Assembly (NCBI GenBank): GCA_029865225.1
Contig: JAOUHJ010000011.1
Coordinates: 1 to 64,000, forward strand
From: Nitrospira sp.
GTDB taxonomy: Bacteria > Nitrospirota > Nitrospiria > Nitrospirales > Nitrospiraceae
Direction: 5' to 3'
DNA length: 64,000 nucleotides
Below the pieces are notes generated by a model. The model was not told where the DNA came from and made no database searches. It worked only from the letters and a program-made list of their open reading frames with translations. Position 1 is the first letter of the stretch. Each line of letters begins with the position of its first letter. Below, in pieces: positions 1 to 64,000 of this stretch. The position numbers and the translations under genes were made by a program.

Positions 1-131
1 ACTGATCGCTTACCGATGTCCCCGGCGTGAATAATGTGATCAACACGACGAAACAGCTTCGTGATTATTGGATCGAACAGGCCATGCGTATCGGCAAGGA
101 CCCCGATGCAAATGGGGCGGGACGGCGGCAT
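1..131 (-). CDS. Metallophosphoesterase, YfcE/MJ0936 type (partial, N-terminus only)
   Basis: Only the first 43 codons lie inside the window; the gene runs off the left edge. The visible start shows the two metal-binding motifs of calcineurin-like phosphoesterases: ADTHG near residue 15 and HAGDIG near residue 38, with a DHIIHAGD stretch typical of the small YfcE/MJ0936 phosphodiesterases. The start is the ATG at 129-131. The M48 protease gene upstream ends at 149, so the two may be cotranscribed. Substrate cannot be predicted from this fragment. Confidence 0.75.
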   Translation of the reverse strand, partial: MPPSRPICIGVLADTHGLFDPIITKLFRRVDHIIHAGDIGKRS

Positions 132-148
132 GGGTCCACTCCGATCTC

Positions 149-1498
149 TCAGCCTAGCGACGCTTGAACCTTCATCCATTCGAAAGTAAAAGGCTCAGGG
201 TCTTGCCTCGGCATCTCCGCGAGTTGTGCTTTGAGACGGTCGGCTCTGGCGCTGCTCATCGGGTGGGTGGAGAGCCATTCGACCCGACTCCCATCTTTCT
301 CTGCCAGTCGTTCGAAGAACGTGATCATACCGTTGGGATCAATCTTGGCGCGATGAAGGAGTTGGAGACCGCTCAGATCCGCTTCGGTCTCCTGTGCACG
401 ACCGAATTTCAACGTCATCAGTTCAACGCCGAGCTGCTTCATCACCCCGCCTAATCCCGGCGAGTTCCCCAGCACGATCGACACCACGGCTACAAAACCT
501 AACTGTTTGACGATCCGTTCGAGACCATGCCGCTGCAACACATGATTCAGCTCGTGCGCCAGCACCCCTGCCACTTCTTCGGAACTTGTGGCTTTCTTCA
601 TCAAGCCGGTAAACACAACGATGTACCCGCCAGGTAGGGCAAAGGCGTTGACCACGTCGCTCTTCACCACCGTCACCTCGAATGTGTACGGATTATTCGG
701 CACGTGACGTGCCAAGCGCTGTGCCATCTCCGTGATGGCGTTCACGGAGGGGCCATCGTTCACGGTCTCGTGTTGCGCGAGAAAGTCGCGATAGGCCGAT
801 TCGCCCAGCTTCTGCTCCCATTCTATGGGAATGCGATCCACAGCCAGTTCTACAAGCAGGTCGCTTCCAAACCACAATCCCAGCACCAGAGCCAGGAAAC
901 TCCCGCCAACTAGCCCCCAGACCATCCGGTGACGCTTCCGCACCTGACGGACTTGTTGCGCAGCCCGTTCAAGCGGCTCGTTCAAATGAGCCGGTGCGGC
1001 TTGCCGAAAGGCATGAATGATTTCTGGATTTTTCAGATACAGCGTCCGCTGCCCTGCTGGCCCCGCCCACTGTAGGACAAGTTGGTCGTGATCGAGCCCT
1101 CCTGCCGAGACCGTCACTCTTGAGAACGGCACTACTTCGGCTTGCTCCTGCCCCCCGTCCACGGTAAAGGCGATCGTGAACCCCTGTGCTTCAACGTGAA
1201 CAAGGCACGGCGACCCACCAGCGGGGAATTCATCTCCAAAACAGAGGGCGTTGGGGTGGAAATCGGTCATGACATGGCCCTTGCTTGATTCTTTGACGGC
1301 GACTTGTTCCCGTGCGGCTGCTCGATACCACAGCCGACATAGCCCAGGGGATACTTCCGGAGATCCGTCGAGGATAGTCTTGAACCCAAAACGAAGCTTG
1401 AGAGCCTGCGCGTCTTGGCGCAACTGGGTTGGAAGGGTGATAACGTAGGCGCTTTGAGCATCCGCTATTCGGAGATTGGAATGAATTGCCTGACCCAT
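149..1498 (-). CDS. M48-family membrane-bound zinc metalloprotease
   Basis: About 449 residues. The C-terminal half is a peptidase M48 (Ste24/HtpX/BepA-like) domain: the zinc motif HELNH (HExxH) is near residue 314, followed by a downstream ETEAD glutamate motif and a STHPMSSARADRL ending typical of the family. One membrane helix lies near residues 190-215. The first 180 residues form a separate, mostly beta-looking domain that I do not recognise. I chose the ATG at 1498; the frame is open further up to 1597, but that would overlap the AIM24 gene even more. With this start the overlap is 34 bases. Its likely role is proteolysis at the membrane; the substrate is unknown. Confidence 0.85.
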   Translation of the reverse strand: MGQAIHSNLRIADAQSAYVITLPTQLRQDAQALKLRFGFKTILDGSPEVSPGLCRLWYRAAAREQVAVKESSKGHVMTDFHPNALCFGDEFPAGGSPCLVHVEAQGFTIAFTVDGGQEQAEVVPFSRVTVSAGGLDHDQLVLQWAGPAGQRTLYLKNPEIIHAFRQAAPAHLNEPLERAAQQVRQVRKRHRMVWGLVGGSFLALVLGLWFGSDLLVELAVDRIPIEWEQKLGESAYRDFLAQHETVNDGPSVNAITEMAQRLARHVPNNPYTFEVTVVKSDVVNAFALPGGYIVVFTGLMKKATSSEEVAGVLAHELNHVLQRHGLERIVKQLGFVAVVSIVLGNSPGLGGVMKQLGVELMTLKFGRAQETEADLSGLQLLHRAKIDPNGMITFFERLAEKDGSRVEWLSTHPMSSARADRLKAQLAEMPRQDPEPFTFEWMKVQASLG

Positions 1499-2148
1499 GC
1501 CCCAAAGCCACGAGGATTCCGGCTTTGGATATACACGATACCCGGTCCACGAAATCGGCAGACGAACCCTTCTCCCGACGTGAAGCTGGCCACCCATCCG
1601 GAGGTCGCCTTTTCAATGTTGTACGTGGTGGTTGCAGACCACGCCACAAGATGGCTATTGTCGACAATATAGTCTTGATCGGGCTTCAACTCGATCTTGT
1701 GAATAGCCCCGAAGCTGTTCAACACCAGCATCCCTTTCCCGCTCATCTTCAGAATAAAGAATCCTTCGCCACCTAATAACCCGCGAGTCATACTCTGCAT
1801 TTGGCTGTCAATGGTAATCCCGTCCGCACCAGCCAGAAATCCATCTTTCTGCACCATATACTCATTGACGCCATCAAGCTCCAACACGACGATTTCACCA
1901 GGCACGGTCGGTGCGAGCAACGCTTCCCCGGAACCTCGGCTGGCGCGCAAGGTCTGGAAGAAGAACTTTTCTCCAGTCAGAAACTTTCGCGAGAGTGCTC
2001 CCAGAAAGCCTCCTTCCATTTTGCTTTCGATGTCGATGGTCGGAGAGCAGGCCACCATCGCACCTGATTCTGCCTTGATATGTTCTCCCTCAGCCAGCTC
2101 GACACGCACCATTGGAAACGCCCCCGGATACAAGATCTCGCTTTTCAT
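1465..2148 (-). CDS. AIM24 / TIGR00266-family protein
   Basis: This 227-residue protein matches the AIM24 family in length and pattern: an N-terminal ESGAMV segment, the GE(A)LLAP turn, and repeated glycine-bounded beta strands (LLGGEGFFILKMSGKG and similar) that form a double-psi/jelly-roll-like fold. The biochemical role of bacterial AIM24 proteins is not settled. The ATG at 2148 is preceded by a good purine-rich ribosome site (GAGAGGAAG). Its 3' end overlaps the M48 protease start by 34 bases, so the two are probably translationally coupled. Confidence 0.85.
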   Translation of the reverse strand: MKSEILYPGAFPMVRVELAEGEHIKAESGAMVACSPTIDIESKMEGGFLGALSRKFLTGEKFFFQTLRASRGSGEALLAPTVPGEIVVLELDGVNEYMVQKDGFLAGADGITIDSQMQSMTRGLLGGEGFFILKMSGKGMLVLNSFGAIHKIELKPDQDYIVDNSHLVAWSATTTYNIEKATSGWVASFTSGEGFVCRFRGPGIVYIQSRNPRGFGAWVRQFIPISE

Positions 2149-2186
2149 TCTTCCTCTCCTCTATTCACTCTTCCTTACATTAATGC

Positions 2187-2341
2187 TTAGGCAGAGCAGG
2201 TCGTATCTCGTTGCGCGCATGCACCGAGCACCAAACCGAACTTGTTCGACCCGGAGCCAATCTCATTGTTCTTGCGACGGGATAACACCACTTTCTTGCG
2301 TGCGCGGTGCGCGAGCAGAAGACACGACCTGCTCTGCCTAA
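2187..2341. repeat. 155-bp intergenic element with 18-bp perfect terminal inverted repeats
   Basis: Bases 2187-2204 and 2324-2341 are perfect inverted repeats (TTAGGCAGAGCAGGTCGT and its complement). Inside them are two related direct segments with the core TGCGCG...CGAGCA. The right arm ends one base from the stop codon of the amidohydrolase gene. A relative with the same layout lies at 46665-46781. No transposase or coding frame is visible inside. It could be a miniature inverted-repeat element or a transcribed 3'-end hairpin; there is no T-run, so it is not a standard terminator. Confidence 0.7.
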
Positions 2342-2342
2342 C

Positions 2343-3827
2343 TCATCCCGCCACCCATCCATACACTCGCTGACTCGGCTCCGGTCCCTCCTCCAGGTAG
2401 CTCATCCGCAGCCGACCCAATGCATCGTCCGGCACGGCATTCCGTTTCGCCTGCACATCGATCTCAAAAATTTTGGCCGCATTGAGTCCAAACACCTGTT
2501 CCTTGGTTCGCCGGTCGAGCGAGTGATAGTGATGTTTTTCGATCACCTCATCTGGTATTTGGAAGCGCCGGAACGCTTCGATCTGCCACTGCGGAGTGCC
2601 ATACCAGATAGAGTCCGTTCCCCACAGCACATGGTCGACCCCGAACGCACGAATGATCTGTCCCAGCAGGTGCGCGCAGATCAGTGGGTAAGTCGTAACC
2701 AATTGCGCAAACGTCGATCCCAGCTCCATGTAGATATTTGAAATCCCCGGCTCCCGTTCCTTCATCCGGCAGAACTCGGTGGTCCAGGGAATTTCTCCGG
2801 TTTTCGCGAATATCTGATCGATCGAGGCCGCTCCGCGAAACCCGGAATGATACACCAAAAAGGCAAGCTCAGGAAAATCCTTAGCGGCTTTGATGAGATC
2901 TCTCGGGTGGTTGTAATCCGGTACGGGGCCAAGCGGGAGGCCTTTATGGATACAGACGCGTTTCACCCCAAGCTTTTGAGCCTGCTCCAACATCGGATAG
3001 GCGACCTGCTCATCATCCATGCGCCAGCCTCTATCGAATCCCTTCGGGCAAGATCCCGTATAACACTTCCAGGCATCCACCTTGAGGATCTCAGCCTGCA
3101 TCGCCATGAATTCCAGGTCAGCTGAGCCAAGTTGCGGTGTTACGAGCCCATGCGCCAGCATTCGCTGCGACCCAGCCAGTCGATTGATTTCATCACGGAT
3201 ATGCGCCATTTCCTTCGGCGGAACGACGGCCTCTTGTGGATACGGCCCCGGCGGGGTGCTGATCAAACCGATGCTGGTTTCACTGTCTAAGAACACTTCC
3301 TTGACAAAGTTCTTCCACGAGAGATCGTCAATGGAGCCTCGATCCCCCGCCAACTTTGGATTCAGTCCTGCCTCTCGAATGTGCTTTCTGAGGGAGAGCA
3401 GTGCCTGTTTTGACACCGCTCCCTTACGATTGGATTCAGCATCGGACGGATCGTAGCCTGAGCTGACATAGTGTGTCTGCACATCGAAGATGAAATAGGG
3501 TGCTCCCTGCTGTGCGGCAAACGCGGCCGGTTCGAACAGCTCAATCGGGTCAACAGTAAAGAATCGCCCGAGCAGCGCATTCATGGCCAGAAGCCCGGCC
3601 GCCATGGAACCTGTCGTCCAGAGGAATTCGCGACGAGAGACCCCTCGCCGCGCCGCTGCTTGTGCCACCATCGCTTCGGCTAATTGTTCAACGGCCTTCT
3701 GCTGGCGTGTCTGACCAATAGGATCAAATTCCTCGTTGGAGATGATCTGGGTTGGAATGGGCGTCGGGAATGTCTTGCCTTTTTCCACTGGAGGGTAATC
3801 AGTGGACAGGTTTGGGGAATATCGCAT
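2343..3827 (-). CDS. Tat-exported amidohydrolase-superfamily protein
   Basis: 494 residues. A twin-arginine export motif SRREFLWTTG lies near residue 64, followed by a hydrophobic stretch, so the mature enzyme is probably periplasmic. The rest is an amidohydrolase-2 type TIM barrel: DVQTHYV at the end of the first strand, a later FLVYHSGF and LWGTDSIWYGTPQWQ near the C-terminus. The usual HxH pair of strand 1 is QxH here, so metal binding may differ from the family. A long stretch before the Tat motif is unusual. The ATG at 3827 has a GAGGA ribosome site and the gene has its own promoter at 3858-3886. Substrate is unknown. Confidence 0.82.
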   Translation of the reverse strand: MRYSPNLSTDYPPVEKGKTFPTPIPTQIISNEEFDPIGQTRQQKAVEQLAEAMVAQAAARRGVSRREFLWTTGSMAAGLLAMNALLGRFFTVDPIELFEPAAFAAQQGAPYFIFDVQTHYVSSGYDPSDAESNRKGAVSKQALLSLRKHIREAGLNPKLAGDRGSIDDLSWKNFVKEVFLDSETSIGLISTPPGPYPQEAVVPPKEMAHIRDEINRLAGSQRMLAHGLVTPQLGSADLEFMAMQAEILKVDAWKCYTGSCPKGFDRGWRMDDEQVAYPMLEQAQKLGVKRVCIHKGLPLGPVPDYNHPRDLIKAAKDFPELAFLVYHSGFRGAASIDQIFAKTGEIPWTTEFCRMKEREPGISNIYMELGSTFAQLVTTYPLICAHLLGQIIRAFGVDHVLWGTDSIWYGTPQWQIEAFRRFQIPDEVIEKHHYHSLDRRTKEQVFGLNAAKIFEIDVQAKRNAVPDDALGRLRMSYLEEGPEPSQRVYGWVAG

Positions 3828-3857
3828 GAATCCTCTTCGGCTGATGATCGCGGGGTG

Positions 3858-3886
3858 ATTGTGTGGAATACCGGAAGCGCTGTCAA
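3858..3886 (-). promoter_or_regulatory. Sigma-70-type promoter for the amidohydrolase gene
   Basis: On the minus strand TTGACA (3886-3881) is followed after 17 bases by CACAAT (3863-3858), about 30 bases upstream of the amidohydrolase ATG. The -35 is perfect, the -10 matches four of six positions. Confidence 0.5.
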
Positions 3887-3935
3887 GCGGAGGGTTGTGC
3901 AGTCACTTCACTCAAATCTCAGACAACGTGACGAA

Positions 3936-6900
3936 CTACTTGGCTCTGGAGGATCGAGGCGCTGACTTGGTTGCAGCGGGACCGGCATGACCAACCGGGA
4001 TTTCTGCCACGACGTCGAACTCAGGATCTCCATCTTGGTCCTTCCCGTCATGCCCAACACTGTACAGGACGCCTTTTTTCATATTGACCAACATCGGCAG
4101 CCCTGTGTAGGGATCATAAAAGCTCTGTCCAGCTTTGGCGAGGCGGGCAAGAAGATCGCCATCGGCAGGACCACGCCGGAGCCAAGCCTGTAAACTCGCC
4201 AGTCGGAGATGCGCATCGGTATCTACCACAAGCCCGTTATATTCATCCCAGCGAGGAAGTGGTTTGAGACCCACCATGTTTTCGATCGGATTGGTGAAGT
4301 AGTCCATGAACGTGGCTGCGGGAAACTGGACATAGCTCTTCCACTTGGGCAACGAACCGTATTGCCCTTCCCCGGCAGCCTTGTACGAGGCCTCATAATA
4401 CTTCGCGTAATCATTCAGCCTGCGCTGTTTGGGTAACGGAAGAAGTGAGGCTACCGTAGTCGAGGCCGTTTGGGCTTCCGCTCGTGCGGTTTTCAGCTGT
4501 TCATCATACGTTTTCGACGCCGTCACCAGCTCGCTCTGCATGGGCCAGCGGATGGACAACTCTCCCTGGTCAAGCGGGCGGAGTAACTTTGTTAGTCGCC
4601 CCAGATGGGTTCCATCGAAATCTGACCGAACCAACAGTCCTGAGGCCACGGCGATATCGTCATTGATCGCCTGCAGGGCCAGCATTTTCATCGGAAGGGT
4701 TCTCGCCTGGCTTAACGCGATGCGCCAGGCCTCCATATCCGTCTCCAACCGACTGACACCCTGATCCATGTTTTGGCCAAACCCATCGGCGACATGGAGT
4801 TGGTGTGCAAATACCACCGTCCCACAGGGTAAGCTGACGGGCTTCCCATACCCCCAGTCTTCGAAGGGTAGTTTTTGCCACCGCCCGTAGCGATCAAGCA
4901 TGAGCTGATGCTCGTTCCCCAATCCTTTAATGGTACCCTGCTTAGATTTGAATTGACCGATGGGATCTGGTCCACGAAACCATTTCCTCATAATATCGGC
5001 CGATGCATGTGGCCGTTCGCCCGTACCAGACACCGGATTACCAAAGCACGTCAGCGCTGCCTGCCCACCGTTCGTATTCGAGCTCGGCGCACCGCTTCCC
5101 TGTTCCGGATCTTGTCCTTCTGAGGCATCTATTCCGAGCAGGAACAGATAGCCATTTTTCTTGGAGTCCGACAAGGTTTGCTGAGGAATGGTCGTGAAAC
5201 TTTGGAAGGTTTGAGACGGCGGCTCCTCCATAATCACCCATGTCAACGCGATTGCCCCGATGGCCAATGCAACAACCAAGGCAGACACCACCAGGAGCCC
5301 AATTGCGGTCGCCACAATGGAGCGAGTCGTAGAGAAGCATGCGCGAATAAAGCCCCCCAGGCCGGTGGCGATTGGGCTGAAGATGGAGCCAGCTTTCCGA
5401 TTGGATGCGGCCTCTGCTGGACGTTGTCTCGTCTCTGTCTTTCTGGAATCAGTGGACGATTCAAAGAGCACATCAACAGCAGTAGCAGCAGAAGAAAATG
5501 GCCGATTCGTTTCATGTGTCTCGGCGGGGATAGGGGACATGGGAGGCACCGGAGCAGCTTTCGGCTCCTCGACGAAGCGAATCGATGCTCCTGTGTCTTG
5601 CCATTCTTTTTGATGAGCCACCGGCTGACGTATCGGAGTTCCGGGCTCAACGATCTCCTCCGTGACTTCTTGATTGTCCAGAGCTGAACTCTCTCCCGTT
5701 TCTAGCCCGACAGATGGAGTCGATGGAACTTCTGGCTCCGGCTGGAGGAGCTTCGGCTCCATTCGCATCGTCTCACTAATCACTTCTTGGGGATGTTGTG
5801 GAGCTTGCCAGGGTGGCTCTAGAGAATCCTCGCGAGCTGGAAGCTGACTGCCTGCCGGTGTACATTCCTCTTCTATTCTCAAGACAGAGTCGCCGCTCTC
5901 GAGCTGTATTTCGTCCTGAGCTGTCGTCCGCTCTTCACCGAGAGGTTCTTCGGCCGACAATGGCTCTGCAGCACCACCGACAGGAGCCTCCGATACCGAT
6001 CGCTCCTCCACCAGGGAAACGGGAAGCGAGTCTTGCTGCTCCTCCCCCATCGAGACTGATTCCTCTTCTATCGACGGGGAAGGCTGTCTCACATCGACAA
6101 CCGCCGAGTCGGCCTCAAGCGAACACGACGAGTCTTGCGGTTGAGACGATTCAGGATCTTGTACGAGCGAGAATGACTCTTCCTCTGGGGAAGCTGTCTC
6201 AAGCTGAGCCGCCCCTGAGCTCTGGGATGCACCCACAACAGCAGCCGCACGATCGCTATCAACTTGATCAGGTGAGTCGGGTGGGTGGACTGATTCAGAA
6301 TCTTGAAGGATGGAAAAAGATTCTGGTTCATGGGAAGCGGAAGGTGGTACGACGGTTTTGTCAGCGAACTCCTCAGCGGTTGACGCCTTATCTGTGTCGT
6401 GTGTGTCATCTGACTGAGTGACAGTGAGGCCCGACGTGTCCTCTATGTGAGAGTCCACCTCCGCTGGTGGAATTGATACTGCCGAGTCCTGGACCTGATC
6501 CCATGGCATCGGAGCAATTCGTGTTCCAGTTGAAGTTGCATCCCGAAACACGAACGGCGGACCCGTTTCATGATTCTCTTCGGATTGGCTTCCTGGCGGT
6601 AGATCCTGGTCAGTAAGACCTCCCAGGGTTTCAGCTGCAGGCCCCTTATTTTCAGACGAACTCTGTTCAGGTGAAACCGTATTCCCTGACTCTTGATTCC
6701 CGAAATTCCATGCCCTATTAAACATAGCTTCCCAGGAGAATCCTGGTTGTAGCCATGGCTGAGAGCTTTCACCACGTCCTGGTCCCGACGTTGATGAGTC
6801 GTCCGAGCCCGAGCGGTTTGCAACAGTCGCTTCTTGAGAGTCAGTCTCGACAGATTGTGAAAGGGTAGCCTTCGTGTTTCGCAAATCGGTTGCTTCTACA

Positions 6901-8171
6901 GTCGGCGACTCCACTGCCGAGAATGTGAACTCAGGGCCTTCTTCCATCTCCCGGGAAGCCGAGATGTTGATATCCGGATTATCCGCTGATGCATCACTTG
7001 GTGGCGGATCGAGAACCTTCTCGTTTCCGAGTGCCAAAGTTTCTGATCTACCAGGGGCATCGATACGATGCTCTTCCCGGTCTTCCCCCGACAGCCCCCC
7101 CTGCTCCTGGCTCGCAGCCACATCGCCTCTCGGCACAATCTGCTCGGTTTCTCCCTGCGTCACGGAGATCTCTCCGACAGAGTCCGGTAGCGCGCCTTCT
7201 GATGATAGGCCATGTTCTGGAGCAGTCGACCCGGAAGGACCGTCTATGGTTGTTTCTGAGAGAACTGTGACAACTTCTTGGTTGTGACTTTCTGCTGAGA
7301 TTTCATTCTGTACATTGCGAGTCTGCTCTTCCCTTGACGGAGAATACTGTGTGTCCGCAGGCACTGTCTGGTCTTGAGTGGAAGGCTTTTCCTCCCAGGA
7401 AACCTCCTCCGAAGCGGTCAGGGGAGAAGGCTGTGGTGCAGAACCAGATGTAGCGGTTACTTCCTGAGGATTCGGAAGTTCCCATGGCATAGGGTCAGTT
7501 ATGGGATCAAGCTGAACCGGGCCAGCTGACGCTGCGGCAGTCGAATCAGCTGCCGGAGTCGAGGTTGCTTCCGGATCTCCGGTAGGCTGGCGAGCTAGTA
7601 GATCTCCAGTTTGGGCATCGAAGAATGACGCTAGCCGGAAAGCCACGGGACTGACTGGAGCCAGATCTAGAATTTTTTTGTAGAGCTGAGACGCCTGCTG
7701 AGAATTTTCGGTATCAGGATCTTCGATCAGGATGTCGACGGCCTTGCCGTATTCGGTAACGGCCTCCAGTGTATCGCCCTTCTCCTCATAGATCCGCCCA
7801 AGTTTTTCCAAATAGGGAACACACCGTTGTGCGGCTGTTAAATACTCGCGAAGTAACGATTCCGCGAGCCAGTAGTCCTGGCGTTGAAAGGCTTCATCGA
7901 TGAGCGAGTCAAACGCTTGTCGTGCTGGAATGAGACTCCCAAGACGGAGATGGAGCGTGGCAAACAGCCTCCTCGCCTCCATATTCCCTGCGTCGAGGGC
8001 GAGCAGCTCTTTAAGGACTGCAGAAGATCGCGCATACTTGCCCGCATTCATCTGGGTGATGGCTTCTTCAAGAAGGGCACTCTTCTTGCTGTAGCCAACA
8101 ACACCACGCTTCTGACTACGGACAGTCTGAGTTTTGTCTGATTTTATAGGTGATTTCTTATTCCAACGCAC
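3936..8171 (-). CDS. Giant TPR - acidic linker - transmembrane - GspG-like-tail protein
   Basis: 1411 residues starting at a GTG. Residues about 30-190 form tetratricopeptide-like helices (ARSSAVLKELLALDAGNMEARRLFATLHLRLG). Residues about 190-940 are low in complexity, rich in Glu, Ser, Pro and Thr, and probably disordered; short PMPW motifs recur and one block of about 38 residues is duplicated near residues 613 and 661. A single hydrophobic helix follows at about 950-980. The last 430 residues are a folded domain ending in DPYTGLPM...LYSVGHDGKDQDGDPEFDVV, which resembles the calcium-loop end of GspG-like pseudopilins. The likely topology is cytoplasmic TPR and linker with the C-terminal domain outside. 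Proximity to a secretin suggests, but does not prove, a role in envelope export or pili. No known family covers the whole protein. Confidence 0.75.
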   Translation of the reverse strand: MRWNKKSPIKSDKTQTVRSQKRGVVGYSKKSALLEEAITQMNAGKYARSSAVLKELLALDAGNMEARRLFATLHLRLGSLIPARQAFDSLIDEAFQRQDYWLAESLLREYLTAAQRCVPYLEKLGRIYEEKGDTLEAVTEYGKAVDILIEDPDTENSQQASQLYKKILDLAPVSPVAFRLASFFDAQTGDLLARQPTGDPEATSTPAADSTAAASAGPVQLDPITDPMPWELPNPQEVTATSGSAPQPSPLTASEEVSWEEKPSTQDQTVPADTQYSPSREEQTRNVQNEISAESHNQEVVTVLSETTIDGPSGSTAPEHGLSSEGALPDSVGEISVTQGETEQIVPRGDVAASQEQGGLSGEDREEHRIDAPGRSETLALGNEKVLDPPPSDASADNPDINISASREMEEGPEFTFSAVESPTVEATDLRNTKATLSQSVETDSQEATVANRSGSDDSSTSGPGRGESSQPWLQPGFSWEAMFNRAWNFGNQESGNTVSPEQSSSENKGPAAETLGGLTDQDLPPGSQSEENHETGPPFVFRDATSTGTRIAPMPWDQVQDSAVSIPPAEVDSHIEDTSGLTVTQSDDTHDTDKASTAEEFADKTVVPPSASHEPESFSILQDSESVHPPDSPDQVDSDRAAAVVGASQSSGAAQLETASPEEESFSLVQDPESSQPQDSSCSLEADSAVVDVRQPSPSIEEESVSMGEEQQDSLPVSLVEERSVSEAPVGGAAEPLSAEEPLGEERTTAQDEIQLESGDSVLRIEEECTPAGSQLPAREDSLEPPWQAPQHPQEVISETMRMEPKLLQPEPEVPSTPSVGLETGESSALDNQEVTEEIVEPGTPIRQPVAHQKEWQDTGASIRFVEEPKAAPVPPMSPIPAETHETNRPFSSAATAVDVLFESSTDSRKTETRQRPAEAASNRKAGSIFSPIATGLGGFIRACFSTTRSIVATAIGLLVVSALVVALAIGAIALTWVIMEEPPSQTFQSFTTIPQQTLSDSKKNGYLFLLGIDASEGQDPEQGSGAPSSNTNGGQAALTCFGNPVSGTGERPHASADIMRKWFRGPDPIGQFKSKQGTIKGLGNEHQLMLDRYGRWQKLPFEDWGYGKPVSLPCGTVVFAHQLHVADGFGQNMDQGVSRLETDMEAWRIALSQARTLPMKMLALQAINDDIAVASGLLVRSDFDGTHLGRLTKLLRPLDQGELSIRWPMQSELVTASKTYDEQLKTARAEAQTASTTVASLLPLPKQRRLNDYAKYYEASYKAAGEGQYGSLPKWKSYVQFPAATFMDYFTNPIENMVGLKPLPRWDEYNGLVVDTDAHLRLASLQAWLRRGPADGDLLARLAKAGQSFYDPYTGLPMLVNMKKGVLYSVGHDGKDQDGDPEFDVVAEIPVGHAGPAATKSAPRSSRAK

Positions 8172-8525
8172 GCTACAACCTTATCAGATATCCACGCGAT
8201 GAAACTCACAGACGGGCCGGACCCCAATCACCACCTCCATGGAGGGTGGAAGCTTGAAAGGAGTGAAACTTGTAAGGAGCCTGCAAGCAAAGTGCCGTAC
8301 ACAGTCCGGCAGGACTGAGACTTTATCCTTATAAATCCATACGTTGGTTAACTGATGTACATAGATAATGCGCCTCCCCCACTCATTTTTGGACAATCCA
8401 ATGCGCCGATCGACCTCCACAGGTGAGGGTACCACCGGGATCTAATTCGCTGAGTCGCTCTGCTTATTTACAACCGCCGTCCTGTCGATGAAGAATGCAA
8501 ACTCACCGAGATAGTGCGCAAGCCT
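8172..8525. other. Intergenic region without a convincing gene
   Basis: A minus-strand frame of 83 codons (8184-8435) is open but shows no domain, no ribosome site and odd composition, so I do not call it. The region holds a 12-bp perfect palindrome, CCTCCATGGAGG, near 8235-8246. It probably carries the promoter of the giant TPR gene, but no clear -35/-10 pair was found. Confidence 0.4.
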
Positions 8526-8909
8526 CTAACTACAAACTCGGTAGTTTTCATACTGCTCGGAAGTCAGCCGTGATCCAATTTCGAATATATACCCAGACGG
8601 GAGTGATGCCGCAGACCCATGACTTTGCTTGCTCAACACCCTTCCGCAGCGGAGGCATCGCTGCTCCCCCTCCCAGGACACGGGACCAACAAGATGCCGA
8701 ATGGGTACGAAGGATTCCCCCGTGGTCTCAGGTATCAGAACGCGGCGTACCTCAGCCAAAAGACGCCAGGCATGCTCTGATGACAGCACTTCTGGACCGT
8801 CCAAAACGAGCACGAGGAGTCCCAAAGCACGTACAGGGTCTCCTTTCGCCTCGTTGAGTAATTGTTGAGCGAACACCCAGATCTTATCGTGTACGATCCC
8901 CTGATCCAC
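8526..8909 (-). CDS. Small hypothetical protein with a CxxC zinc-ribbon-like segment
   Basis: 127 residues. The N-terminal half looks helical (WVFAQQLLNEAKGDPVRALGLLVLVLDGPEV). The C-terminal half has RCLRCGRVL followed by a conserved-looking GYIFEIGSRLTSEQYENY and a final Cys, which could make a small metal-binding ribbon. No family recognised. It is alone between the giant TPR gene and the divergent secretin gene. The coding call rests on frame length and protein-like composition only. Confidence 0.45.
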   Translation of the reverse strand: MDQGIVHDKIWVFAQQLLNEAKGDPVRALGLLVLVLDGPEVLSSEHAWRLLAEVRRVLIPETTGESFVPIRHLVGPVSWEGEQRCLRCGRVLSKQSHGSAASLPSGYIFEIGSRLTSEQYENYRVCS

Positions 8910-9162
8910 GCCTGACCTCTTCTTGACATCCCCCCTTCCCTATCGGTCTTTTTGCGAAAGTATTTAACGGCTTTGCGCCTTCTCCCAGACTGAATCATTC
9001 CCCCGCTGACATCCTGCGCTAAAACTGGGGTGGAGACGTAGGGTTGGGGTCGGTCAGGACCACCAGCCAGAACGTGTAGGACGGTAACCGAAGCTTTTGA
9101 ACGCCGATCCTTCCGGCTTTCATTCGAAAAACTTTATCCTGGTTGTGTCTTTCGATCTCCCT

Positions 9163-10815
9163 ATGGTACCGTCAAATACTCGTATCCAAGGATTGGCAAC
9201 ACCACGGAATTACAAGTCCATCGTGCGATACCCCTTAAGCCCCAGACAGTCATTGGAAACTTGCGGGTGGCTTCGGCTTTGTTTAGCTGGGCTGATCCTC
9301 CTCGCTTTCGGCCTGCCTGCCTTATTTTCTATTGGGTCTTCACAGGCCTGGGCCGCCCAACCGATCAAGGTTGCGCTTGATTTCAATGATGTGGAGATCC
9401 CTGTTTTCGTTCGTTTTATCGGGGAGCTTACCGGGAAAAACTTCGTTCTGGATGAAACGATCAAGAAGCAAGGAGGGAAGATTTCGGTCTTCTCCCCCAG
9501 TAAGGTTTCGTCTGAACAGGCGTTCACCATGTTCGTAGCTGCGTTAGAAGCAGCTCGGATGGCTGTCGTCCCCAAAGGAGACAATCTCTACCAGATCGTA
9601 CCGATGGGCGATCTTCCGCCGGAACGTGGTGTGTTCGTCTATAAACTCAAACATGCCAATGCAACGGACCTGGCCGCCGTACTGACCAATTTGGTGGCAC
9701 GTTCACAAACTGTGGCCCAGATCACTCCTGGCACCAGACCACCGATTAGGCCCCTTACGGAATTCGAGGCACCGGTCCAAGTATTTGCCGATAAGGCAAC
9801 TAATTCGGTCATCATTAGTTCGACCAAGGTCGCTTGGGGCCATCTCCGATCAGTAATTCATGATTTAGATATCCGGCGCAAGCAGGTCTTTGTGGAAGCC
9901 GTCATCCTGGAGGTTCAAGTTGACCGGCTGCGACAAATCGGCACCGACCCGGTTCAGATTCTCGGTGCTGGAAAATCTGGATTTGTGCAAGGAATTGGCG
10001 GTTTCAATAGAGCACCGGAAGACCTGGCCGCCGTAGCACAGGCTATCAGCGGCATCGCGGCAGGTGGAGCCACCGGTGGAGCAACCAGCGTATTAAACAC
10101 GCTCAATATTCGTGCCTTCATGAATTTGCTGATGAATCTCACAGACACGAATATCCTTTCGACTCCCCAAGTTCTAGCTGCGGACAATCAAAAGGCCAAG
10201 ATCGTTGTCGGTGAAAATCGACCATTTCCGACCGGGCAAGCCCAAGGCATTACGGGTGGAACCCTCGTAACCATAGAACGGAAAGACGTTGGAGTGACAT
10301 TAGAATTAACTCCCCAGGTCCTAGAAGATGACTTGATTCGGCTCGAGATCAAGCAAGAGATTACAGCCATCGCGGAAAATGTGGCTCAAACCATTGGATC
10401 GGGGACTGCGAGCATCCCTGTCGGCCCAACAACCACCAAACGATCAATGGAAACCACCACAGTTGCCCAGGATCAACAGACCCTCGTGGTAGGCGGGCTC
10501 GTGCGTGACAATATTACCCTCAGCGAAAGAAAAGTTCCTCTGTTGGGTGATATCCCCTGGTTGGGATGGTTCTTCAAATCTCAAAATCGCCAGGTTGAGA
10601 AGCTGAACCTTCTTGTCTTCCTCACTCCACATCTGATTCGAGACGATGCAGACATGATTGAGTTGAACGCGCGAAAGGCCAGAGATGTCAATTCGCTCCA
10701 GCGCGATAACCGCATTGAGGAGCCCACAAAACTTAAACAGGATGTCCTGGAGCGCTTAGAACTGCCCTCGACGGTTCCTCCTTCGCCATCTGACAAACCA
10801 AACATCACTCCCTAA
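9163..10815 (+). CDS. Secretin of the GspD/PilQ family
   Basis: About 550 residues. A signal peptide (WLRLCLAGLILLAFGLPALF...AWA) leads into an N0-like domain (ALDFNDVEIPVFVRFIGELTGKNFVLDE), N1-type ring domains, and a C-terminal secretin beta-barrel domain with VPLLGDIPWLGWFFKS, the hallmark of outer-membrane secretins, followed by LNLLVFLTPHLI. It should form the outer-membrane channel of a type II secretion or type IV pilus system. It is somewhat shorter than classical GspD. The frame is open from a TTG at 9097; I chose the ATG at 9163, but a GTG at 9226 would give a more usual signal peptide. Other secretion parts in the window are pilC/gspF and the pilSR-like pair; the ATPases and pilins are not here. 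Confidence 0.88.
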   Translation: MVPSNTRIQGLATPRNYKSIVRYPLSPRQSLETCGWLRLCLAGLILLAFGLPALFSIGSSQAWAAQPIKVALDFNDVEIPVFVRFIGELTGKNFVLDETIKKQGGKISVFSPSKVSSEQAFTMFVAALEAARMAVVPKGDNLYQIVPMGDLPPERGVFVYKLKHANATDLAAVLTNLVARSQTVAQITPGTRPPIRPLTEFEAPVQVFADKATNSVIISSTKVAWGHLRSVIHDLDIRRKQVFVEAVILEVQVDRLRQIGTDPVQILGAGKSGFVQGIGGFNRAPEDLAAVAQAISGIAAGGATGGATSVLNTLNIRAFMNLLMNLTDTNILSTPQVLAADNQKAKIVVGENRPFPTGQAQGITGGTLVTIERKDVGVTLELTPQVLEDDLIRLEIKQEITAIAENVAQTIGSGTASIPVGPTTTKRSMETTTVAQDQQTLVVGGLVRDNITLSERKVPLLGDIPWLGWFFKSQNRQVEKLNLLVFLTPHLIRDDADMIELNARKARDVNSLQRDNRIEEPTKLKQDVLERLELPSTVPPSPSDKPNITP

Positions 10816-10932
10816 CACATCATCTGGGCAGCGAGAGTCCATTTAGAAAACGTAGCGAGCTCCCTCCACGACCCGGAGTTGGTATGCCAGCGGCCCCTCC
10901 TCTGAGGAATGGCACCATGTCCACTGCCTGTA

Positions 10933-10947
10933 TAGACTCCGAGTCTA
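10933..10947 (+). promoter_or_regulatory. Short perfect palindrome just upstream of a PilZ ribosome site
   Basis: TAGACTC-C-GAGTCTA ends next to the CGGAGGG ribosome site (10948-10953) of the PilZ gene starting at 10962. It could be a repressor half-site pair or a small RNA hairpin acting on translation; the stem has seven pairs but a one-base centre, so as RNA the loop must open. Confidence 0.35.
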
Positions 10948-10961
10948 CGGAGGGCCTAGGA

Positions 10962-11315
10962 ATGACAGACACAACCGTAAATTGGCGAATCCATCGTCGG
11001 CTTCCCGTGGCATATCCTGTGATATTTGGAGGCGCCCCGTTTGTGGGAGAAGGCATCGTTTCCAACCTTTCCCTTTCCGGTTGCTCAGTGACCTGTGAGC
11101 GGACGGTCCTCACGGGAAGCTACGTAAAGCTGAGCGTCCTCTTGCCAGACCCCACATCCTCTCTGTTCATCGAGTTGGGGAAGATCCGTTGGGTTCACAA
11201 GAATACCTTCGGTGTTGAGTTTATTCGACTACCGGCGATCACCCGACATCGACTGGATCGCGTGGTATCTGAACAATTCCCCCTCGATATGAACCTGCCC
11301 CTCGCATCAGTCTGA
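10962..11315 (+). CDS. Single-domain PilZ protein (c-di-GMP effector candidate)
   Basis: 117 residues forming one PilZ domain. The N-terminal arginine motif is RIHRRLPV and the second motif is NLSLSGCSV, followed by the strands ending in IRWVHKNTFGVEF. Both c-di-GMP contact motifs (RxxxR and [DN]xSxxG) are present, so binding is plausible. The frame extends up to 10884, but the ATG at 10962 has the only good ribosome site (CGGAGGG, nine bases upstream). It follows the secretin gene on the same strand, which fits a role in pilus or secretion control, by inference. Confidence 0.85.
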   Translation: MTDTTVNWRIHRRLPVAYPVIFGGAPFVGEGIVSNLSLSGCSVTCERTVLTGSYVKLSVLLPDPTSSLFIELGKIRWVHKNTFGVEFIRLPAITRHRLDRVVSEQFPLDMNLPLASV

Positions 11316-11428
11316 TGCGCGAACCCAACCGTCGCCTAGACCCTGTTGGCTCTTCGCTTGCCGTAGCAGATAGCACCGGGAGAAGGGATCGGTCAATTGG
11401 TGGGTTGCGCTTGATCGGCGAAATGAGA

Positions 11429-12520
11429 TTAGACGTTAAACCTAAAGTACACAATATCCGCTTCTTTGATGACGTAGTCTTTGCCTTCGAGTCGGAAGAG
11501 CCCCTTTTCCTTCACTTTTGCTTCTGATCCACACGCCAGCAAATCGTCGTAGTGATAGACTTCGGCACGGATGAAGCCACGTTCCATATCGGAGTGGATT
11601 TTGCCTGCCGCTTGTGGGGCCTTGGTGCCTCGGGGTATCGGCCAGGCACGAGATTCGGTCTCCCCGGCGGTGAAGAAGGTAATCAGATCCAGCAAGGCAT
11701 AGGCTTCGCGCGTCAGTCGGACAAGGCCAGATTCCGTCAACCCCATTTCTTTGAGAAAATCGGCTCGCTCAGTCTCTGGCAACGACGACAGCTCTGCTTC
11801 GAGTTGGCCGCAAATGGTGACGACTCTGGCTCCTCGCTTGGCCGCAAACTCGCACACAGTTTGGACCATGGCTTCATCGGCCCTTCTACCTTCGGACACA
11901 TTGGCAACAAAGAGGACCGGCTTGGCCGAGAGCAACTGACATTCGTTGAGAATCACCCGTTCTTCCGCCGAGTATTCCCGATTGCCCAACCACTCGCCTT
12001 TGTCGAGCCACCCGATGAGCTTGGCAAGAAATTCCACTTCAAACGCGGCCTTCTTATCGCCGGCCCGGACTTTCTTCTCAGTTTTCTGCTTCCGCCGATC
12101 GAGCGTCTCCAGATCGGACAACATGAGCTCCGTTTCGATCACGCCGATGTCACGGAGGGGATCAATTCCCCCACTCACATGGACGACATCCGTGCCTTGG
12201 AAACATCGAACGACATGAAGCAGCGCATCCACTTCGCGGATGTGCCCGAGAAATTGATTTCCTAAGCCTTCACCCTTGCTGGCTCCTTCGACCAATCCGG
12301 CGATGTCTCTCACTTCCAGTGTGCTGTAGGTGGTCTTTTTCGAAGCAAAGATTTGGGTCAGCGTGACCAGGCGAGGGTCAGGTACCAGCGCAATACCCGT
12401 GTTTGGATCAACGGTCGCAAATGGGTAGTTGGCCGCCAGGGCACCTCCGCCTGTCAATGCATTGAATACGGTCGTCTTGCCGACATTCGGGAGACCGATC
12501 ATACCGCAACACAAGCCCAT
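11429..12520 (-). CDS. ychF: Redox-regulated ATPase YchF (OLA1/Obg-like)
   Basis: 363 residues, the normal family length. The P-loop GLPNVGKTTVFNAL is at residues 8-21, then the Obg-like G domain with an inserted coiled coil (RRKQKTEKKVRAGDKK) and the C-terminal TGS domain (ITFFTAGETESRAWPIPRGTKAPQAAGKIHSDMERGFIRAEV). YchF prefers ATP and binds ribosomes. It is the last gene of prs-rplY-pth-ychF, and its start overlaps the pth stop by one base. Confidence 0.97.
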   Translation of the reverse strand: MGLCCGMIGLPNVGKTTVFNALTGGGALAANYPFATVDPNTGIALVPDPRLVTLTQIFASKKTTYSTLEVRDIAGLVEGASKGEGLGNQFLGHIREVDALLHVVRCFQGTDVVHVSGGIDPLRDIGVIETELMLSDLETLDRRKQKTEKKVRAGDKKAAFEVEFLAKLIGWLDKGEWLGNREYSAEERVILNECQLLSAKPVLFVANVSEGRRADEAMVQTVCEFAAKRGARVVTICGQLEAELSSLPETERADFLKEMGLTESGLVRLTREAYALLDLITFFTAGETESRAWPIPRGTKAPQAAGKIHSDMERGFIRAEVYHYDDLLACGSEAKVKEKGLFRLEGKDYVIKEADIVYFRFNV

Positions 12521-13113
12521 TACTTCCTATCCTCTCTTTCCTCAACCACCTTTTCTCTGACATTAAACTGATTCATGGTTGCATCTGGTCCACGATGAAT
12601 CAAGCTTTCCAGTGCATCAACGGCTCGCTCCAAACAAGGATCAATGACGGTCATCTCGTCCTTGGTCACAGGTTCTAAGACAAAGTCGGCGGAATCCTGA
12701 CCGGGAGCAGGCCGTCCTATCCCGATCTTCAACCGCACGAATTGTGGAGTCCCGAGCGCTTCGATGATGGATTTGATTCCGTTATGACCGCCATGGCCGC
12801 CGGCGAGTTTGATACGGAGCCGCCCCGGCTCCAAATCTAGATCGTCATGCACAACAATGAGTTCGCCAGGGGACAGTGAGAATTGCCGTAGGAGGCCTTT
12901 CAACGGAGGGCCGGTCACATTCACCCAATCGAGCAGCCCGGCCAGCTCGACCAGCTCGCTTCCAAGTCGACCAGACCCTCGTTGGCCAGAACCACGTCGT
13001 GAGAGTTGAATGGACCATCGGGAGGCAGCCCGTTCGATGACCCACATACCGGCATTGTGACGTGTCTGAGCGTATGTTTTCCCGGGATTGCCCAGTCCAA
13101 CCAGAAGATGCAA
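12520..13113 (-). CDS. pth: Peptidyl-tRNA hydrolase
   Basis: 197 residues. It frees tRNA from prematurely released peptidyl-tRNA. The family markers are present: GLGNPGKTYAQTRHNAGM with the catalytic His near residue 20, and VVHDDLDLEPGRLRIKLAGGHGGHNGIKSI with the conserved Asp and glycine-histidine loop. The gene lies two bases after rplY and just before ychF, a usual arrangement. Confidence 0.97.
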   Translation of the reverse strand: MHLLVGLGNPGKTYAQTRHNAGMWVIERAASRWSIQLSRRGSGQRGSGRLGSELVELAGLLDWVNVTGPPLKGLLRQFSLSPGELIVVHDDLDLEPGRLRIKLAGGHGGHNGIKSIIEALGTPQFVRLKIGIGRPAPGQDSADFVLEPVTKDEMTVIDPCLERAVDALESLIHRGPDATMNQFNVREKVVEEREDRK

Positions 13114-13115
13114 GG

Positions 13116-13895
13116 TTACTTCTTCTTTTCAGCCTTGGGAGGTGCAGCTTCTTTCTTTTCGCCTCCCTTCGCGTCACCGGCAGGCGCCGCAGCTGCAGTT
13201 TTCGCCGAAGCCCCGGCTTTGGCTGCATCCGTCCCTTCAGCCCCAGCACCCGCTTCCTTGCCCTTTGCCAGAACTTCAGGCTCCCCTGCCGCTCCCGGGG
13301 TGCCCGAGAGCAAGGCTTCGAGTTTGGCATCCGTCATCGGCGCGGCCACACTCACAACCATTTGGTCAGGCTCATCCAAAAACCGGACACCTTCAAGCGC
13401 CCCCATTTCTTTCACATGGATACCGGTACCGATGGTCAATGCAGAGGCATCAACTTCGACATGGTCTGGCAGGGCGGCAGGAAGACATTCGATATGTACA
13501 TCGCGCATGTTGTGGTGAAGCACACCACCTTCCTTCACACCCACTGGAACGGAACCAGTCACTTTGATCGGAACCTTTACACGAATCGGTTTTGTCATGG
13601 AAATTTCAAAAAAGTCCGCATGCAACACGGCCCCGGTCACCGGATCCACTTGGTAGTCACGCAAGAGAGCCGTCCGATTCTGGCCGGAGTTGGCGCCTTC
13701 CACGGTGAGCGAAATCAATGCGGTGCTGCCTGCGTGAGACTTTAAAATTTTTGTCAATTCATCCGGGTTCGCGGTCAGCAAAAGACAATCTCCTTGGCCG
13801 TACAGCACCGCCGGTATTTTCCCAGCCCGACGCATCGACCGCGCAGCTCCCTTCCCTGCTTGCTCCCTCATTGCTACTGTCAAATCGAATTTCAT
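13116..13895 (-). CDS. rplY: 50S ribosomal protein L25 (general stress protein Ctc type)
   Basis: 259 residues: an N-terminal 5S-rRNA-binding L25 domain (REQAGKGAARSMRRAGKIPAVLYG), the C-terminal TL5/CTC beta domain (KPIRVKVPIKVTGSVPVGVKEGG), then a tail of about 65 residues very rich in Ala, Lys, Gly and Glu. The long two-domain form is common outside enterobacteria; the tail makes it longer than most. Cotranscribed with prs and pth. Confidence 0.95.
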   Translation of the reverse strand: MKFDLTVAMREQAGKGAARSMRRAGKIPAVLYGQGDCLLLTANPDELTKILKSHAGSTALISLTVEGANSGQNRTALLRDYQVDPVTGAVLHADFFEISMTKPIRVKVPIKVTGSVPVGVKEGGVLHHNMRDVHIECLPAALPDHVEVDASALTIGTGIHVKEMGALEGVRFLDEPDQMVVSVAAPMTDAKLEALLSGTPGAAGEPEVLAKGKEAGAGAEGTDAAKAGASAKTAAAAPAGDAKGGEKKEAAPPKAEKKK

Positions 13896-13946
13896 GATAT
13901 TCCTCCGTCTCCTCGACTGCTGACGCGATACGCGCCTCGGACAGAC

Positions 13947-14888
13947 CTAGGCAAATAGTGAACTCACCGATTCATCTTCATGGATGCGCCTGATGGCTTC
14001 TCCCAGCAGAGGCGCTACAGACAATTGATGCAACTTCGGACAGACCAGCTCTTTCCCTCGCAAGGGGATGGTGTTGGTAATCACCACTTGGGAAAGACAC
14101 GATGCTTGCAAGCGATCCAGCGCCGGACCAGAAAGGACCGCATGGGTGCAGGCCGTGATCACCTCTCTGGCTCCATGATCGAGGCAGGCCTGGGCACCTT
14201 GAACAATCGTTCCCGCCGTATCGATCATGTCATCCAGAAGCAATACGCTCTTCCCTTGCACGTCACCGATAATGTTCATGATCTGGGCCTGATTCGGACC
14301 TTCGCGCCGTTTATCGATAATCGCTAAGTTAGCTTGGAGCCGCTTCGCGAACGCCCGTGCCCGTTCCACACCACCCGCATCGGGCGAGACAACAACCAAG
14401 TCCGGAATCTGTTTCTTGACGATGTAGTCCAACAGAACAGGCAGCGCATACAAATGATCGACCGGCACATTGAAGAACCCTTGGATTTGTCCGGCATGAA
14501 GATCCATCGACAATACACGATCAGCTCCAGCCGTCGTGATCAAATCTGCGACTAACTTCGCAGTAATCGGAACACGAGGTTGATCTTTTCGGTCCTGACG
14601 AGCATATCCGAAATAGGGAATGACAGCGGTGATACGGTTGGCTGACGAACGTTTCAACGCATCGACGATGATCAACAATTCCATCAATGAATCGTTCACC
14701 GGTTGGCAGCACGACTGGACCACGAACACATCGGCCCCGCGCACATTTTCATCGATCTTGACCCTGACCTCTCCGTCGCTGAAGGAGGAGACGGTCGCCT
14801 CACCCAACTTCTGCCCCAGATACGCGCAAATTTCATGGGCAAGCCCAAGATTTGCGTTGCCAGAGAAAACTTTCAGCTCTCTATTCAT
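13947..14888 (-). CDS. prs: Ribose-phosphate pyrophosphokinase (PRPP synthetase)
   Basis: 313 residues, the normal class I length. It makes PRPP from ribose 5-phosphate and ATP. Clear markers are [45 protein letters not shown] and the PRPP-binding loop [13 protein letters not shown]. It heads the prs-rplY-pth-ychF operon; a promoter lies about 150 bases upstream, leaving a leader of about 140 bases. Confidence 0.98.
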
Positions 14889-15034
14889 GATAACTTCCGT
14901 GAACTACAGACCAGTCATTCGTGTAACGTGCTGGATTCTCTAGTGCTTCTTGTGCGGTGAGCGACCGTGGCTTTGTAAAGCCTCTGTCTCTCGTTTGCTG
15001 CACACACTACCGGGGAAGCCACTCAAAGGGGGAA

Positions 15035-15064
15035 AATGTATCGGAAATCCTGGGCTCCTGTCAA
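15035..15064 (-). promoter_or_regulatory. Sigma-70-type promoter of the prs operon
   Basis: On the minus strand TTGACA (15064-15059), an 18-base spacer and TACATT (15040-15035). Transcription would start near 15028, giving a leader of about 140 bases before the prs ATG. The leader has a small GGCTT-TACA-AAGCC hairpin. No known riboswitch recognised. Confidence 0.6.
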
Positions 15065-15097
15065 CAAACGGCGAGCCGGAAGCTTGGCACCGATCGG

Positions 15098-16006
15098 CTA
15101 TGAACCGGTGCAGGTTTCTGCCACAAAGACTTTGAACGTCTGTTCATTTAAAAAGAAGGCTTGGGCAGAACGAGCTCCGGCCTCGGTAGAAAAGACACCA
15201 AATACGGTCGCTCCGCTTCCGGAAAGTAGCGCAACCTCAGCCCCTTGAGATATGAGGTGCTGCTTGATATTACGGAGCAGCGGGTAGGCCTTGAACACCG
15301 GTACCTCAAAGTCATTCTCCGCTATCTCCAGTATCTGTTTCCAGTTGAGCTCAGGAGATGTCTCCAGCACCAGGTGTGAACGAGATACCGGGGCCACACC
15401 GGTTCGGCTCTCCGAGAGTTGCTGATACGCCCATTTCGTCTCGATTGGGAAACCCGGGTTGACCAAAACAACCCATCGACTATCCATGATGCGGACCGGC
15501 GTCACTCGTTCTCCTCGTCCAGCCACCGTCGCGGAGGGAGCGAACGAGAAGAAGGGCACATCACTTCCCAGGGTTTGCCCGACTTGCGCCATCAGTTCTC
15601 TTGACCACCTCAACCCTAAGATCCGATTTAGTCCCATGATCGTAGCTGCGGCATCGCTGCTGCCTCCACCGAGGCCAGCCCCCATCGGGATTCGCTTGGT
15701 AAGGACAATATCTAATCCCACGACTCGTCCGCTCCGCTCAAGAACTGCCGCTGCCGCACGAGACACGAGGTTGGAACGATCCGCCTTCAGTGATGGATCG
15801 TCACAGCGCAGGTTGATGACCGAGTGGCTATGATTGATGGAAATCGAAAGCTCGTCTTCTAATCGCACAGTTTGCATCAGGGACCACAGATTGTGGTAGC
15901 CATCCGGTCGACGGTCGAGAATACGGAGGACGAGATTAATCTTGGCAGGTGCGGAAACAGTAACTTGGGTTGGCGGAACGCCGGCGTCAGGAGAAGTGTT
16001 AGTCAC
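15098..16006 (-). CDS. ispE: 4-diphosphocytidyl-2-C-methyl-D-erythritol kinase
   Basis: 302 residues of the GHMP kinase family. It phosphorylates CDP-ME in the MEP isoprenoid pathway. The start has SAPAKINLVLRILDRRPDGYHNL and the ATP loop is IPMGAGLGGGSSDAAATI. Its first codons overlap the end of the response-regulator gene by eight bases, so it is the third gene of the kinase-regulator-ispE set, and it ends just before the prs promoter. Confidence 0.96.
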   Translation of the reverse strand: MTNTSPDAGVPPTQVTVSAPAKINLVLRILDRRPDGYHNLWSLMQTVRLEDELSISINHSHSVINLRCDDPSLKADRSNLVSRAAAAVLERSGRVVGLDIVLTKRIPMGAGLGGGSSDAAATIMGLNRILGLRWSRELMAQVGQTLGSDVPFFSFAPSATVAGRGERVTPVRIMDSRWVVLVNPGFPIETKWAYQQLSESRTGVAPVSRSHLVLETSPELNWKQILEIAENDFEVPVFKAYPLLRNIKQHLISQGAEVALLSGSGATVFGVFSTEAGARSAQAFFLNEQTFKVFVAETCTGS

Positions 16007-17384
16007 GACCTCCTTTTATAGCATACTTTTCCAGCCGATACCGAAACGATCTCGTGTTCAGACGGAGCATGCGGGCAGCTTTCTTTTTGACCCATTTTGA
16101 TCGCTCCAGCGCTTTGAGTAACAGGTCCTTTTCAATACCGTTGATCAGGCCTTCAAGGTCCACCCCTTCGTCAGTCAGATCGAGCGGCATGGCAGACGGC
16201 TGCGATGGCGTCGTGGGCCGGTGGAGCCATCCGTGCACATCACCCTCGGTAACCGACCCTTCAGTGGAAAAAGCGACCACGCGTTCGATCAGATTCTCCA
16301 ATTCTCGAACATTGCCCCGCCATTCGTGGTCTAGGAGCACGTGCATAGCCTCTGCGCTGATTACAGGCCTAGACTTACCGCTCTCCTTTGAAAATCGGTC
16401 AAGAAAGTGATTGACCAGCAGCGGAATATCACCGGTTCGCATCCGCAACGGAGGGAGCCGGATGGGAATCACGTCCAGTCGGTAGTATAAATCCTCCCGG
16501 AATGACCCGTCCGCGACCGCTTTCTCCAAATCTTTATTCGTCGCTGCAACGATGCGCACATCGACCTTGATATCCTGATTGCCGCCCACTCGTCGGAATT
16601 CACGTTCTTGGATGACCCGTAACAGCTTCACTTGAATCGTGGGAGTGGTATCACCGATCTCGTCAAGGAAGATGGTCCCTCCATTCGCAATCTCGAACAG
16701 GCCTGCTTTGTTGGAGATGGCTCCTGTGAACGATCCTTTCATATGTCCGAACAACTCACTTTCCAGCAGGGTTTCAGGTACCGCACTGCAGTTCACGGCC
16801 ACAAACGGAAGGGTACTTCTCGCGCTGTTGTAGTGAATGGCGCGTGCGACCAATTCTTTTCCCGTGCCACTTTCGCCACAAATCAATACATTGCTTTTTG
16901 AATCGGCGACTTTGCGCACGACGTCGAAGACCTTCTGCATCGCCTCGCTTTGGCCCACCAACTGTGCAAAGGAGGATTGGCTGGCCATTTCACGCTTCAG
17001 CAACATGTTTTCGGTCGTAAGCCGCCGCTTCTCCAATGCGTTCCGGATGATCAGCTGAACCTCATCGACCTGGAACGGTTTCGTCAAATAATCATAGGCA
17101 CCGTGTTTCATCGCTTCGACGGCAGAATCGGCCGTCGCAAACGCCGTGATGATGAGAACGACGGTCTCCGGTGAGGCAGATTTCACCGCCTTGAGCACCT
17201 CCATTCCGTCGATCTTGGGCATCCGCAGATCGGTAATCACGAGATCAAAGATCTCTTTCTGGACAAGCTCGACCGCCTCCTCTCCATCTGTCACGCTGGT
17301 GACGAAGTACCCCGCTCGCTTGAGCATGATACTCAGGACTTCGCGCAAGCTTGGTTCGTCATCGACGACTAGGATCTTTTCCAC
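15999..17384 (-). CDS. Sigma-54-dependent response regulator, PilR/NtrC type
   Basis: 461 residues: receiver domain (phosphoacceptor Asp52 in LVITDLRMP), AAA+ domain with Walker A GESGTGKE at 170-177 and the sigma-54 contact loop GSFTGA at 217-222, then a Fis-type helix-turn-helix at the end ([33 protein letters not shown]). The GSFTGA variant instead of GAFTGA is the form I associate with PilR. It overlaps its partner kinase gene by 16 bases. Likely targets are sigma-54 promoters of pilus genes; that is inference from family resemblance and the nearby pilC. Confidence 0.9.
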
Positions 17385-19063
17385 GGTTCCCTACCTTCAT
17401 GCCATAGCCGTACCCCGGCATCCGCCGTACGAGGCAGGCACACTCCAAATGTTGTCCCTTGACCTTCTAGGCTCTCTACTTTGATCCACCCTCCATGAAG
17501 GTCGACGATACGATGGACGGCCGCCAACCCTAATCCGGACCCTCGTTGCTTGGTGGTAAAGAAGGGAAGAAAGATTTTGTTGAGATTTTTCTTTGGAATC
17601 CCTTCGCCGGTGTCATGGAATGAGACTTCAATCACGTCGACCTTGCACCCTCCGACATCAACTTTTCTCCGCCCAGCTGTGATCGAGAGCTCCCCTCCGG
17701 AAGGCATCGCATCGAATGCGTTGACCGCCAAGTTCCAGAACACCTGTTTCATTTGATCCTGATCAACTTGGGCCCACAATGCTTCGGCACAGGGGACTGC
17801 CCTAATTGAAATACCCCTACGACTCCCTGCTTCATGTTGTACCAGATCGAGGGTCTCAGCAAGGACTTTGTTTAAATTGTGCTCAGCCAGATTGAGTGCC
17901 GGGGGTCTCGCATACTGAAGAAACTCGGTGATGATCGCATCCAACCTCGTCGCTTCCCGAATGGCGATGTCCATCAGTCGCTGACTGGTCTCATCCGCCT
18001 GGAGATCCTTCCGAAGCATTTGCATTGCGCCAGCAAGCGCACCTAGCGGGTTGCGAATTTCATGTGCCATGCCTGCCGACATTTCTCCCAGGCTGGCAAG
18101 CCACTGTTTGCGTCGCATTTCCTCTTCCAGATCACGTATCTGTGTGAGATCTTTGAACACTCCCACCAATCCCTTTTGTTCCCCTTGCTCGTGCAATGGT
18201 CCAAGTGTCATCCCCAAGATCAATCGATTGCCGTCAGACCGTTTGCATTCGACGTCAAATCGGATGTTGGTCGTGATATCTCCCCTGCGATTGTCCTCCA
18301 GCTGTTTGGGATGCCAATCGAACACGTCCTGCCAAGGGCGTCCTCGGACTTCCTCAAAATCATACCCGGTGGCCTCTTGAGCCGCTGGATTGAACGAGGT
18401 AATCCGTCCGTGTTCATCCGCCGTGAAGACCCCGCTGCTGATACTATGAACGATATTTTCATGGAACATCCGTAGATGGCTCAGTCCCTGCTCCTTTTCA
18501 CGAAGGGACAGATCGGCCTGTCCGAGTTGATCTGCAAGCGCACCGCTCAAGAACCCGACGACCAGGAAGGCTAAACTATACACACCAAAGGTTTGCAGGG
18601 CTTCAGCGGCACTGAGTCGAGTGGGCAGCAACCAGCCCCATCCCTCCGCCAATCCATGGAGCTGCAAGTTCGTGAGCAGGCCAAAGAGGATGATGCACAA
18701 GCTCGCAGTCAGTAACCCCACACGCCGGCGAGGGACCAGACTGGCGACCGTCACGCTGATGACATACAGCACGGCGAATGGGCTTTCGATTCCTCCGGTC
18801 CGTGCGATGAGGATCGTCTCGAGCAAGAAATCGATGAGGACCTGAGCCCACGCAAATTGGACGAGCGTGTCTGGGTGGGATAGCTTTCGAATCACAAGCG
18901 CGTACAGAATAGTGGCCGCATAAGTAAAAATGATCAGTGCATAGAAGGTTTCAACCCGCTCGCCTTTTGTGACCTGGAAGGCAAGAGAGAGTCCCAGCAA
19001 GAGCGTCACGATGACGACCCGCCAGCCCATCAACCAATAGATTCTAGCCTTAATGTCGCCCAC
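17369..19063 (-). CDS. Membrane sensor histidine kinase, PilS-like
   Basis: 564 residues. About six hydrophobic helices fill the first 190 residues, followed by a PAS domain (GVFTADEHGRITSFNPAAQEATGYDFEEVRGRPWQDVF), a HisKA dimerisation helix with MAHEIRNPLGALAG (His near 334), and a HATPase domain with N, G1 and G2 boxes (NLAVNAFDAMPSGG, DTGEGIPKKNLNKIF, GSGLGLAAVHRI). The layout is that of PilS. It is translated with the following regulator gene, which starts inside its 3' end. Confidence 0.9.
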   Translation of the reverse strand: MGDIKARIYWLMGWRVVIVTLLLGLSLAFQVTKGERVETFYALIIFTYAATILYALVIRKLSHPDTLVQFAWAQVLIDFLLETILIARTGGIESPFAVLYVISVTVASLVPRRRVGLLTASLCIILFGLLTNLQLHGLAEGWGWLLPTRLSAAEALQTFGVYSLAFLVVGFLSGALADQLGQADLSLREKEQGLSHLRMFHENIVHSISSGVFTADEHGRITSFNPAAQEATGYDFEEVRGRPWQDVFDWHPKQLEDNRRGDITTNIRFDVECKRSDGNRLILGMTLGPLHEQGEQKGLVGVFKDLTQIRDLEEEMRRKQWLASLGEMSAGMAHEIRNPLGALAGAMQMLRKDLQADETSQRLMDIAIREATRLDAIITEFLQYARPPALNLAEHNLNKVLAETLDLVQHEAGSRRGISIRAVPCAEALWAQVDQDQMKQVFWNLAVNAFDAMPSGGELSITAGRRKVDVGGCKVDVIEVSFHDTGEGIPKKNLNKIFLPFFTTKQRGSGLGLAAVHRIVDLHGGWIKVESLEGQGTTFGVCLPRTADAGVRLWHEGREPWKRS

Positions 19064-19265
19064 GGATTGACACTCCTGCTAGAAAAGGCCTTTCGCTTTT
19101 CATCGCCAGCCATCTACGATTCGAGTGGTTTCATCACGTGGAAGTATACTGAGTGCGCGTGCAGGCTGGTTCTACGCGGATAGAGTGGGTCACTACGATG
19201 CGGGCACGTCGACCATCCCGGCTGAGATTACCAAGCTGCCTGGTAGATGTGACTCGCCAATCGGT

Positions 19266-20480
19266 TTAACCGATCGCGGACGCCATCGTAAAGATCGGCA
19301 AATACATGGCCACCACGATGAATCCGACCGTCGTACCCAGGAACACCATCATCATGGGCTCCAACAGCGCCGTGAGATTTCCGACTGCCTCATCGACTTC
19401 ATCTTCATAAAAGTCGGCGATCTTTCCGAGCATGGTGTCCAACGCGCCGGTCGACTCTCCGACTGAAATCATGTGCGTCACCATTTTAGGGAACGTACCG
19501 CTTTTTGCCAGAGGATCTGCGATGGTTTTCCCTCCGCTGATGCTGACTTTAGCGTCGAGCAGAGCCCCTTCCACAACTTTATTGCCTGACGTTTTTGCGC
19601 AAATCGTCAGCGCATCCAACAAGGGAACCCCGCTTGCCAGCAGGGTGCCGAGCGTTCTCGTAAATTTCGCCACCGACGCTTTCCTGATCAGGTCTCCGAA
19701 CACGGGGAGCTTCAGCAACAGCTTATCGATCGCCAGCCTCCCTTGTGGGGTCGCATAGTACTTTTTGATCGACACCACCGTCCCGATGATGACGGCGAGA
19801 ATGATGTACCAATTGCCTTGCACGAAGTTGCTCATATCGATGACGAGCTGCGTCGGCGCGGGCAAGGCCATCTTTCCGCCGGACATTTCCTTGAACATCT
19901 TTTCGAATACCGGGATCACCCAGATCATCAACACGGTAATGACGATCGCCGCGATACCGACGATAGCCGCAGGATAGACCATGGCACTCTTGATCTGCCC
20001 CTTGAGTTTCATCGCCTTTTCGATGTGCTTCGAGAGGCGGCTCAAAATGGTATCGAGCAACCCGCCCACTTCACCGGCGTGGACCATGTTGACGTACAAA
20101 TCATCGAAGATTTTCGGATGCTTGTGGAGCGCATCGGAAAAAGTCGAGCCTCCTTCGACCTGGACTCGGATCTCACCCACGGATTTTCTCAATGCTGCGT
20201 TTTCCGATTGCGTGGAAAGGATTTCGAGGCATTGAATTAGCGGCAGCCCGGCATTGATCATCGTCCCGAATTGCCTCGTAAATACCACCAGATCTTTTTC
20301 ACTCACGCCGCTGCCGAAACTGAGGCTGAACCTCTCCTTGGCAGCCTTTTCCTCAAGACTGGTCACGACCACGCTTTGCTTGCGTAATTGCTCAACGGCC
20401 TCATCGCGTGACTTGGCGACGAGCTCACCTTTTTTCACCGCACCCGACCGACTCCGCCCAACGTACGCAAACGTGGCCAT
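19266..20480 (-). CDS. pilC: Type IV pilus / type II secretion inner-membrane platform protein (PilC/GspF)
   Basis: 404 residues, the family length. Two tandem T2SF domains are seen, each starting near FTRQFGTMINAGLPLIQCLEIL and FTRTLGTLLASGVPLLDALTI, with three membrane helices (near 170-190, 215-235 and 375-400). The N-terminal domain AYVGRSRSGAVKKGELVAKSRDEAVEQLRKQ is also typical. It has a strong promoter just upstream and appears to be transcribed alone, apart from its pilus partners. Confidence 0.93.
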   Translation of the reverse strand: MATFAYVGRSRSGAVKKGELVAKSRDEAVEQLRKQSVVVTSLEEKAAKERFSLSFGSGVSEKDLVVFTRQFGTMINAGLPLIQCLEILSTQSENAALRKSVGEIRVQVEGGSTFSDALHKHPKIFDDLYVNMVHAGEVGGLLDTILSRLSKHIEKAMKLKGQIKSAMVYPAAIVGIAAIVITVLMIWVIPVFEKMFKEMSGGKMALPAPTQLVIDMSNFVQGNWYIILAVIIGTVVSIKKYYATPQGRLAIDKLLLKLPVFGDLIRKASVAKFTRTLGTLLASGVPLLDALTICAKTSGNKVVEGALLDAKVSISGGKTIADPLAKSGTFPKMVTHMISVGESTGALDTMLGKIADFYEDEVDEAVGNLTALLEPMMMVFLGTTVGFIVVAMYLPIFTMASAIG

Positions 20481-20544
20481 AGCGTGTGTATCCTGTTGTG
20501 GCTTCCTTGAGCCGTTTATGGAAAATGCCTAGGACTACGAATTG

Positions 20545-20573
20545 AGTCTACTGGGGGGTCGAAAACCTGTCAA
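20545..20573 (-). promoter_or_regulatory. Sigma-70-type promoter for pilC
   Basis: On the minus strand TTGACA (20573-20568), a 17-base spacer and TAGACT (20550-20545). Transcription would start near 20538, about 58 bases before the pilC ATG. Confidence 0.65.
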
Positions 20574-20628
20574 AAACTATTGAATTATTTACACGCACCA
20601 CATCACGAACCCGTCGCGACTACCGACG

Positions 20629-21171
20629 CTAGGCAGGCGGAGGCGCAGCGTTGGTGTCGCGAAACCCTCGGTAGAGATAATGTAGGCCTGAGGCAAGGGT
20701 GAAGCCGACCATCAGCATGAGCAGTGGCGTGAGCATGGCGAGATCAATCCCGCGCCACGTTAAGAGAACCACCAGAAGAACGTAGCTCAATTGCAGCAGG
20801 GTCGTGCCTTTTCCGAGAAAAGTCGGCTTAACGTTGATCTGTGTGTTTGTGACATGGGCCACCGCCGTGCCCAAGAGCAGTATTAAGTCCCGACTGACGA
20901 CAAGAATCACAAGCCATGAGGGAATCAGATGCAACACGGCAAGTGAAATAAAGCTCGAGGTCAGGAGGACTTTGTCCGCCAGAGGATCGAGTAGTGTGCC
21001 CAATCTCGTGCGCTGATTGAGCTTACGTGCAAGGTGCCCATCGATCGCATCTGTCAGGCCTGCCGTGAGAAGAATCGCCAGGGCATACCCATAGGCCCCG
21101 TAGGTCATAAATCCGATATAGACCGGGACCAGGAGAATACGGAGAATCGTGAGGCTATTGGGGATGTTCAT
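20629..21171 (-). CDS. pgsA: CDP-diacylglycerol--glycerol-3-phosphate 3-phosphatidyltransferase
   Basis: 180 residues with about five membrane helices. The CDP-alcohol phosphotransferase signature is complete: DAIDGHLAR, eight residues, then GTLLDPLAD, with all the metal-binding aspartates. The start MNIPNSLTILRILLVPVYI is typical of PgsA, which commits CDP-DAG to phosphatidylglycerol. It has its own promoter in a divergent promoter pair. Confidence 0.93.
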   Translation of the reverse strand: MNIPNSLTILRILLVPVYIGFMTYGAYGYALAILLTAGLTDAIDGHLARKLNQRTRLGTLLDPLADKVLLTSSFISLAVLHLIPSWLVILVVSRDLILLLGTAVAHVTNTQINVKPTFLGKGTTLLQLSYVLLVVLLTWRGIDLAMLTPLLMLMVGFTLASGLHYLYRGFRDTNAAPPPA

Positions 21172-21219
21172 ACGGCGAGGTTAGATAGGTCTTCACTTAG
21201 ATCCGGTGAAAATGGCCAA

Positions 21220-21248
21220 ATCATAGTAATCGAAGTCACTGTTGTCAA
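21220..21248 (-). promoter_or_regulatory. Sigma-70-type promoter for pgsA
   Basis: On the minus strand TTGACA (21248-21243), 17 bases, TATGAT (21225-21220). About 50 bases upstream of the pgsA start. Confidence 0.65.
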
Positions 21249-21252
21249 CGAG

Positions 21253-21282
21253 TTGCAAGGATCGATGACCCGCTCTTATAAT
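21253..21282 (+). promoter_or_regulatory. Sigma-70-type promoter for the small gene at 21329
   Basis: TTGCAA (21253-21258), 18 bases, TATAAT (21277-21282). It is back to back with the pgsA promoter: the two -35 boxes are only four bases apart. Confidence 0.65.
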
Positions 21283-21328
21283 ACGCGCAGTCTCGTTATT
21301 AACCGCTCTGAAGAGGACGTGAATCGAT

Positions 21329-21646
21329 ATGAGTACCTTGCCGCTGATGTTCAAGAAGGAAGGATTGGTCGAGAAGCATCAGGTTGAAGGTGTGGATCCG
21401 AGCGACCGCTATTTCAACCGCATGATACTCGTGAGTCGGACGGCAACAGGATATTCAGCCAAGGTGATGTACGAAGCCTTCATCGTTGAAAGCCGATCGC
21501 ACTCGACCATCGCCGCAGCGGTGAAGGAGCTCGTGGGGAAACTTCAGGAGTCAGGGTTCAGTCGTTTACGGACCAGGGCCAATTTCAAGGGGACACGCTA
21601 TCTCGCTGAGAAGGAGACGTGGATCGACTACCCAGACCTGCCTTGA
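21329..21646 (+). CDS. Small conserved-looking hypothetical protein
   Basis: 105 residues, soluble, no signal peptide. The core reads RYFNRMILVSRTATGYSAKVMYEAFIVESRSHSTIAAAVKELVGKLQESGF, which suggests a small alpha/beta fold with a helix of the AAVKELVGKL type. No family recognised. The gene has a good promoter (21253-21282) and an AGAGGA ribosome site. Its 3' end overlaps the convergent serine-hydrolase gene by 19 bases. Confidence 0.7.
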   Translation: MSTLPLMFKKEGLVEKHQVEGVDPSDRYFNRMILVSRTATGYSAKVMYEAFIVESRSHSTIAAAVKELVGKLQESGFSRLRTRANFKGTRYLAEKETWIDYPDLP

Positions 21647-22851
21647 CCGGAGCCTACGAATTCGCGATACACCAAGTCATGAATCATTGGTCGAAACTCT
21701 CGGATAACCTCACTTTTTCTTGTCGGATGCACTCGATTCGATAGCAGGACAACCTCTAGGTCCTGTTCGGGGTCTATCCAGACTGACGTTCCGGTATAGC
21801 CCAGATGGCCGAACGATCGATCCGAAAAATATTTCCCCGACGACGACGGTACTGATGGCGTATCCCAACCAAGAGCCCAGCTGGAGGACCCTGCTTGGTT
21901 CTGTCTTCGGGTGAACTCTTGCGCGAGGTCTTGAGGGAGGAGAGAACTTCGTCCATGGTATGCCTGCATCCACATATCGGTGATCGCCAAGACGGCATCA
22001 GCCGTCCCGAATAACCCCGCATGACCGGCCTCGCCACCCAACACCGCTGCATTCTCATCATGCACTTCTCCATGGAGAAGCCGGCCTCGCCACGGATCTA
22101 CTTCTGTCGGCGCGACGCCGCCCTCTTTCGTCTTCGCTTCCAGAAACTCCGCTAACCGCTCCTGCAAAACGAATCCCACCCTAGGTTCACCCAATGATGC
22201 CAGGATGCGCTCCTTAAAAAATACACTCAGCGACTGTCCGACGCAGCGCTCAATGATGAAGCCGAGCAGCATGAAGCCAAGATCGCTATAGAGGCTGCGT
22301 GTGCCTCGTTCATAGATCAGACCTTCAGACCGAATACAGTCGAGCATGGACTGTTTTGCAGCGGCTCGTTCTTCATGTGACGCAGGAACTCGCCCACTCA
22401 CATTCAGTCGTTCGTAGTAGCCTCGCCACCCTGGTAACCCGGACGCATGGGTCAACAGGTGACGAAGCGTGACCGAACCGATCGGAGCATCGGCACATTC
22501 AGGAAGATAGTCGGCTACTCGATCCCCAAGACCGCAGCGACCATTCTGGATTAGCATCGCTAGAGACGTGCCCGTCACCAAGGGCTTGGTCAATGACGCG
22601 AGATCATACGTCGTCGATGGGATGACGGGGAGCCCAGGCGGAGACGTGGAGAGCCTGCCAGTAGAAAAGTGAACAACCGATCTGTCCCTATGTCGCACGG
22701 CCAAGACCGCTCCGGGAAACACTCCCTCCGTAACGGCTTGATCGAGCGCTGATTGAACAGTTCGCAGATCAGGCATGGAGATGATGGCCATTCCGATAGA
22801 CGCGATCGACTCGATGACCTCTCGCCCATCGGCATTGCCATCGGATATCAC
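21628..22851 (-). CDS. Serine hydrolase, beta-lactamase/class C (EstB/AmpC-like) family
   Basis: 407 residues from a GTG two bases after the divIVA stop; an ATG at 22776 is also possible, as the domain begins right after it. The active-site motifs of the penicillin-binding fold are seen: SLTK (nucleophile near residue 86), LYSDLGF as the YxN-like motif, and GHLGYTG near the C-terminus as the HxG motif. No signal peptide is visible, so it is probably cytoplasmic. Family members act as esterases or D-aminopeptidases; the substrate is unknown. Last gene of the dcw run. Confidence 0.85.
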   Translation of the reverse strand: MISDGNADGREVIESIASIGMAIISMPDLRTVQSALDQAVTEGVFPGAVLAVRHRDRSVVHFSTGRLSTSPPGLPVIPSTTYDLASLTKPLVTGTSLAMLIQNGRCGLGDRVADYLPECADAPIGSVTLRHLLTHASGLPGWRGYYERLNVSGRVPASHEERAAAKQSMLDCIRSEGLIYERGTRSLYSDLGFMLLGFIIERCVGQSLSVFFKERILASLGEPRVGFVLQERLAEFLEAKTKEGGVAPTEVDPWRGRLLHGEVHDENAAVLGGEAGHAGLFGTADAVLAITDMWMQAYHGRSSLLPQDLAQEFTRRQNQAGSSSWALGWDTPSVPSSSGKYFSDRSFGHLGYTGTSVWIDPEQDLEVVLLSNRVHPTRKSEVIREFRPMIHDLVYREFVGSGQGRSG

Positions 22852-22853
22852 AA

Positions 22854-23366
22854 TTACCGGGCAGGAGTCGACTCACCTTCCATCTTTTCCTCACGGATGG
22901 TGTTATGCTCCTGGTAGGCTTCGCTGGCCTCGATATCCAGCATCCTCTCAAACGTATTCAATGTCGCGCGCATTCGTTCCACCATGAGTAACCGTTGCTT
23001 CTGCAGGACGGCAAGGTCTCGCTGCGTATTTCCCAGCTCGGCACGAGCCTGTCGAAACAGCTCACCGGCTTTCAACTCTGCTTCTTTGACGATCAGATCG
23101 GCATCTCGTTGAGCACTTCGCTTGACATCGTCCGCCAACGACTGTGCCGACACCAGCGTATTGGATAACGTCGCCTCAGTTCGTTTGAGTTCCGACACTT
23201 GCTGCTCAAGCGAGTCAATACGGTCACGCAACGTCGCATTGTCACGATTCAAAAACTCGACCGTTTGCGAAATGTCCTCGAGAAAGCGGTTGACCTCATC
23301 ACGGTCATAGCCACGAAGTTTGACCTGAAAAACCATCTGTTGAATGTCGAGTGGTGTAATCTTCAT
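22854..23366 (-). CDS. divIVA: DivIVA-domain protein
   Basis: 170 residues. The N-terminal motif ITPLDIQQMVFQVKLRGYDRDEVNRFLEDI is the DivIVA lipid-binding start; the rest is coiled coil (LRDRIDSLEQQVSELKRTEATL and on). DivIVA-like proteins mark curved membranes and poles. Its place behind ftsZ, yggS, proC and yggT matches the order seen in Gram-positive and some other phyla. The start ATG at 23366 follows yggT by 21 bases. Confidence 0.9.
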   Translation of the reverse strand: MKITPLDIQQMVFQVKLRGYDRDEVNRFLEDISQTVEFLNRDNATLRDRIDSLEQQVSELKRTEATLSNTLVSAQSLADDVKRSAQRDADLIVKEAELKAGELFRQARAELGNTQRDLAVLQKQRLLMVERMRATLNTFERMLDIEASEAYQEHNTIREEKMEGESTPAR

Positions 23367-23387
23367 GGCATCCTCCCCAATATGAAC

Positions 23388-23684
23388 TCAGTTCATTCGT
23401 AACGCTGCATCCTTAATCGACTGGACAACGGCGATTTGCAGGAACCAGATCGCTGCGATAGCAATCAGTGGCGACAGGTCGATCCCCAGCCCCAAGCTGA
23501 GTCGCCGTCGGATTGGCGCGAGTACTGGTTCCGTTGCACGGCCCAAGAATTGAACGATAGGATTCCACGGATCCGGGTTCACCCACGAGATGAGTGCCCG
23601 CGCAATGATGATCCAACTATAAAAGGTCAATAAATAGTCTAACACTGTCGCCAGGCCCAACAAGGTATTTCCCATTACAAACAT
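23388..23684 (-). CDS. yggT: YggT-family membrane protein
   Basis: 98 residues with hydrophobic helices at both ends and the conserved middle SWVNPDPWNPIVQFLGRATEPVLAPIRR. Its role is thought to touch osmotic tolerance and division, but is not settled. It shares its first base with the last base of proC's stop region and sits between proC and divIVA. Confidence 0.9.
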   Translation of the reverse strand: MFVMGNTLLGLATVLDYLLTFYSWIIIARALISWVNPDPWNPIVQFLGRATEPVLAPIRRRLSLGLGIDLSPLIAIAAIWFLQIAVVQSIKDAALRMN

Positions 23685-24502
23685 CAGCCTCCAAGCTCCT
23701 TGGAACGTTTCGTCGCAGTTTCAATCGCATCGATGAGTACGGCTCGAACCCCTCCCTGTTCCAAGCGATGCAGACCGGCCATGGTCGTTCCGCCGGGAGA
23801 GGTCACTTGATCTTTCAGTCGAGCCGGATGCTGTCCAGTCTCCAACACCATACGCGCAGCCCCGAGCACGGTTTGCGCCGCAAGCAGACTGGCCGTCTCG
23901 CGTGGCAACCCCATTTTCACCCCACCGTCAGTCATCGCTTCAATCATGAGAAAGACGTACGCAGGCCCGCTTCCACTCAATCCGGTGACGGCATCCATCA
24001 GCTGTTCCTGAATCCTGACGACTCGGCCGACCGATCGGAGGATTCCCTCGGCACACGCGACTGCTTCCTCCTCAAGATTCGGTCCGATTGCCAACGCCGT
24101 AATGCCTTCACCGACCATGGCCGGTGTGTTGGGCATCGCACGGATGATACGTACGGCAGGGCCGCACAGGTCTCTGATACGATCGATCGTGACGCCAGCC
24201 GCTACGGAAATCACCAGGTGATTCGTCAACACCTCACGAATTCCCGTGAGGGCATCGACTATCACCTGTGGCTTCACAGCCAGCATAACGACGTCGCTCA
24301 GAGCGACGACCTCATGGTTCGCGGCACTGATCTGAACTCCGTATCGTGTCTTGAGATGATCCAACCGGCCCCTATCAGGATCCGCCACATGGATCTGGTC
24401 AGGGCGGTACCACTTCGCCGAGAGCACGCCATTGATCAGCGCCTCGGCCATACGACCACCGCCGAGAAACCCCAGCTTCTGTGTGGGGGCCGTCTTAGAC
24501 AT
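23684..24502 (-). CDS. proC: Pyrroline-5-carboxylate reductase
   Basis: 272 residues from the ATG at 24502; the frame is open up to 24598 but the extra residues are not protein-like. It makes proline from P5C with NAD(P)H. Markers are the Rossmann loop LGFLGGGRMAEALI and the late LKDQVTSPGGTTMAGLHRLE signature. It overlaps yggS by eight bases. Confidence 0.95.
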   Translation of the reverse strand: MSKTAPTQKLGFLGGGRMAEALINGVLSAKWYRPDQIHVADPDRGRLDHLKTRYGVQISAANHEVVALSDVVMLAVKPQVIVDALTGIREVLTNHLVISVAAGVTIDRIRDLCGPAVRIIRAMPNTPAMVGEGITALAIGPNLEEEAVACAEGILRSVGRVVRIQEQLMDAVTGLSGSGPAYVFLMIEAMTDGGVKMGLPRETASLLAAQTVLGAARMVLETGQHPARLKDQVTSPGGTTMAGLHRLEQGGVRAVLIDAIETATKRSKELGG

Positions 24503-25208
24503 GGCGTGTCCCGAAAATCGCGGTGCCGACCCGAACGAGTGTCGCGCCTTCCTCAATGGCGACCTCATAGTCGTTCGACATGCCCATCGACAGTTCATCC
24601 ATCTTCACAGATGGGATCCTGCATGCTGCGATCTGTTGAGCCAACTCGTGAAGTTTTCGAAAGTACGGCCGGACCGAATCAGGGTGATCAGTCTGTGGAG
24701 GAATAGTCATCAAGCCTCTAATACCGATGTGAGAAAACTCCGCCATGGTGGTGACGGCCTGGGTCACATCAGCCGGAGAAAACCCGGCTTTCGTTGGTTC
24801 GTTTCCAATATTGACCTCGATCAAGACACTCTGATGGCAACCGGCTTCTCCGGCTCGTCGATCGATTTCCTGAGCCAGCTCCACACTGTCCACCGAATGA
24901 ATCATCTCGAAGAGGCCGATCACCGATCGCACCTTCCTGCGCTGGAGTTGTCCAAGAAAATGCCATCGCACCGGTGCCTCCGAGAACGCGGCTACTTTGG
25001 GAAGCGCCTCCTGAACACGATTCTCGCCTAAGATCGTTAAGCCGGCACTGACTCCTTCCTTCATACGGTCGACTGTGACGGTTTTTGTTGCGGCCACCAG
25101 GCGAACGCTCCCCGCAGGACGTCCCGCTCTCTCCTCAGCCGACCGAATCTTCGCCAGTACCGATTGGACGCGTTGGGCAATCGTCCCTTCAACGAGCGCT
25201 TCCATCAC
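24495..25208 (-). CDS. yggS: PLP homeostasis protein, YggS/PROSC family
   Basis: 237 residues, a fold-type III PLP protein without known catalytic activity. The PLP lysine is in VRLVAATKTV; also LGENRVQEALPKV, WHFLGQLQRRKV and LSMGMSNDYEVAIEEGATLVRVGTAIFG. It is coupled to proC, a usual pairing. Confidence 0.96.
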   Translation of the reverse strand: MMEALVEGTIAQRVQSVLAKIRSAEERAGRPAGSVRLVAATKTVTVDRMKEGVSAGLTILGENRVQEALPKVAAFSEAPVRWHFLGQLQRRKVRSVIGLFEMIHSVDSVELAQEIDRRAGEAGCHQSVLIEVNIGNEPTKAGFSPADVTQAVTTMAEFSHIGIRGLMTIPPQTDHPDSVRPYFRKLHELAQQIAACRIPSVKMDELSMGMSNDYEVAIEEGATLVRVGTAIFGTRHV

Positions 25209-25289
25209 CCTTCCTCATGCATCGTGTCCATTTCTTTGAGTGAACCGTCTCTAGGCTAGGGGGCACAGGCAACAATGACCGACAGCAGT

Positions 25290-26048
25290 TTACCTTCGAC
25301 TCAACGGCAAGCCAATCGCACTTACCATGGTACCGTTCACTTTCCCCTCTCGGCGATACGAAAAAAAGAGATCGTCATGACAAATCGTACAGAGATTAAC
25401 GGTCGTCACACGCTGCGGAGCAGCGCCATGCGTCCGCACTTGGTCGTGGATAAGGGCCTTCAAGTCCAAATGTGCGCTCCCACCCTTCCGGTTGTGAACC
25501 ACTTTTTCCCAACCGGACCATCCTTTGCGCAGGCCCTCTAACACCGGCTCATCCACCTCGTAGCAGCAGGCGCCTGCAGATGGGCCGATACTGATCCGCA
25601 CCTGGTCCGGGCGTGACCCGAAACACGACTCCAAGAGGGCCATCGTTTTAGGGACGATGCCTGCCACGGCCCCTCGCCAACCAGCATGGACCGCAGCCAC
25701 CACTCGATGTACGGGATCATGCATCAAGACTGGAACACAGTCCGCCGTCCGCACCGCCACCATCACGCCTGGTTGATCGGTCACCAGTGCGTCCCATCCT
25801 CCGGCAAATCGATCGGTTGGCGTCAGCGCACGATCCACCACAAGTGCTTCCGTTCCATGAACCTGCTTCACCGTCAGCGTCCAGGATGCGGCTCCTGCCC
25901 CGGCTACCCCCTGTCGAGGAACACCAAGTTCAAGATCCAGCCCGGTAGCATGCTGCCGAGTGCCAAAAAAGTGCCGAATCCGATTTCGGGTATCCGAAAA
26001 TGCTGGTACGGTTATGAATGATGTTCCCGCCATATCGATTCTCACCAT
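25290..26048 (-). CDS. pgeF: Peptidoglycan editing factor PgeF (YfiH, laccase-domain)
   Basis: 252 residues. The family motifs are complete: KQVHGTEALVV, VRTADCVPVLM and VVAAVHAGWRGAVAGI, giving the His-Cys-His metal site. YfiH/PgeF removes wrongly built L-Ser muropeptides in E. coli. It stands right after ftsZ. Confidence 0.93.
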   Translation of the reverse strand: MVRIDMAGTSFITVPAFSDTRNRIRHFFGTRQHATGLDLELGVPRQGVAGAGAASWTLTVKQVHGTEALVVDRALTPTDRFAGGWDALVTDQPGVMVAVRTADCVPVLMHDPVHRVVAAVHAGWRGAVAGIVPKTMALLESCFGSRPDQVRISIGPSAGACCYEVDEPVLEGLRKGWSGWEKVVHNRKGGSAHLDLKALIHDQVRTHGAAPQRVTTVNLCTICHDDLFFSYRREGKVNGTMVSAIGLPLSRR

Positions 26049-26074
26049 TCCGTCATCAGATGAGCAAGACGAAA

Positions 26075-27271
26075 TTAGTCTGCTTGCTTACGAAGAAACG
26101 TCGGGACGTCCCACTCATCCTCACCTGTCAGTGCAGCTCGATCCGCCGACTCTCGTGCTTCACTTATACGCCTCAAATATGTCGGGCGGTCGAGATCCTT
26201 TATCGGTCGCTCTGTCCCAAGGGAGGCGACGACGCCGGCCAGCACTGGTTGGATCGGCTTGGTCAGCCGATTTGGTGCTCGATCTGCCTCAGTCCCGGCA
26301 ATCGCCAGATTCTCGTCCCGTTCAAATCCGGTGGCAATGACCGTAATGATCAATTCCTCACCAATGTCTGGATTAATGACCTGCCCGACGATGATGTTCG
26401 CCTCGGGATCCGCCGTCTGCTGAATAATAGACGCTGCTTCCTCAATCTCATGCAACGACATGCTGGGGCCTCCAGTAATATTGAGGAGTACTCCGCGGGC
26501 TCCCTCAACACTTCCCTCCTCCAGGAGAGGGCTGCACATCGCTTTTTGTGCGGCTTCGATCGCCCGATTCTGTCCCTGAGCAACGCCCATCCCCATTACC
26601 GCACGACCAGTATGCGACATCACGGTGCGGACGTCGGCGAAATCCACATTCACATGACCGGTTGTCGTGATGACATCGGCGATGCCTTGAATGGCCTGAC
26701 GGAGGACATCGTCCGCCACCTTGAATGCTTCGAGGAGCGGAGTGGCCTTATCCACAATGCCCAGCAGTCGCTGGTTAGGAATGACGAGCAAGGTGTCGAC
26801 ATGTCGACGTAGTTCTCGGATTCCTTCTTCGGCATGCTTGTGTCGACGCTGCCCTTCATACTGAAAGGGCTTCGTGACGACACCGACCGTGAGAATCCCC
26901 ATCTCTCGGGCAATGCTGGCCACAATCGGCGCGGCACCGGTTCCTGTTCCTCCACCCATTCCGGCGGTGACAAAGACCATATCCGCACCGTCGATACATT
27001 CACGGATATGCTCCCGACTTTCGAGCGCCGCATCCCGTCCGATTTCGGGTTTCGCCCCTGCGCCCAGGCCACGAGTCCGATCGGGCCCGAGTTGTATCTT
27101 ATAGGGGGCCAAGGATCGATCGAGCGCCTGAAGGTCGGTGTTACTCGCGATAAAATCCACACGAGCCAATCCGGAGGTGATCATGGTGTTAATGGCGTTG
27201 CATCCGGCCCCGCCGATTCCGATGACTTTGATACGGACCGGCGACAACACATCTTCTTGAAATGAGAACAT
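26075..27271 (-). CDS. ftsZ: Cell division GTPase FtsZ
   Basis: 398 residues from the ATG at 27271 (the frame runs on to 27451, but that part overlaps ftsA and is not FtsZ-like). The tubulin signature [12 protein letters not shown], the N-terminal [15 protein letters not shown], and a conserved C-terminal peptide [11 protein letters not shown] are all present. A variable linker of about 60 residues joins them. Located 58 bases after ftsA. Confidence 0.98.
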
Positions 27272-27329
27272 TGAGCCACCTCCTCCGATCACCCCGCAGG
27301 ACGACCACCGGCCTCCTGCCGGACCAAGG

Positions 27330-28571
27330 TTAAAAGATCTCCAGCACCTTCTTCGTCCATCCAAACATACGCGCCCAAGTTCCTCCATTGCGAAGCCCGG
27401 CTGTTTCCAATTCGTCGACATGTCGCCGACCGTGCAGCAACAAGCCCACACCGGTCGAATGGCTGGGATGACTCACTTGATCCCGAAGTGCCCCAACACC
27501 TGAGGGTACCCCTCGTCGAGCTGGTAGGTTTAAAACTTTTTCGGCCGCGTCAGGCATTCCGTCTAACAACGAGGTGCCTCCGGTGATCACCACGCCGGCA
27601 CCCAATATTCCTTCGTAGCCGGCACGGGTAATTTCCCTCCGCACCAGTTCAAACATTTCATCCACGCGGGGCTCCAAAATTTCGGCAACATCCCGCCGAG
27701 AAAATGTGCGCGCCGGGCGGTCCCCGACGGACAGCACTTCCACGATCTGATGGCCCGTCAGCAATTCCGTTCGGGCAATGCCATATTGCGTCTTGATCCT
27801 CTCTGCCTCGGTCTGCGACGTGATCAGGCCGAATGCCAAATCTCTGGTTAAATTCTGCCCCCCGATCGGAAGAACCGCTGAGTGCCGGATACTGCCGTCC
27901 AAGAAGATCGCGAGATCCGTGGTCCCTCCGCCCAAATCGACCATCGCCACGCCCAAGTCGCGCTCTTCTTGACTCAGCACAGCCTCACTTGAAGCAAGCG
28001 GCTGCAGGATGATGTCCACGACATCGAGCCCCGCTCGATTCACACATTTTACAATGTTCTGCGCAGAGGTCACAGCCCCAGTGATGACATGGACATTGAC
28101 TTCCAGTCGATGCCCTGACAAGCCCAATGGCTCGCGGACCCCTTCCTGCCCATCCACCATATATTCTCGGGGCAAGACGTGAAGGATCTTCCGTTCGTGA
28201 GGGATCACGGCCAAGGTACGCGCGCTTTCGATCGCCCGGTGGATATCCTCACGGGTCACCTCAGCTCGCTTGAGCGCCACCACACCCTTACAGTTTTCGG
28301 CGGAAATGTGGCTACCCGCGATGCCTGTATAGACCGAGTTAATCTGGACACCGGCCAGCAACTCCGCCTCTTCGACCGCCTTCTTGATCGATTCAACCGT
28401 GCTTTCGATATCAACCACGACACCTTTCCGTAGACCTCGTGAGGGACTCGACCCGACACCGATGATATTGAGCCCGCCGGCATCGGCAACTTCGGCGACG
28501 ATTGCGCAGATCTTCGTCGTTCCGATGTCGAGTCCAACAAGGATGTGATCTCGCTTCGACACGGCCATCAC
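27330..28571 (-). CDS. ftsA: Cell division protein FtsA
   Basis: 413 residues of the actin-like ATPase family: [15 protein letters not shown] at the start, [14 protein letters not shown] and [14 protein letters not shown], with the SHS2 (1C) insert. The C-terminus [12 protein letters not shown] is the amphipathic membrane-targeting helix that ties FtsZ to the membrane. Its start overlaps the ftsQ stop by four bases. Confidence 0.97.
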
Positions 28572-29425
28572 CCCCCTTCCCGTACGATGATTCGATTTTC
28601 GTACCGGAGATCCACTTCCCTCACGTTACGCCCCAGACCGTCAAAGTTTTGTGCCTTTAGCGTCGATTTGACGCGCCGAAACCGCTCCCACTGCTCCTTG
28701 AGTGCCTTATCACCAAATTGAAATCGCATTCCCTGGACAAGCGCCACTAAATTTGAAGGGTTATCCGCGAGCACGTGTAGCCGCCCATCGAACGATTGCC
28801 CGACAACTCTTGCGAGTTCGATGCCAGATACCACCGCGTGTCGAACTGATTCTGTCCCTTGCACCAACCCGGGCAGATCGATCCCGGTGACAAGAGGTAG
28901 CGCCTCATTATCCAACTGGCCAAGCCTGTTCAGCACATGTCCGTCCTCGTCGCACAGAAAGTTCTGAGACTCGGTACGAACAATCGCGGCGGGCTTCCGC
29001 TCGCTCACGGAGATCCGTAATTCGTGAAATGGCACACGGGTCACTTCAGCCGTTTTGACCCAGGGATGAGCCTCGACCTGTTCCTTAATGGCCGTTGTGA
29101 CGATGTGGTGGAGTGGCGCACCGGGTTTCACTTTTGCCAGATCAAGCACCTGCTGTTTATCCAGATGGTAGACGCCTTCAACACCGATCGTCTTGATTTC
29201 CAAGAGATCTTGTAGTGCAGGCCCGGAGTATGTCGCAGCGACCCCGATGAGCACTGCGGCGCAAACGGTGCTCGTCACCACCTTCGCCCACCGGACAAGC
29301 GTGCTCCGTTTTTCCGCTCGTAGCCGCCTGGTCTCCTTCATGGCTCGGTCTCCCTGCAGGTCTTTCCACTCGTTCTTTCGGGGGCCTGGAGCCTTGGACA
29401 GACGTTTCTTCTTAAAGAGTCTCAT
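28568..29425 (-). CDS. ftsQ: Cell division protein FtsQ
   Basis: 285 residues from the ATG at 29425, which overlaps the ddl stop by four bases (the frame is open to 29719, not protein-like). A basic N-terminus precedes one membrane helix near 50-70, then the POTRA domain (IKTIGVEGVYHLDKQQVLDLAKVKPGAPLHHI) and the FtsQ/DivIB beta domain ending in VREVDLRYENRIIV. Confidence 0.95.
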   Translation of the reverse strand: MRLFKKKRLSKAPGPRKNEWKDLQGDRAMKETRRLRAEKRSTLVRWAKVVTSTVCAAVLIGVAATYSGPALQDLLEIKTIGVEGVYHLDKQQVLDLAKVKPGAPLHHIVTTAIKEQVEAHPWVKTAEVTRVPFHELRISVSERKPAAIVRTESQNFLCDEDGHVLNRLGQLDNEALPLVTGIDLPGLVQGTESVRHAVVSGIELARVVGQSFDGRLHVLADNPSNLVALVQGMRFQFGDKALKEQWERFRRVKSTLKAQNFDGLGRNVREVDLRYENRIIVREGG

Positions 29426-30420
29426 CCTGCGGACTCCTGCCTTACACCCGAGGCAGATCGTGGCACTCGATCCAGCGCAGATTGTAAGATCCGTTCGACC
29501 AGAGTGTCGTACCCGATGCCGACCTGAGCCGCGGCCATGGGTAGCAAACTCGTTTCTGTCATGCCGGGCACCGTATTGATTTCCAACACGTAAGGCCGCC
29601 CTCGCGGAGTGATGCGAAAATCTACGCGGGCAGCCCCCTCGCACCCCAACACAGCGTACGTCCGACGCGCCATTTCGCTGACCTGTCGAAGTACTTTGGG
29701 AGGAAATGGAGCCGGACAAAGATACTGCGTCTTACCCTTTTGGTACTTTGCCGAAAAATCGTAGAATCCTTCCGGCGCGACGATTTCGATCGCTGGAAGC
29801 ACTTTCACCCCTTCTGCTTCCGTTCCGACAAGAGACACGGCGGCTTCATGTCCCGGTATGTAGCTCTCCACCATCGCCTCTTGGTCAAATCGATGTGCTA
29901 GAGCCAGTGCTTCCTTCCATTGTCCCGCACGGCGCACGACCGTAACTCCGATGGTCGATCCCTGAGCCACTGGTTTCACGACAATCGGTAACTCGAGATG
30001 GGCCTCTCGGAGAATCCTTGCGAGGGCAGGCCTATCCCCTTCACGCACAACCGTTCCAGCTGCCACCGGAACACCATACGAAGCGAGCAGCGTTTTAGTC
30101 ACAGCTTTATGCATTCCTACCGCACTCGCTCGCACCCCGGACCCCGTGTAGGGAATCCCCATCGTCTCGAGGAAACCCTGTATCGTACCGTCCTCACCAC
30201 CAGGCCCGTGGAGCGAGAGGAAGGCAATCGCCACTTTCTGATTTTCTAGTTCACGGTGCAACCGATCAGTGACATCGATAGCCACCGCGTCATATCCGAG
30301 ACGGATGAGCGCCTGGTGGACGGCCTGCCCTGTTTTGAGAGAGATGTCTCGCTCCGATGAGCGTCCTCCCATGAGCACGCCAATTCGCGCATCTGTGATT
30401 CGACCTGTGGCCACCATCAC
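29422..30420 (-). CDS. ddl: D-alanine--D-alanine ligase
   Basis: 332 residues of the ATP-grasp family. It makes the D-Ala-D-Ala end of the peptidoglycan stem. Markers: VLMGGRSSERDISLKTG, LHGPGGEDGTIQGFLETMGIPYTGSGV, and EGAARVDFRITPRGRPYVLEINTVPGMTETSLLP. Last Mur-type enzyme before ftsQ. Confidence 0.97.
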   Translation of the reverse strand: MMVATGRITDARIGVLMGGRSSERDISLKTGQAVHQALIRLGYDAVAIDVTDRLHRELENQKVAIAFLSLHGPGGEDGTIQGFLETMGIPYTGSGVRASAVGMHKAVTKTLLASYGVPVAAGTVVREGDRPALARILREAHLELPIVVKPVAQGSTIGVTVVRRAGQWKEALALAHRFDQEAMVESYIPGHEAAVSLVGTEAEGVKVLPAIEIVAPEGFYDFSAKYQKGKTQYLCPAPFPPKVLRQVSEMARRTYAVLGCEGAARVDFRITPRGRPYVLEINTVPGMTETSLLPMAAAQVGIGYDTLVERILQSALDRVPRSASGVRQESAG

Positions 30421-30429
30421 ATCCTTTCG

Positions 30430-31371
30430 CTAGCGCTCCCCGATTACTTTCAACTCCAATTCCAGTTTAATGCCTGTTTTCCGAGCGACTCGTGCACGCA
30501 CTTTTCTGATGAGAGACAGCACATCGCGGGCACTGGCGTGGCCCTGATTGACGATGAAGTTGGCGTGTTTCGTCGAGACACAGGCATCGCCGACCGCAGC
30601 TCCTTTGAGCCCAGCCGACTCGACGACGCGTCCCGCCGAATCATTCTTCGGATTTTTGAACACACAACCGGCGCTCGGCATAGACAGCGGTTGAGTATCA
30701 CGGCGATAGCGCAAATAGTCTTTGACGACTTGTCCGATCTCCGATTTCACCCCCGGCTTCAGTTGAAGCCAGACCCCAACCACAATGCCACGAGGTAGTG
30801 TCGCCCGACGGTACGCAAAATCGATGCTCTCTGCTTGATAGTCCAGGAGAGTTCCATCTGGCGAGACTATACGCACAGCCTTGACGGTGCTTTTCATTTC
30901 GCCTAGCCTCGTCCCTGCATTCATGACCACGCACCCTGCAACGGTCCCTGGTATCCCGGCAGCCCACTCCAGTCCGGCCAAAGACTTGCGGATGGCATGC
31001 CCAATCAGTGTGGGCATCCCAACGCCTCCTTCGACATACAGTACTGAACCCGGTTCCTCCTTGATCGCCCGCAACTTGGCCAAACTGACGACCACACCTC
31101 GGATCCCCTTGTCTCGAACGAGAATGTTGGTCCCACCCAACACACAGATGGGCACGCGCTGTTCGGTCGTCTGCCTACAAAGACGGATGACATCCTCGAC
31201 ATCAGCAGGCTGTACCAGGACATCAGCAGGACCACCGATATGGAACGAGGTATGGTCCTTCAGCGACGCCTTGAACTGAACGGTGCCCCGCAGGCCGGCC
31301 ACGGCCAATCGCAATCGGCGTTCTCGACCTACCTGTCGTGGCTTTGACTCATGCCGCAAGTTTCGACGCAT
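30430..31371 (-). CDS. murB: UDP-N-acetylenolpyruvoylglucosamine reductase
   Basis: 313 residues. FAD enzyme that completes UDP-MurNAc. Markers: LKDHTSFHIGGPADVLVQP, LGGTNILVRDKGIRGVVVSL, GIPGTVAGCVVMNAGTRLGEM, and MPSAGCVFKNP with the catalytic region. Ends near the ddl start (nine bases). Confidence 0.97.
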   Translation of the reverse strand: MRRNLRHESKPRQVGRERRLRLAVAGLRGTVQFKASLKDHTSFHIGGPADVLVQPADVEDVIRLCRQTTEQRVPICVLGGTNILVRDKGIRGVVVSLAKLRAIKEEPGSVLYVEGGVGMPTLIGHAIRKSLAGLEWAAGIPGTVAGCVVMNAGTRLGEMKSTVKAVRIVSPDGTLLDYQAESIDFAYRRATLPRGIVVGVWLQLKPGVKSEIGQVVKDYLRYRRDTQPLSMPSAGCVFKNPKNDSAGRVVESAGLKGAAVGDACVSTKHANFIVNQGHASARDVLSLIRKVRARVARKTGIKLELELKVIGER

Positions 31372-31380
31372 CTTCAGCCG

Positions 31381-32772
31381 TCACGTCCCCTCAAGACGTG
31401 CAAGAATTCCGGTGCCCGCTTTCCAAATATCACCGGCTCCCATAGTCAGGACAAGATCGCCTGACTTCAGAAACGGGAGCACCTGATCAGGCAAGGCTTC
31501 TTTCTGCGCAATAAAGGTGACTGACGGGTGACCAGCCGACTTGATTGTGTCAGCAAGGCTGGCTCCAGAAACTCCGGGTATTGGCGGCTCGCCGGCCGGA
31601 TAGACCTCGGTCATGAACACCGCATCAGCATCGTCAAAGGCATGCGCGAAGTCTCCCATACAGTCCCGTGTCCTGGTGTACCGATGCGGTTGGAACAGAA
31701 CGACCAATCGCCGATTCCACCCCTGTTTGGCTGCAGCAAGCGTGGCTTTCACCTCGGTCGGATGATGGCCATAATCATCCACCACCATAATCCCACCGGT
31801 TTCCCCACGTAGATGAAAACGCCGTTCCACACCGGTAAAGGCTGCGAGTCCTTTACGGATGAGATCAACGGGGACTTCGAGTTCGACTCCGATGGCAATC
31901 GCGGCGAGTGCGTTTGAAACGTTATGGATGCCTGGTATTGCCAACCGAAATGGGCCCAGGTTTTTCCCGCGGAAAGAGGCGCGGAACTCGGCTCCCCATT
32001 GGTTGAGCACGATATCGGTGGCTTGGAAATCCAGGGACGTTCCGCCACGCTCCTGAAGCCCATACGTTTGATAGCGCTTCACAATGAGCGGGAACAGGTT
32101 CCGAAGGCGCTCGTCATCACCACATAAGACCGCCAGCCCGTAGAACGGAATCTTGTTGATGAATTCCAGAAAACAGTCGTTGATTCGCTCCATGGAACCG
32201 TAATGATCCAGATGCTCTCGATCCAAGTTCGTCACAGACACGATGGTCGGCGAGAGTCGGAGAAACGAACCATCGCTCTCGTCAGCCTCCGCCACAAGCA
32301 GGTCGCCGCGGCCAAGCCGTGCATGACTACCCAACGCGTTGACCTTGCCACCGATGACCATCGTTGGATCCAGGCCTCCTTGCGCCAACACGTTGGCCAC
32401 CATAGAGGTCGTGGTGGTTTTGCCATGGGCGCCGGCAATCGCGACTCCGAACTTCAGACGCATCAGCTCCGCCAGCATTTCTGCGCGGGGGATGACAGGA
32501 ATTTGTTGTGTCTTTGCGATCGCCACTTCGGGATTGCTGGTTGCCACAGCGGATGAAATGACGACGACCTGCGCTTCCCCTACGTTTGATTCCTGGTGAC
32601 CGATAAAGATCTTCCCACCAAGTTCCTCAAGCCGCCTTGTCGTTTCCGAGGCATGCAGATCTGAACCGGTCACTTTGTACCCCATCGTGAGCAGAACCTC
32701 TGCGATCCCGCTCATGCCCGCTCCCCCAATTCCGACCAGATGAATCTGTTGTGTCTTACGAAATGGCGTCAT
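31381..32772 (-). CDS. murC: UDP-N-acetylmuramate--L-alanine ligase
   Basis: 463 residues. Adds L-Ala to UDP-MurNAc. Markers: IHLVGIGGAGMSGIAEVLL, AGAHGKTTTTSMVANVL, VTNLDREHLDHYGSME and FQPHRYTRTRDCMGDFAHAF. It lies between murG and murB with short gaps. Confidence 0.98.
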   Translation of the reverse strand: MTPFRKTQQIHLVGIGGAGMSGIAEVLLTMGYKVTGSDLHASETTRRLEELGGKIFIGHQESNVGEAQVVVISSAVATSNPEVAIAKTQQIPVIPRAEMLAELMRLKFGVAIAGAHGKTTTTSMVANVLAQGGLDPTMVIGGKVNALGSHARLGRGDLLVAEADESDGSFLRLSPTIVSVTNLDREHLDHYGSMERINDCFLEFINKIPFYGLAVLCGDDERLRNLFPLIVKRYQTYGLQERGGTSLDFQATDIVLNQWGAEFRASFRGKNLGPFRLAIPGIHNVSNALAAIAIGVELEVPVDLIRKGLAAFTGVERRFHLRGETGGIMVVDDYGHHPTEVKATLAAAKQGWNRRLVVLFQPHRYTRTRDCMGDFAHAFDDADAVFMTEVYPAGEPPIPGVSGASLADTIKSAGHPSVTFIAQKEALPDQVLPFLKSGDLVLTMGAGDIWKAGTGILARLEGT

Positions 32773-32851
32773 ATGCGTTGTGCTCCGCCATCCAACTGCT
32801 CATTATTTCTTTTCTCTTCCTGGTTTCTTTCTTCTTCCCGGCGCAACTGCG

Positions 32852-33976
32852 TTATCCTCCGTTCACTTTTCGAGGTTGATTGTTCTCGTGTGTCTCATTC
32901 ATGAGCGCGTAACATTCCCGGACGATCACTTCGGCAGCATCACTTCGTCTCATCGCGAGACTGTGCTTCTGCATCGCATGCAGCCGCTCCGAATTCGACA
33001 TGATGGCCACGATCGTCTCAACCAGTTTTGCTCCATTCAGATTTGCCTGTGGGAGCACAGTGGCTCCACCCTCGGCCTCCATTTCCCGTGCATTCTTCAT
33101 TTGGTGATCGTAAATCGCTGTCGGCAACGGAATCAGTACTGCGGCTTTGCCACAGGCCGTCAGTTCTGCGATGGTCATCGCACCGGATCGAGCCACGACT
33201 AAGTCGGCTGTGCGCAAGACAGCGGGCATGTCATAGAGAAATGGAACGACTTTAGCCTGTATACCGAGCTTGTGATAGGTCTCACTAACTCGTTCGAAGT
33301 CCACTTCCCCGGTCTGATGAGTGATCGTCAGTCCGGGAAGACGTTCTTGCAACAACGCTAATCCCTCCAACACCGCACTATTGATGGCTTTGGCACCCTG
33401 GCTCCCGCCGAAAATCAGGAGATGCTGGCCTCTGCGTTCAATTGAGTCACCCGTCTTACGTGATGGAACGAAGAACTCTTGTCGAACCGGTGTTCCAACC
33501 ACCCGAACCTTTCGTTGATCAAATGATGCGCCCGCAGACTCAAATGCCAGAAATACTCGTTGCGTGAACGGCGCAACTACCTTATTCGCGAGGCCAGGAT
33601 AGGCATTTGGCTCAAGAATCACCCGAGCGATGCCTTTCAATGCAGCTGCCGCCAGCATGGTGGGACTCGTATATCCTCCTACCCCAATCACAAGATCCGC
33701 TTGGCGCTGCTCGAGAATGCGTAATGACTGCCAGATCCCAATGGGCACAGACAGGAGGCCTCGTAGAACGTCCACCAATCCCTTTCCCATGACCGGCTTG
33801 GCTGTGATCAGCGCCAGCTCGAACCCTTCATGGGCCAGTACCCGAGACTCAATGCCACGAGCCGTTCCTACAAAGAGAATCCGTACGGCTGCGTCATGCC
33901 GCACAAACTCTCGAGCCAGCGCAATCGCCGGATAGAGATGGCCGCCAGTCCCTCCCGCAGCGATTACAATCGTCAT
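32852..33976 (-). CDS. murG: UDP-GlcNAc--lipid I N-acetylglucosaminyltransferase
   Basis: 374 residues from the ATG at 33976, which overlaps the ftsW stop by four bases. GT-B glycosyltransferase that turns lipid I into lipid II. Markers: VIAAGGTGGHLYPAIALA, LIFGGSQGAKAIN and VARSGAMTIAELTACGKAAVLIPLP. The same frame is open far upstream through ftsW, but that is a shadow. Confidence 0.97.
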   Translation of the reverse strand: MTIVIAAGGTGGHLYPAIALAREFVRHDAAVRILFVGTARGIESRVLAHEGFELALITAKPVMGKGLVDVLRGLLSVPIGIWQSLRILEQRQADLVIGVGGYTSPTMLAAAALKGIARVILEPNAYPGLANKVVAPFTQRVFLAFESAGASFDQRKVRVVGTPVRQEFFVPSRKTGDSIERRGQHLLIFGGSQGAKAINSAVLEGLALLQERLPGLTITHQTGEVDFERVSETYHKLGIQAKVVPFLYDMPAVLRTADLVVARSGAMTIAELTACGKAAVLIPLPTAIYDHQMKNAREMEAEGGATVLPQANLNGAKLVETIVAIMSNSERLHAMQKHSLAMRRSDAAEVIVRECYALMNETHENNQPRKVNGG

Positions 33977-35178
33977 CGTCGATTCGACCAGCCACGTCCA
34001 CTTCGATATCGTGTCTCCTCCCGTCCCGCCTGCCGATCTCTCGAGATGCTGAGCAACATCCCGACGCCGGTTAAACTGACGACCAGGGAGGAACCCCCAT
34101 AACTGACAAACGGCAATGTGAGACCTTTGGTAGGCAGCAACCCCGTCGCCACACAGGCATTGATCAGCGCCTGGATACCGATGAGTGTCGTGATGCCGAC
34201 CCCGAGGTAGCGCCCAAATGGAGTTCGCGCCCGCGTGGCAATCTGAAATCCGCGAACCACGAATACCGCGAAGAGAAGAATAATCACGCAGGTCCCGACA
34301 AACCCCAGCTCTTCCCCGACAAGCGCTAACACAAAGTCGGTATGCGGTTCCGGGAGAAAGAGCAGTTTTTGCTTTCCTTCGCCCAACCCAACGCCGAATA
34401 GCCCTCCACTGCCGAAGGCCAGGAACGATTGTGTAATTTGATGTCCCGCATTCAACGGGTCGCGCCCGGGATCCAGGAATGTCAGAAGACGCGGCAGCCG
34501 GTAACCGGAGGTTAGGATAAGGGCCAAGCCGACGGGTATCGCACAGAGAGCCACGGACGACAGATGAGACAGACGCGCACCGCCAACAAACAGCAGGCCG
34601 CCTGTAACAAGTCCGATGACCACCACGGTGCCCAGGTCTGGTTCCCTTAGCACCAGGCCGCTGAGAATCCCGATCATGAGCAACGGTGGAAGCAAACCGG
34701 AAGAAAAGTCCTGGAGCCGGTCCTCTTTCCGGGAAAGATACCCGGCGAGATAGATAACTACGATGAGCTTGGCCATCTCCGCCGGTTGAACCGAGATAGG
34801 CCCAAGCTGTAACCAACGCCGAGCACCATGCTTCACTTCGCCAATAGAGGGGAACAGCACCATAACCAGCAAGACTGTAATCAGACCAAGAAGTGGGAAG
34901 GAGAGGCGCCTCCACCAGATATAATCGATGCGGGATATTACATGGAGAAGTACCAATCCGAACGTCAGCCAGACCAGCTGGCGCTTGAGGTAATACCATG
35001 AATCGTCGAACTTCTTGCCCGCCATCACGGCACTCGCGCTGAACATCATGACCAAGCCAACCAATGCCAAGGTAATCGTCACAAACAGGAGGATTTGATC
35101 CATCCCGACCTGTTTTGGACCTCGCGGTCCGCCGGGAGGCCATGGCAAAGCCAGGGTACCTGCAGATCGTCGTGACAT
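33973..35178 (-). CDS. ftsW: Lipid II polymerase / division SEDS protein FtsW
   Basis: 401 residues with about ten membrane helices. SEDS markers: GARRWLQLGPISVQPAEMAKL, EPDLGTVVVIGLV, HTDFVLALVGEELGFVG and LPFVSYGGSSLV. In the dcw context between murD and murG this is FtsW rather than RodA. Confidence 0.95.
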   Translation of the reverse strand: MSRRSAGTLALPWPPGGPRGPKQVGMDQILLFVTITLALVGLVMMFSASAVMAGKKFDDSWYYLKRQLVWLTFGLVLLHVISRIDYIWWRRLSFPLLGLITVLLVMVLFPSIGEVKHGARRWLQLGPISVQPAEMAKLIVVIYLAGYLSRKEDRLQDFSSGLLPPLLMIGILSGLVLREPDLGTVVVIGLVTGGLLFVGGARLSHLSSVALCAIPVGLALILTSGYRLPRLLTFLDPGRDPLNAGHQITQSFLAFGSGGLFGVGLGEGKQKLLFLPEPHTDFVLALVGEELGFVGTCVIILLFAVFVVRGFQIATRARTPFGRYLGVGITTLIGIQALINACVATGLLPTKGLTLPFVSYGGSSLVVSLTGVGMLLSISRDRQAGREETRYRSGRGWSNRR

Positions 35179-35213
35179 CGTGCGGTCTCAATGCTCCTCT
35201 TTCGTCGCGCCAG

Positions 35214-36623
35214 TCATGACGGCAACGATTGCACAAGGGTTTTAAATTGACGCCCCCGATCCTGATAATCAACAAACATATCGAAACTTGCACAGGCCGG
35301 TGAGAGAAGCACGACATCTCCACGTTCCGCCGCCCCTGCCGCCAGTTCCACAGCTTCCTTCAAGGTTTCGACCCGTTCGACCGCCTGGTACCCTTCCACC
35401 GCGTTGGCGATCAGGGGGGCGGCTTCACCGATCAGAATGAGCCGCTTGACCCGCTGATGGATGGAGCTCGTCAAGCGAGAAAAATCCCCGCCCTTATCTC
35501 GTCCACCGGCGATGAGCAAAATTGGCTGATCGATACTCTCCAGTGCTTTCAGGGTCGCATCGACGTTCGTACCCTTTGAATCATTGATAAAACGGACACC
35601 TTGCCGTTCCCGGACGACCTCACAGGCATGTTCTAGCCCAGGAAAGTCCCGCAGCACCTGCTGAACGGCGGATATTGGGCACCCACTGAGTAGTGCATAG
35701 ATGGTCGCGACCATGGCGTTGTCAATATTATGATCGCCGATGATTTTGAGCTCGTTCCTCCGGCATATCTCATGAGTCTTCCCCTTGATCTTGACCATGA
35801 TACGATCCTGATCAAGATAGGCTCCGCCGGCTAGGTCCGGAGGCAAGAGGTTCGTCCTTGTGAATCCCAGCACACTCCCTTTCACGGGCTTCCGAAGGGA
35901 GGCAACTCTGGGATCATCCAGATTGAACAGCGCATAATCGGATGATGTGAGATTTTCAAAAATCCGATTCTTTGCGGCAATATATTCGTCGATCGACACG
36001 TAGCGATCCTGATGGTCGACAGTCACGTTGAGGATGCCTGCGATCCATGGATGGAACTGTTCCACCGTCTCCAACTGAAAACTCGACACCTCCACGACCA
36101 AGAGGTCGTAGGGACAGGGTTGTCCATTTGTTGTCGTTTGTCGTACGCGTACGGCCGCTTCACTGAGCGCGATTCCAAGATTTCCGCCGACGAAGACTCG
36201 TTTTCCACTGTGCTCCAGCATCTTGCCGATGAGGGTGACCGTCGTACTTTTTCCGTTTGTTCCCGTCACAGCCAGGATCGGAACCGACAGGAACCGCGAC
36301 GCAAGGTCGAGTTCGCTGATCACCTTCACACCCCGGCGACGAGCACGTTCCAGGGACTCCATTCGATACGGTACGCCCGGACTGATGACGACCAGATCAG
36401 CGTTGTCCAAGGCCGATTCATATCCTTTTCCCAAACTAAGCTGAATGCTCGAGGGATCCAACGCCTCCAGCTCATGGCGCACGTCAGCTCGCTCTTTCCT
36501 ATCAGCAACCGTCACCTGCGCCCCAACCTCTTGGAGTAGACGGGCTGCAGCAATGCCGCTTCGGGCAAGTCCGATGACCGTCACTCGCTTTCCTCTCAGC
36601 TCCATGGTGTCGGCCGTGGGCAT
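35214..36623 (-). CDS. murD: UDP-N-acetylmuramoylalanine--D-glutamate ligase
   Basis: 469 residues from the ATG at 36623, chosen for the GAGGTGA ribosome site seven bases upstream; the frame is open to 36716 inside mraY. Markers: VTVIGLARSGIAAARLL, VTGTNGKSTTVTLIGKML, RFINDSKGTNVDATLKAL and LIAGGRDKGGDFS. Confidence 0.97.
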   Translation of the reverse strand: MPTADTMELRGKRVTVIGLARSGIAAARLLQEVGAQVTVADRKERADVRHELEALDPSSIQLSLGKGYESALDNADLVVISPGVPYRMESLERARRRGVKVISELDLASRFLSVPILAVTGTNGKSTTVTLIGKMLEHSGKRVFVGGNLGIALSEAAVRVRQTTTNGQPCPYDLLVVEVSSFQLETVEQFHPWIAGILNVTVDHQDRYVSIDEYIAAKNRIFENLTSSDYALFNLDDPRVASLRKPVKGSVLGFTRTNLLPPDLAGGAYLDQDRIMVKIKGKTHEICRRNELKIIGDHNIDNAMVATIYALLSGCPISAVQQVLRDFPGLEHACEVVRERQGVRFINDSKGTNVDATLKALESIDQPILLIAGGRDKGGDFSRLTSSIHQRVKRLILIGEAAPLIANAVEGYQAVERVETLKEAVELAAGAAERGDVVLLSPACASFDMFVDYQDRGRQFKTLVQSLPS

Positions 36624-36628
36624 CGCCG

Positions 36629-37705
36629 TCACCTCAACTTCAGTGTGCTGAGGCTCAAGAGCGCGAGCAGAATGGCAATAATCCACAAACGCACCACGAC
36701 CTTTGGCTCTTCCCATCCTTTCATTTCAAAATGATGATGGATGGGCGCCATGAGGAAGATCCGCTTACCTCGTGATTTGAATGACGCAACCTGAAAAATA
36801 ACCGACACGGCCTCGATGACGAACACCCCACCGACCAACAACAGAAGCAACTCGTGCTTGCTGATCACCGCAACGGTCCCCAGAGCCGCCCCAAGCGGGA
36901 GCGACCCGACATCGCCCATGAACACCGAGGCCGGGTAGGTGTTGTACCAGAGAAACCCAAGGCTAGAACCCAGGATCGCCGCCGTGAAGACGGCCAGCTC
37001 TCCGGCGCCATCGATGTGGGGGATGAGGAGATATTCAGATATCAACCGATGCCCCGTAACATAGGCGACGACGGTATACGCTAATGCCGCAACCATTACT
37101 GGCCCGATGGCGAGTCCGTCCAAGCCGTCGGTAAGATTGACGGCGTTGGAACTTCCGACGATCACGAGAATCGCAAAGATGACATAAAACCATCCGAGAT
37201 CAGGCATGAACGTCTTGAAAAATGGCAGACTGAGTTTTGTGTTATAGCCAGGTAATGCATATAAAATTAGCGCAACTACAAGCGCGACCATGATCTGCGC
37301 GGTGAACTTTTGAGACGCCGACAATCCTTTCGAGCGAGCTTTAATGAATTTGAGATAATCGTCCATAAACCCGATGGCACAAAACCCCAGCGTTGCGACA
37401 AGAACCAACCAGACATGCGGCCGTGAGATGTCAGCCCAAAGCAGCGTCGAGAGCGTCACGGCAAAAATGATGAGGACCCCGCCCATCGTGGGCGTCCCAC
37501 TCTTCGACAAATGCCGTTTTGGTCCATCGTCGCGCACTTGCTGACCCAACTTAATTTCTTGGAGCTTTCGGATCACCCACGGCGCCAGCACAAATGCGAT
37601 CAGGAACGCAGTCACAGCGGCGTAAATGATGCGAAAGCTCTGGTATCGAAAGACGTTGAGGAAAGAAAATTCCGTATGGAACGGGTATAGCCAGACATAC
37701 AGCAT
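36629..37705 (-). CDS. mraY: Phospho-N-acetylmuramoyl-pentapeptide transferase
   Basis: 358 residues from the ATG at 37705, matching the family length; about ten membrane helices. It makes lipid I. Markers: KSGTPTMGGVLI, FMDDYLKF, NAVNLTDGLDGLAIGP and APIHHHFEMKGW. Confidence 0.97.
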   Translation of the reverse strand: MLYVWLYPFHTEFSFLNVFRYQSFRIIYAAVTAFLIAFVLAPWVIRKLQEIKLGQQVRDDGPKRHLSKSGTPTMGGVLIIFAVTLSTLLWADISRPHVWLVLVATLGFCAIGFMDDYLKFIKARSKGLSASQKFTAQIMVALVVALILYALPGYNTKLSLPFFKTFMPDLGWFYVIFAILVIVGSSNAVNLTDGLDGLAIGPVMVAALAYTVVAYVTGHRLISEYLLIPHIDGAGELAVFTAAILGSSLGFLWYNTYPASVFMGDVGSLPLGAALGTVAVISKHELLLLLVGGVFVIEAVSVIFQVASFKSRGKRIFLMAPIHHHFEMKGWEEPKVVVRLWIIAILLALLSLSTLKLR

Positions 37706-37718
37706 GGTATGGGCGTTC

Positions 37719-39167
37719 CTATGAAGCCTTCTTCGCCGTGCGTTTGATGCCCTGAAGTGCGTCTGCCACAAGCTCTAATCGCATCCCGCGCGACGCCTTG
37801 ATCAGTACGACATCGCCGGGCTTGACGATGGTCTTGACCGCACCGACGGCAGCTTGAGCGTCCGCTACTTGGATAATGCGCCCGTGATCGAACCCTGCCT
37901 GCCTGGCTCCTTGAGCAAGACTGCCCCCTAGGACCCCACACGTCACTACATAATCGATCCCGTGTCGCGCCACAAATTCTCCGACCTCCTCATGCATGCG
38001 AACGGCATTCGGTCCAAGCTCTAACATATCTCCCAGAACCGCAATGGTTCTCCGATGTTCCCCCGCCTGCGCCAACAGCTCCACAGCCGCTTTCATCGAA
38101 GCTGGATTCGCGTTGTAGCAATCGATGATCAACTTGACGCCGCGACTCATGCGAACCTGAGACCGCATCGCTGCAGGTCGGAAATGCGACAAGCCCCGTG
38201 CGATCACGGTCCCGGGGAAACCCAGCACCGTACCGACCGCTCCTGCTGCGAGTGCATTCGTGACGTTGTGTCTTCCTTGAACCCGAATATGAACGACTGT
38301 GTGACGAGCCTTTCCGGGAAGCTGAAGGTGAAAGATCGTCCCATTTCGTCCATCCGACTTGACCTTTGCCGCTCGGACGTCGGCCTTGGCTGAATGGCCA
38401 AACGACACTACTCGGCATCGAGCCCGGCTGGTGAGATAGTCGTAGTAGGAATCATCGGCGTTCAGAATCGCCGTTCCATCCACTGGAAGCAGATCAAGCA
38501 ACTCAGCCTTGGCCTGAGCTGAAACATCCATGCTTCCAAAAAACTCCAGATGATCCGGTCCGATGTTCGTGATGATCCCAATCGTCGGGCGAACGAGTTC
38601 ACACAGAGTGGTCGTTTGGCCAACATTGTCGACCCCCATTTCAATGACCGCAGCCTGGTGCCGTCTCCTGAGACGGAACAGTGTTTGAGGAACTCCCAAG
38701 CGGTTGTTCAGATTGCCTTCGGTCTTGAGAATGTTCCATCGATGGGCCAGCACGCTCGCCACCATTTCTTTTGTCGTGGTTTTCCCGTTGCTTCCCGTCA
38801 CGGCCACGACAGGGATCCTGAACTTGCTTCGATGGTACGCAGCCAATTGTTGGTACGCCGCGAGTGGATCGCGCACACCAAGAATGAGCGGTACTCGTCG
38901 TTTCGTGCCTCGCGTTAGAGAGAGCGTCGACACGTCATAGGAATCGAAGACGATCGCCCCTATGGCTCCCTTCGATACAGCTGTTCCGACAAATGCATGC
39001 CCATCAAACCGTTCTCCTTGTATCGCAAGAAAGAGATCGCCCGGTCGAAGTGACCGAGTATCCAGACTAATGTGTCGGATAGGCTGCTCTGCTCGCCTAG
39101 ACACATCGCCGGCCAACACTCGAGCCCCGAGAACTCTCTGCAATTCGGTCATGGTCAATAACGCCAT
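37719..39167 (-). CDS. murF: UDP-N-acetylmuramoyl-tripeptide--D-alanyl-D-alanine ligase
   Basis: 482 residues. Adds D-Ala-D-Ala to the stem. Markers: VTGSNGKTTTKEMVASVL, NLNNRLGVPQTLFRL, IGIITNIGPDHLEFFGSM and IIDCYNANPASMKAA. The start is the ATG at 39167, 41 bases after murE. Confidence 0.97.
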   Translation of the reverse strand: MALLTMTELQRVLGARVLAGDVSRRAEQPIRHISLDTRSLRPGDLFLAIQGERFDGHAFVGTAVSKGAIGAIVFDSYDVSTLSLTRGTKRRVPLILGVRDPLAAYQQLAAYHRSKFRIPVVAVTGSNGKTTTKEMVASVLAHRWNILKTEGNLNNRLGVPQTLFRLRRRHQAAVIEMGVDNVGQTTTLCELVRPTIGIITNIGPDHLEFFGSMDVSAQAKAELLDLLPVDGTAILNADDSYYDYLTSRARCRVVSFGHSAKADVRAAKVKSDGRNGTIFHLQLPGKARHTVVHIRVQGRHNVTNALAAGAVGTVLGFPGTVIARGLSHFRPAAMRSQVRMSRGVKLIIDCYNANPASMKAAVELLAQAGEHRRTIAVLGDMLELGPNAVRMHEEVGEFVARHGIDYVVTCGVLGGSLAQGARQAGFDHGRIIQVADAQAAVGAVKTIVKPGDVVLIKASRGMRLELVADALQGIKRTAKKAS

Positions 39168-39208
39168 CTATCCGCGTTCCTGCAACACCTGACGCTTCTC
39201 TCCCTTCG

Positions 39209-40711
39209 TCAGAGACGGACACCGACTCGCTGAATTGCATCGCGTGCGACTTCGCGATCGTCAAAGTGGAGTTTCTCTGTGCCGACAATCTGGTAGTCTT
39301 CGTGTCCCTTTCCTGCAATCAGGACCATGTCCTCATCATGAGCCTCTCGCACAGCCTCCTCGATCGCTTGCCGCCGATCGGCAATCTTTCTGTACCGCAC
39401 ATGTGATCGCTGTCGTAGCCCCTCGATCACCCCAACTTCCACCTGATCAAGAATGGCGTGAGGGTCCTCCGTTCTCGGGTTGTCGGAGGTCAAGATGACG
39501 ACATCGCTATACCGGACGGCGGCGGCTCCCATCTTCGGTCGCTTTCCTCTATCACGATCCCCGCCACATCCGAACACCGTGATAATACGCCCCGACTTCA
39601 GGACTTCTGCCGCAGTCAACAATCGGACTAATGCATCTTCGGTGTGCGCATAGTCTACGACCACCGTAAACGGCTGCCCCGCCATGACACGCTCGAATCG
39701 ACCTGGCACATTCAGCACATTTCGTACTGCCTGACGAATCTGATCCGGAGTGGCTCCTTCATGAAGAGCAACTCCGATGGCCGCCAGCAAATTGTAAACA
39801 TTGTGCTCACCCACAAGATGACTTTCTATGGGAAAAGTTCCGACAGGAGTGGCCGCGGTAAACGTCGTCCCTCGAATCGACAACTGCACGTCTTCGGCAA
39901 GAAGGTCCGCCTTGCTCTTCAACGCGTACGTCCAAACTGGAACAGGGCTGCGTGCAACGATCTGGCTTCCATAGGGGTCATCGATATTGATGATTGCCCG
40001 TTTGTTCTTCTTACGTCCTTCTCCTAATCCCGTAAAGAGCCGCAACTTAGCCTGGAAGTAGTTTTCCATCGTCTTATGGAAATCGAGGTGATCCTGCGTG
40101 AGATTTGAAAAGACCCCGACATCGTACTCACACCCACTCGTGCGATCTTGTGCCAATGCATGAGACGATACTTCCATGACTGCCGTCCCGCACCCGCAGC
40201 TGGCCATTTCTGCGAGCAACCGCTGTAGTTCGAGTGCACCGGGAGTCGTGTGCGCTGCCGGCATTGTGCGCGTACCTATTTGATAGGCGACGGTTCCAAT
40301 CAACCCTACTTGCCGGCCAAGCCCCTCCAACAGCGCTTTGCAAACATAGGTCGTGGTTGTCTTGCCGTTTGTGCCGGTTATCCCGATCATCCGAATCCGA
40401 TTCGACGGGTCACCATAAAACCGACTCCCCAAAAGTCCGAGTGCTCTTCGGGAATCCTCGACTCGTACGAATGGGAGAGAGATGCCACGCACCGCTTCTT
40501 GCACAACCAAGGCGCTCACGCCTCCCTTCAGTGCTGCCGGAATGAAACGATGCCCGTCAACATGTTCACCTTTGACGGCCACAAAGAGACACTGAGACGC
40601 GGCTTTCCGAGAATCATCAGTGATGGCCGTCACGGAAACATCGAGATCTCCTTGCCGCTCCAGAACTGCCACGCGTCCGTCAAGCGCCTGAATCATGGTG
40701 GCCAAGGTCAT
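39209..40711 (-). CDS. murE: UDP-MurNAc-L-Ala-D-Glu--meso-diaminopimelate ligase
   Basis: 500 residues from the ATG at 40711. Markers: GITGTNGKTTTTYVCKALL, SNLTQDHLDFHKTMENYF and TSDNPRTEDP. The DNPR motif points to meso-diaminopimelate as the third residue, so the wall is of the Gram-negative type. The frame is open to 40783 inside ftsI. Confidence 0.97.
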   Translation of the reverse strand: MTLATMIQALDGRVAVLERQGDLDVSVTAITDDSRKAASQCLFVAVKGEHVDGHRFIPAALKGGVSALVVQEAVRGISLPFVRVEDSRRALGLLGSRFYGDPSNRIRMIGITGTNGKTTTTYVCKALLEGLGRQVGLIGTVAYQIGTRTMPAAHTTPGALELQRLLAEMASCGCGTAVMEVSSHALAQDRTSGCEYDVGVFSNLTQDHLDFHKTMENYFQAKLRLFTGLGEGRKKNKRAIINIDDPYGSQIVARSPVPVWTYALKSKADLLAEDVQLSIRGTTFTAATPVGTFPIESHLVGEHNVYNLLAAIGVALHEGATPDQIRQAVRNVLNVPGRFERVMAGQPFTVVVDYAHTEDALVRLLTAAEVLKSGRIITVFGCGGDRDRGKRPKMGAAAVRYSDVVILTSDNPRTEDPHAILDQVEVGVIEGLRQRSHVRYRKIADRRQAIEEAVREAHDEDMVLIAGKGHEDYQIVGTEKLHFDDREVARDAIQRVGVRL

Positions 40712-40730
40712 CGGCAGACTCCAAGCGTGA

Positions 40731-42452
40731 TTACGAGTTTGGTACTGCCATCGCCAGCGTGACCGGTTCGCCCGAGGACACACCGAGGTAACTCAACACT
40801 TGCTCGCCGACACTGCTGAATACCGGAGCCGCCACGCTTCCGCCTGACGCGTTCTTATCATGGGGTGCATCGATGATCACGATCATGGCGAGCCGTGGGT
40901 GATCTGCCGGCACATACCCGACAAAGGAGGTCACAAACCGAGAGTTTGAATATCGGCGAGTGCCTGGATCGATCTGTTGAGCCGTCCCAGTCTTACCGGC
41001 GACCCGAAATCCAGGGATGGCTGCTTTTGCTCCGGTGCCGTGCGTGACAACACCTTCAAGAATTTTCGTAACACTACGTGCGGTTTCCGGCGAAACGACA
41101 CGTCGCCGTACCTGAGACGGCACTCGCCTCAAGAGATGGCCCTCGGCGTCTCGGATTTCAGAAACCACATACGGCCTCATGAGCACGCCCCCGTTGGCCA
41201 AGGCTGCCACTGCGGTCACCATCTGGATCGGCGTGACCCCTATTTCTTGCCCCATCGAAATCGACGCAACGGAACGACGACCCCAGGCACTGGGGCTCTT
41301 GACCAACCCCACCCCTTCTCCCGGAAGATCAATCTCAGTTCGCTGACCAAAGCCGAATGCTTGGAGATACCGATACAGTCGCTGCTCACCCAATACCATT
41401 CCCGCCTTGGCCGCACCAATATTGCTAGACTTTTGAATGGCTTGCGCGAAGGAAACCCATCCCAGCTTTTCATGGTCATGAATCACGGTGTTCGCAACCG
41501 TCATGCGGCCATGCTCCCCGAAGACCAGCGTCGTCGGCTTCATCGCTGCCTCTTCAATGGCCGCTGCTGCGATCATGGCTTTCATGGTGGACCCTGGTTC
41601 ATAGGCATCTGTGAGCGCCCTATTCCGCCAACGATCGGGACTCAGGTTCGAAACAGTATTCGGGTCGAACCGAGGGCTGACAGCCATGGCCAACACTGCT
41701 CCCGTCTCTGGGTCAAGGACAATGATCGTCCCTGACTTTGCCCGAGAGCGAGTCACGGCGTCTTCCAACTCTCGCTCGGCAATATATTGAACGACTTCAT
41801 CAATCGTGAGGGTGAGTTGATGGCCGGGTACCGGATTCCTTTCAGCCAAGTTCTTTGGAAAGACTGTGCGCCCCAGCGCATCGCGCTGCAGCACCATCAT
41901 CCGTTTCTCACCACGTAAGTACGTTTCATACCGATGTTCCACTCCTTCCAACCCATCCCCATCCATACCCGCAAATCCCAAGACGTGAGAGAGGAGCGGA
42001 CCTTTCGGATAGAACCGTCGACCTTCCATTACAACACCAATTCCGTCCAGTGACAAACGATCCAATCTACGCCCCTGCTCCGGGTCCACCTTGCGGGCCA
42101 GCCACACAAAACTCCGATCCTGCTGAAGTTTTTTCTCCAATTCGGCAACCTTCACAGACAGAATAGACGACAGTTGGCGAGCCGCTTTCGCGGGGCTTTC
42201 CAACGTCGTAGGGATCCCAAACACAGAGGGGACCTCCATATTCATCGCCAACACCTTGCCATGTCGGTCGACAATCGTACCGCGCGGCCCTTCCAGGGAA
42301 ACGGTCTTCTGATGCTGTCGATCGGCTCTGACGGACAGCTCCTCCGCCCGTAATACCTGCAAGGTCACCAGCCGGAACAGCACGAGCACGAATCCACCCA
42401 GCAACACCAGCATCAACACATAGCGACGAACGCGGGACCCAGAACCAGCCAC
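40731..42452 (-). CDS. ftsI: Division transpeptidase FtsI (PBP3)
   Basis: 573 residues, GTG start sharing a base with the ftsL stop and preceded by GGAGGGA. One N-terminal membrane helix (LMLVLLGGFVLVLFRLV), a PBP dimerisation domain, then the transpeptidase with EPGSTMK (Ser near 287), KSSN near 340 and KTGT near 485. It cross-links septal peptidoglycan with FtsW. Confidence 0.97.
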   Translation of the reverse strand: MAGSGSRVRRYVLMLVLLGGFVLVLFRLVTLQVLRAEELSVRADRQHQKTVSLEGPRGTIVDRHGKVLAMNMEVPSVFGIPTTLESPAKAARQLSSILSVKVAELEKKLQQDRSFVWLARKVDPEQGRRLDRLSLDGIGVVMEGRRFYPKGPLLSHVLGFAGMDGDGLEGVEHRYETYLRGEKRMMVLQRDALGRTVFPKNLAERNPVPGHQLTLTIDEVVQYIAERELEDAVTRSRAKSGTIIVLDPETGAVLAMAVSPRFDPNTVSNLSPDRWRNRALTDAYEPGSTMKAMIAAAAIEEAAMKPTTLVFGEHGRMTVANTVIHDHEKLGWVSFAQAIQKSSNIGAAKAGMVLGEQRLYRYLQAFGFGQRTEIDLPGEGVGLVKSPSAWGRRSVASISMGQEIGVTPIQMVTAVAALANGGVLMRPYVVSEIRDAEGHLLRRVPSQVRRRVVSPETARSVTKILEGVVTHGTGAKAAIPGFRVAGKTGTAQQIDPGTRRYSNSRFVTSFVGYVPADHPRLAMIVIIDAPHDKNASGGSVAAPVFSSVGEQVLSYLGVSSGEPVTLAMAVPNS

Positions 42453-42784
42453 TAGTCCCTCCTACTGGGAAGATAGTTTCTAGCTACTCTCACAGGTGCC
42501 GCCGCAAAGTCCGTGGGCGGTGTCCCACTCGGCCTGGACTGAACCAGGATCAGTTGGCCTTGCTGAGGCAGGCTCATCCCGAGTTGTTCAGTTGCCAATT
42601 TTGCGATCCGATTCGAAGCACTCAGCGAGGAGAATTGAACTCGCAACTCATCCCGCTGACGTTCCAACACCGTCTTGTCGCGCTTCAATCGTTCGATCTG
42701 ATAGCCGATCCGCACCATATCCACTCGCTCCCAAACAAACACAAATACAAGACACAATCCAAGGAGTACCGTGAAGATCTTCAT
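42452..42784 (-). CDS. ftsL: Cell division protein FtsL
   Basis: 110 residues: one membrane helix at the start (KIFTVLLGLCLVFVFVW) and a leucine-zipper-like coiled coil (YQIERLKRDKTVLERQRDELRVQFSSL). Sequence is weakly conserved in the family; the position between rsmH and ftsI makes the call firm. ATG overlaps the rsmH stop by four bases. Confidence 0.9.
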   Translation of the reverse strand: MKIFTVLLGLCLVFVFVWERVDMVRIGYQIERLKRDKTVLERQRDELRVQFSSLSASNRIAKLATEQLGMSLPQQGQLILVQSRPSGTPPTDFAAAPVRVARNYLPSRRD

Positions 42785-43710
42785 GACAGCTCCAATCGTG
42801 GTGGACGTTCGGCGACCCGCAATTTGGCACTTCGCGATCTTGGATTCGACTCACACTCTTCCTTGGAGGCGGAAATAGGCTTCTTGGTGAGCACCACAAG
42901 TTTGGAATCAGGCTGTTGGGCAAGGGACTTGAACGTATGCTTGACGATACGATCTTCAAGGCTATGAAAAGAGATTGCGCAGATCCTTCCACCTTCCGAC
43001 AAAACGTCGACAGCATCGCGCAGGGAAGGCTCTACACTCTCCAGCTCCTGATTGACTGCAATGCGAAGCGCCTGAAAGGTCCGCGTCGCACAATGAATCC
43101 GCCCATGGCGGTAAGAAGCCGGTACCGACTGAGCAACAACCGAGACGAGCTGCCCGGTAGTCTCGATCCTGCGGTGCCGCCGTTCCCGCACAATCGCTCG
43201 AGCGATTCGGCGCGCGTATCGCTCTTCACCGAACTGGAAGATGATATCTGCAAGGTCGTGCTCATCACCGCCATTCACTAAATCTGCAGCGGTCCTCCCT
43301 GTCGATTGATCCATGCGCATATCGAGTGGACCATCAAGCTGAAAACTAAATCCTCGCGCTGCATCCTCGAGCTGCGGAGATGAGACTCCAAAATCAAAGA
43401 GCACTGCTCCAACTGTTGAAACACCCAATTCAGCGAGGTGCCGCTTTAAATCTCGATGGTTTCCCTGGCGCAACACAACGGAGCCTCCGAATCGATTCAA
43501 CCGTTGTCGACAGAAATCAACTGCCATTGGATCTCGATCCAACCCTATGAGCGTCGTGCCGGCATGGCTAGATTCGAGAAGCAACTCTGCGTGCCCACCA
43601 TATCCCACCGTACAATCCAAAATCGTGAGGGGTCGCTCAGAAGAAAGCCAGTCGCAGACTTCTTCCCCAAGGACTGGAACATGCGCAAATTCCCCACCAA
43701 TACTATTCAC
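42781..43710 (-). CDS. rsmH: 16S rRNA (cytosine-1402-N4)-methyltransferase
   Basis: 309 residues. Markers: HVPVLGEEVCDWL, DCTVGYGGHAELLLE (SAM site), LFDFGVSSPQLEDAARGFSF, DMRMD and ICAISFHSLEDRIVKHTF. The start is a GTG at 43710, placed inside the third TGG repeat of the leader. First gene of the dcw run; mraZ, which usually stands before it, is absent here. Confidence 0.97.
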   Translation of the reverse strand: MNSIGGEFAHVPVLGEEVCDWLSSERPLTILDCTVGYGGHAELLLESSHAGTTLIGLDRDPMAVDFCRQRLNRFGGSVVLRQGNHRDLKRHLAELGVSTVGAVLFDFGVSSPQLEDAARGFSFQLDGPLDMRMDQSTGRTAADLVNGGDEHDLADIIFQFGEERYARRIARAIVRERRHRRIETTGQLVSVVAQSVPASYRHGRIHCATRTFQALRIAVNQELESVEPSLRDAVDVLSEGGRICAISFHSLEDRIVKHTFKSLAQQPDSKLVVLTKKPISASKEECESNPRSRSAKLRVAERPPRLELS

Positions 43711-43733
43711 CCACTAATTTCCACTTCTCCCCA
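43709..43733 (-). promoter_or_regulatory. MraZ-box-like direct repeats at the head of the dcw run
   Basis: On the minus strand TGGGG (43733-43729), TGGAA (43723-43719) and TGGGT (43713-43709) follow each other at exact 10-base spacing, just after the -10 box. MraZ is known to bind three TGGG(A/G)-type repeats with this spacing in the same place. The middle box is degenerate and the G-rich run also serves as ribosome site, so this is a candidate only. Confidence 0.5.
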
Positions 43734-43743
43734 CTCCAGAGGA

Positions 43744-43771
43744 AGTATACTCGCGCGTTCTAGGTTGTCAA
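43744..43771 (-). promoter_or_regulatory. Strong sigma-70-type promoter of the dcw cluster
   Basis: On the minus strand TTGACA (43771-43766), 16 bases, TATACT (43749-43744). Transcription would start near 43737, leaving a leader of about 27 bases before the rsmH GTG. Confidence 0.75.
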
Positions 43772-43975
43772 CTTCATTTTCAGTAACTTAGGGGTGCCAC
43801 TTTAATCGTAGTCTTGTGGATTTCCCTGATGGCCTGCCATGGCTACATGGCTAGGATTCACTCGCTGCACAGCCCGCGAGTTACCCCCCACCGCCCTCTG
43901 GCGTTCTACCCATTCCACCCGTTCAACTCTTGGTGTTTCATTGACTTCCAGAGGCTCGGGTTGGACAATGACTTC

Positions 43976-45085
43976 ATGTGGAAGACCAATAGAATCGTGG
44001 CATGCTCAGGCCTCTATCTTTCCCTGAGCACCTCCCTCGTCCTCGGACTAGCCGAGGCGAAAGAATTCAATCCGGACAACCCCTTGAATCAACCGGCACC
44101 CATCTATTGGTGTTCAAACAAGACGGCTGATCAACAGATTTCAGCCAAGAAAGCCCCTGGCTGCGAGCCACTCTATGATCAAAAGACTGCGGATCGATTC
44201 AAGGAAAACGCCCGCCGGAAGGGCTTTGATCTTCCTGACCGGGATCCGATCAAAATCGTGGAACTGCAGAATGCGGCATCGAGGTTTTCGAACCGCTATC
44301 GAACGTTCGTTTCCTGTTGCTTGACCGGCGCCAACGCTTCAGAACAGATCGTTGATTTGATCGATGAAGCGAACCATGTGCTCAAAGCCGTACAACAGAA
44401 AGGCATTTACAACTCTGCAGGGTTCGGCATAGGTACCAGGGCTGACGGCAGTCCTGGTACCGGCCCAGGTGATGGAAGAGGGGACGGTGGGTTAGGTGGC
44501 GGGCCCGGGGCAGCCCCAAAACTCGGCACGTTTGCCCGTCAATATACCCTCAGCGAAATTGTTGGAACGGTCGCACGTGCACGCGAAGACCTCTTTCGGC
44601 TACAAGAACGGTTAGACAAGCTCACTGAGGTCCAGAATAATCTCGGCGACGTGGACTATGAACGCAGCGGCCTGGTGAGGACGCAAATCCATGAGGAAGA
44701 AGAAGCAATTCAAAACGAGTTCAAGGCCAAGAAGCCGCCGTCATCAGCTCCGACAGGAATGGATATTCAAGACACGACTTTGCGTACACGAATCGGCGGA
44801 GATATTGAAGACACCAGACTGAATACCAACTTTGGTGCGGACATTGGAGCATCGGTGTCCCCCTACAGCAATGTGAATGAATCTCTCCGCCCACGTAGAG
44901 GAGAGGATGCTCACGACAGTCAGATCCCGCATCGGCCTGGAACGGATATCCAAGATACCTCCATGCCCAGCAGCACAGGCTTTGAAGTCGACAACGCGCA
45001 AAACCGTGAAGGAACCTCGACCGTTCAACGCCGTGGAGTCGGCGCTGCTATCGGTGATTCTGAATTGAACAGCCAGCGACGCTGA
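43976..45085 (+). CDS. Secreted hypothetical protein with 13-residue C-terminal repeats
   Basis: 369 residues from the ATG at 43976; the frame is open to 43814 but the added part is not protein-like. A signal peptide (RIVACSGLYLSLSTSLVLGLAEA) is followed by a Cys-containing domain (YWC, GC, SCC), a Gly-rich linker (GTGPGDGRGDGGLGGGPG), a coiled coil (ARAREDLFRLQERLDKLTEVQNNL) and a tail of repeats of the form G-x-D-I-x-D-[TS]-x-[LM] (GMDIQDTTL, GGDIEDTRL, GTDIQDTSM and weaker copies). No family recognised. It is divergent from the dcw promoter, and its stop lies two bases from the convergent lipoprotein gene. Confidence 0.7.
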   Translation: MWKTNRIVACSGLYLSLSTSLVLGLAEAKEFNPDNPLNQPAPIYWCSNKTADQQISAKKAPGCEPLYDQKTADRFKENARRKGFDLPDRDPIKIVELQNAASRFSNRYRTFVSCCLTGANASEQIVDLIDEANHVLKAVQQKGIYNSAGFGIGTRADGSPGTGPGDGRGDGGLGGGPGAAPKLGTFARQYTLSEIVGTVARAREDLFRLQERLDKLTEVQNNLGDVDYERSGLVRTQIHEEEEAIQNEFKAKKPPSSAPTGMDIQDTTLRTRIGGDIEDTRLNTNFGADIGASVSPYSNVNESLRPRRGEDAHDSQIPHRPGTDIQDTSMPSSTGFEVDNAQNREGTSTVQRRGVGAAIGDSELNSQRR

Positions 45086-45087
45086 TC

Positions 45088-46110
45088 CTACCTTTTCTCT
45101 AATACCTTTATCGGTGACATCGATTCCCAAGTATCTCCAAAATCATTGCTGCGATAGAGCCCGCTTCCGTTCGTACCGGCATAGAAGACTCTCGGATCCG
45201 TCGCACTCTGTGCGATGGCCCTGACATTGTTCGTCGCCAGCCCCCTATTGATGAGCTCCCAGGTCTCGCCACCATCTTCGCTCCGATGCGCCCCGTCTCT
45301 ACCAGTGATGTACATCACCCCTGGACGGGATCGATCGAGCACCATAGTGACAATCATCTGATCGGCAAGCGAGGCTCCGATGCGCGTCCACGCCTGGGCC
45401 GCATCGATCGTCTTGTATAATCCGCTCAGGGTCGCAGCATACACAGTGTCCGGCTCGTATGGATCGACGGCAATAGAGGTCACATTCAGTGCCCGTGATG
45501 TTTTTAGCATGTTCGGTGGCACCAAACCATTGTTCACCTTCTCCCAGCGAGCGGCCTGATTGGTCGACTTGTAGACGCCGCCACTGGTTCCCGCATAGAG
45601 AATGGAGGGTCGGGTCGGGTCCATGGCAAGAGACACAACCATGAGCACTTCCTTCATGCCCTCCATTCTCTTCGTCCATTGCCCACCGCCGTTTTTCGTT
45701 TCGAATACACCCATAGTTGTCGCAAGAAAAATGTGCTGGGCGTCGGCAGGATCGAATAGAAACTGATTCACCACCGAGGTAATCGTTGCATCATCAAGCC
45801 CGGAGCGCATCGATGCCCACCGTTGTCCCCCGTCATGGCTCTTATAGACGGCATCCCCTTTCGTTCCTGCATAGACTGTCGCAGGATAGGCGGGATCGAT
45901 GGCCATGGCGATGACGCGGGAATGACTCATCCCCTGCGAAAGGTTGGCCCAGCTTCGTCCTCCATCACGAGTCTTATAAATGTAGTCGTTGGTCGCGACA
46001 TAGATGATATCGGGGTTCTTTGGATGGAGCTGGATGAGAACGATCGGATCGCTACGATTGCAGCCTGCAAGAGATACTGCAAGGAAGAAGAGAGGGAGCA
46101 GAGTCTTCAT
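45088..46110 (-). CDS. Lipoprotein with seven-bladed propeller of YCF48/BNR repeats
   Basis: 340 residues from the ATG at 46110. The start KTLLPLFFLAVSLAGC ends in a lipobox, so the mature protein is lipid-anchored at the Cys. Seven Asp-box-like turns follow at regular spacing: TRDGGRSW, SHDGGQRW, TKNGGGQW, TNQAARW, TIDAAQAW, SEDGGETW and SNDFGDTW, which fits a seven-bladed beta propeller of the YCF48/sialidase-like type. Such proteins are often assembly factors or binding scaffolds; no catalytic role can be inferred. The frame is open to 46170, which would overlap yajQ. Confidence 0.82.
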   Translation of the reverse strand: MKTLLPLFFLAVSLAGCNRSDPIVLIQLHPKNPDIIYVATNDYIYKTRDGGRSWANLSQGMSHSRVIAMAIDPAYPATVYAGTKGDAVYKSHDGGQRWASMRSGLDDATITSVVNQFLFDPADAQHIFLATTMGVFETKNGGGQWTKRMEGMKEVLMVVSLAMDPTRPSILYAGTSGGVYKSTNQAARWEKVNNGLVPPNMLKTSRALNVTSIAVDPYEPDTVYAATLSGLYKTIDAAQAWTRIGASLADQMIVTMVLDRSRPGVMYITGRDGAHRSEDGGETWELINRGLATNNVRAIAQSATDPRVFYAGTNGSGLYRSNDFGDTWESMSPIKVLEKR

Positions 46111-46135
46111 GAGGTCGCGGCACACACCACGCTCT

Positions 46136-46633
46136 TTACCGATAGTTCGTGAACTGCAGATCGATCGCAAAATCCTTGCCTTTCAAAAAGGCGATCGCCG
46201 CCTGTAGGTCATCCTTGCTCTTGCTCAACACCCGTACCTGCTCACCCTGAATTTGGGCTTGAACTTTCAATTTTGAATCCTTGACTGCCTTCGTGATTTC
46301 CTTCGCCTTGTCCGACGCGAGCCCACTCTGTATCTTCGCCACTTGCCGTACCGTCCCACTCAACGCCGGTTCCACGGTGCCATATTCGAAAGCCTTCAAC
46401 GACACACCGCGCTTCACGCACTTCGCTTTGATGATCTCCTGCACCGCCTTGAGTTTATAGTCGTCATCAGACACTACGACCAGTTCTTTCTCCTTTTCCT
46501 TCAGCGTGATCTCCGTCTTTGTGTCTTTGAAATCAAAACGTTGCTTGATTTCCTTCGTCGCCTGATCCAGCGCATTCTTCAACTCCTGCATATTCACTTC
46601 TGACACCACATCGAATGAAAATTGATCAGCCAC
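46136..46633 (-). CDS. yajQ: YajQ-family nucleotide-binding protein
   Basis: 165 residues, the family length, with the typical start FSFDVVSEVNMQELKNALDQATKEIKQRFDFK and end DDLQAAIAFLKGKDFAIDLQFTNYR. YajQ proteins bind nucleic acid or nucleotides, and some bind c-di-GMP. The start is a GTG with a GGAGG ribosome site. Given the many PilZ genes nearby, a c-di-GMP link is possible but not shown. Confidence 0.95.
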   Translation of the reverse strand: MADQFSFDVVSEVNMQELKNALDQATKEIKQRFDFKDTKTEITLKEKEKELVVVSDDDYKLKAVQEIIKAKCVKRGVSLKAFEYGTVEPALSGTVRQVAKIQSGLASDKAKEITKAVKDSKLKVQAQIQGEQVRVLSKSKDDLQAAIAFLKGKDFAIDLQFTNYR

Positions 46634-46664
46634 GGCTTCCTCCTTCCTCTTTCTCTATTTCTAT

Positions 46665-46781
46665 GGAGTGGCCCGGTTGATTCTCGACTGCGCGCATTGA
46701 GCGAGCGCATCGTTCACAACCAGTGCTTTTGTATCAACAGATGTGCGCGTTCAGCGAGCAAGAGAACGACCAGGCCGCTCC
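46665..46781. repeat. 117-bp intergenic inverted-repeat element, second copy of the 2.2-kb family
   Basis: Outer arms 46665-46685 and 46762-46781 are inverted repeats with three mismatches and one bulge. Inside, TGCGCGCATTGAGCGAGC and GTGCGCGTTCAGCGAGCA repeat directly. The same inner segments, same order and an ACGACC junction occur at 2187-2341. Both copies stand just after the stop codon of a minus-strand gene (here seven bases from cstA), in the same orientation. Confidence 0.6.
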
Positions 46782-46788
46782 TTCCCCC

Positions 46789-48810
46789 TCAACAACACCC
46801 TGTCCCATGCGGCAGTGTGAAGCGTCTATGTTCGTCATCGTGTTGGCACAGTACCGTCTGCATCCGCCCTGCGGTCCCGCCGCCCGCCATCACGACCACT
46901 TCGCTCGACCGGAACGGCTTTTTCAGCACCACATAGCCATACCACTGCCGCACACTGTCGCTCAACACAATTAAGCCAAGTACAGCCACCACCGACACGA
47001 GGACCGCATCCAAATAGAGAGCGAAGGCTTGGCCCGCCGCCAAGGTCGCCGCCTTCGCCAAGAACATCCAAAACATCTCATAACAGCCCGTGAGAGTGAT
47101 TACACCGACAAACAGCATCGGCAAGGCCGTCACCCAGAGATAGGGAGACTTCCACATCTTGATCAATACTGTCGTCCCGATGCAGAGGGCAAGGGTACCC
47201 AATAGCTGGTTCGCCGCTCCGAACATCGGCCAAATCGTCGAGATGCTCCCAGTTCCGATCAAATAGGCCCAGCTTCCCACCACCACGCCGCTACTCACGA
47301 ACACCCCTGGAAGCCAATTGATTTGTCGAAACGGCGCATAGACCCGTCCTGCCATTTCTTGGATGAGATACCGCGCCACGCGTGTGCCGGTATCGATTGT
47401 CGTCAGAATAAAGAGCGCCTCGAAAACCAGCGCGAACTGATACCAATAGGCCATCAAACCCGACATGCCGGGCAGTGCCGCAAAGATCGACGCCATGCCG
47501 ACCGCCAAGGACACCGCGCCGCCAGGACGTCCTGACACATCCACTTCCACCATCTGCGACAATTCAGCAATTCTCGCCGGCGCAAAGCCCATGGCCGACA
47601 AGGCCTCTGCACTCAATGTCGTATTGATCGCGAGATAATCGCCGGGAATCAGCACCGAGGCCGCGATCAAGGCCATCACGCCGACAAAGCTCTCTAACAG
47701 CATCGCCGCATAGCCCACTACCGCCTGAGACTCCTGCTCGATCATCTTGGGTGTCGTACCGGACGAGACCAGTGAGTGGAAGCCAGAAATCGCTCCGCAA
47801 GCGATTGTAATGAAAAGAAACGGGAAGAGCGTACCAGGAATAATCGGTCCCCCGCCGTTCGCGAAGCTCGTCACCCGCGGCATCTCGATCGTCGGCGCCA
47901 TGAGAATCACGCCGAGTCCGAGCAGGAACACCACCCCGAGTTTCATGAAGGTCGAGAGATAGCCACGCGGCACCAGTAACATCCATCCTGGCAGGACAGA
48001 GGCGAGAAACCCATAACCGGCCAGGAGCAAGACAAGCGCCGGTTTGTCAAACTCGAAGAGCCAGCCGTAGGAGGACTGCGCCACCACACGCCCGAACAAC
48101 ACCGCAGCGACCAAGAGGACGACGCCAAGAATCGAGACTTCCGCGACTGCCCCTGGGCGAAACTTCTGGAGATAGAACCCCATGATCAATCCAATGGGAA
48201 TCGTCATCGCAATCGTGAACGTACCCCAAGCATTGTGATAGAGCGCATTCACCACCGCAAAGCCCAGCCCCGCTAGCGCGACTACGACTATGAACAGCAC
48301 CGCCACCGCTGTCGCCGCACCGGTGATAGAACCCAACTCGTCATGCGCGATTTCAGGGAGTGAACGGCCGTTACGCCGCATAGACGCCACCAGAATGATA
48401 AAGTCCTGGACCGCCCCGGCTAATACGGCCCCGATCACGAGCCAGAGGAAACCTGGCACAAACCCGAACTGTGCTGCCAACACCGGTCCCAGTAGGGGCC
48501 CTGCGCCCGCAATCGCCGCAAAGTGATGACCGAAGAGCACGACCTTGTTCGTGGGGTGAAAATTCACGCCATCGTTCAACCGCACCGCCGGCGTCACATA
48601 CTGATTGTTAAGCCCAACGACTTGCTTCGCCAACCAACGGCCATAGAACCGATAGGCCAGCACATAAATGCAGGCCGCCGCGACGACCAGCCAAAGCCCA
48701 TTCACCTTTTCGTCCGGATTGACGACACCAACCACGTGGGCGAGCGCAAGTGCACCGAGAATGGAGAGCAAAATCCAGAGAAAATTGACAGCCACCTTCA
48801 TGCGCGGCAT
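46789..48810 (-). CDS. cstA: Carbon starvation protein CstA family (peptide/pyruvate transporter)
   Basis: 673 residues with at least sixteen membrane helices. Family markers: KVVLFGHHFAAIAGAGPLLGPVLAAQFGF, GAVQDFIILVASMRRNGRSLPEIA, and a long Gly/Ala-rich core with FHSLVSSGTTPKMI. CstA proteins import peptides or pyruvate. A second ATG at 48801 is an equal start choice. It stands alone, with a repeat element after its stop. Confidence 0.93.
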   Translation of the reverse strand: MPRMKVAVNFLWILLSILGALALAHVVGVVNPDEKVNGLWLVVAAACIYVLAYRFYGRWLAKQVVGLNNQYVTPAVRLNDGVNFHPTNKVVLFGHHFAAIAGAGPLLGPVLAAQFGFVPGFLWLVIGAVLAGAVQDFIILVASMRRNGRSLPEIAHDELGSITGAATAVAVLFIVVVALAGLGFAVVNALYHNAWGTFTIAMTIPIGLIMGFYLQKFRPGAVAEVSILGVVLLVAAVLFGRVVAQSSYGWLFEFDKPALVLLLAGYGFLASVLPGWMLLVPRGYLSTFMKLGVVFLLGLGVILMAPTIEMPRVTSFANGGGPIIPGTLFPFLFITIACGAISGFHSLVSSGTTPKMIEQESQAVVGYAAMLLESFVGVMALIAASVLIPGDYLAINTTLSAEALSAMGFAPARIAELSQMVEVDVSGRPGGAVSLAVGMASIFAALPGMSGLMAYWYQFALVFEALFILTTIDTGTRVARYLIQEMAGRVYAPFRQINWLPGVFVSSGVVVGSWAYLIGTGSISTIWPMFGAANQLLGTLALCIGTTVLIKMWKSPYLWVTALPMLFVGVITLTGCYEMFWMFLAKAATLAAGQAFALYLDAVLVSVVAVLGLIVLSDSVRQWYGYVVLKKPFRSSEVVVMAGGGTAGRMQTVLCQHDDEHRRFTLPHGTGCC

Positions 48811-49095
48811 CGTAACAACCCGCCAGGCACTTGTAAATCAACCCTGGTGTCATTATTAAAGCCACGATGGGGGCCACACGGTGCCCTGCCCGATCCGACG
48901 GGAAGCGCGGGATCTGCGCCCTCACGGATTTTGGACAGGAGTGGCTCGTTACGTGGATCGTTGCTATCGGCTTCGCCTCTTTTCCCAAGGACGCCGATGG
49001 GGCCTCATCTGATTCCCTGACGCCTTATCAAGATGATCTTGAGATGGGGTGATGCAACGGATAACGGCCTGATTTTCTGATCTTGATTGAGCTTT

Positions 49096-49434
49096 TTACC
49101 ATCTTTTCTTCGGCGGTTTCCACTTCGCACACTTGACTGCCTCATCGAGCCAGAAAGCCAAACTCGATGCCGTGCGATACCCCGCTTCGCTGACGAACAC
49201 AAATCCTTTGAGTGGCTTGCCCGTGAAATCCATTTCCCGGACGTCTGATCTTTTGAGCAATGTTTCGTAGCGATCCGGCGGCACGCGGACCATGAGCCGG
49301 TCTGTTTTGACTCCGCAGCACATGTGGCCATTGAACATGAAACAGAGCCCTCCGAACATACGCTTTTCTTCAACCCCTTTACGGCGCCTGAAGTACCCCC
49401 TGATTCGTTCCGCCAATCGCTCGTCGTAGGCCAT
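49096..49434 (-). CDS. TfoX N-terminal domain protein
   Basis: 112 residues covering one TfoX_N domain: MFGGLCFMFNGHMCCGVKTDRLMVRV, then FTGKPLKGFVFVSEAGYRTASSLAFWLDEAVKCAKWKPPKK. The ATG at 49434 has a strong GGGGAGGA ribosome site. In Haemophilus full-length TfoX/Sxy drives competence; stand-alone N domains have no clear role. Confidence 0.88.
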   Translation of the reverse strand: MAYDERLAERIRGYFRRRKGVEEKRMFGGLCFMFNGHMCCGVKTDRLMVRVPPDRYETLLKRSDVREMDFTGKPLKGFVFVSEAGYRTASSLAFWLDEAVKCAKWKPPKKRW

Positions 49435-49517
49435 GTGGTTCCTCCCCTGCTCAGACTCTGCGTGTTCAATGGGGACCGATCAATGGATCAGTGCACTCAT
49501 TTTGATATACTCTGATC

Positions 49518-49916
49518 ATGTCATCGGATCCGTCCACTCCTCCGCCATTGGATTCTGAGCGCCGGGAATACTATCGTATCACTATCACCCTCCCTATCTG
49601 CCTTCAAGCTGAGACGGATGTGACGGAAGGTGTCCTCATCGAGAAATCGGTCAACTTGAGTGCTGGTGGCATCGGCCTGGTCGTGAACAGGCCCTTTCAG
49701 CCGAATGAGATACTCTCCTGTACCTTGCTCTTGGCGGAACAGGTACGTTTTACATCTCCGATCGAAGTGCTGCGGGTCGACTCCCTCCCCTACCCACCCG
49801 ACACCTACCGTCTTCATGCCCGGTTTATCGAAATGTCGAGGGAGAACCGAGAGCTGCTGGTTCGACACATTCTCCAGTTCCAGCGTGAACACCTCACTCG
49901 ACACTATTCTGCTTGA
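49518..49916 (+). CDS. Single-domain PilZ protein
   Basis: 132 residues. ERREYYRITI supplies the arginine motif and SVNLSAGGIGLV the second c-di-GMP motif. A TATACT hexamer at 49506-49511 ends seven bases before the ATG and no ribosome site is visible, so the message may be leaderless. It precedes another PilZ gene on the same strand. Confidence 0.85.
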   Translation: MSSDPSTPPPLDSERREYYRITITLPICLQAETDVTEGVLIEKSVNLSAGGIGLVVNRPFQPNEILSCTLLLAEQVRFTSPIEVLRVDSLPYPPDTYRLHARFIEMSRENRELLVRHILQFQREHLTRHYSA

Positions 49917-50006
49917 GACAGAGCGAGGACCTTGTGGCTCGTCACGGAAGTCCGGACCCAAGGACTCTCCTCGGGCCCCACCAATGGGGGATTCCTTCTC
50001 GTTGAA

Positions 50007-50028
50007 GTGGCCCTCTAGACTGGGCCAC
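50007..50028 (+). promoter_or_regulatory. Hairpin abutting the start codon of a PilZ gene
   Basis: GTGGCCC and GGGCCAC form a seven-pair stem with an eight-base loop, ending two bases before the GTG start at 50030. No ribosome site is seen between hairpin and start, so the hairpin could control translation. Confidence 0.45.
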
Positions 50029-50029
50029 C

Positions 50030-50401
50030 GTGGAATCGATACGCCGTTACCAACGACATCATTACCGCGTCCTGCTTCCCGTCCCCTACCCCGTGATGTT
50101 CTCCAACACACAGATGATCGCGGAAGGAACCGTGATGAACCTCACGGTGTTCGGTTGTGCGATCGAATGTACCGAGACCTTTCCCAAAGGAACAGAGCTG
50201 CGAGTTCGACTGATTCTCCCAGACCAAGCCCATGCCTTGCCGGTTGAGGAAGCCGAGGTTCGGTGGGTTCAGGGTACCCGCATGGGTCTGCAGTTTCACA
50301 AGGTCGAACGGGCCGCAGACTTTCGGCTCCATGGATTCGTGTGGGACCGGATGGTGGAACGGTTTCGGACGATCGTTCAGGAGGGACTCTCGACTCGCTG
50401 A
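50030..50401 (+). CDS. Single-domain PilZ protein
   Basis: 123 residues: RRYQRHHYRVLLPVPYPV carries the arginine motif, MNLTVFGCAIECTE the second motif, and AEVRWVQGTRMGLQF the closing strands. It resembles the PilZ protein at 10962 in the NxSxxGC form. GTG start next to a hairpin. Its 3' end overlaps the convergent flippase-like gene by 25 bases. Confidence 0.83.
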   Translation: MESIRRYQRHHYRVLLPVPYPVMFSNTQMIAEGTVMNLTVFGCAIECTETFPKGTELRVRLILPDQAHALPVEEAEVRWVQGTRMGLQFHKVERAADFRLHGFVWDRMVERFRTIVQEGLSTR

Positions 50402-51384
50402 TCCCGATTCAGGCCACCCTTTCCCACCATAGCCAGACAGAGTAGCCCGATGGCAATCCACACCAGCTCCCGAAAGCGTCGCAGCAGCGCGAATGTGATG
50501 CCCGTCACATCGCTGTAGCCGAAGGCCTGCAACAAGAGCATGTACCCGGCGTCCTGGGCCCCCAAACTGCCCGGGATGAAAAAAGACCCACCCTTAATAA
50601 ACGCAGCCAACGCCCCGATGGATATGGCAGCCAAGAAACTCACCGACCCTCCAAGAAAATAGATGATCCCGAAGACTTCCAGCGATTCGGCAAGCCAACC
50701 CAAAAAACACACGCCGACCGATGCAAAAAACGCCTTCCGATGATGGTCATAGAAATTCCTAATCGTCTGATCGATCGACCGAAGATGCGCTTCTTGTGCC
50801 TCCAGCGCTTGGATTCGCAACCTGAGCTTCCTGACGAGCGACAAAATCGAGGCAAACAAACCACGGTGTTGGATGAAGACAAACCCCGCGATGGAACACA
50901 CAAGCAACCCCACACTAACCAGTGCGGCCGTGATGGTCTGTACCGCCGAGTTGCCCGTACCGAGAAGCAAAAACCCAAGGGCGATCCCCGTGAGGATAAA
51001 ACACACCTCGGCAATCGTCATCGTCGTTTTGGCAATGACGACAGACGCAGCGCCCTCCGCGATGGGAACGTTGTGCTTTTTCAGAAGGTACGCCTTGAGT
51101 GGCTCGCCACCCAAGTAGGCCGTCGGCGTGGTCATGTTTACCACTTCCCCGGCAGTCCGAATCGTCAACAGCCGCAAAAATGGCACGGCTTTCCCCGACG
51201 GCCCCAAGACAACTTTCCAGCCGTACGCCTCGATCGCATACATGAGCACGGAAGGAATCAGGATGATCAATAGGGTGACCGGACCTACCTGCGAGGCCGC
51301 GGCGTAGATATTGCCGGGTCCGATATGCCAAACCAGAAGGCCCAGGACGGCCAGACCGAGGACGAGTAAGAAATACCTCAACAC
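50377..51384 (-). CDS. Flippase-like membrane protein (LPG synthase TM region / UPF0104)
   Basis: 335 residues with about eight membrane helices and family features such as MTTPTAYLGGEPLKAYLLKKHN and FFIPGSLGAQDAGYMLLLQAFG. Members of this family act in lipid modification or movement of lipid-linked units. It is the last gene of the phosphonate operon, 25 bases after the CDP-alcohol phosphotransferase, so movement of an AEP-bearing lipid across the membrane is a reasonable guess. Confidence 0.85.
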   Translation of the reverse strand: MLRYFLLVLGLAVLGLLVWHIGPGNIYAAASQVGPVTLLIILIPSVLMYAIEAYGWKVVLGPSGKAVPFLRLLTIRTAGEVVNMTTPTAYLGGEPLKAYLLKKHNVPIAEGAASVVIAKTTMTIAEVCFILTGIALGFLLLGTGNSAVQTITAALVSVGLLVCSIAGFVFIQHRGLFASILSLVRKLRLRIQALEAQEAHLRSIDQTIRNFYDHHRKAFFASVGVCFLGWLAESLEVFGIIYFLGGSVSFLAAISIGALAAFIKGGSFFIPGSLGAQDAGYMLLLQAFGYSDVTGITFALLRRFRELVWIAIGLLCLAMVGKGGLNRDQRVESPS

Positions 51385-51409
51385 GTGGTCAGTGGCGCTA
51401 GCATCGCAT

Positions 51410-52846
51410 TCATGGCCGAGGCAGTGTGATGGCGGATGGCCGGATAGCCCAAGCCAACGCTCCGGCGAACAACAGTGAACCGGCCGCCGCGAAAGTCAAA
51501 AACCAGTACAACTGATTGAAAAGGGCAAACCCGAGTAGCGCGACCGAAAAATCCCGGCTGGCGACATTCTTCAACAGGACATCGGCCCAGGCCGCATGAG
51601 TTGGGGACTTCCAACCATTCATGGCCTTGATTTTCTGAGCCTTTTCAACGAGGAAAAAGCAGATGCCGTTCCCCGCGACTGCCGCAACTCCAAGCATGAC
51701 CGGAACCCATTCATCCGCTTGACCGATTCGAGTCGCGTACAGTCCCACGGCGATACCCAAAAAGATAGCCATGTGCACGACGTTGTCCACAACGAGATCC
51801 AGCCATGCGCCGAACGGCGATTCCGTAAAGGTCAATCGCGCTACTTCCCCATCACAACAATCGATGACGGCCGCCAATTGAAACAACACTGCCGCGACGA
51901 CTCCGGCGCTGTAGGTGCCGAGTCCAAAGCCAGCGGCGGCTACCAGACCGATGAGTCCTGCGAGCGCCGTGATGGAGTTCGGCGACAGCCCGACCGCGAG
52001 AAACAGCCGCGTGAACCAGCGAGACAATTTTCGATTGAAGTACCGATCGACAAACCCCTCAAATTCTCCTTTCAGGGAACCATACAGTCTGCTTTCCGCT
52101 GTTTGCACATCAGACAAGGTGCGAACCTCTTGATACCATGTCCCCTGCTTCGCTTCGGCCGCGACGACCCGTACCCGTCCATCGGCAGCAGCGCGTTCGA
52201 TCCATTGCCGGATCGGAAGACTCCCCTTCTCATTTGCTACCTGATTGGCCGCGCTCATGAGGCTGGCAGGAACAACGACGAGCTCCGCAACATGCACGGT
52301 CGATTCAGACGAACGAGTCTGGATAACGGTCCTCTCCCGACTGGCCGGCAATCTCAACGGCACACCTTGTTTCGTCGGTTGTTCGAGTTGCCCCTTTGGG
52401 GACTGCGCGACCACGATCGCCTGGCCCTCTCGTACGTCACGCCGTAGTTGTTCGATCAACCCACGAGAAAACACGCCATTAATGCTCGCCACCAGCGCAA
52501 ATCCATGCACTTCCGACGCCAACGATTCCCATGTCCGAGGGTCGTCGAGTGGAAACTCCCGAATCGGCATCCAACGGACGGGAATCGTCACACGCGGTCC
52601 TTTTCCCAAAGCCAGCTTGAGTTGTTCTTCTTCCGAACCGGCGAGGACGATCAACTGACGAATCCCGGCCCGTTGCAGGGTCAGCACCGTACGTTGAAAA
52701 AGTCCGATTCCAACGACGCTCGCAAGAGGACCCAATTCGCCTATCTCCGGCCCAATCGGTCCACCAAACACCCCAACGGAAGGCAGGAGAATCCCCGTCG
52801 CCAACCCTTGAATCTCTGCTCTCCGTTGGAGGATGCTTTTACTCAT
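51410..52846 (-). CDS. CDP-alcohol phosphotransferase with N-terminal nucleotidyltransferase-like domain
   Basis: 478 residues. The C-terminal half has about six membrane helices and the full CDP-alcohol signature: DCCDGEVAR, eight residues, GAWLDLVVD. The first 230 residues resemble a nucleotidyltransferase fold (LFQRTVLTLQRAGIRQLIVLAGS), but the usual glycine-rich GxGxR loop is not evident, so that half may not be active. The layout recalls the two-domain inositol-phosphate cytidylyltransferase/DIPP synthases. In this operon it probably moves phosphonate from CMP-AEP onto a lipid or sugar alcohol; acceptor unknown. Confidence 0.83.
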   Translation of the reverse strand: MSKSILQRRAEIQGLATGILLPSVGVFGGPIGPEIGELGPLASVVGIGLFQRTVLTLQRAGIRQLIVLAGSEEEQLKLALGKGPRVTIPVRWMPIREFPLDDPRTWESLASEVHGFALVASINGVFSRGLIEQLRRDVREGQAIVVAQSPKGQLEQPTKQGVPLRLPASRERTVIQTRSSESTVHVAELVVVPASLMSAANQVANEKGSLPIRQWIERAAADGRVRVVAAEAKQGTWYQEVRTLSDVQTAESRLYGSLKGEFEGFVDRYFNRKLSRWFTRLFLAVGLSPNSITALAGLIGLVAAAGFGLGTYSAGVVAAVLFQLAAVIDCCDGEVARLTFTESPFGAWLDLVVDNVVHMAIFLGIAVGLYATRIGQADEWVPVMLGVAAVAGNGICFFLVEKAQKIKAMNGWKSPTHAAWADVLLKNVASRDFSVALLGFALFNQLYWFLTFAAAGSLLFAGALAWAIRPSAITLPRP

Positions 52847-52932
52847 AGTCGGATATTCGGCACCGCCGAACCGTCATGGCCGTTCACAGCATGATTCCTA
52901 GTTTCGGGCGGCTTCCCATACAGAAGACTTTC

Positions 52933-53652
52933 TCATAATCTTGGCAAAACTTCCAATTCCGCCTTCTTTACATCATCGATGAAATCAATTTCGGTCCAGG
53001 GAAGTCCACCGATCTTTTCGTGGCCGACCCTGACATCCCGAAAATATTCCAGGAGTCCATCCTCGTACTCCATATCCCAGGCACCCTTGTCGATATAGGA
53101 TCGAATCGAGGAGACGAGACGTGGCGTGTCAGCATATCGGACCCTGAGAAAGCCTACTCCCTCACCGGTATAGTCGTATTGTTCCGGGACCTTTTTCGTG
53201 AGTGCGATGACCCGCCCACCCGCTACAACCACCATACATTCTTCACCGGTCTGCGTCACAGTTTCATCCATCAGCAGGGCATTCTCCTGGGACGACGCGG
53301 CGAGACGCCGGAGGATTTCCCGATGAAACAACACGTCCGCATCCATCACGATGGTGTCGTCGTCAAACGCGTCTCGGGCGATCCACAAGGAGGAAATACT
53401 TCCTCGGTGGAACTGTTCGTTCACCAAGAATGTAACCTTGACGCCACACGAATTTCGTTCTACCGCCGCACGAATCATGTCCTGTTTGTAGCCGACGACG
53501 ATGTCTACTCGGCGAACACCGACGGTGGCCAGCGACTCCAGATAGCGATGCAGAAGCGATTGACCACCGAGCTCGATAAGGCACTTGGGGCGATGTTGCG
53601 TCACTTCCCACAGACGTTTCCCGACTCCGGCTGCCAGAATAATTGCTTTCAT
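52933..53652 (-). CDS. Cytidylyltransferase, PntC-like (AEP activation)
   Basis: 239 residues from the ATG at 53652, four bases into the transaminase stop. Nucleotidyltransferase markers: AIILAAGVGKRLWEVTQHRPKCLIELGGQSLLHRYL, FLVNEQFHRGSISSLWIARDAF, IVMDADVLFH and WTEIDFIDDVKKAE. This pattern is that of the phosphocholine/AEP cytidylyltransferases found fused to or beside PEP mutase and AEP transaminase. It probably makes CMP-AEP from AEP and CTP. Confidence 0.83.
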   Translation of the reverse strand: MKAIILAAGVGKRLWEVTQHRPKCLIELGGQSLLHRYLESLATVGVRRVDIVVGYKQDMIRAAVERNSCGVKVTFLVNEQFHRGSISSLWIARDAFDDDTIVMDADVLFHREILRRLAASSQENALLMDETVTQTGEECMVVVAGGRVIALTKKVPEQYDYTGEGVGFLRVRYADTPRLVSSIRSYIDKGAWDMEYEDGLLEYFRDVRVGHEKIGGLPWTEIDFIDDVKKAELEVLPRL

Positions 53653-54731
53653 ACGGGTTTGCACGCCTGTTCAAACGCGTCGAGAAATCCGCCGAACTGT
53701 GCCTCCGTCAACGCCCCCATGTTGGCCACACGAAAGATCTTATTTTCGAGGTTTCCTTGGCCGGCATAAATCACATAGCCTCGCTGTTTAAGACGGTCAT
53801 GAAGCGCTTGGTAGCTCACTCCTTCAGGCAGGTGATACGCGGTAATGGTATTGGACTGCCGATCCGCCGGCAGGAGCGCCTTCACTCCAAGTGAAGCCAT
53901 TCGCTCTCGAATCAGCGTGGCCATCTTCCTGTAGCGTTGAATGCGATTGGAAACACCTTCTTCGAGTAACTCATTGAGTGCTTCGTCGAATGCGTAGTAG
54001 ACTTGCACGGCCGGCGTGAACGGAATGGTGCCTCGCCCTTCATTGTCGATGTAATGGGTCAGATGGAGATACCAGGAACGCTTCGGGTAGGAACGCATTT
54101 TCTCGATAAATCCCTTCCGAACCAGGACAAACGAAACGCCTGGAAACCCTTGAATGCACTTCCCAGCCGTCCCTGCCACCATGTAGATATGTGACTTGGC
54201 GATATCGAGTGTTTCTCCAGCCAACGCACTGACAGCATCCAATACAAACACCCGATTCTGGTTGTCGACAACCTCTGCGATTTCATGAACAGGATTGAGC
54301 AATCCGGTTGTGGTCTCATGATGCACCATCCCCACAACGTGAACTTCTTGGTGTTGTCGCAACGCAAGCAGCAACCTTTCAGGGTCCGGCCGGACCGTCC
54401 ACTCATGCTTGAGTTCACTCACACCTAGGCGATGGAGCCCGATAATCTGGGACATCCGTTCACCATAGACACCATTGTTGAGGATGAGTATTCGACGGCC
54501 GTGAGGAAGCGACGACATCAACGCAGCCTCAACAGCAGCCGTCCCTGACCCTGTCATGGCAACAGCAACATACTCCGACTCAGCTCCGGGAACGAACGCT
54601 TTGAGCAGCTTGGCCTGGATACGATGCAGGAGCTCTGCAAACTCATCTTCTCGATGGCAGATATCAGGCCTGAGCAGGGCCTGTCGCACACGATCGGAAA
54701 CGTTTACCGGACCAGGATTCAAAAGGATCAT
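53649..54731 (-). CDS. phnW: 2-aminoethylphosphonate aminotransferase-like enzyme
   Basis: 360 residues, class V PLP aminotransferase of the PhnW length. Start LLNPGPVNVSDRVRQALLRPDICHREDEFAELL, the AMTGSGTAAVEAAL turn, and the PLP lysine in GTAGKCIQGFPGVSFVL (near 189) match PhnW. PhnW interconverts phosphonoacetaldehyde and AEP. Next to a phosphonopyruvate decarboxylase it should work in the synthetic direction. Confidence 0.87.
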   Translation of the reverse strand: MILLNPGPVNVSDRVRQALLRPDICHREDEFAELLHRIQAKLLKAFVPGAESEYVAVAMTGSGTAAVEAALMSSLPHGRRILILNNGVYGERMSQIIGLHRLGVSELKHEWTVRPDPERLLLALRQHQEVHVVGMVHHETTTGLLNPVHEIAEVVDNQNRVFVLDAVSALAGETLDIAKSHIYMVAGTAGKCIQGFPGVSFVLVRKGFIEKMRSYPKRSWYLHLTHYIDNEGRGTIPFTPAVQVYYAFDEALNELLEEGVSNRIQRYRKMATLIRERMASLGVKALLPADRQSNTITAYHLPEGVSYQALHDRLKQRGYVIYAGQGNLENKIFRVANMGALTEAQFGGFLDAFEQACKPV

Positions 54732-54788
54732 TCACCAGCTCCAGAGCTGAGGATTAATGCCAGAGGGCTGTAGTGCCCGTTGCTCGTC

Positions 54789-55367
54789 CTACGCGATCGC
54801 TTTCATAAACCGTCGGGTGATCTCTGCCGGTTCATGCAACACGCGGCCGGCGTCTTCCACAAATTCATTGACTTTGATGAGCAACATACTTGGGCCATCC
54901 TTCTTCAGCATATCTTTGAATTCGTAGACAAGATCCTCACGATCCAGCACACGCTCAACATTGACATACCCTGCTGATTTGGCCACCTTCTCAAGCGGCA
55001 CGACATTGGAGATCGTCGGTTGATTCCCGGTCGTGCCGTACACTTCGTTATCAAATACCACATGGATGAAGTTCTTCGGTTTCAACGCCCCAACGGTGGC
55101 AAGCGTGCCCATCCCCATTAATACGTTCCCATCCCCATCAAACGTGATCACTTGTTTATTCGGCTTTGCGAGTGCGACACCAAGCGCAATAGCTGGCGCA
55201 TTGCCCATTGAGCCGATCATGTAGAAATGGGTTGGGCGATCCGCAATCTTGTGCGCCTCGCGAGATGGAAACCCATTACAGATAATGACCGGTTGATCCG
55301 TCAGCAAGTCTAACAAGGCTGCCATGGCCTGTGCACGGCTGATCAGCGTCCCTTCTTCTGGCCTCAT
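54789..55367 (-). CDS. Phosphonopyruvate (sulfopyruvate) decarboxylase, TPP-binding subunit
   Basis: 192 residues from the ATG at 55367, overlapping the partner stop by four bases. The TPP site is seen as FDGDGNVLMGMGTLATVG followed by VVFDN, and the start resembles FPSREAHKIADRPTHFYMIGSMGNAPAIALG. It equals the C-terminal half of the usual one-piece phosphonopyruvate decarboxylase. Sulfopyruvate decarboxylases (ComDE) are split in the same way; the AEP genes beside it favour phosphonopyruvate. Confidence 0.87.
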   Translation of the reverse strand: MRPEEGTLISRAQAMAALLDLLTDQPVIICNGFPSREAHKIADRPTHFYMIGSMGNAPAIALGVALAKPNKQVITFDGDGNVLMGMGTLATVGALKPKNFIHVVFDNEVYGTTGNQPTISNVVPLEKVAKSAGYVNVERVLDREDLVYEFKDMLKKDGPSMLLIKVNEFVEDAGRVLHEPAEITRRFMKAIA

Positions 55368-55861
55368 GGATGCAACCCTTTCACCACGCCCTTGGTAATG
55401 AAGAGCGCGACAGGAATCTGGTGCTTCATGAAAGTCTCTGCGACCCATCGAAAGTCTTGGATGGCTGTTTGTTCGGTGAGGGTTCGATGGGGAATCCTCA
55501 CGGTATCGAGCAGCTGCGGCATCACTTCGCCCATCACCAGATGTTCCGGAGCATCCTTCCCCCCCTGGCCGCGCCATGACACGATCAACAGGCAGGGCTG
55601 CCGATAGATCATGTTGAGCGAAATAAGGGCATTAAGTGAAGTCCCAAGGCCTGAGTTCTGCATGAGGACGGCTGGAGTTTTTCCGGCCATATACGCACCG
55701 GCTGCCATGGCAACAGCTTCATCCTCTCGCACTGCCGGTGTGTAGAGTCGGCGATTCATCAACTCCGCAATGATCCCACCCAGAATGGAATCCGGCACTC
55801 CGGTAAAAAAGTTCACGCCCATGTCCTGCATGGCTTGCACAAACCCATCGCTTTCGATCAC
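55364..55861 (-). CDS. Phosphonopyruvate (sulfopyruvate) decarboxylase, N-terminal subunit
   Basis: 165 residues from the GTG at 55861; it has a GAGGAG ribosome site and lies downstream of the promoter, while the longer frame to 55939 starts inside the promoter. Markers: GVNFFTGVPDSILGGIIAEL, VREDEAVAMAAGAYMAGKTPAVLMQNSGLGTSLNALISL and WRGQGGKDAPEHLVMG. First gene of the phosphonate operon. It converts phosphonopyruvate to phosphonoacetaldehyde with its TPP partner. Confidence 0.87.
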   Translation of the reverse strand: MIESDGFVQAMQDMGVNFFTGVPDSILGGIIAELMNRRLYTPAVREDEAVAMAAGAYMAGKTPAVLMQNSGLGTSLNALISLNMIYRQPCLLIVSWRGQGGKDAPEHLVMGEVMPQLLDTVRIPHRTLTEQTAIQDFRWVAETFMKHQIPVALFITKGVVKGLHP

Positions 55862-55909
55862 TGGACCTTTCTCCTCAACTTCGTGGCGGACGTTTCTAAA
55901 AAACGGCAC

Positions 55910-55939
55910 ATTATAAGATAGGATTTGGCGCGTTCTCAA
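55910..55939 (-). promoter_or_regulatory. Sigma-70-type promoter of the phosphonate operon
   Basis: On the minus strand TTGAGA (55939-55934), 18 bases, TATAAT (55915-55910). It lies about 50 bases before the GTG of the first gene. Confidence 0.6.
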
Positions 55940-56021
55940 GAACGATCGGTGGGCGATTGTCCTCTCACGGGCAACGTGTTAGCGTAACGCCATCAAGGTC
56001 TTCTCCGATCTCTCAACGGTC

Positions 56022-56552
56022 ATGATTCATCCATTCGACAGTAGAAGGCTTGTCCGGCTGTTCATTACGCTATCTGCACTCACGATCGGTACCGACTTGG
56101 CATGGTCGAGCTCCATGCTGAACGATCCGAACGGATTTCATAATATTCCTTGGGGAGCTGCCTTATCGTCTAGGTCTGAACTCAAACTCGTCCGTTCCAG
56201 CCTGCATATCGTTGAATACCTCCGCAAGGAACAGCCATCATCATTCGCAGGAGCTGAAATGACGAACATCGTCTATGTCTCGCTGGATGATCAATTCGCA
56301 CGCGTGGTCATCCGTTATCACGGCGACCAGGTCCACGGAGAAGTCTTGAACCATCTCCAAGCCCAATTCGGACAACTCGACCGAATTCCTGGGCAAATGG
56401 CACGAGGGCTAACTCAACAATACAATTGGCGGGGCCCCGAAACCGAGATTAATCTGACCTATCAGGCAAGCACAGAGCGAGGCTATGTTTTCATCGATAG
56501 TCGGACCCTTGCACCTCGCTTTAACGACTACATCACTGATTCAGCAGAGTGA
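56022..56552 (+). CDS. Secreted hypothetical protein, tandem paralogue 1
   Basis: 176 residues with a signal peptide (RLFITLSALTIGTDLAWSS). The mature part begins MLNDPNGFHNIPWG and has VSLDDQFARVVIRYHG, LQAQFGQLDRIPGQM and ERGYVFIDSRTL. The next gene encodes a protein with the same landmarks in the same order, so the two are duplicates. No family recognised; both look like small periplasmic proteins. Divergent from the phosphonate operon. Confidence 0.75.
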   Translation: MIHPFDSRRLVRLFITLSALTIGTDLAWSSSMLNDPNGFHNIPWGAALSSRSELKLVRSSLHIVEYLRKEQPSSFAGAEMTNIVYVSLDDQFARVVIRYHGDQVHGEVLNHLQAQFGQLDRIPGQMARGLTQQYNWRGPETEINLTYQASTERGYVFIDSRTLAPRFNDYITDSAE

Positions 56553-57085
56553 CCCGCATGCCGACACATCATTGGGAACGAGGCACTCGATATACGGCAA
56601 CCTTATTCTTCCTGCTCGGATGGGCATCTTCGGTACTAGCAGTCCCCATCGTGAACGATCCGAATGGCTTCGAGAACCTTTCGTGGGGGACCCTCTGGGC
56701 TGAGGCGAAACAATTCGTGAAAATTGATGACACCGGTCGTATACGGACCTATGAACTGAACGGACGAACCCCACAGCTCGGAACGACGGTCGTCGATTCT
56801 CTCAGGTTTACAACGTTTGAGAACAAATTGGGCCGAGTCACTGTCCGCTACAGTGGTACAGAAGCTCATGAGAATATCATGCGCTACCTTCAGTCTCAGT
56901 ATGGCCCACTCGATCGCACACCGGGACAAATCGCTGTCGGCTCAGTGAAGGTGTACGCTTGGCATGGCGTTCACACGGAGGTGACGTTGCGGTTCGAGAG
57001 TCGGTTTGAACGAGGCATTATCTTTTTCGAAAGCCGCACACTCCCTGAAAAACTAGCTGACGAGACTAGCGCTACAGTCTTCTAA
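56549..57085 (+). CDS. Secreted hypothetical protein, tandem paralogue 2
   Basis: 178 residues from a GTG that overlaps the previous stop (ATG at 56558 also possible). Signal peptide TLFFLLGWASSVLAV, then IVNDPNGFENLSWG, FENKLGRVTVRYSG, LQSQYGPLDRTPGQI and ERGIIFFESRTL, matching paralogue 1 position by position. Translational coupling suggests the two act together. Confidence 0.75.
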   Translation: MTRMPTHHWERGTRYTATLFFLLGWASSVLAVPIVNDPNGFENLSWGTLWAEAKQFVKIDDTGRIRTYELNGRTPQLGTTVVDSLRFTTFENKLGRVTVRYSGTEAHENIMRYLQSQYGPLDRTPGQIAVGSVKVYAWHGVHTEVTLRFESRFERGIIFFESRTLPEKLADETSATVF

Positions 57086-57200
57086 CCATATCTTCGAACG
57101 ATATCACCGCCCCGCTTCCAGATGACTTCCACGTATTCGGTTATATTGCTGAATTGATTAGGAAAGGCCCCTTCATGGGGTTAGGATAGTGGGACTTACT

Positions 57201-57590
57201 ATGTACAGCCGAAAGCCTTATGTGCCGTTAGACAACCGCTATGCCGAGCGTATCGCCGTCACCTGTCGTGTTCGCTATGTCGGCGAGGTTCCGACACAAC
57301 CGCACCAAGGGGAAGGGCTCACAAAAAATATCTCCGTTTCCGGATGTCACGTTATCAGCGACCGCCCGGTCACGCGTGGCACATTATTGACGCTGACCGT
57401 CTCGCTTCCAGACGGATTACCACAACTGGTCATCAAATCTGCGCATGTGGTGTGGGTGTCCGGTTGCCAGTTTTCCGTCCGATTCATGGATCTGAGTCAG
57501 GACCGCCGAAAGCGGCTGCAAGCCTTCATCTGGAAAAGCATATCCCTCAAGACGGTGAGTGATCAGCGAACCCGATTCCGACTCATGTAG
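57201..57590 (+). CDS. Single-domain PilZ protein
   Basis: 129 residues from the ATG at 57201 (a GTG at 57189 is also possible). The arginine motif is weaker here (DNRYAERIAVTCRVRY); the second motif NISVSGCHVI and the closing VWVSGCQFSVRFMDL are clear. The loss of a full RxxxR suggests c-di-GMP binding should be tested. Upstream is a small GCCCC/GGGGT hairpin. Confidence 0.8.
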   Translation: MYSRKPYVPLDNRYAERIAVTCRVRYVGEVPTQPHQGEGLTKNISVSGCHVISDRPVTRGTLLTLTVSLPDGLPQLVIKSAHVVWVSGCQFSVRFMDLSQDRRKRLQAFIWKSISLKTVSDQRTRFRLM

Positions 57591-57839
57591 TTCCCTGCCA
57601 GCGCGCCGTCAGATCCTGCAGCAAGCCGTACGCCTCCAAGAGCACGTGAGAATTCTTTCATCCCCACACCTGTGCTCAGAAACCCTCGGTGACGAAAGCC
57701 CGTTCGTCAATCTCCGTATCCCCCTTCTGGCCGAGGCTTGCCCCCTCCATTTGTAGGGAGGTAATACTGATAACCCGCGCTAGTCTTTTGTGTATACGAA
57801 AACGCTCGGAGCAGAATCACAATCGTGGAGGGAATAACC

Positions 57840-58223
57840 ATGAGACAGGTGAAACACATGAAACCCTCAGAAGGTCGACACTCTCACCCTTCAATAGAAC
57901 GTCGGACAATACGGAGGACCGGTGTCTCCTTCGGACTCATGTATTCGGGTTTCAACGGGGAAGACGTCTTGATCGGTGACGGCTCCGTTGTGGACTTGTC
58001 CGAGGGCGGAGTCGGTGTTCGTGGGAATTGTCCGGTGCAGGTTGGGATGGACCTTACATTGTTCTTGTATGTGCCGGATGAGGAGGATCCGTTATTCATC
58101 CTGGAGGCAACTGTAGCCTGGACGACTGGACCATTGTTCGGTGTGGCCCTAAAAGAGCTGAGTCTGTCCGAAGGGGATCGGATGCGGGCATTTCTCCATA
58201 CCCAGTCTGTTGGCCAGGCATAA
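57840..58223 (+). CDS. Single-domain PilZ protein
   Basis: 127 residues from the ATG at 57840, which has a GGAGGG ribosome site seven bases upstream. ERRTIRRTGVSFGLMY gives the arginine motif and VVDLSEGGVGVRG the DxSxxG motif, so both c-di-GMP contacts are present. Fifth PilZ gene of the window. The 249 bases before it hold a CCTCC/GGAGG hairpin and no clear gene. Confidence 0.83.
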   Translation: MRQVKHMKPSEGRHSHPSIERRTIRRTGVSFGLMYSGFNGEDVLIGDGSVVDLSEGGVGVRGNCPVQVGMDLTLFLYVPDEEDPLFILEATVAWTTGPLFGVALKELSLSEGDRMRAFLHTQSVGQA

Positions 58224-58678
58224 CAGGACTGTTGCCTCGACGAGTCGTGCGGGGCTTTCAGGGAACTTCGTTTCTTTTGACAGACTGCACGACCCGTCGC
58301 CCCACGCAGTGATCCTATCTTGCCTTTCCAGTGACCTGATGGTAGAGAGTGATGAATGACTGCTCACCCAGCATGAACAGAATTAGGCAGCCGACCCCTC
58401 ATCCCCAACAAGAAATAAGAACATCGGCCAACCAACGCCAGGCCACCGTGATCAGCACTCCTCCATCACTACTTGCTTCAAGTAAGTATCCGAGAACGAC
58501 CACGAGACAAGTTGGGGAAACAGCCGGAGTCAGTGCCCTCCTGCGCTTTCAGTTGCCGGATGATAACGTCGGCTTACCCATGGATCACAGGCAAACGGAC
58601 ACGGTCGCCGAGCATGTCTCCCTATTCCCTGACGAATTCGCTCGGCTATTGCGTAATTCATAATTGCTACCCACTCGC
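58224..58678. other. Gap with a long hairpin, no convincing gene
   Basis: GACGAGTCGTGC (58239-58250) and GCACGACCCGTC (58287-58298) form a 12-base stem with one mismatch, 16 bases after the PilZ stop; no T-run follows, so it is not a standard terminator. A 104-codon frame (58349-58663) is open but Pro/Gln/Thr-rich, with no domain and no ribosome site. Confidence 0.4.
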
Positions 58679-59881
58679 ATGACCCATCTCGCTCGACACC
58701 CTTTTGTAGTTCTAGGAATCGCCGTTGTGGTTGCGCTGATCGCCCTTCTGGTTGTTCGCCTGAGCACAGGCGCTAAGACCGATACTCATAAACCACGGCT
58801 CGTCACCGTTGGTGTTATGTCTCCAATCAGACAAGATCTCGAAGTTCGCTTGGCCTACACCGCAGATATCTCACCCAATCAGGTGGTGAATATTTTCTCG
58901 CGTGTTGACGGCCACATTGCCAAATTGCATGTCGATAAAGGAGATTTTGTAAAGGCGAATCAGCTCCTCGCTGAGATCGATCACACGGACTATCAGCATG
59001 CGGTTAACCAAGCCAAAGCTAATCTTGCAGCAGCAAAAGCAAGAGTTGCCCAACAGGATGCAGTTGTGCGCAATGCCCGGCTCACTTTTGATCGCATGCA
59101 GACTCTCATCAAAGATCAGTTCGTTTCGCGCCAAGACCTGGATAATGCAGAGGTTAATTTTGATGCTGCGAGAGCGGCACAGGAATCGTTGCAAGCACAA
59201 GTGAACCAAATGAACGTCGCCCTGGCTCAGGCAGAAGCCCATCTGGCCTATAGCTATATCCGAGCTCCCTTTGCCGGTTATATCGCGGAACGCAATCTCG
59301 ATACCGGATCCTATGTCAACAGTGCTACGGCCAGTACGTCGACGATGTCACGAGGCATCATGAGCGTGCATGACATCGATACGGTTCGTGTTCTGATCGA
59401 AGTGGTTGAACGAGATATTCCGCTCGTGAAAATTGGGCAAAAAGCACAACTTCGAGCTGAGGCATACCCTGATCAGATATTTCATGGAACTGTGACCCGG
59501 ATCGTCCAAGCCTTAAATCGTGCAACACGCACCATGACTGCTGAAGTCGATTTACCCAATACAGATCGCCGATTAAAAGGAGGAATGTTCGCCCGCGTCG
59601 AAGTGATGGTCGGCACACATCATCAGGCCTTGCAGATCCCTATCGACGCGGTCAGTCGCCTGGAAAATACACAGCATGTGTTTGTTGTCGAAGAAGGACA
59701 CGCCAGAAGGGTGGAAATTGAAATCGGTGTCCGGCGAGGGAACCAGATTGAGATCACCAAAGGCCTGATAGGAAATGAAGAAGTCATTGTCTCCGGTAAA
59801 GACTTAGTGCACGATGGGACGCCCGTCCAAACTCGACTTCTTTCACCAGCTCTAGATTCCGATCCAGTGAGTAAAGGATGA
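58679..59881 (+). CDS. RND efflux periplasmic adaptor (membrane fusion protein)
   Basis: 400 residues from the ATG at 58679 (a TTG at 58664 is also in frame). An N-terminal membrane anchor (VVLGIAVVVALIALLVV) is followed by the lipoyl half-motif DGHIAKLHVDKGDFVKANQLLAEID, a helical hairpin (YQHAVNQAKANLAAAKARVAQQDAVV), the second lipoyl half AYSYIRAPFAGYIAERNLDTGSYV, and the beta-barrel and membrane-proximal domains. It links the inner-membrane pump of the next gene to an outer-membrane channel not found here. Confidence 0.93.
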   Translation: MTHLARHPFVVLGIAVVVALIALLVVRLSTGAKTDTHKPRLVTVGVMSPIRQDLEVRLAYTADISPNQVVNIFSRVDGHIAKLHVDKGDFVKANQLLAEIDHTDYQHAVNQAKANLAAAKARVAQQDAVVRNARLTFDRMQTLIKDQFVSRQDLDNAEVNFDAARAAQESLQAQVNQMNVALAQAEAHLAYSYIRAPFAGYIAERNLDTGSYVNSATASTSTMSRGIMSVHDIDTVRVLIEVVERDIPLVKIGQKAQLRAEAYPDQIFHGTVTRIVQALNRATRTMTAEVDLPNTDRRLKGGMFARVEVMVGTHHQALQIPIDAVSRLENTQHVFVVEEGHARRVEIEIGVRRGNQIEITKGLIGNEEVIVSGKDLVHDGTPVQTRLLSPALDSDPVSKG

Positions 59882-59963
59882 GGCCTGTACCTCTCCCACC
59901 TGAACACAGTTCTTACAGGGATTCAAGCTCCGCATCCAACTGCCTCTCTATAATGTCTGAGAC

Positions 59964-62900
59964 ATGTGGCTGACTCTACTCGCATTACGCAATCGCATCG
60001 GCATTTTGATGCTGTCGTTAGCATTCGTGGTATTGGGCATCACGTCGCTTCAAAGACTGCCGGTTGACCTCTTCCCACAAATCCAGGTTCCTGTCGCATT
60101 CGTAGGTGTCATTTATAAGGGGGCACCTCCGCTCGACATTGAGCAGAGTGTCGTGTACCCGATCGAGAAGGCCGTCAGTTCTGCCTCCAATGTGGAACAT
60201 GTCGAGTCGTTCAGTAAGCAAGGACTCGGGGCAGTCCAGATCTGGTTCAACTGGGGGGCCAACCTCGATGTCGGGCAAATGGAGGTCATGCAGCGTATCA
60301 CACAGATTCTGAACAGCCTCCCTCCAGGCATTCTGCAACCGTTCATCGTCAAATTCGATGTCTCCAACATTCCGGTGTCGGTTGTCTCGGTCTCGAGCGA
60401 CGAGCTGGATGAGCGTGCACTTTATGATCTTGCGTACAACACGATCGCCCCGCAGATCGAGCAAATCGCTGACGTGGCCGCCGCGACTGTGGAAGGGGGA
60501 AAGATCCGCCAAATCAACATCAACCTCGATCCGGCGCTTCTCAGCGCCCGCGGGCTTTCGATCCTTGACGTCGTCAAATCGGTCAAAGCATCCAACTTGA
60601 TCTTACCTTCCGGCGATATCAAGGCCGGCAACCTCGATTACAACGTGTTTACGAATAACCAGTTTCGGACGGTGGAGCCGATACAGGACGTCATCGTGAA
60701 GGTTAATCAGCAGGGCAACCCGGTCCGCGTACGTGACGTCGGAACAGTGACGGACTCCTCCGACATTCAAACCAATATCGTCCATACCGACGGAGCCAGA
60801 TCCGTGTTTCTTCGTGTCAATAAACAACCGCTCGCTAACACAGTCGTAGTCGTCGACGCCCTCCGCGCCGCTCTACCGCGGATGTTCGGCATCCCCGAAG
60901 GGGTGAAGCTTGGCATTTCGTTCGACCAGTCTCTCTACATCCGTCAATCTATCCGCAATCTGGTCGAACAGGCCTTCCATGGCTCATTGCTGGCCGCGGC
61001 GGTGATTCTCATCTTCCTACGGAACCTGACCAGTACCCTGATCATTTCCGTGGCCATCCCACTTTCCATGCTGGCGACGTTTGTAGTGCTGTACTTCACC
61101 GATCAGACGATCAATGTATTCACTCTCGGCGGGCTTGCGCTGGGCATCGGCCGACTTGTGGATGATTCAATCGTTGAACTGGAGAACATTCAACGCCATA
61201 TCAACACCAACTCCAACAGATGGAGCGGCATTCTCGATGCTGCCCGCGAAGTAGCCATGCCGATATTTGCCTCGACCATAACGACGGTGGTCGTCTTCCT
61301 CCCGATGTTCTTCATCGTCGGTATCGCACGCCTGTTATTGATTCCGCTGACCGTCACGATTGCTATCGCACTCTTCACGTCATTTTTCGTCTCCCGCACG
61401 GTAACCCCGGCACTCTGTTACAAATTCCTGAAACCAGAACAAGAAGCACAACGCGCGTTGCCGAGTTGGCTGCGGGCGATGATGGAATGGAGTCGGAACC
61501 GCTATGAATCGCTGGATCGAAGTTACGAACATTCCCTGCAGTGGGCCCTGGCACATCGCAAGATTCTCATCTGTACCGTTCTCCTGATTTTCCTCGGCTC
61601 GCTCATGCTCGTTCCTTTGATCGGAACCGAGTTCCTGCCGGTTTCCGATGAGAGTCAGTTTCGGATCGTGCTCCGGGCGCCAGTCGGCCAACGAGTCGAA
61701 AAGACCGAACTGCAGGTTTCTGAAGTTGAACGGGTGCTACGTGCCAATATTCCGACGACTGAACTGGAAACCATCGTCTCGAGTACCGGCGTGCTGTCCC
61801 AAAGCCGCTCCTCTCTGTTCAACCCCAATACAGGTCCTCACACCTCATCGATTCAAGTGTACCTCGTCGAGCCGGCTAAGCGGGCACGAACTCAGGTCGA
61901 GATTATGAACGATGTACGCACCAAGGTTACCAAACTATTTCCCGGAGTCTCGATGTATTTCGACCCCGGAGGGCTGGTGAAGCGTGTCACGAGCTTTGGC
62001 TCGCAAAAGGCCGTGGATGTGGAAATCTACGGGCATGACTTCGAAAAGGCGAGACAGGCCATCGCCCAAGTCAAAGAGGTCATGGAGCACACTCCCGGAC
62101 TAGCTGACATTGAACCGAGCCGTGAGGAAAATTATCCGGAAGTCAACGTGACCGTAGATCGAGAGAAAGCCGCCCTACTCGGCATCACGGAAACCGATGT
62201 GGCCAATGCCGTTCTTTTTTCATTAAATGGGAACGGCCAAACCGACCCAATTATTTACACCGATCCTCAAAGCGGAAACGAGTACTTCATCAGCGCATGG
62301 CTAGCCGAGGAACATCGAAAGAGCCTCACCGATCTGGAGAATATTCTCCTTACCACCAGAGCCGGCGAACCAGTCCTCCTCAAGAATGTGGCATCGCTCA
62401 AGTTGAATGCGGGACCAGTGAAAGTGGATCGCAAGCACTTTCAACGCGTGATCCACATCACGGCAAATCCTATCAATCGCGCCTTAGGCGATATCGCGGA
62501 TGATCTTGAGTCAGCATTCGCCAAACTCCAGCTACCTGCGGGGTTCAGCATCAAATTGGCCGGGCAGATTCAACAGCAACGGGAAACCTTTGAAGGCTTG
62601 CAGTTTGCCATCGTCCTCGCGCTCATGTTGGTCTACATGGTGATGGCGGCTCAGTTTAAGTCGCTTATCGATCCGTTCATCATCATGTTTGCAGTCCCGA
62701 TGGGCTTCCCTGGAGTTATTTTGATTCTTTTCTTGACGGATACGACACTGTCTACTTCATCTATGATGGGCATTATTATGATGTTTGGAATTGTGGTCTC
62801 AAACGGGGTGTTGCTGGTTGACTATACCAACGTGCTTCGTCGAAGGGGCGAACCACTTCACCGCGCCGTCATGACGGGTGCGCGAACCAGGCTGCGCCCG

Positions 62901-63149
62901 ATCCTCATGACCTCGCTCGCCACGGTCTTCGGACTTCTTCCCATGGCGATCGGACTCGGAACCGGAGCTGAAACCAACGCACCCTTGGCACGCGCGGTCG
63001 TTGGAGGGTTGAGTGCTTCCACTCTCCTCACGCTGTTTCTCGTCCCAACGATGTACGTAATCTTGGAAGAGCGGTTTCCACGGAGATTCGAGGTAGAGCC
63101 TGACGAGCAGGGATCGGCGTCACGTAAGACGATCCCTGATCCTATGTAG
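59964..63149 (+). CDS. RND-family inner-membrane transporter (HAE1/AcrB type)
   Basis: 1061 residues with the RND plan of twelve membrane helices and two large periplasmic loops. Markers: RLPVDLFPQIQVPVAFVGVIYKGAPP, GRLVDDSIVELENIQRH on helix 4 with the proton-relay Asp pair, and FGIVVSNGVLLVDYTNVLRRRGEPLHRAVMTGARTRLRPILMTSLATVFGLLPMAIGLG. It is 82 bases downstream of its adaptor gene. Drug-type export by proton antiport is likely; substrate unknown. Confidence 0.93.
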   Translation: MWLTLLALRNRIGILMLSLAFVVLGITSLQRLPVDLFPQIQVPVAFVGVIYKGAPPLDIEQSVVYPIEKAVSSASNVEHVESFSKQGLGAVQIWFNWGANLDVGQMEVMQRITQILNSLPPGILQPFIVKFDVSNIPVSVVSVSSDELDERALYDLAYNTIAPQIEQIADVAAATVEGGKIRQININLDPALLSARGLSILDVVKSVKASNLILPSGDIKAGNLDYNVFTNNQFRTVEPIQDVIVKVNQQGNPVRVRDVGTVTDSSDIQTNIVHTDGARSVFLRVNKQPLANTVVVVDALRAALPRMFGIPEGVKLGISFDQSLYIRQSIRNLVEQAFHGSLLAAAVILIFLRNLTSTLIISVAIPLSMLATFVVLYFTDQTINVFTLGGLALGIGRLVDDSIVELENIQRHINTNSNRWSGILDAAREVAMPIFASTITTVVVFLPMFFIVGIARLLLIPLTVTIAIALFTSFFVSRTVTPALCYKFLKPEQEAQRALPSWLRAMMEWSRNRYESLDRSYEHSLQWALAHRKILICTVLLIFLGSLMLVPLIGTEFLPVSDESQFRIVLRAPVGQRVEKTELQVSEVERVLRANIPTTELETIVSSTGVLSQSRSSLFNPNTGPHTSSIQVYLVEPAKRARTQVEIMNDVRTKVTKLFPGVSMYFDPGGLVKRVTSFGSQKAVDVEIYGHDFEKARQAIAQVKEVMEHTPGLADIEPSREENYPEVNVTVDREKAALLGITETDVANAVLFSLNGNGQTDPIIYTDPQSGNEYFISAWLAEEHRKSLTDLENILLTTRAGEPVLLKNVASLKLNAGPVKVDRKHFQRVIHITANPINRALGDIADDLESAFAKLQLPAGFSIKLAGQIQQQRETFEGLQFAIVLALMLVYMVMAAQFKSLIDPFIIMFAVPMGFPGVILILFLTDTTLSTSSMMGIIMMFGIVVSNGVLLVDYTNVLRRRGEPLHRAVMTGARTRLRPILMTSLATVFGLLPMAIGLGTGAETNAPLARAVVGGLSASTLLTLFLVPTMYVILEERFPRRFEVEPDEQGSASRKTIPDPM

Positions 63150-63154
63150 TACGG

Positions 63155-63493
63155 CTACGGTTCCACAATGTTAGGAAACAAGGATTTCAGCTGCATGGCC
63201 AACCCAATGTCTCCCGTGATCTGCAAACGCCCGGACATGGCCATGGTCATACTGCTCAGCTGTCCGTTGAGGATACGAATACAATCTTCTCCGGCCATCG
63301 ACAGTGTCACGTGCGGATCGTCGTGCACTCCATCCTTGACCACGCAGGTGCCGTTCTGAACCAGCAGTTGATATTGCCCACCTTGAGTCCCTTGGAGATC
63401 AAACTGATACACGGCATCAACATCTTCGGCTGCATCTTTATCCAATTTTCCGGGGAGGGCGTCGAGCACCTCTCGGATAGTTTTCGCCTTCAT
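63155..63493 (-). CDS. SCP2 sterol-carrier-like domain protein
   Basis: 112 residues. Pattern of an SCP2 domain: VYQFDLQGTQGGQYQLLVQNGTCVV, PHVTLSMAGEDCIRILNGQLSSMTMAMSGRLQITGDIGLAMQLKSLF. These bind hydrophobic ligands. Its stop is five bases from the convergent RND gene, and a terminator separates it from the next gene upstream. Confidence 0.9.
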   Translation of the reverse strand: MKAKTIREVLDALPGKLDKDAAEDVDAVYQFDLQGTQGGQYQLLVQNGTCVVKDGVHDDPHVTLSMAGEDCIRILNGQLSSMTMAMSGRLQITGDIGLAMQLKSLFPNIVEP

Positions 63494-63519
63494 GAATTAA
63501 CACACTCCCTTCGGGTGAC

Positions 63520-63553
63520 GAAAAACCTCGGGGGCGGCTCAATTCCGCCCCCG
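63520..63553 (-). terminator. Rho-independent terminator after the AdoMetDC-like gene
   Basis: Read on the minus strand, a nine-pair GC stem (63553-63545 with 63537-63529, loop of seven) is followed after four bases by a run of five T (63525-63521). It lies 28 bases after the stop at 63581. Confidence 0.75.
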
Positions 63554-63580
63554 GGAAAATTTCTCTACGGTTGAAATGGG

Positions 63581-64000
63581 TTAGTACCGGAGCGTGGCTG
63601 TTGCGACACTACGCCGGGCGCCGAAGAATTCCTTCGAAAAGGATTCGACGACTGCCGGATCATAGCCTTTGCAACTGAAAATGTCGAGGTAGGCGCAATT
63701 GGTGTCGTTGGCAAAATGCCCGCTGATCAACGAGGTGGAAATCAACTGCACCATCGAGTAGCCGGCAACACGACCTTCGCCGAAATTCACGACTTGACAC
63801 TCGCCGAAGCGCTTCATCCCGATGAGTTCGCACAACTCAACGACGTAGCGCTTGATATAGTCTGCATCACGGATGAGATCGGGATTGCAGTCGTGGAGGT
63901 CGACTGCGGTACAGAGTCCCCATGCCTTGCCGCTGCCCACCATGTCCTGCACGGGTCGGGCCGCAGCCGCAGGGGCGTTGGATGGTAAGATTGTGGAGTC
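63581..64000 (-). CDS. S-adenosylmethionine decarboxylase-like pyruvoyl protein (5' end outside window)
   Basis: At least 124 residues; the frame stays open to the right edge and the first in-window start, a GTG at 63952, has no ribosome site, so the true start is probably beyond the window. The fold markers of class 1B AdoMet decarboxylase are seen: LHDCNPDLIRDADYIKRYVVELCELIG, then VQLISTSLISGHF and AYLDIFSCKG. The pyruvoyl-forming Ser, the later His and the Cys are kept. However, the Glu before the Ser is Thr, and the WPE substrate motif is missing. It may process another amino acid derivative instead of AdoMet. Confidence 0.75.
   Translation of the reverse strand, partial: DSTILPSNAPAAAARPVQDMVGSGKAWGLCTAVDLHDCNPDLIRDADYIKRYVVELCELIGMKRFGECQVVNFGEGRVAGYSMVQLISTSLISGHFANDTNCAYLDIFSCKGYDPAVVESFSKEFFGARRSVATATLRY

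Follow-up and report, generated by a model that had tools for sequence, protein, structure and literature searches.

A 1411 aa protein from Nitrospira, here called the hub protein, could quite possibly be a membrane-bound landmark or scaffold for machines with a secretin, namely type IVa pili and the type II secretion system (T2SS); on this tentative reading it would be FimV/HubP-like in its parts, reversed in their order, and of independent origin. Its gene has a GTG start and occupies 3936..8171 on the minus strand of the window (the whole 64-kb stretch of DNA that was analysed); the plus strand of 3936-8171 contains many stops, and the minus strand is one open 1411-aa frame. Since 69 distinct full-length relatives keep both frame and architecture, the open reading frame is a real gene and not a product of chance; the same relatives are the set behind the counts of motifs, charge, cysteines and topology given below. 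From N- to C-terminus the protein consists of a TPR domain, an acidic low-complexity linker, one membrane helix and an outer domain of ~410 residues; this order had been put forward in a first-pass annotation, and AlphaFold, charge, hydropathy and the 69 relatives bear it out. A search of one literature library found no published description of the hub protein in Nitrospira. Promoter and terminator sites upstream of the gene are no commoner than in shuffles, and searches of plasmid records with the outer domain, the other-family short form and the TPR domain gave no relatives.

The TPR domain (residues 28-185; 7617..8090, minus strand) is assigned from Pfam, AlphaFold and conservation, and is predicted to be cytoplasmic. 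AlphaFold models nine helices with pLDDT above 90 in most blocks, in which the tandem helical pairs expected of TPRs are predicted at the hub N-terminus. Seven Pfam TPR models are listed for the full protein, five of them at E<0.01 and all below cut-off; the other Pfam match, a sub-threshold Alkyl_sulf_dimr, is likewise N-terminal. Engineered TPRs from the PDB match the domain at up to 1.8e-14. Judged from an alignment of 17 relatives, in which residues 1-192 have a mean column identity of 78%, the domain appears almost invariant. It is homologous to residues 243-399 of another Nitrospira TPR protein (hhalign 99.2%), the N-terminus of which matches the SgmX model NF052243 at 101.5 bits, far below the cut-off of 1800; the hub protein itself has no match to NF052243 at E<=0.1. 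SgmX, a TPR protein for Myxococcus type IV pili, is not known to have a membrane or periplasmic part.

The acidic disordered linker (~residues 195-930; 5382..7589, minus strand) is defined by charge and pLDDT. Its net charge is negative in 69/69 relatives (mean -0.125 per residue), its length ranges from 569 to 1063 aa, and its pLDDT is mostly <50 across residues 201-550, which upholds the acidic disordered stretch of the first-pass annotation. The linker sequence is variable between relatives, but tryptophan motifs are kept. MPWE (residues 228-231; 7479..7490, minus strand) follows the pattern [MLIV]PW[ED], found in 68/69 linkers with 142 copies, against a mean of 2.0 of 69 for shuffled linkers. 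The FSW-type pattern [FL][ST]Wxx[IVML][FL] occurs in 60/69 linkers (shuffled mean 0.12) and is represented by FSWEAMFNRAWNF (residues 478-490; 6702..6740, minus strand), which is modelled as a local helix with pLDDT 69. MPWDQV (residues 555-560; 6492..6509, minus strand), with pLDDT 60-67, belongs to PW[DE][QHR][VA], present in 56/69 linkers (shuffled mean 0.25); near the membrane, AVDVLFESS (residues 898-906; 5454..5480, minus strand) fits A[VA][DE][VA][LF]F, kept in 53/69 relatives (shuffled mean 0.08). The pLDDT at the linker motifs is 58-69 versus ~42, a rise that may mirror conservation alone. Short Trp-acidic linear motifs that pair with a TPR groove are described for kinesin light chain (PMC13078783); that system is eukaryotic and unrelated, whereas the hub motif is MPW[ED] and its binding is putative.

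A single membrane helix is predicted at ~residues 952-981 (5229..5318, minus strand) from hydropathy and charge bias, with the N-terminus inside; 66/69 relatives have one hydrophobic segment and 3/69 have two. Net charge before the helix exceeds that after it in 69/69 relatives, and therefore the TPR domain is predicted to lie inside and the C-terminal domain outside. The single helix and the cytoplasmic TPR of the first-pass annotation thus stand as predictions.

The predicted periplasmic domain (residues 1003-1411; 3939..5165, minus strand) is modelled by AlphaFold as helical with a C-terminal beta hairpin (pLDDT 79, pTM 0.82). It has no Pfam match at E<=5 and 0 matches in a profile search of the PDB; Foldseek returns nothing at E<=0.001 (best E 0.37), and VIA gives a best Z of 7.2, in a range deemed uninformative for helical models. 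None of these searches gives the domain a convincing known fold. Two cysteines are invariant in 69/69 relatives, Cys1042 (5046..5048, minus strand) and Cys1116 (4824..4826, minus strand), and all 69 C-domains contain exactly two Cys; a Cys1042-Cys1116 disulfide is inferred.

Within the last ~45-60 residues of the outer domain is the stretch DPYTGLPM...LYSVGHDGKD, for which the model has a short beta-hairpin. By eye the motif DPxTGxPM...YSVGxDGxD resembles the end of GspG, and together with the hairpin this would suit descent from a pseudopilin, with a calcium loop at the C-terminus that takes part in the pseudopilus or imitates it; such a descent is considered extremely improbable. The domain is helical and finds no PDB match; profile comparison with GspG gives an hhalign probability of 0.1%, and against the genome's own GspG the hub tail scores no better than shuffled tails (0/69 at p<=0.05). 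The hydrophobic segment lies within the chain, its start 425-472 residues from the C-terminus, and at the N-terminus there is a TPR domain in place of a prepilin signal of the GspG kind. A pseudopilin origin of the tail was rejected on the helical model, the hhalign value and the shuffle test, and with it fell the GspG-like calcium-loop ending claimed earlier; of the two findings that the first-pass annotation named as refuting it, one applies, in that the fold modelled for the C-terminus does not resemble a pseudopilin's, and the other does not, in that a membrane helix is predicted.

A divergently oriented secretin gene lies at 9097..10815 on the plus strand (Pfam Secretin); its best NCBIfam model is TIGR02517, GspD, at 342.3 bits, slightly below the cut-off of 351.35. 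The T2SS operon of the genome is sited elsewhere and shows no secretin gene; because of this and the best fit to GspD, the neighbour is most likely the orphan T2SS secretin gspD. The first-pass annotation had named the neighbouring secretin, and its adjacency is conserved: hub and gspD are <=10 kb apart in 69/72 genomes that have both on one contig. In G012, G021 and G077, gspD stands at a distance from the hub and close to gspG. A secretin is absent beside the hub in 5/21 loci. A PilZ-domain gene (PF07238) follows gspD at 10884..11315 on the plus strand, and a PilZ gene adjoins the secretin in 12/21 loci; upstream of the hub gene, a small conserved ORF of 127 aa (8526..8909, minus strand) has no match in Pfam or NCBIfam, and related ORFs occur in 11/21 loci, the window counted in. 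AIM24, M48 protease and amidohydrolase genes are further neighbours in a conserved cluster, and HDOD and GGDEF genes lie near the hub in locus L042. The 64-kb window also carries DivIVA and FtsZ.

GspB, which anchors GspD in the Dickeya T2SS (PMC9239104), is like the hub an inner-membrane protein with a periplasmic domain and a link to GspD. By analogy with GspB/OutB, the hub might be a T2SS-specific GspD assembly factor: by binding the N-domains of GspD, its periplasmic domain would hold the pore to the inner membrane, and its cytoplasmic part would couple this to regulation. The conserved adjacency to the orphan gspD is in keeping with this, as is the fact that GspD here shows no AMIN domain, which PilQ has, and so may need another anchor. 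The proposal is nevertheless judged unlikely, given the distant gspD in G012, G021 and G077 and 14/120 hub-bearing genomes that have neither a gspD ortholog nor gspG; because of these 14 genomes the hub is, by gene content, not T2SS-only, and a T2SS-only role is weakened. GspB is also much smaller, and is not known to carry a large TPR domain or linker. A search for T2SSB (PF16537) matched neither the hub's own genome nor any control and is therefore uninformative.

In a survey of 147 Nitrospira-family genomes, 120 have a strong hub match (>400 bits), and in 116 of these 120 PilQ is matched too, at E<1e-45. The hub is found in 0/8 genomes without any secretin match, a co-distribution with a Fisher p of 5e-7 that is uncorrected for phylogeny and genome size. 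A secretin without a hub match over 400 bits is seen in 19/147 genomes; 2 of these contain cut-off hub fragments, and near-complete G004, G011, G019, G031, G039 and G043 are among those lacking the hub. The 8 genomes without a secretin measure 1.6-2.7 Mb; genomes without hub and secretin are small or reduced, and the loss may be general. This would suit a scaffold of a general kind, serving the cell pole or division and unrelated to secretins, with gspD adjacency and co-distribution explained by synteny and genome reduction, as would the AIM24, M48 and amidohydrolase genes of the cluster and DivIVA and FtsZ in the window. Such a scaffold is considered somewhat unlikely, as small genomes that have a secretin keep the hub (e.g., G010, G009 and G140, 2.2-2.6 Mb) and the hub TPR is kin to an SgmX-like protein. 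A short paralogue of the outer domain, which adjoins cobalamin-type uptake genes and not pili, also agrees with the general scaffold; owing to its position, a purely pilus or secretion role of the outer domain is argued against.

FimV/HubP is described as having a periplasmic LysM, a TM, an extensive acidic cytoplasmic region and a terminal TPR (PMC12918733); FimV aids the assembly of PilQ multimers, and PilO and PilQ depend on it for their localisation (PMC5285504). On this description, FimV/HubP shares with the hub a single membrane crossing, a long cytoplasmic region that is acidic, disordered and variable in length, a terminal TPR, a periplasmic globular part and a link to secretin machines. 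The order is however reversed, with the hub TPR N-terminal and the periplasmic domain C-terminal, and the outer domain has no LysM. Sequence kinship with FimV/HubP was not seen, and by the model tried the hub TPR falls outside the FimV C-terminal family. TIGR03504 is not found in the hub's own genome (one control genome matched, below cut-off), and FimV_core has no match there or in the controls, which makes that search uninformative.

As a membrane landmark, the hub would be pinned at an envelope site by its disulfide-stabilised periplasmic domain, the anchor being either a pore of the outer membrane, for instance GspD/PilQ, or peptidoglycan; the one helix would span the inner membrane, and the long acidic linker would extend into the cytoplasm, where its tryptophan motifs may bind clients or a TPR groove and the invariant TPR domain, farthest from the membrane, may recruit cytoplasmic regulators. 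The architecture, topology, motifs, cysteine pair, conservation, gspD adjacency and secretin co-distribution draw their support from sequence or prediction; polar or focal localisation, the disulfide, client binding and an effect on secretin assembly are presumed. Counted for the landmark are the reversed FimV/HubP-like parts, the role of FimV with PilQ, the co-distribution, the adjacency, the fit of the window secretin to GspD beside a T2SS operon that shows no gspD, the statistics on motifs, cysteines and topology, PilQ in most hub genomes, the SgmX-like TPR kinship, the nearby PilZ gene, and HDOD and GGDEF in L042. Counted against it are the 19 genomes with secretins but no hub, the small or reduced size of the genomes in which both are missing, the 5 loci without an adjoining secretin, neighbours without a known pilus role (AIM24, M48 protease, amidohydrolase), an outer domain without LysM or a known binding fold, and the paralogue beside uptake genes. 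The gathering of partners at a membrane export site, suggested in the first-pass annotation, is supported as a plausible role at an envelope machine. A bolder version, which is speculative and doubtful, makes the hub a second, independently evolved class of envelope landmark, in which W-acidic motifs of the linker dock into the TPRs of the same or neighbouring hubs; the resulting cross-linked, membrane-tethered network would gather GspD/PilQ machines and c-di-GMP regulators via the new disulfide-pinned periplasmic domain.

The linker tryptophan motifs, the cysteine pair, the short paralogue, the family-wide survey and the comparison with FimV/HubP are new relative to the first-pass annotation. 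The outer domain is absent from Pfam; the invariant TPR, the tryptophan motifs and the cysteine pair can be put to the test at once. FimV is missing from some bacteria that have type IVa pili, as reported for Myxococcus (PMC10653833); a family-wide, reversed-order hub in nitrite-oxidising Nitrospira, if true, would suggest more than one origin for the landmark architecture.

The hub is a 1411 aa protein, whose frame of 1411 open codons has the coordinates of the first-pass annotation (3936-8171) but runs on the minus strand; among genomes its closest match is contig G000:C14, that of the window. Because 76 full-length copies, 69 of them distinct, keep one architecture, the open frame is, judged by sequence conservation, a genuine gene. 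Named relatives come almost entirely from Nitrospira or Nitrospirae metagenome bins; two contigs labeled Anaerolineales and Nitrosospira (L066 and L075) carry outer domains that are 69-70% identical, and these labels are probably binning or labeling errors. In a draw of 295 genomes from the phylum the outer domain is present in 76, of which 75 belong to the family of the window; the one weak match outside (G183, E 4.7e-9) is a distant single-helix relative from another family, on contig C121 (locus L144), adjoining SprT-like and DUF218 genes. Within a family draw of 147 genomes, 135 have some outer-domain match and 12 have none; the hub is found in 120, when called by a match >400 bits, a line of our own that could misplace fragments. 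The 15 genomes with weaker matches contain short paralogues, contig-end fragments (e.g. G120 and G008) or ambiguous cases.

The TPR domain of the hub (residues 28-185) is matched by Pfam TPR models below their cut-offs, and AlphaFold predicts nine helices with pLDDT >90 in most blocks; residues 1-192 have a mean column identity of 78% among 17 diverse relatives. By hhalign (99.2%, 33% identity) this domain is homologous to residues 243-399 of a second TPR protein encoded in the genome, a 712 aa protein (L157:6203-8341, contig G000:C40) whose N-terminus matches the SgmX model with a score far under cut-off. In one account of Myxococcus, SgmX stimulates both the formation of type IV pili and the localization of PilB at the pole (PMC7519303).

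The acidic linker spans residues about 195-930 (569-1063 residues across relatives) and has a negative net charge in all 69 relatives; in the modeled part, to residue 572, its pLDDT is mostly <50. The motif [MLIV]PW[ED] occurs in 68/69 linkers (142 copies; shuffled linkers average 2.0/69, maximum 5), while PW[DE][QHR][VA] (56/69), [FL][ST]Wxx[IVML][FL] (60/69) and A[VA][DE][VA][LF]F (53/69) each have a shuffled mean <0.3; the patterns were picked after 21 of the proteins had been aligned and inspected, and the relatives are non-independent, so these statistics show conservation, not independent recurrence. AlphaFold gives the motifs a pLDDT of 58-69 versus about 42, which hints at locally ordered or docked segments and nothing more. 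By an analogy of our own, tryptophan motifs accompanied by a TPR domain resemble kinesin light chain, whose TPR groove is described as binding W-acidic motifs (PMC13078783).

The membrane helix (residues about 952-980) is the single hydrophobic segment in 66/69 relatives, with two segments in the other 3; net charge is higher before the helix than after it in 69/69, and this bias, read by the positive-inside rule, predicts a cytoplasmic TPR domain and a C-terminus outside.

The outer domain (last about 410 residues) is modeled by AlphaFold as helical with a C-terminal hairpin (pLDDT 79, pTM 0.82). It contains exactly two cysteines, 1042 and 1116, in 69/69 relatives; since the pair is conserved and outside the cytoplasm, a disulfide is suggested. 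The domain retrieved zero Pfam models at E<=5, zero chains in a PDB profile search and nothing at E<=0.001 by Foldseek; the best VIA structure comparison, Z 7.2, carries no meaning when the model is helical. The C-terminus had been read as pseudopilin-like, however no relation to the GspG of the same genome is found by profile comparison or by shuffle test (0/69 tails), and this element of the idea should be dropped. Short paralogues of about 460-540 aa consist of membrane helix and outer domain without TPR or linker; they have no cysteine at the two aligned positions, and L144 has four cysteines at other places. A conserved ABC-transporter cluster adjoins the short paralogue in 11/11 fetched family loci (L137-L143, L145-L148). 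In L141, the one cluster checked by Pfam, it comprises a TonB receptor, ABC ATPase, FecCD permease, periplasmic binding protein and CobB/CobQ-type enzyme, which by gene content is a cobalamin-type uptake cluster; such a neighbor makes a secretin-specific outer domain less likely, and the domain may be a general envelope anchor.

Across 21 loci, window included, the neighbors of the hub are a secretin (16/21), a PilZ gene (12/21) and a small ORF (11/21), with AIM24 or M48 nearby in most. In the window these are the divergent secretin gene (9097-10815, plus strand), the PilZ gene after it (10884-11315, plus strand) and a conserved 127 aa ORF (8526-8909) that has a CxxC and no known family. A sensor kinase, a sigma-54-type response regulator and a PilC/GspF-type gene lie at 15999-20480, about 8-12 kb from the hub. 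A DivIVA-domain gene (22854-23366) and FtsZ (26075-27451) are also present; DivIVA serves elsewhere as a polar/division marker.

Three secretins are encoded in the genome: PilQ, as part of a pilMNOPQ-like cluster; that of the window; and a 767 aa protein whose N-terminal part contains TPRs and whose gene lies in an additional T2SS/T4P-like cluster (L156, contig G000:C83). The T2SS operon (L154, contig G000:C133) contains gspC, E, F, G, further pseudopilin-like genes, L, M and K, with no secretin gene seen in it; because of this and its best fit to the GspD model (342.3 bits, cut-off 351.35), the window secretin is most likely an orphan GspD, apart from its operon. Where hub and gspD share a contig they are <=10 kb apart in 69/72 genomes and far apart in 3; 10 more genomes have them on different contigs. 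As gspD is normally located within the T2SS operon, its placement beside the hub looks derived; gspD is within 10 kb of gspG in six genomes (G002, G012, G021, G027, G031, G077), which belong to other genera.

Eight of the 147 family genomes (1.6-2.7 Mb) gave no secretin match with GspD or PilQ as query, and the hub is missing from all eight (Fisher p 5e-7, a value that carries no correction for kinship or genome size). Of the 120 hub genomes, 116 match PilQ at E<1e-45, the exceptions being G097, G106, G109 and G126, and 14 lack gspD as well as gspG. A secretin without a hub match >400 bits occurs in 19 genomes, near-complete ones included; two of these (G008 and G120) contain cut-off hub fragments. 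This distribution is consistent with a factor that acts for secretin machines yet is dispensable to them.

Of the elements described for the polar landmark proteins FimV/HubP (PMC12918733), the hub has three in reverse order, namely membrane crossing, acidic region and TPR, and its outer domain is a different one. Two defining FimV features are absent from the hub, which therefore does not count as a FimV; a similar mode of action is plausible for it. FimV is described as promoting PilQ multimers and localization (PMC5285504). T2SS secretins are said in one source to be without AMIN domains (PMC10653833); PilQ of this genome has one, whereas in the window GspD no such domain is seen, and it would therefore make sense for the AMIN-less GspD to have an anchor of another kind, for which the hub is a candidate. 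Localization, binding and effect of the hub are all inferred; it is an undescribed envelope protein conserved family-wide, and the landmark hypothesis is testable and worth following.
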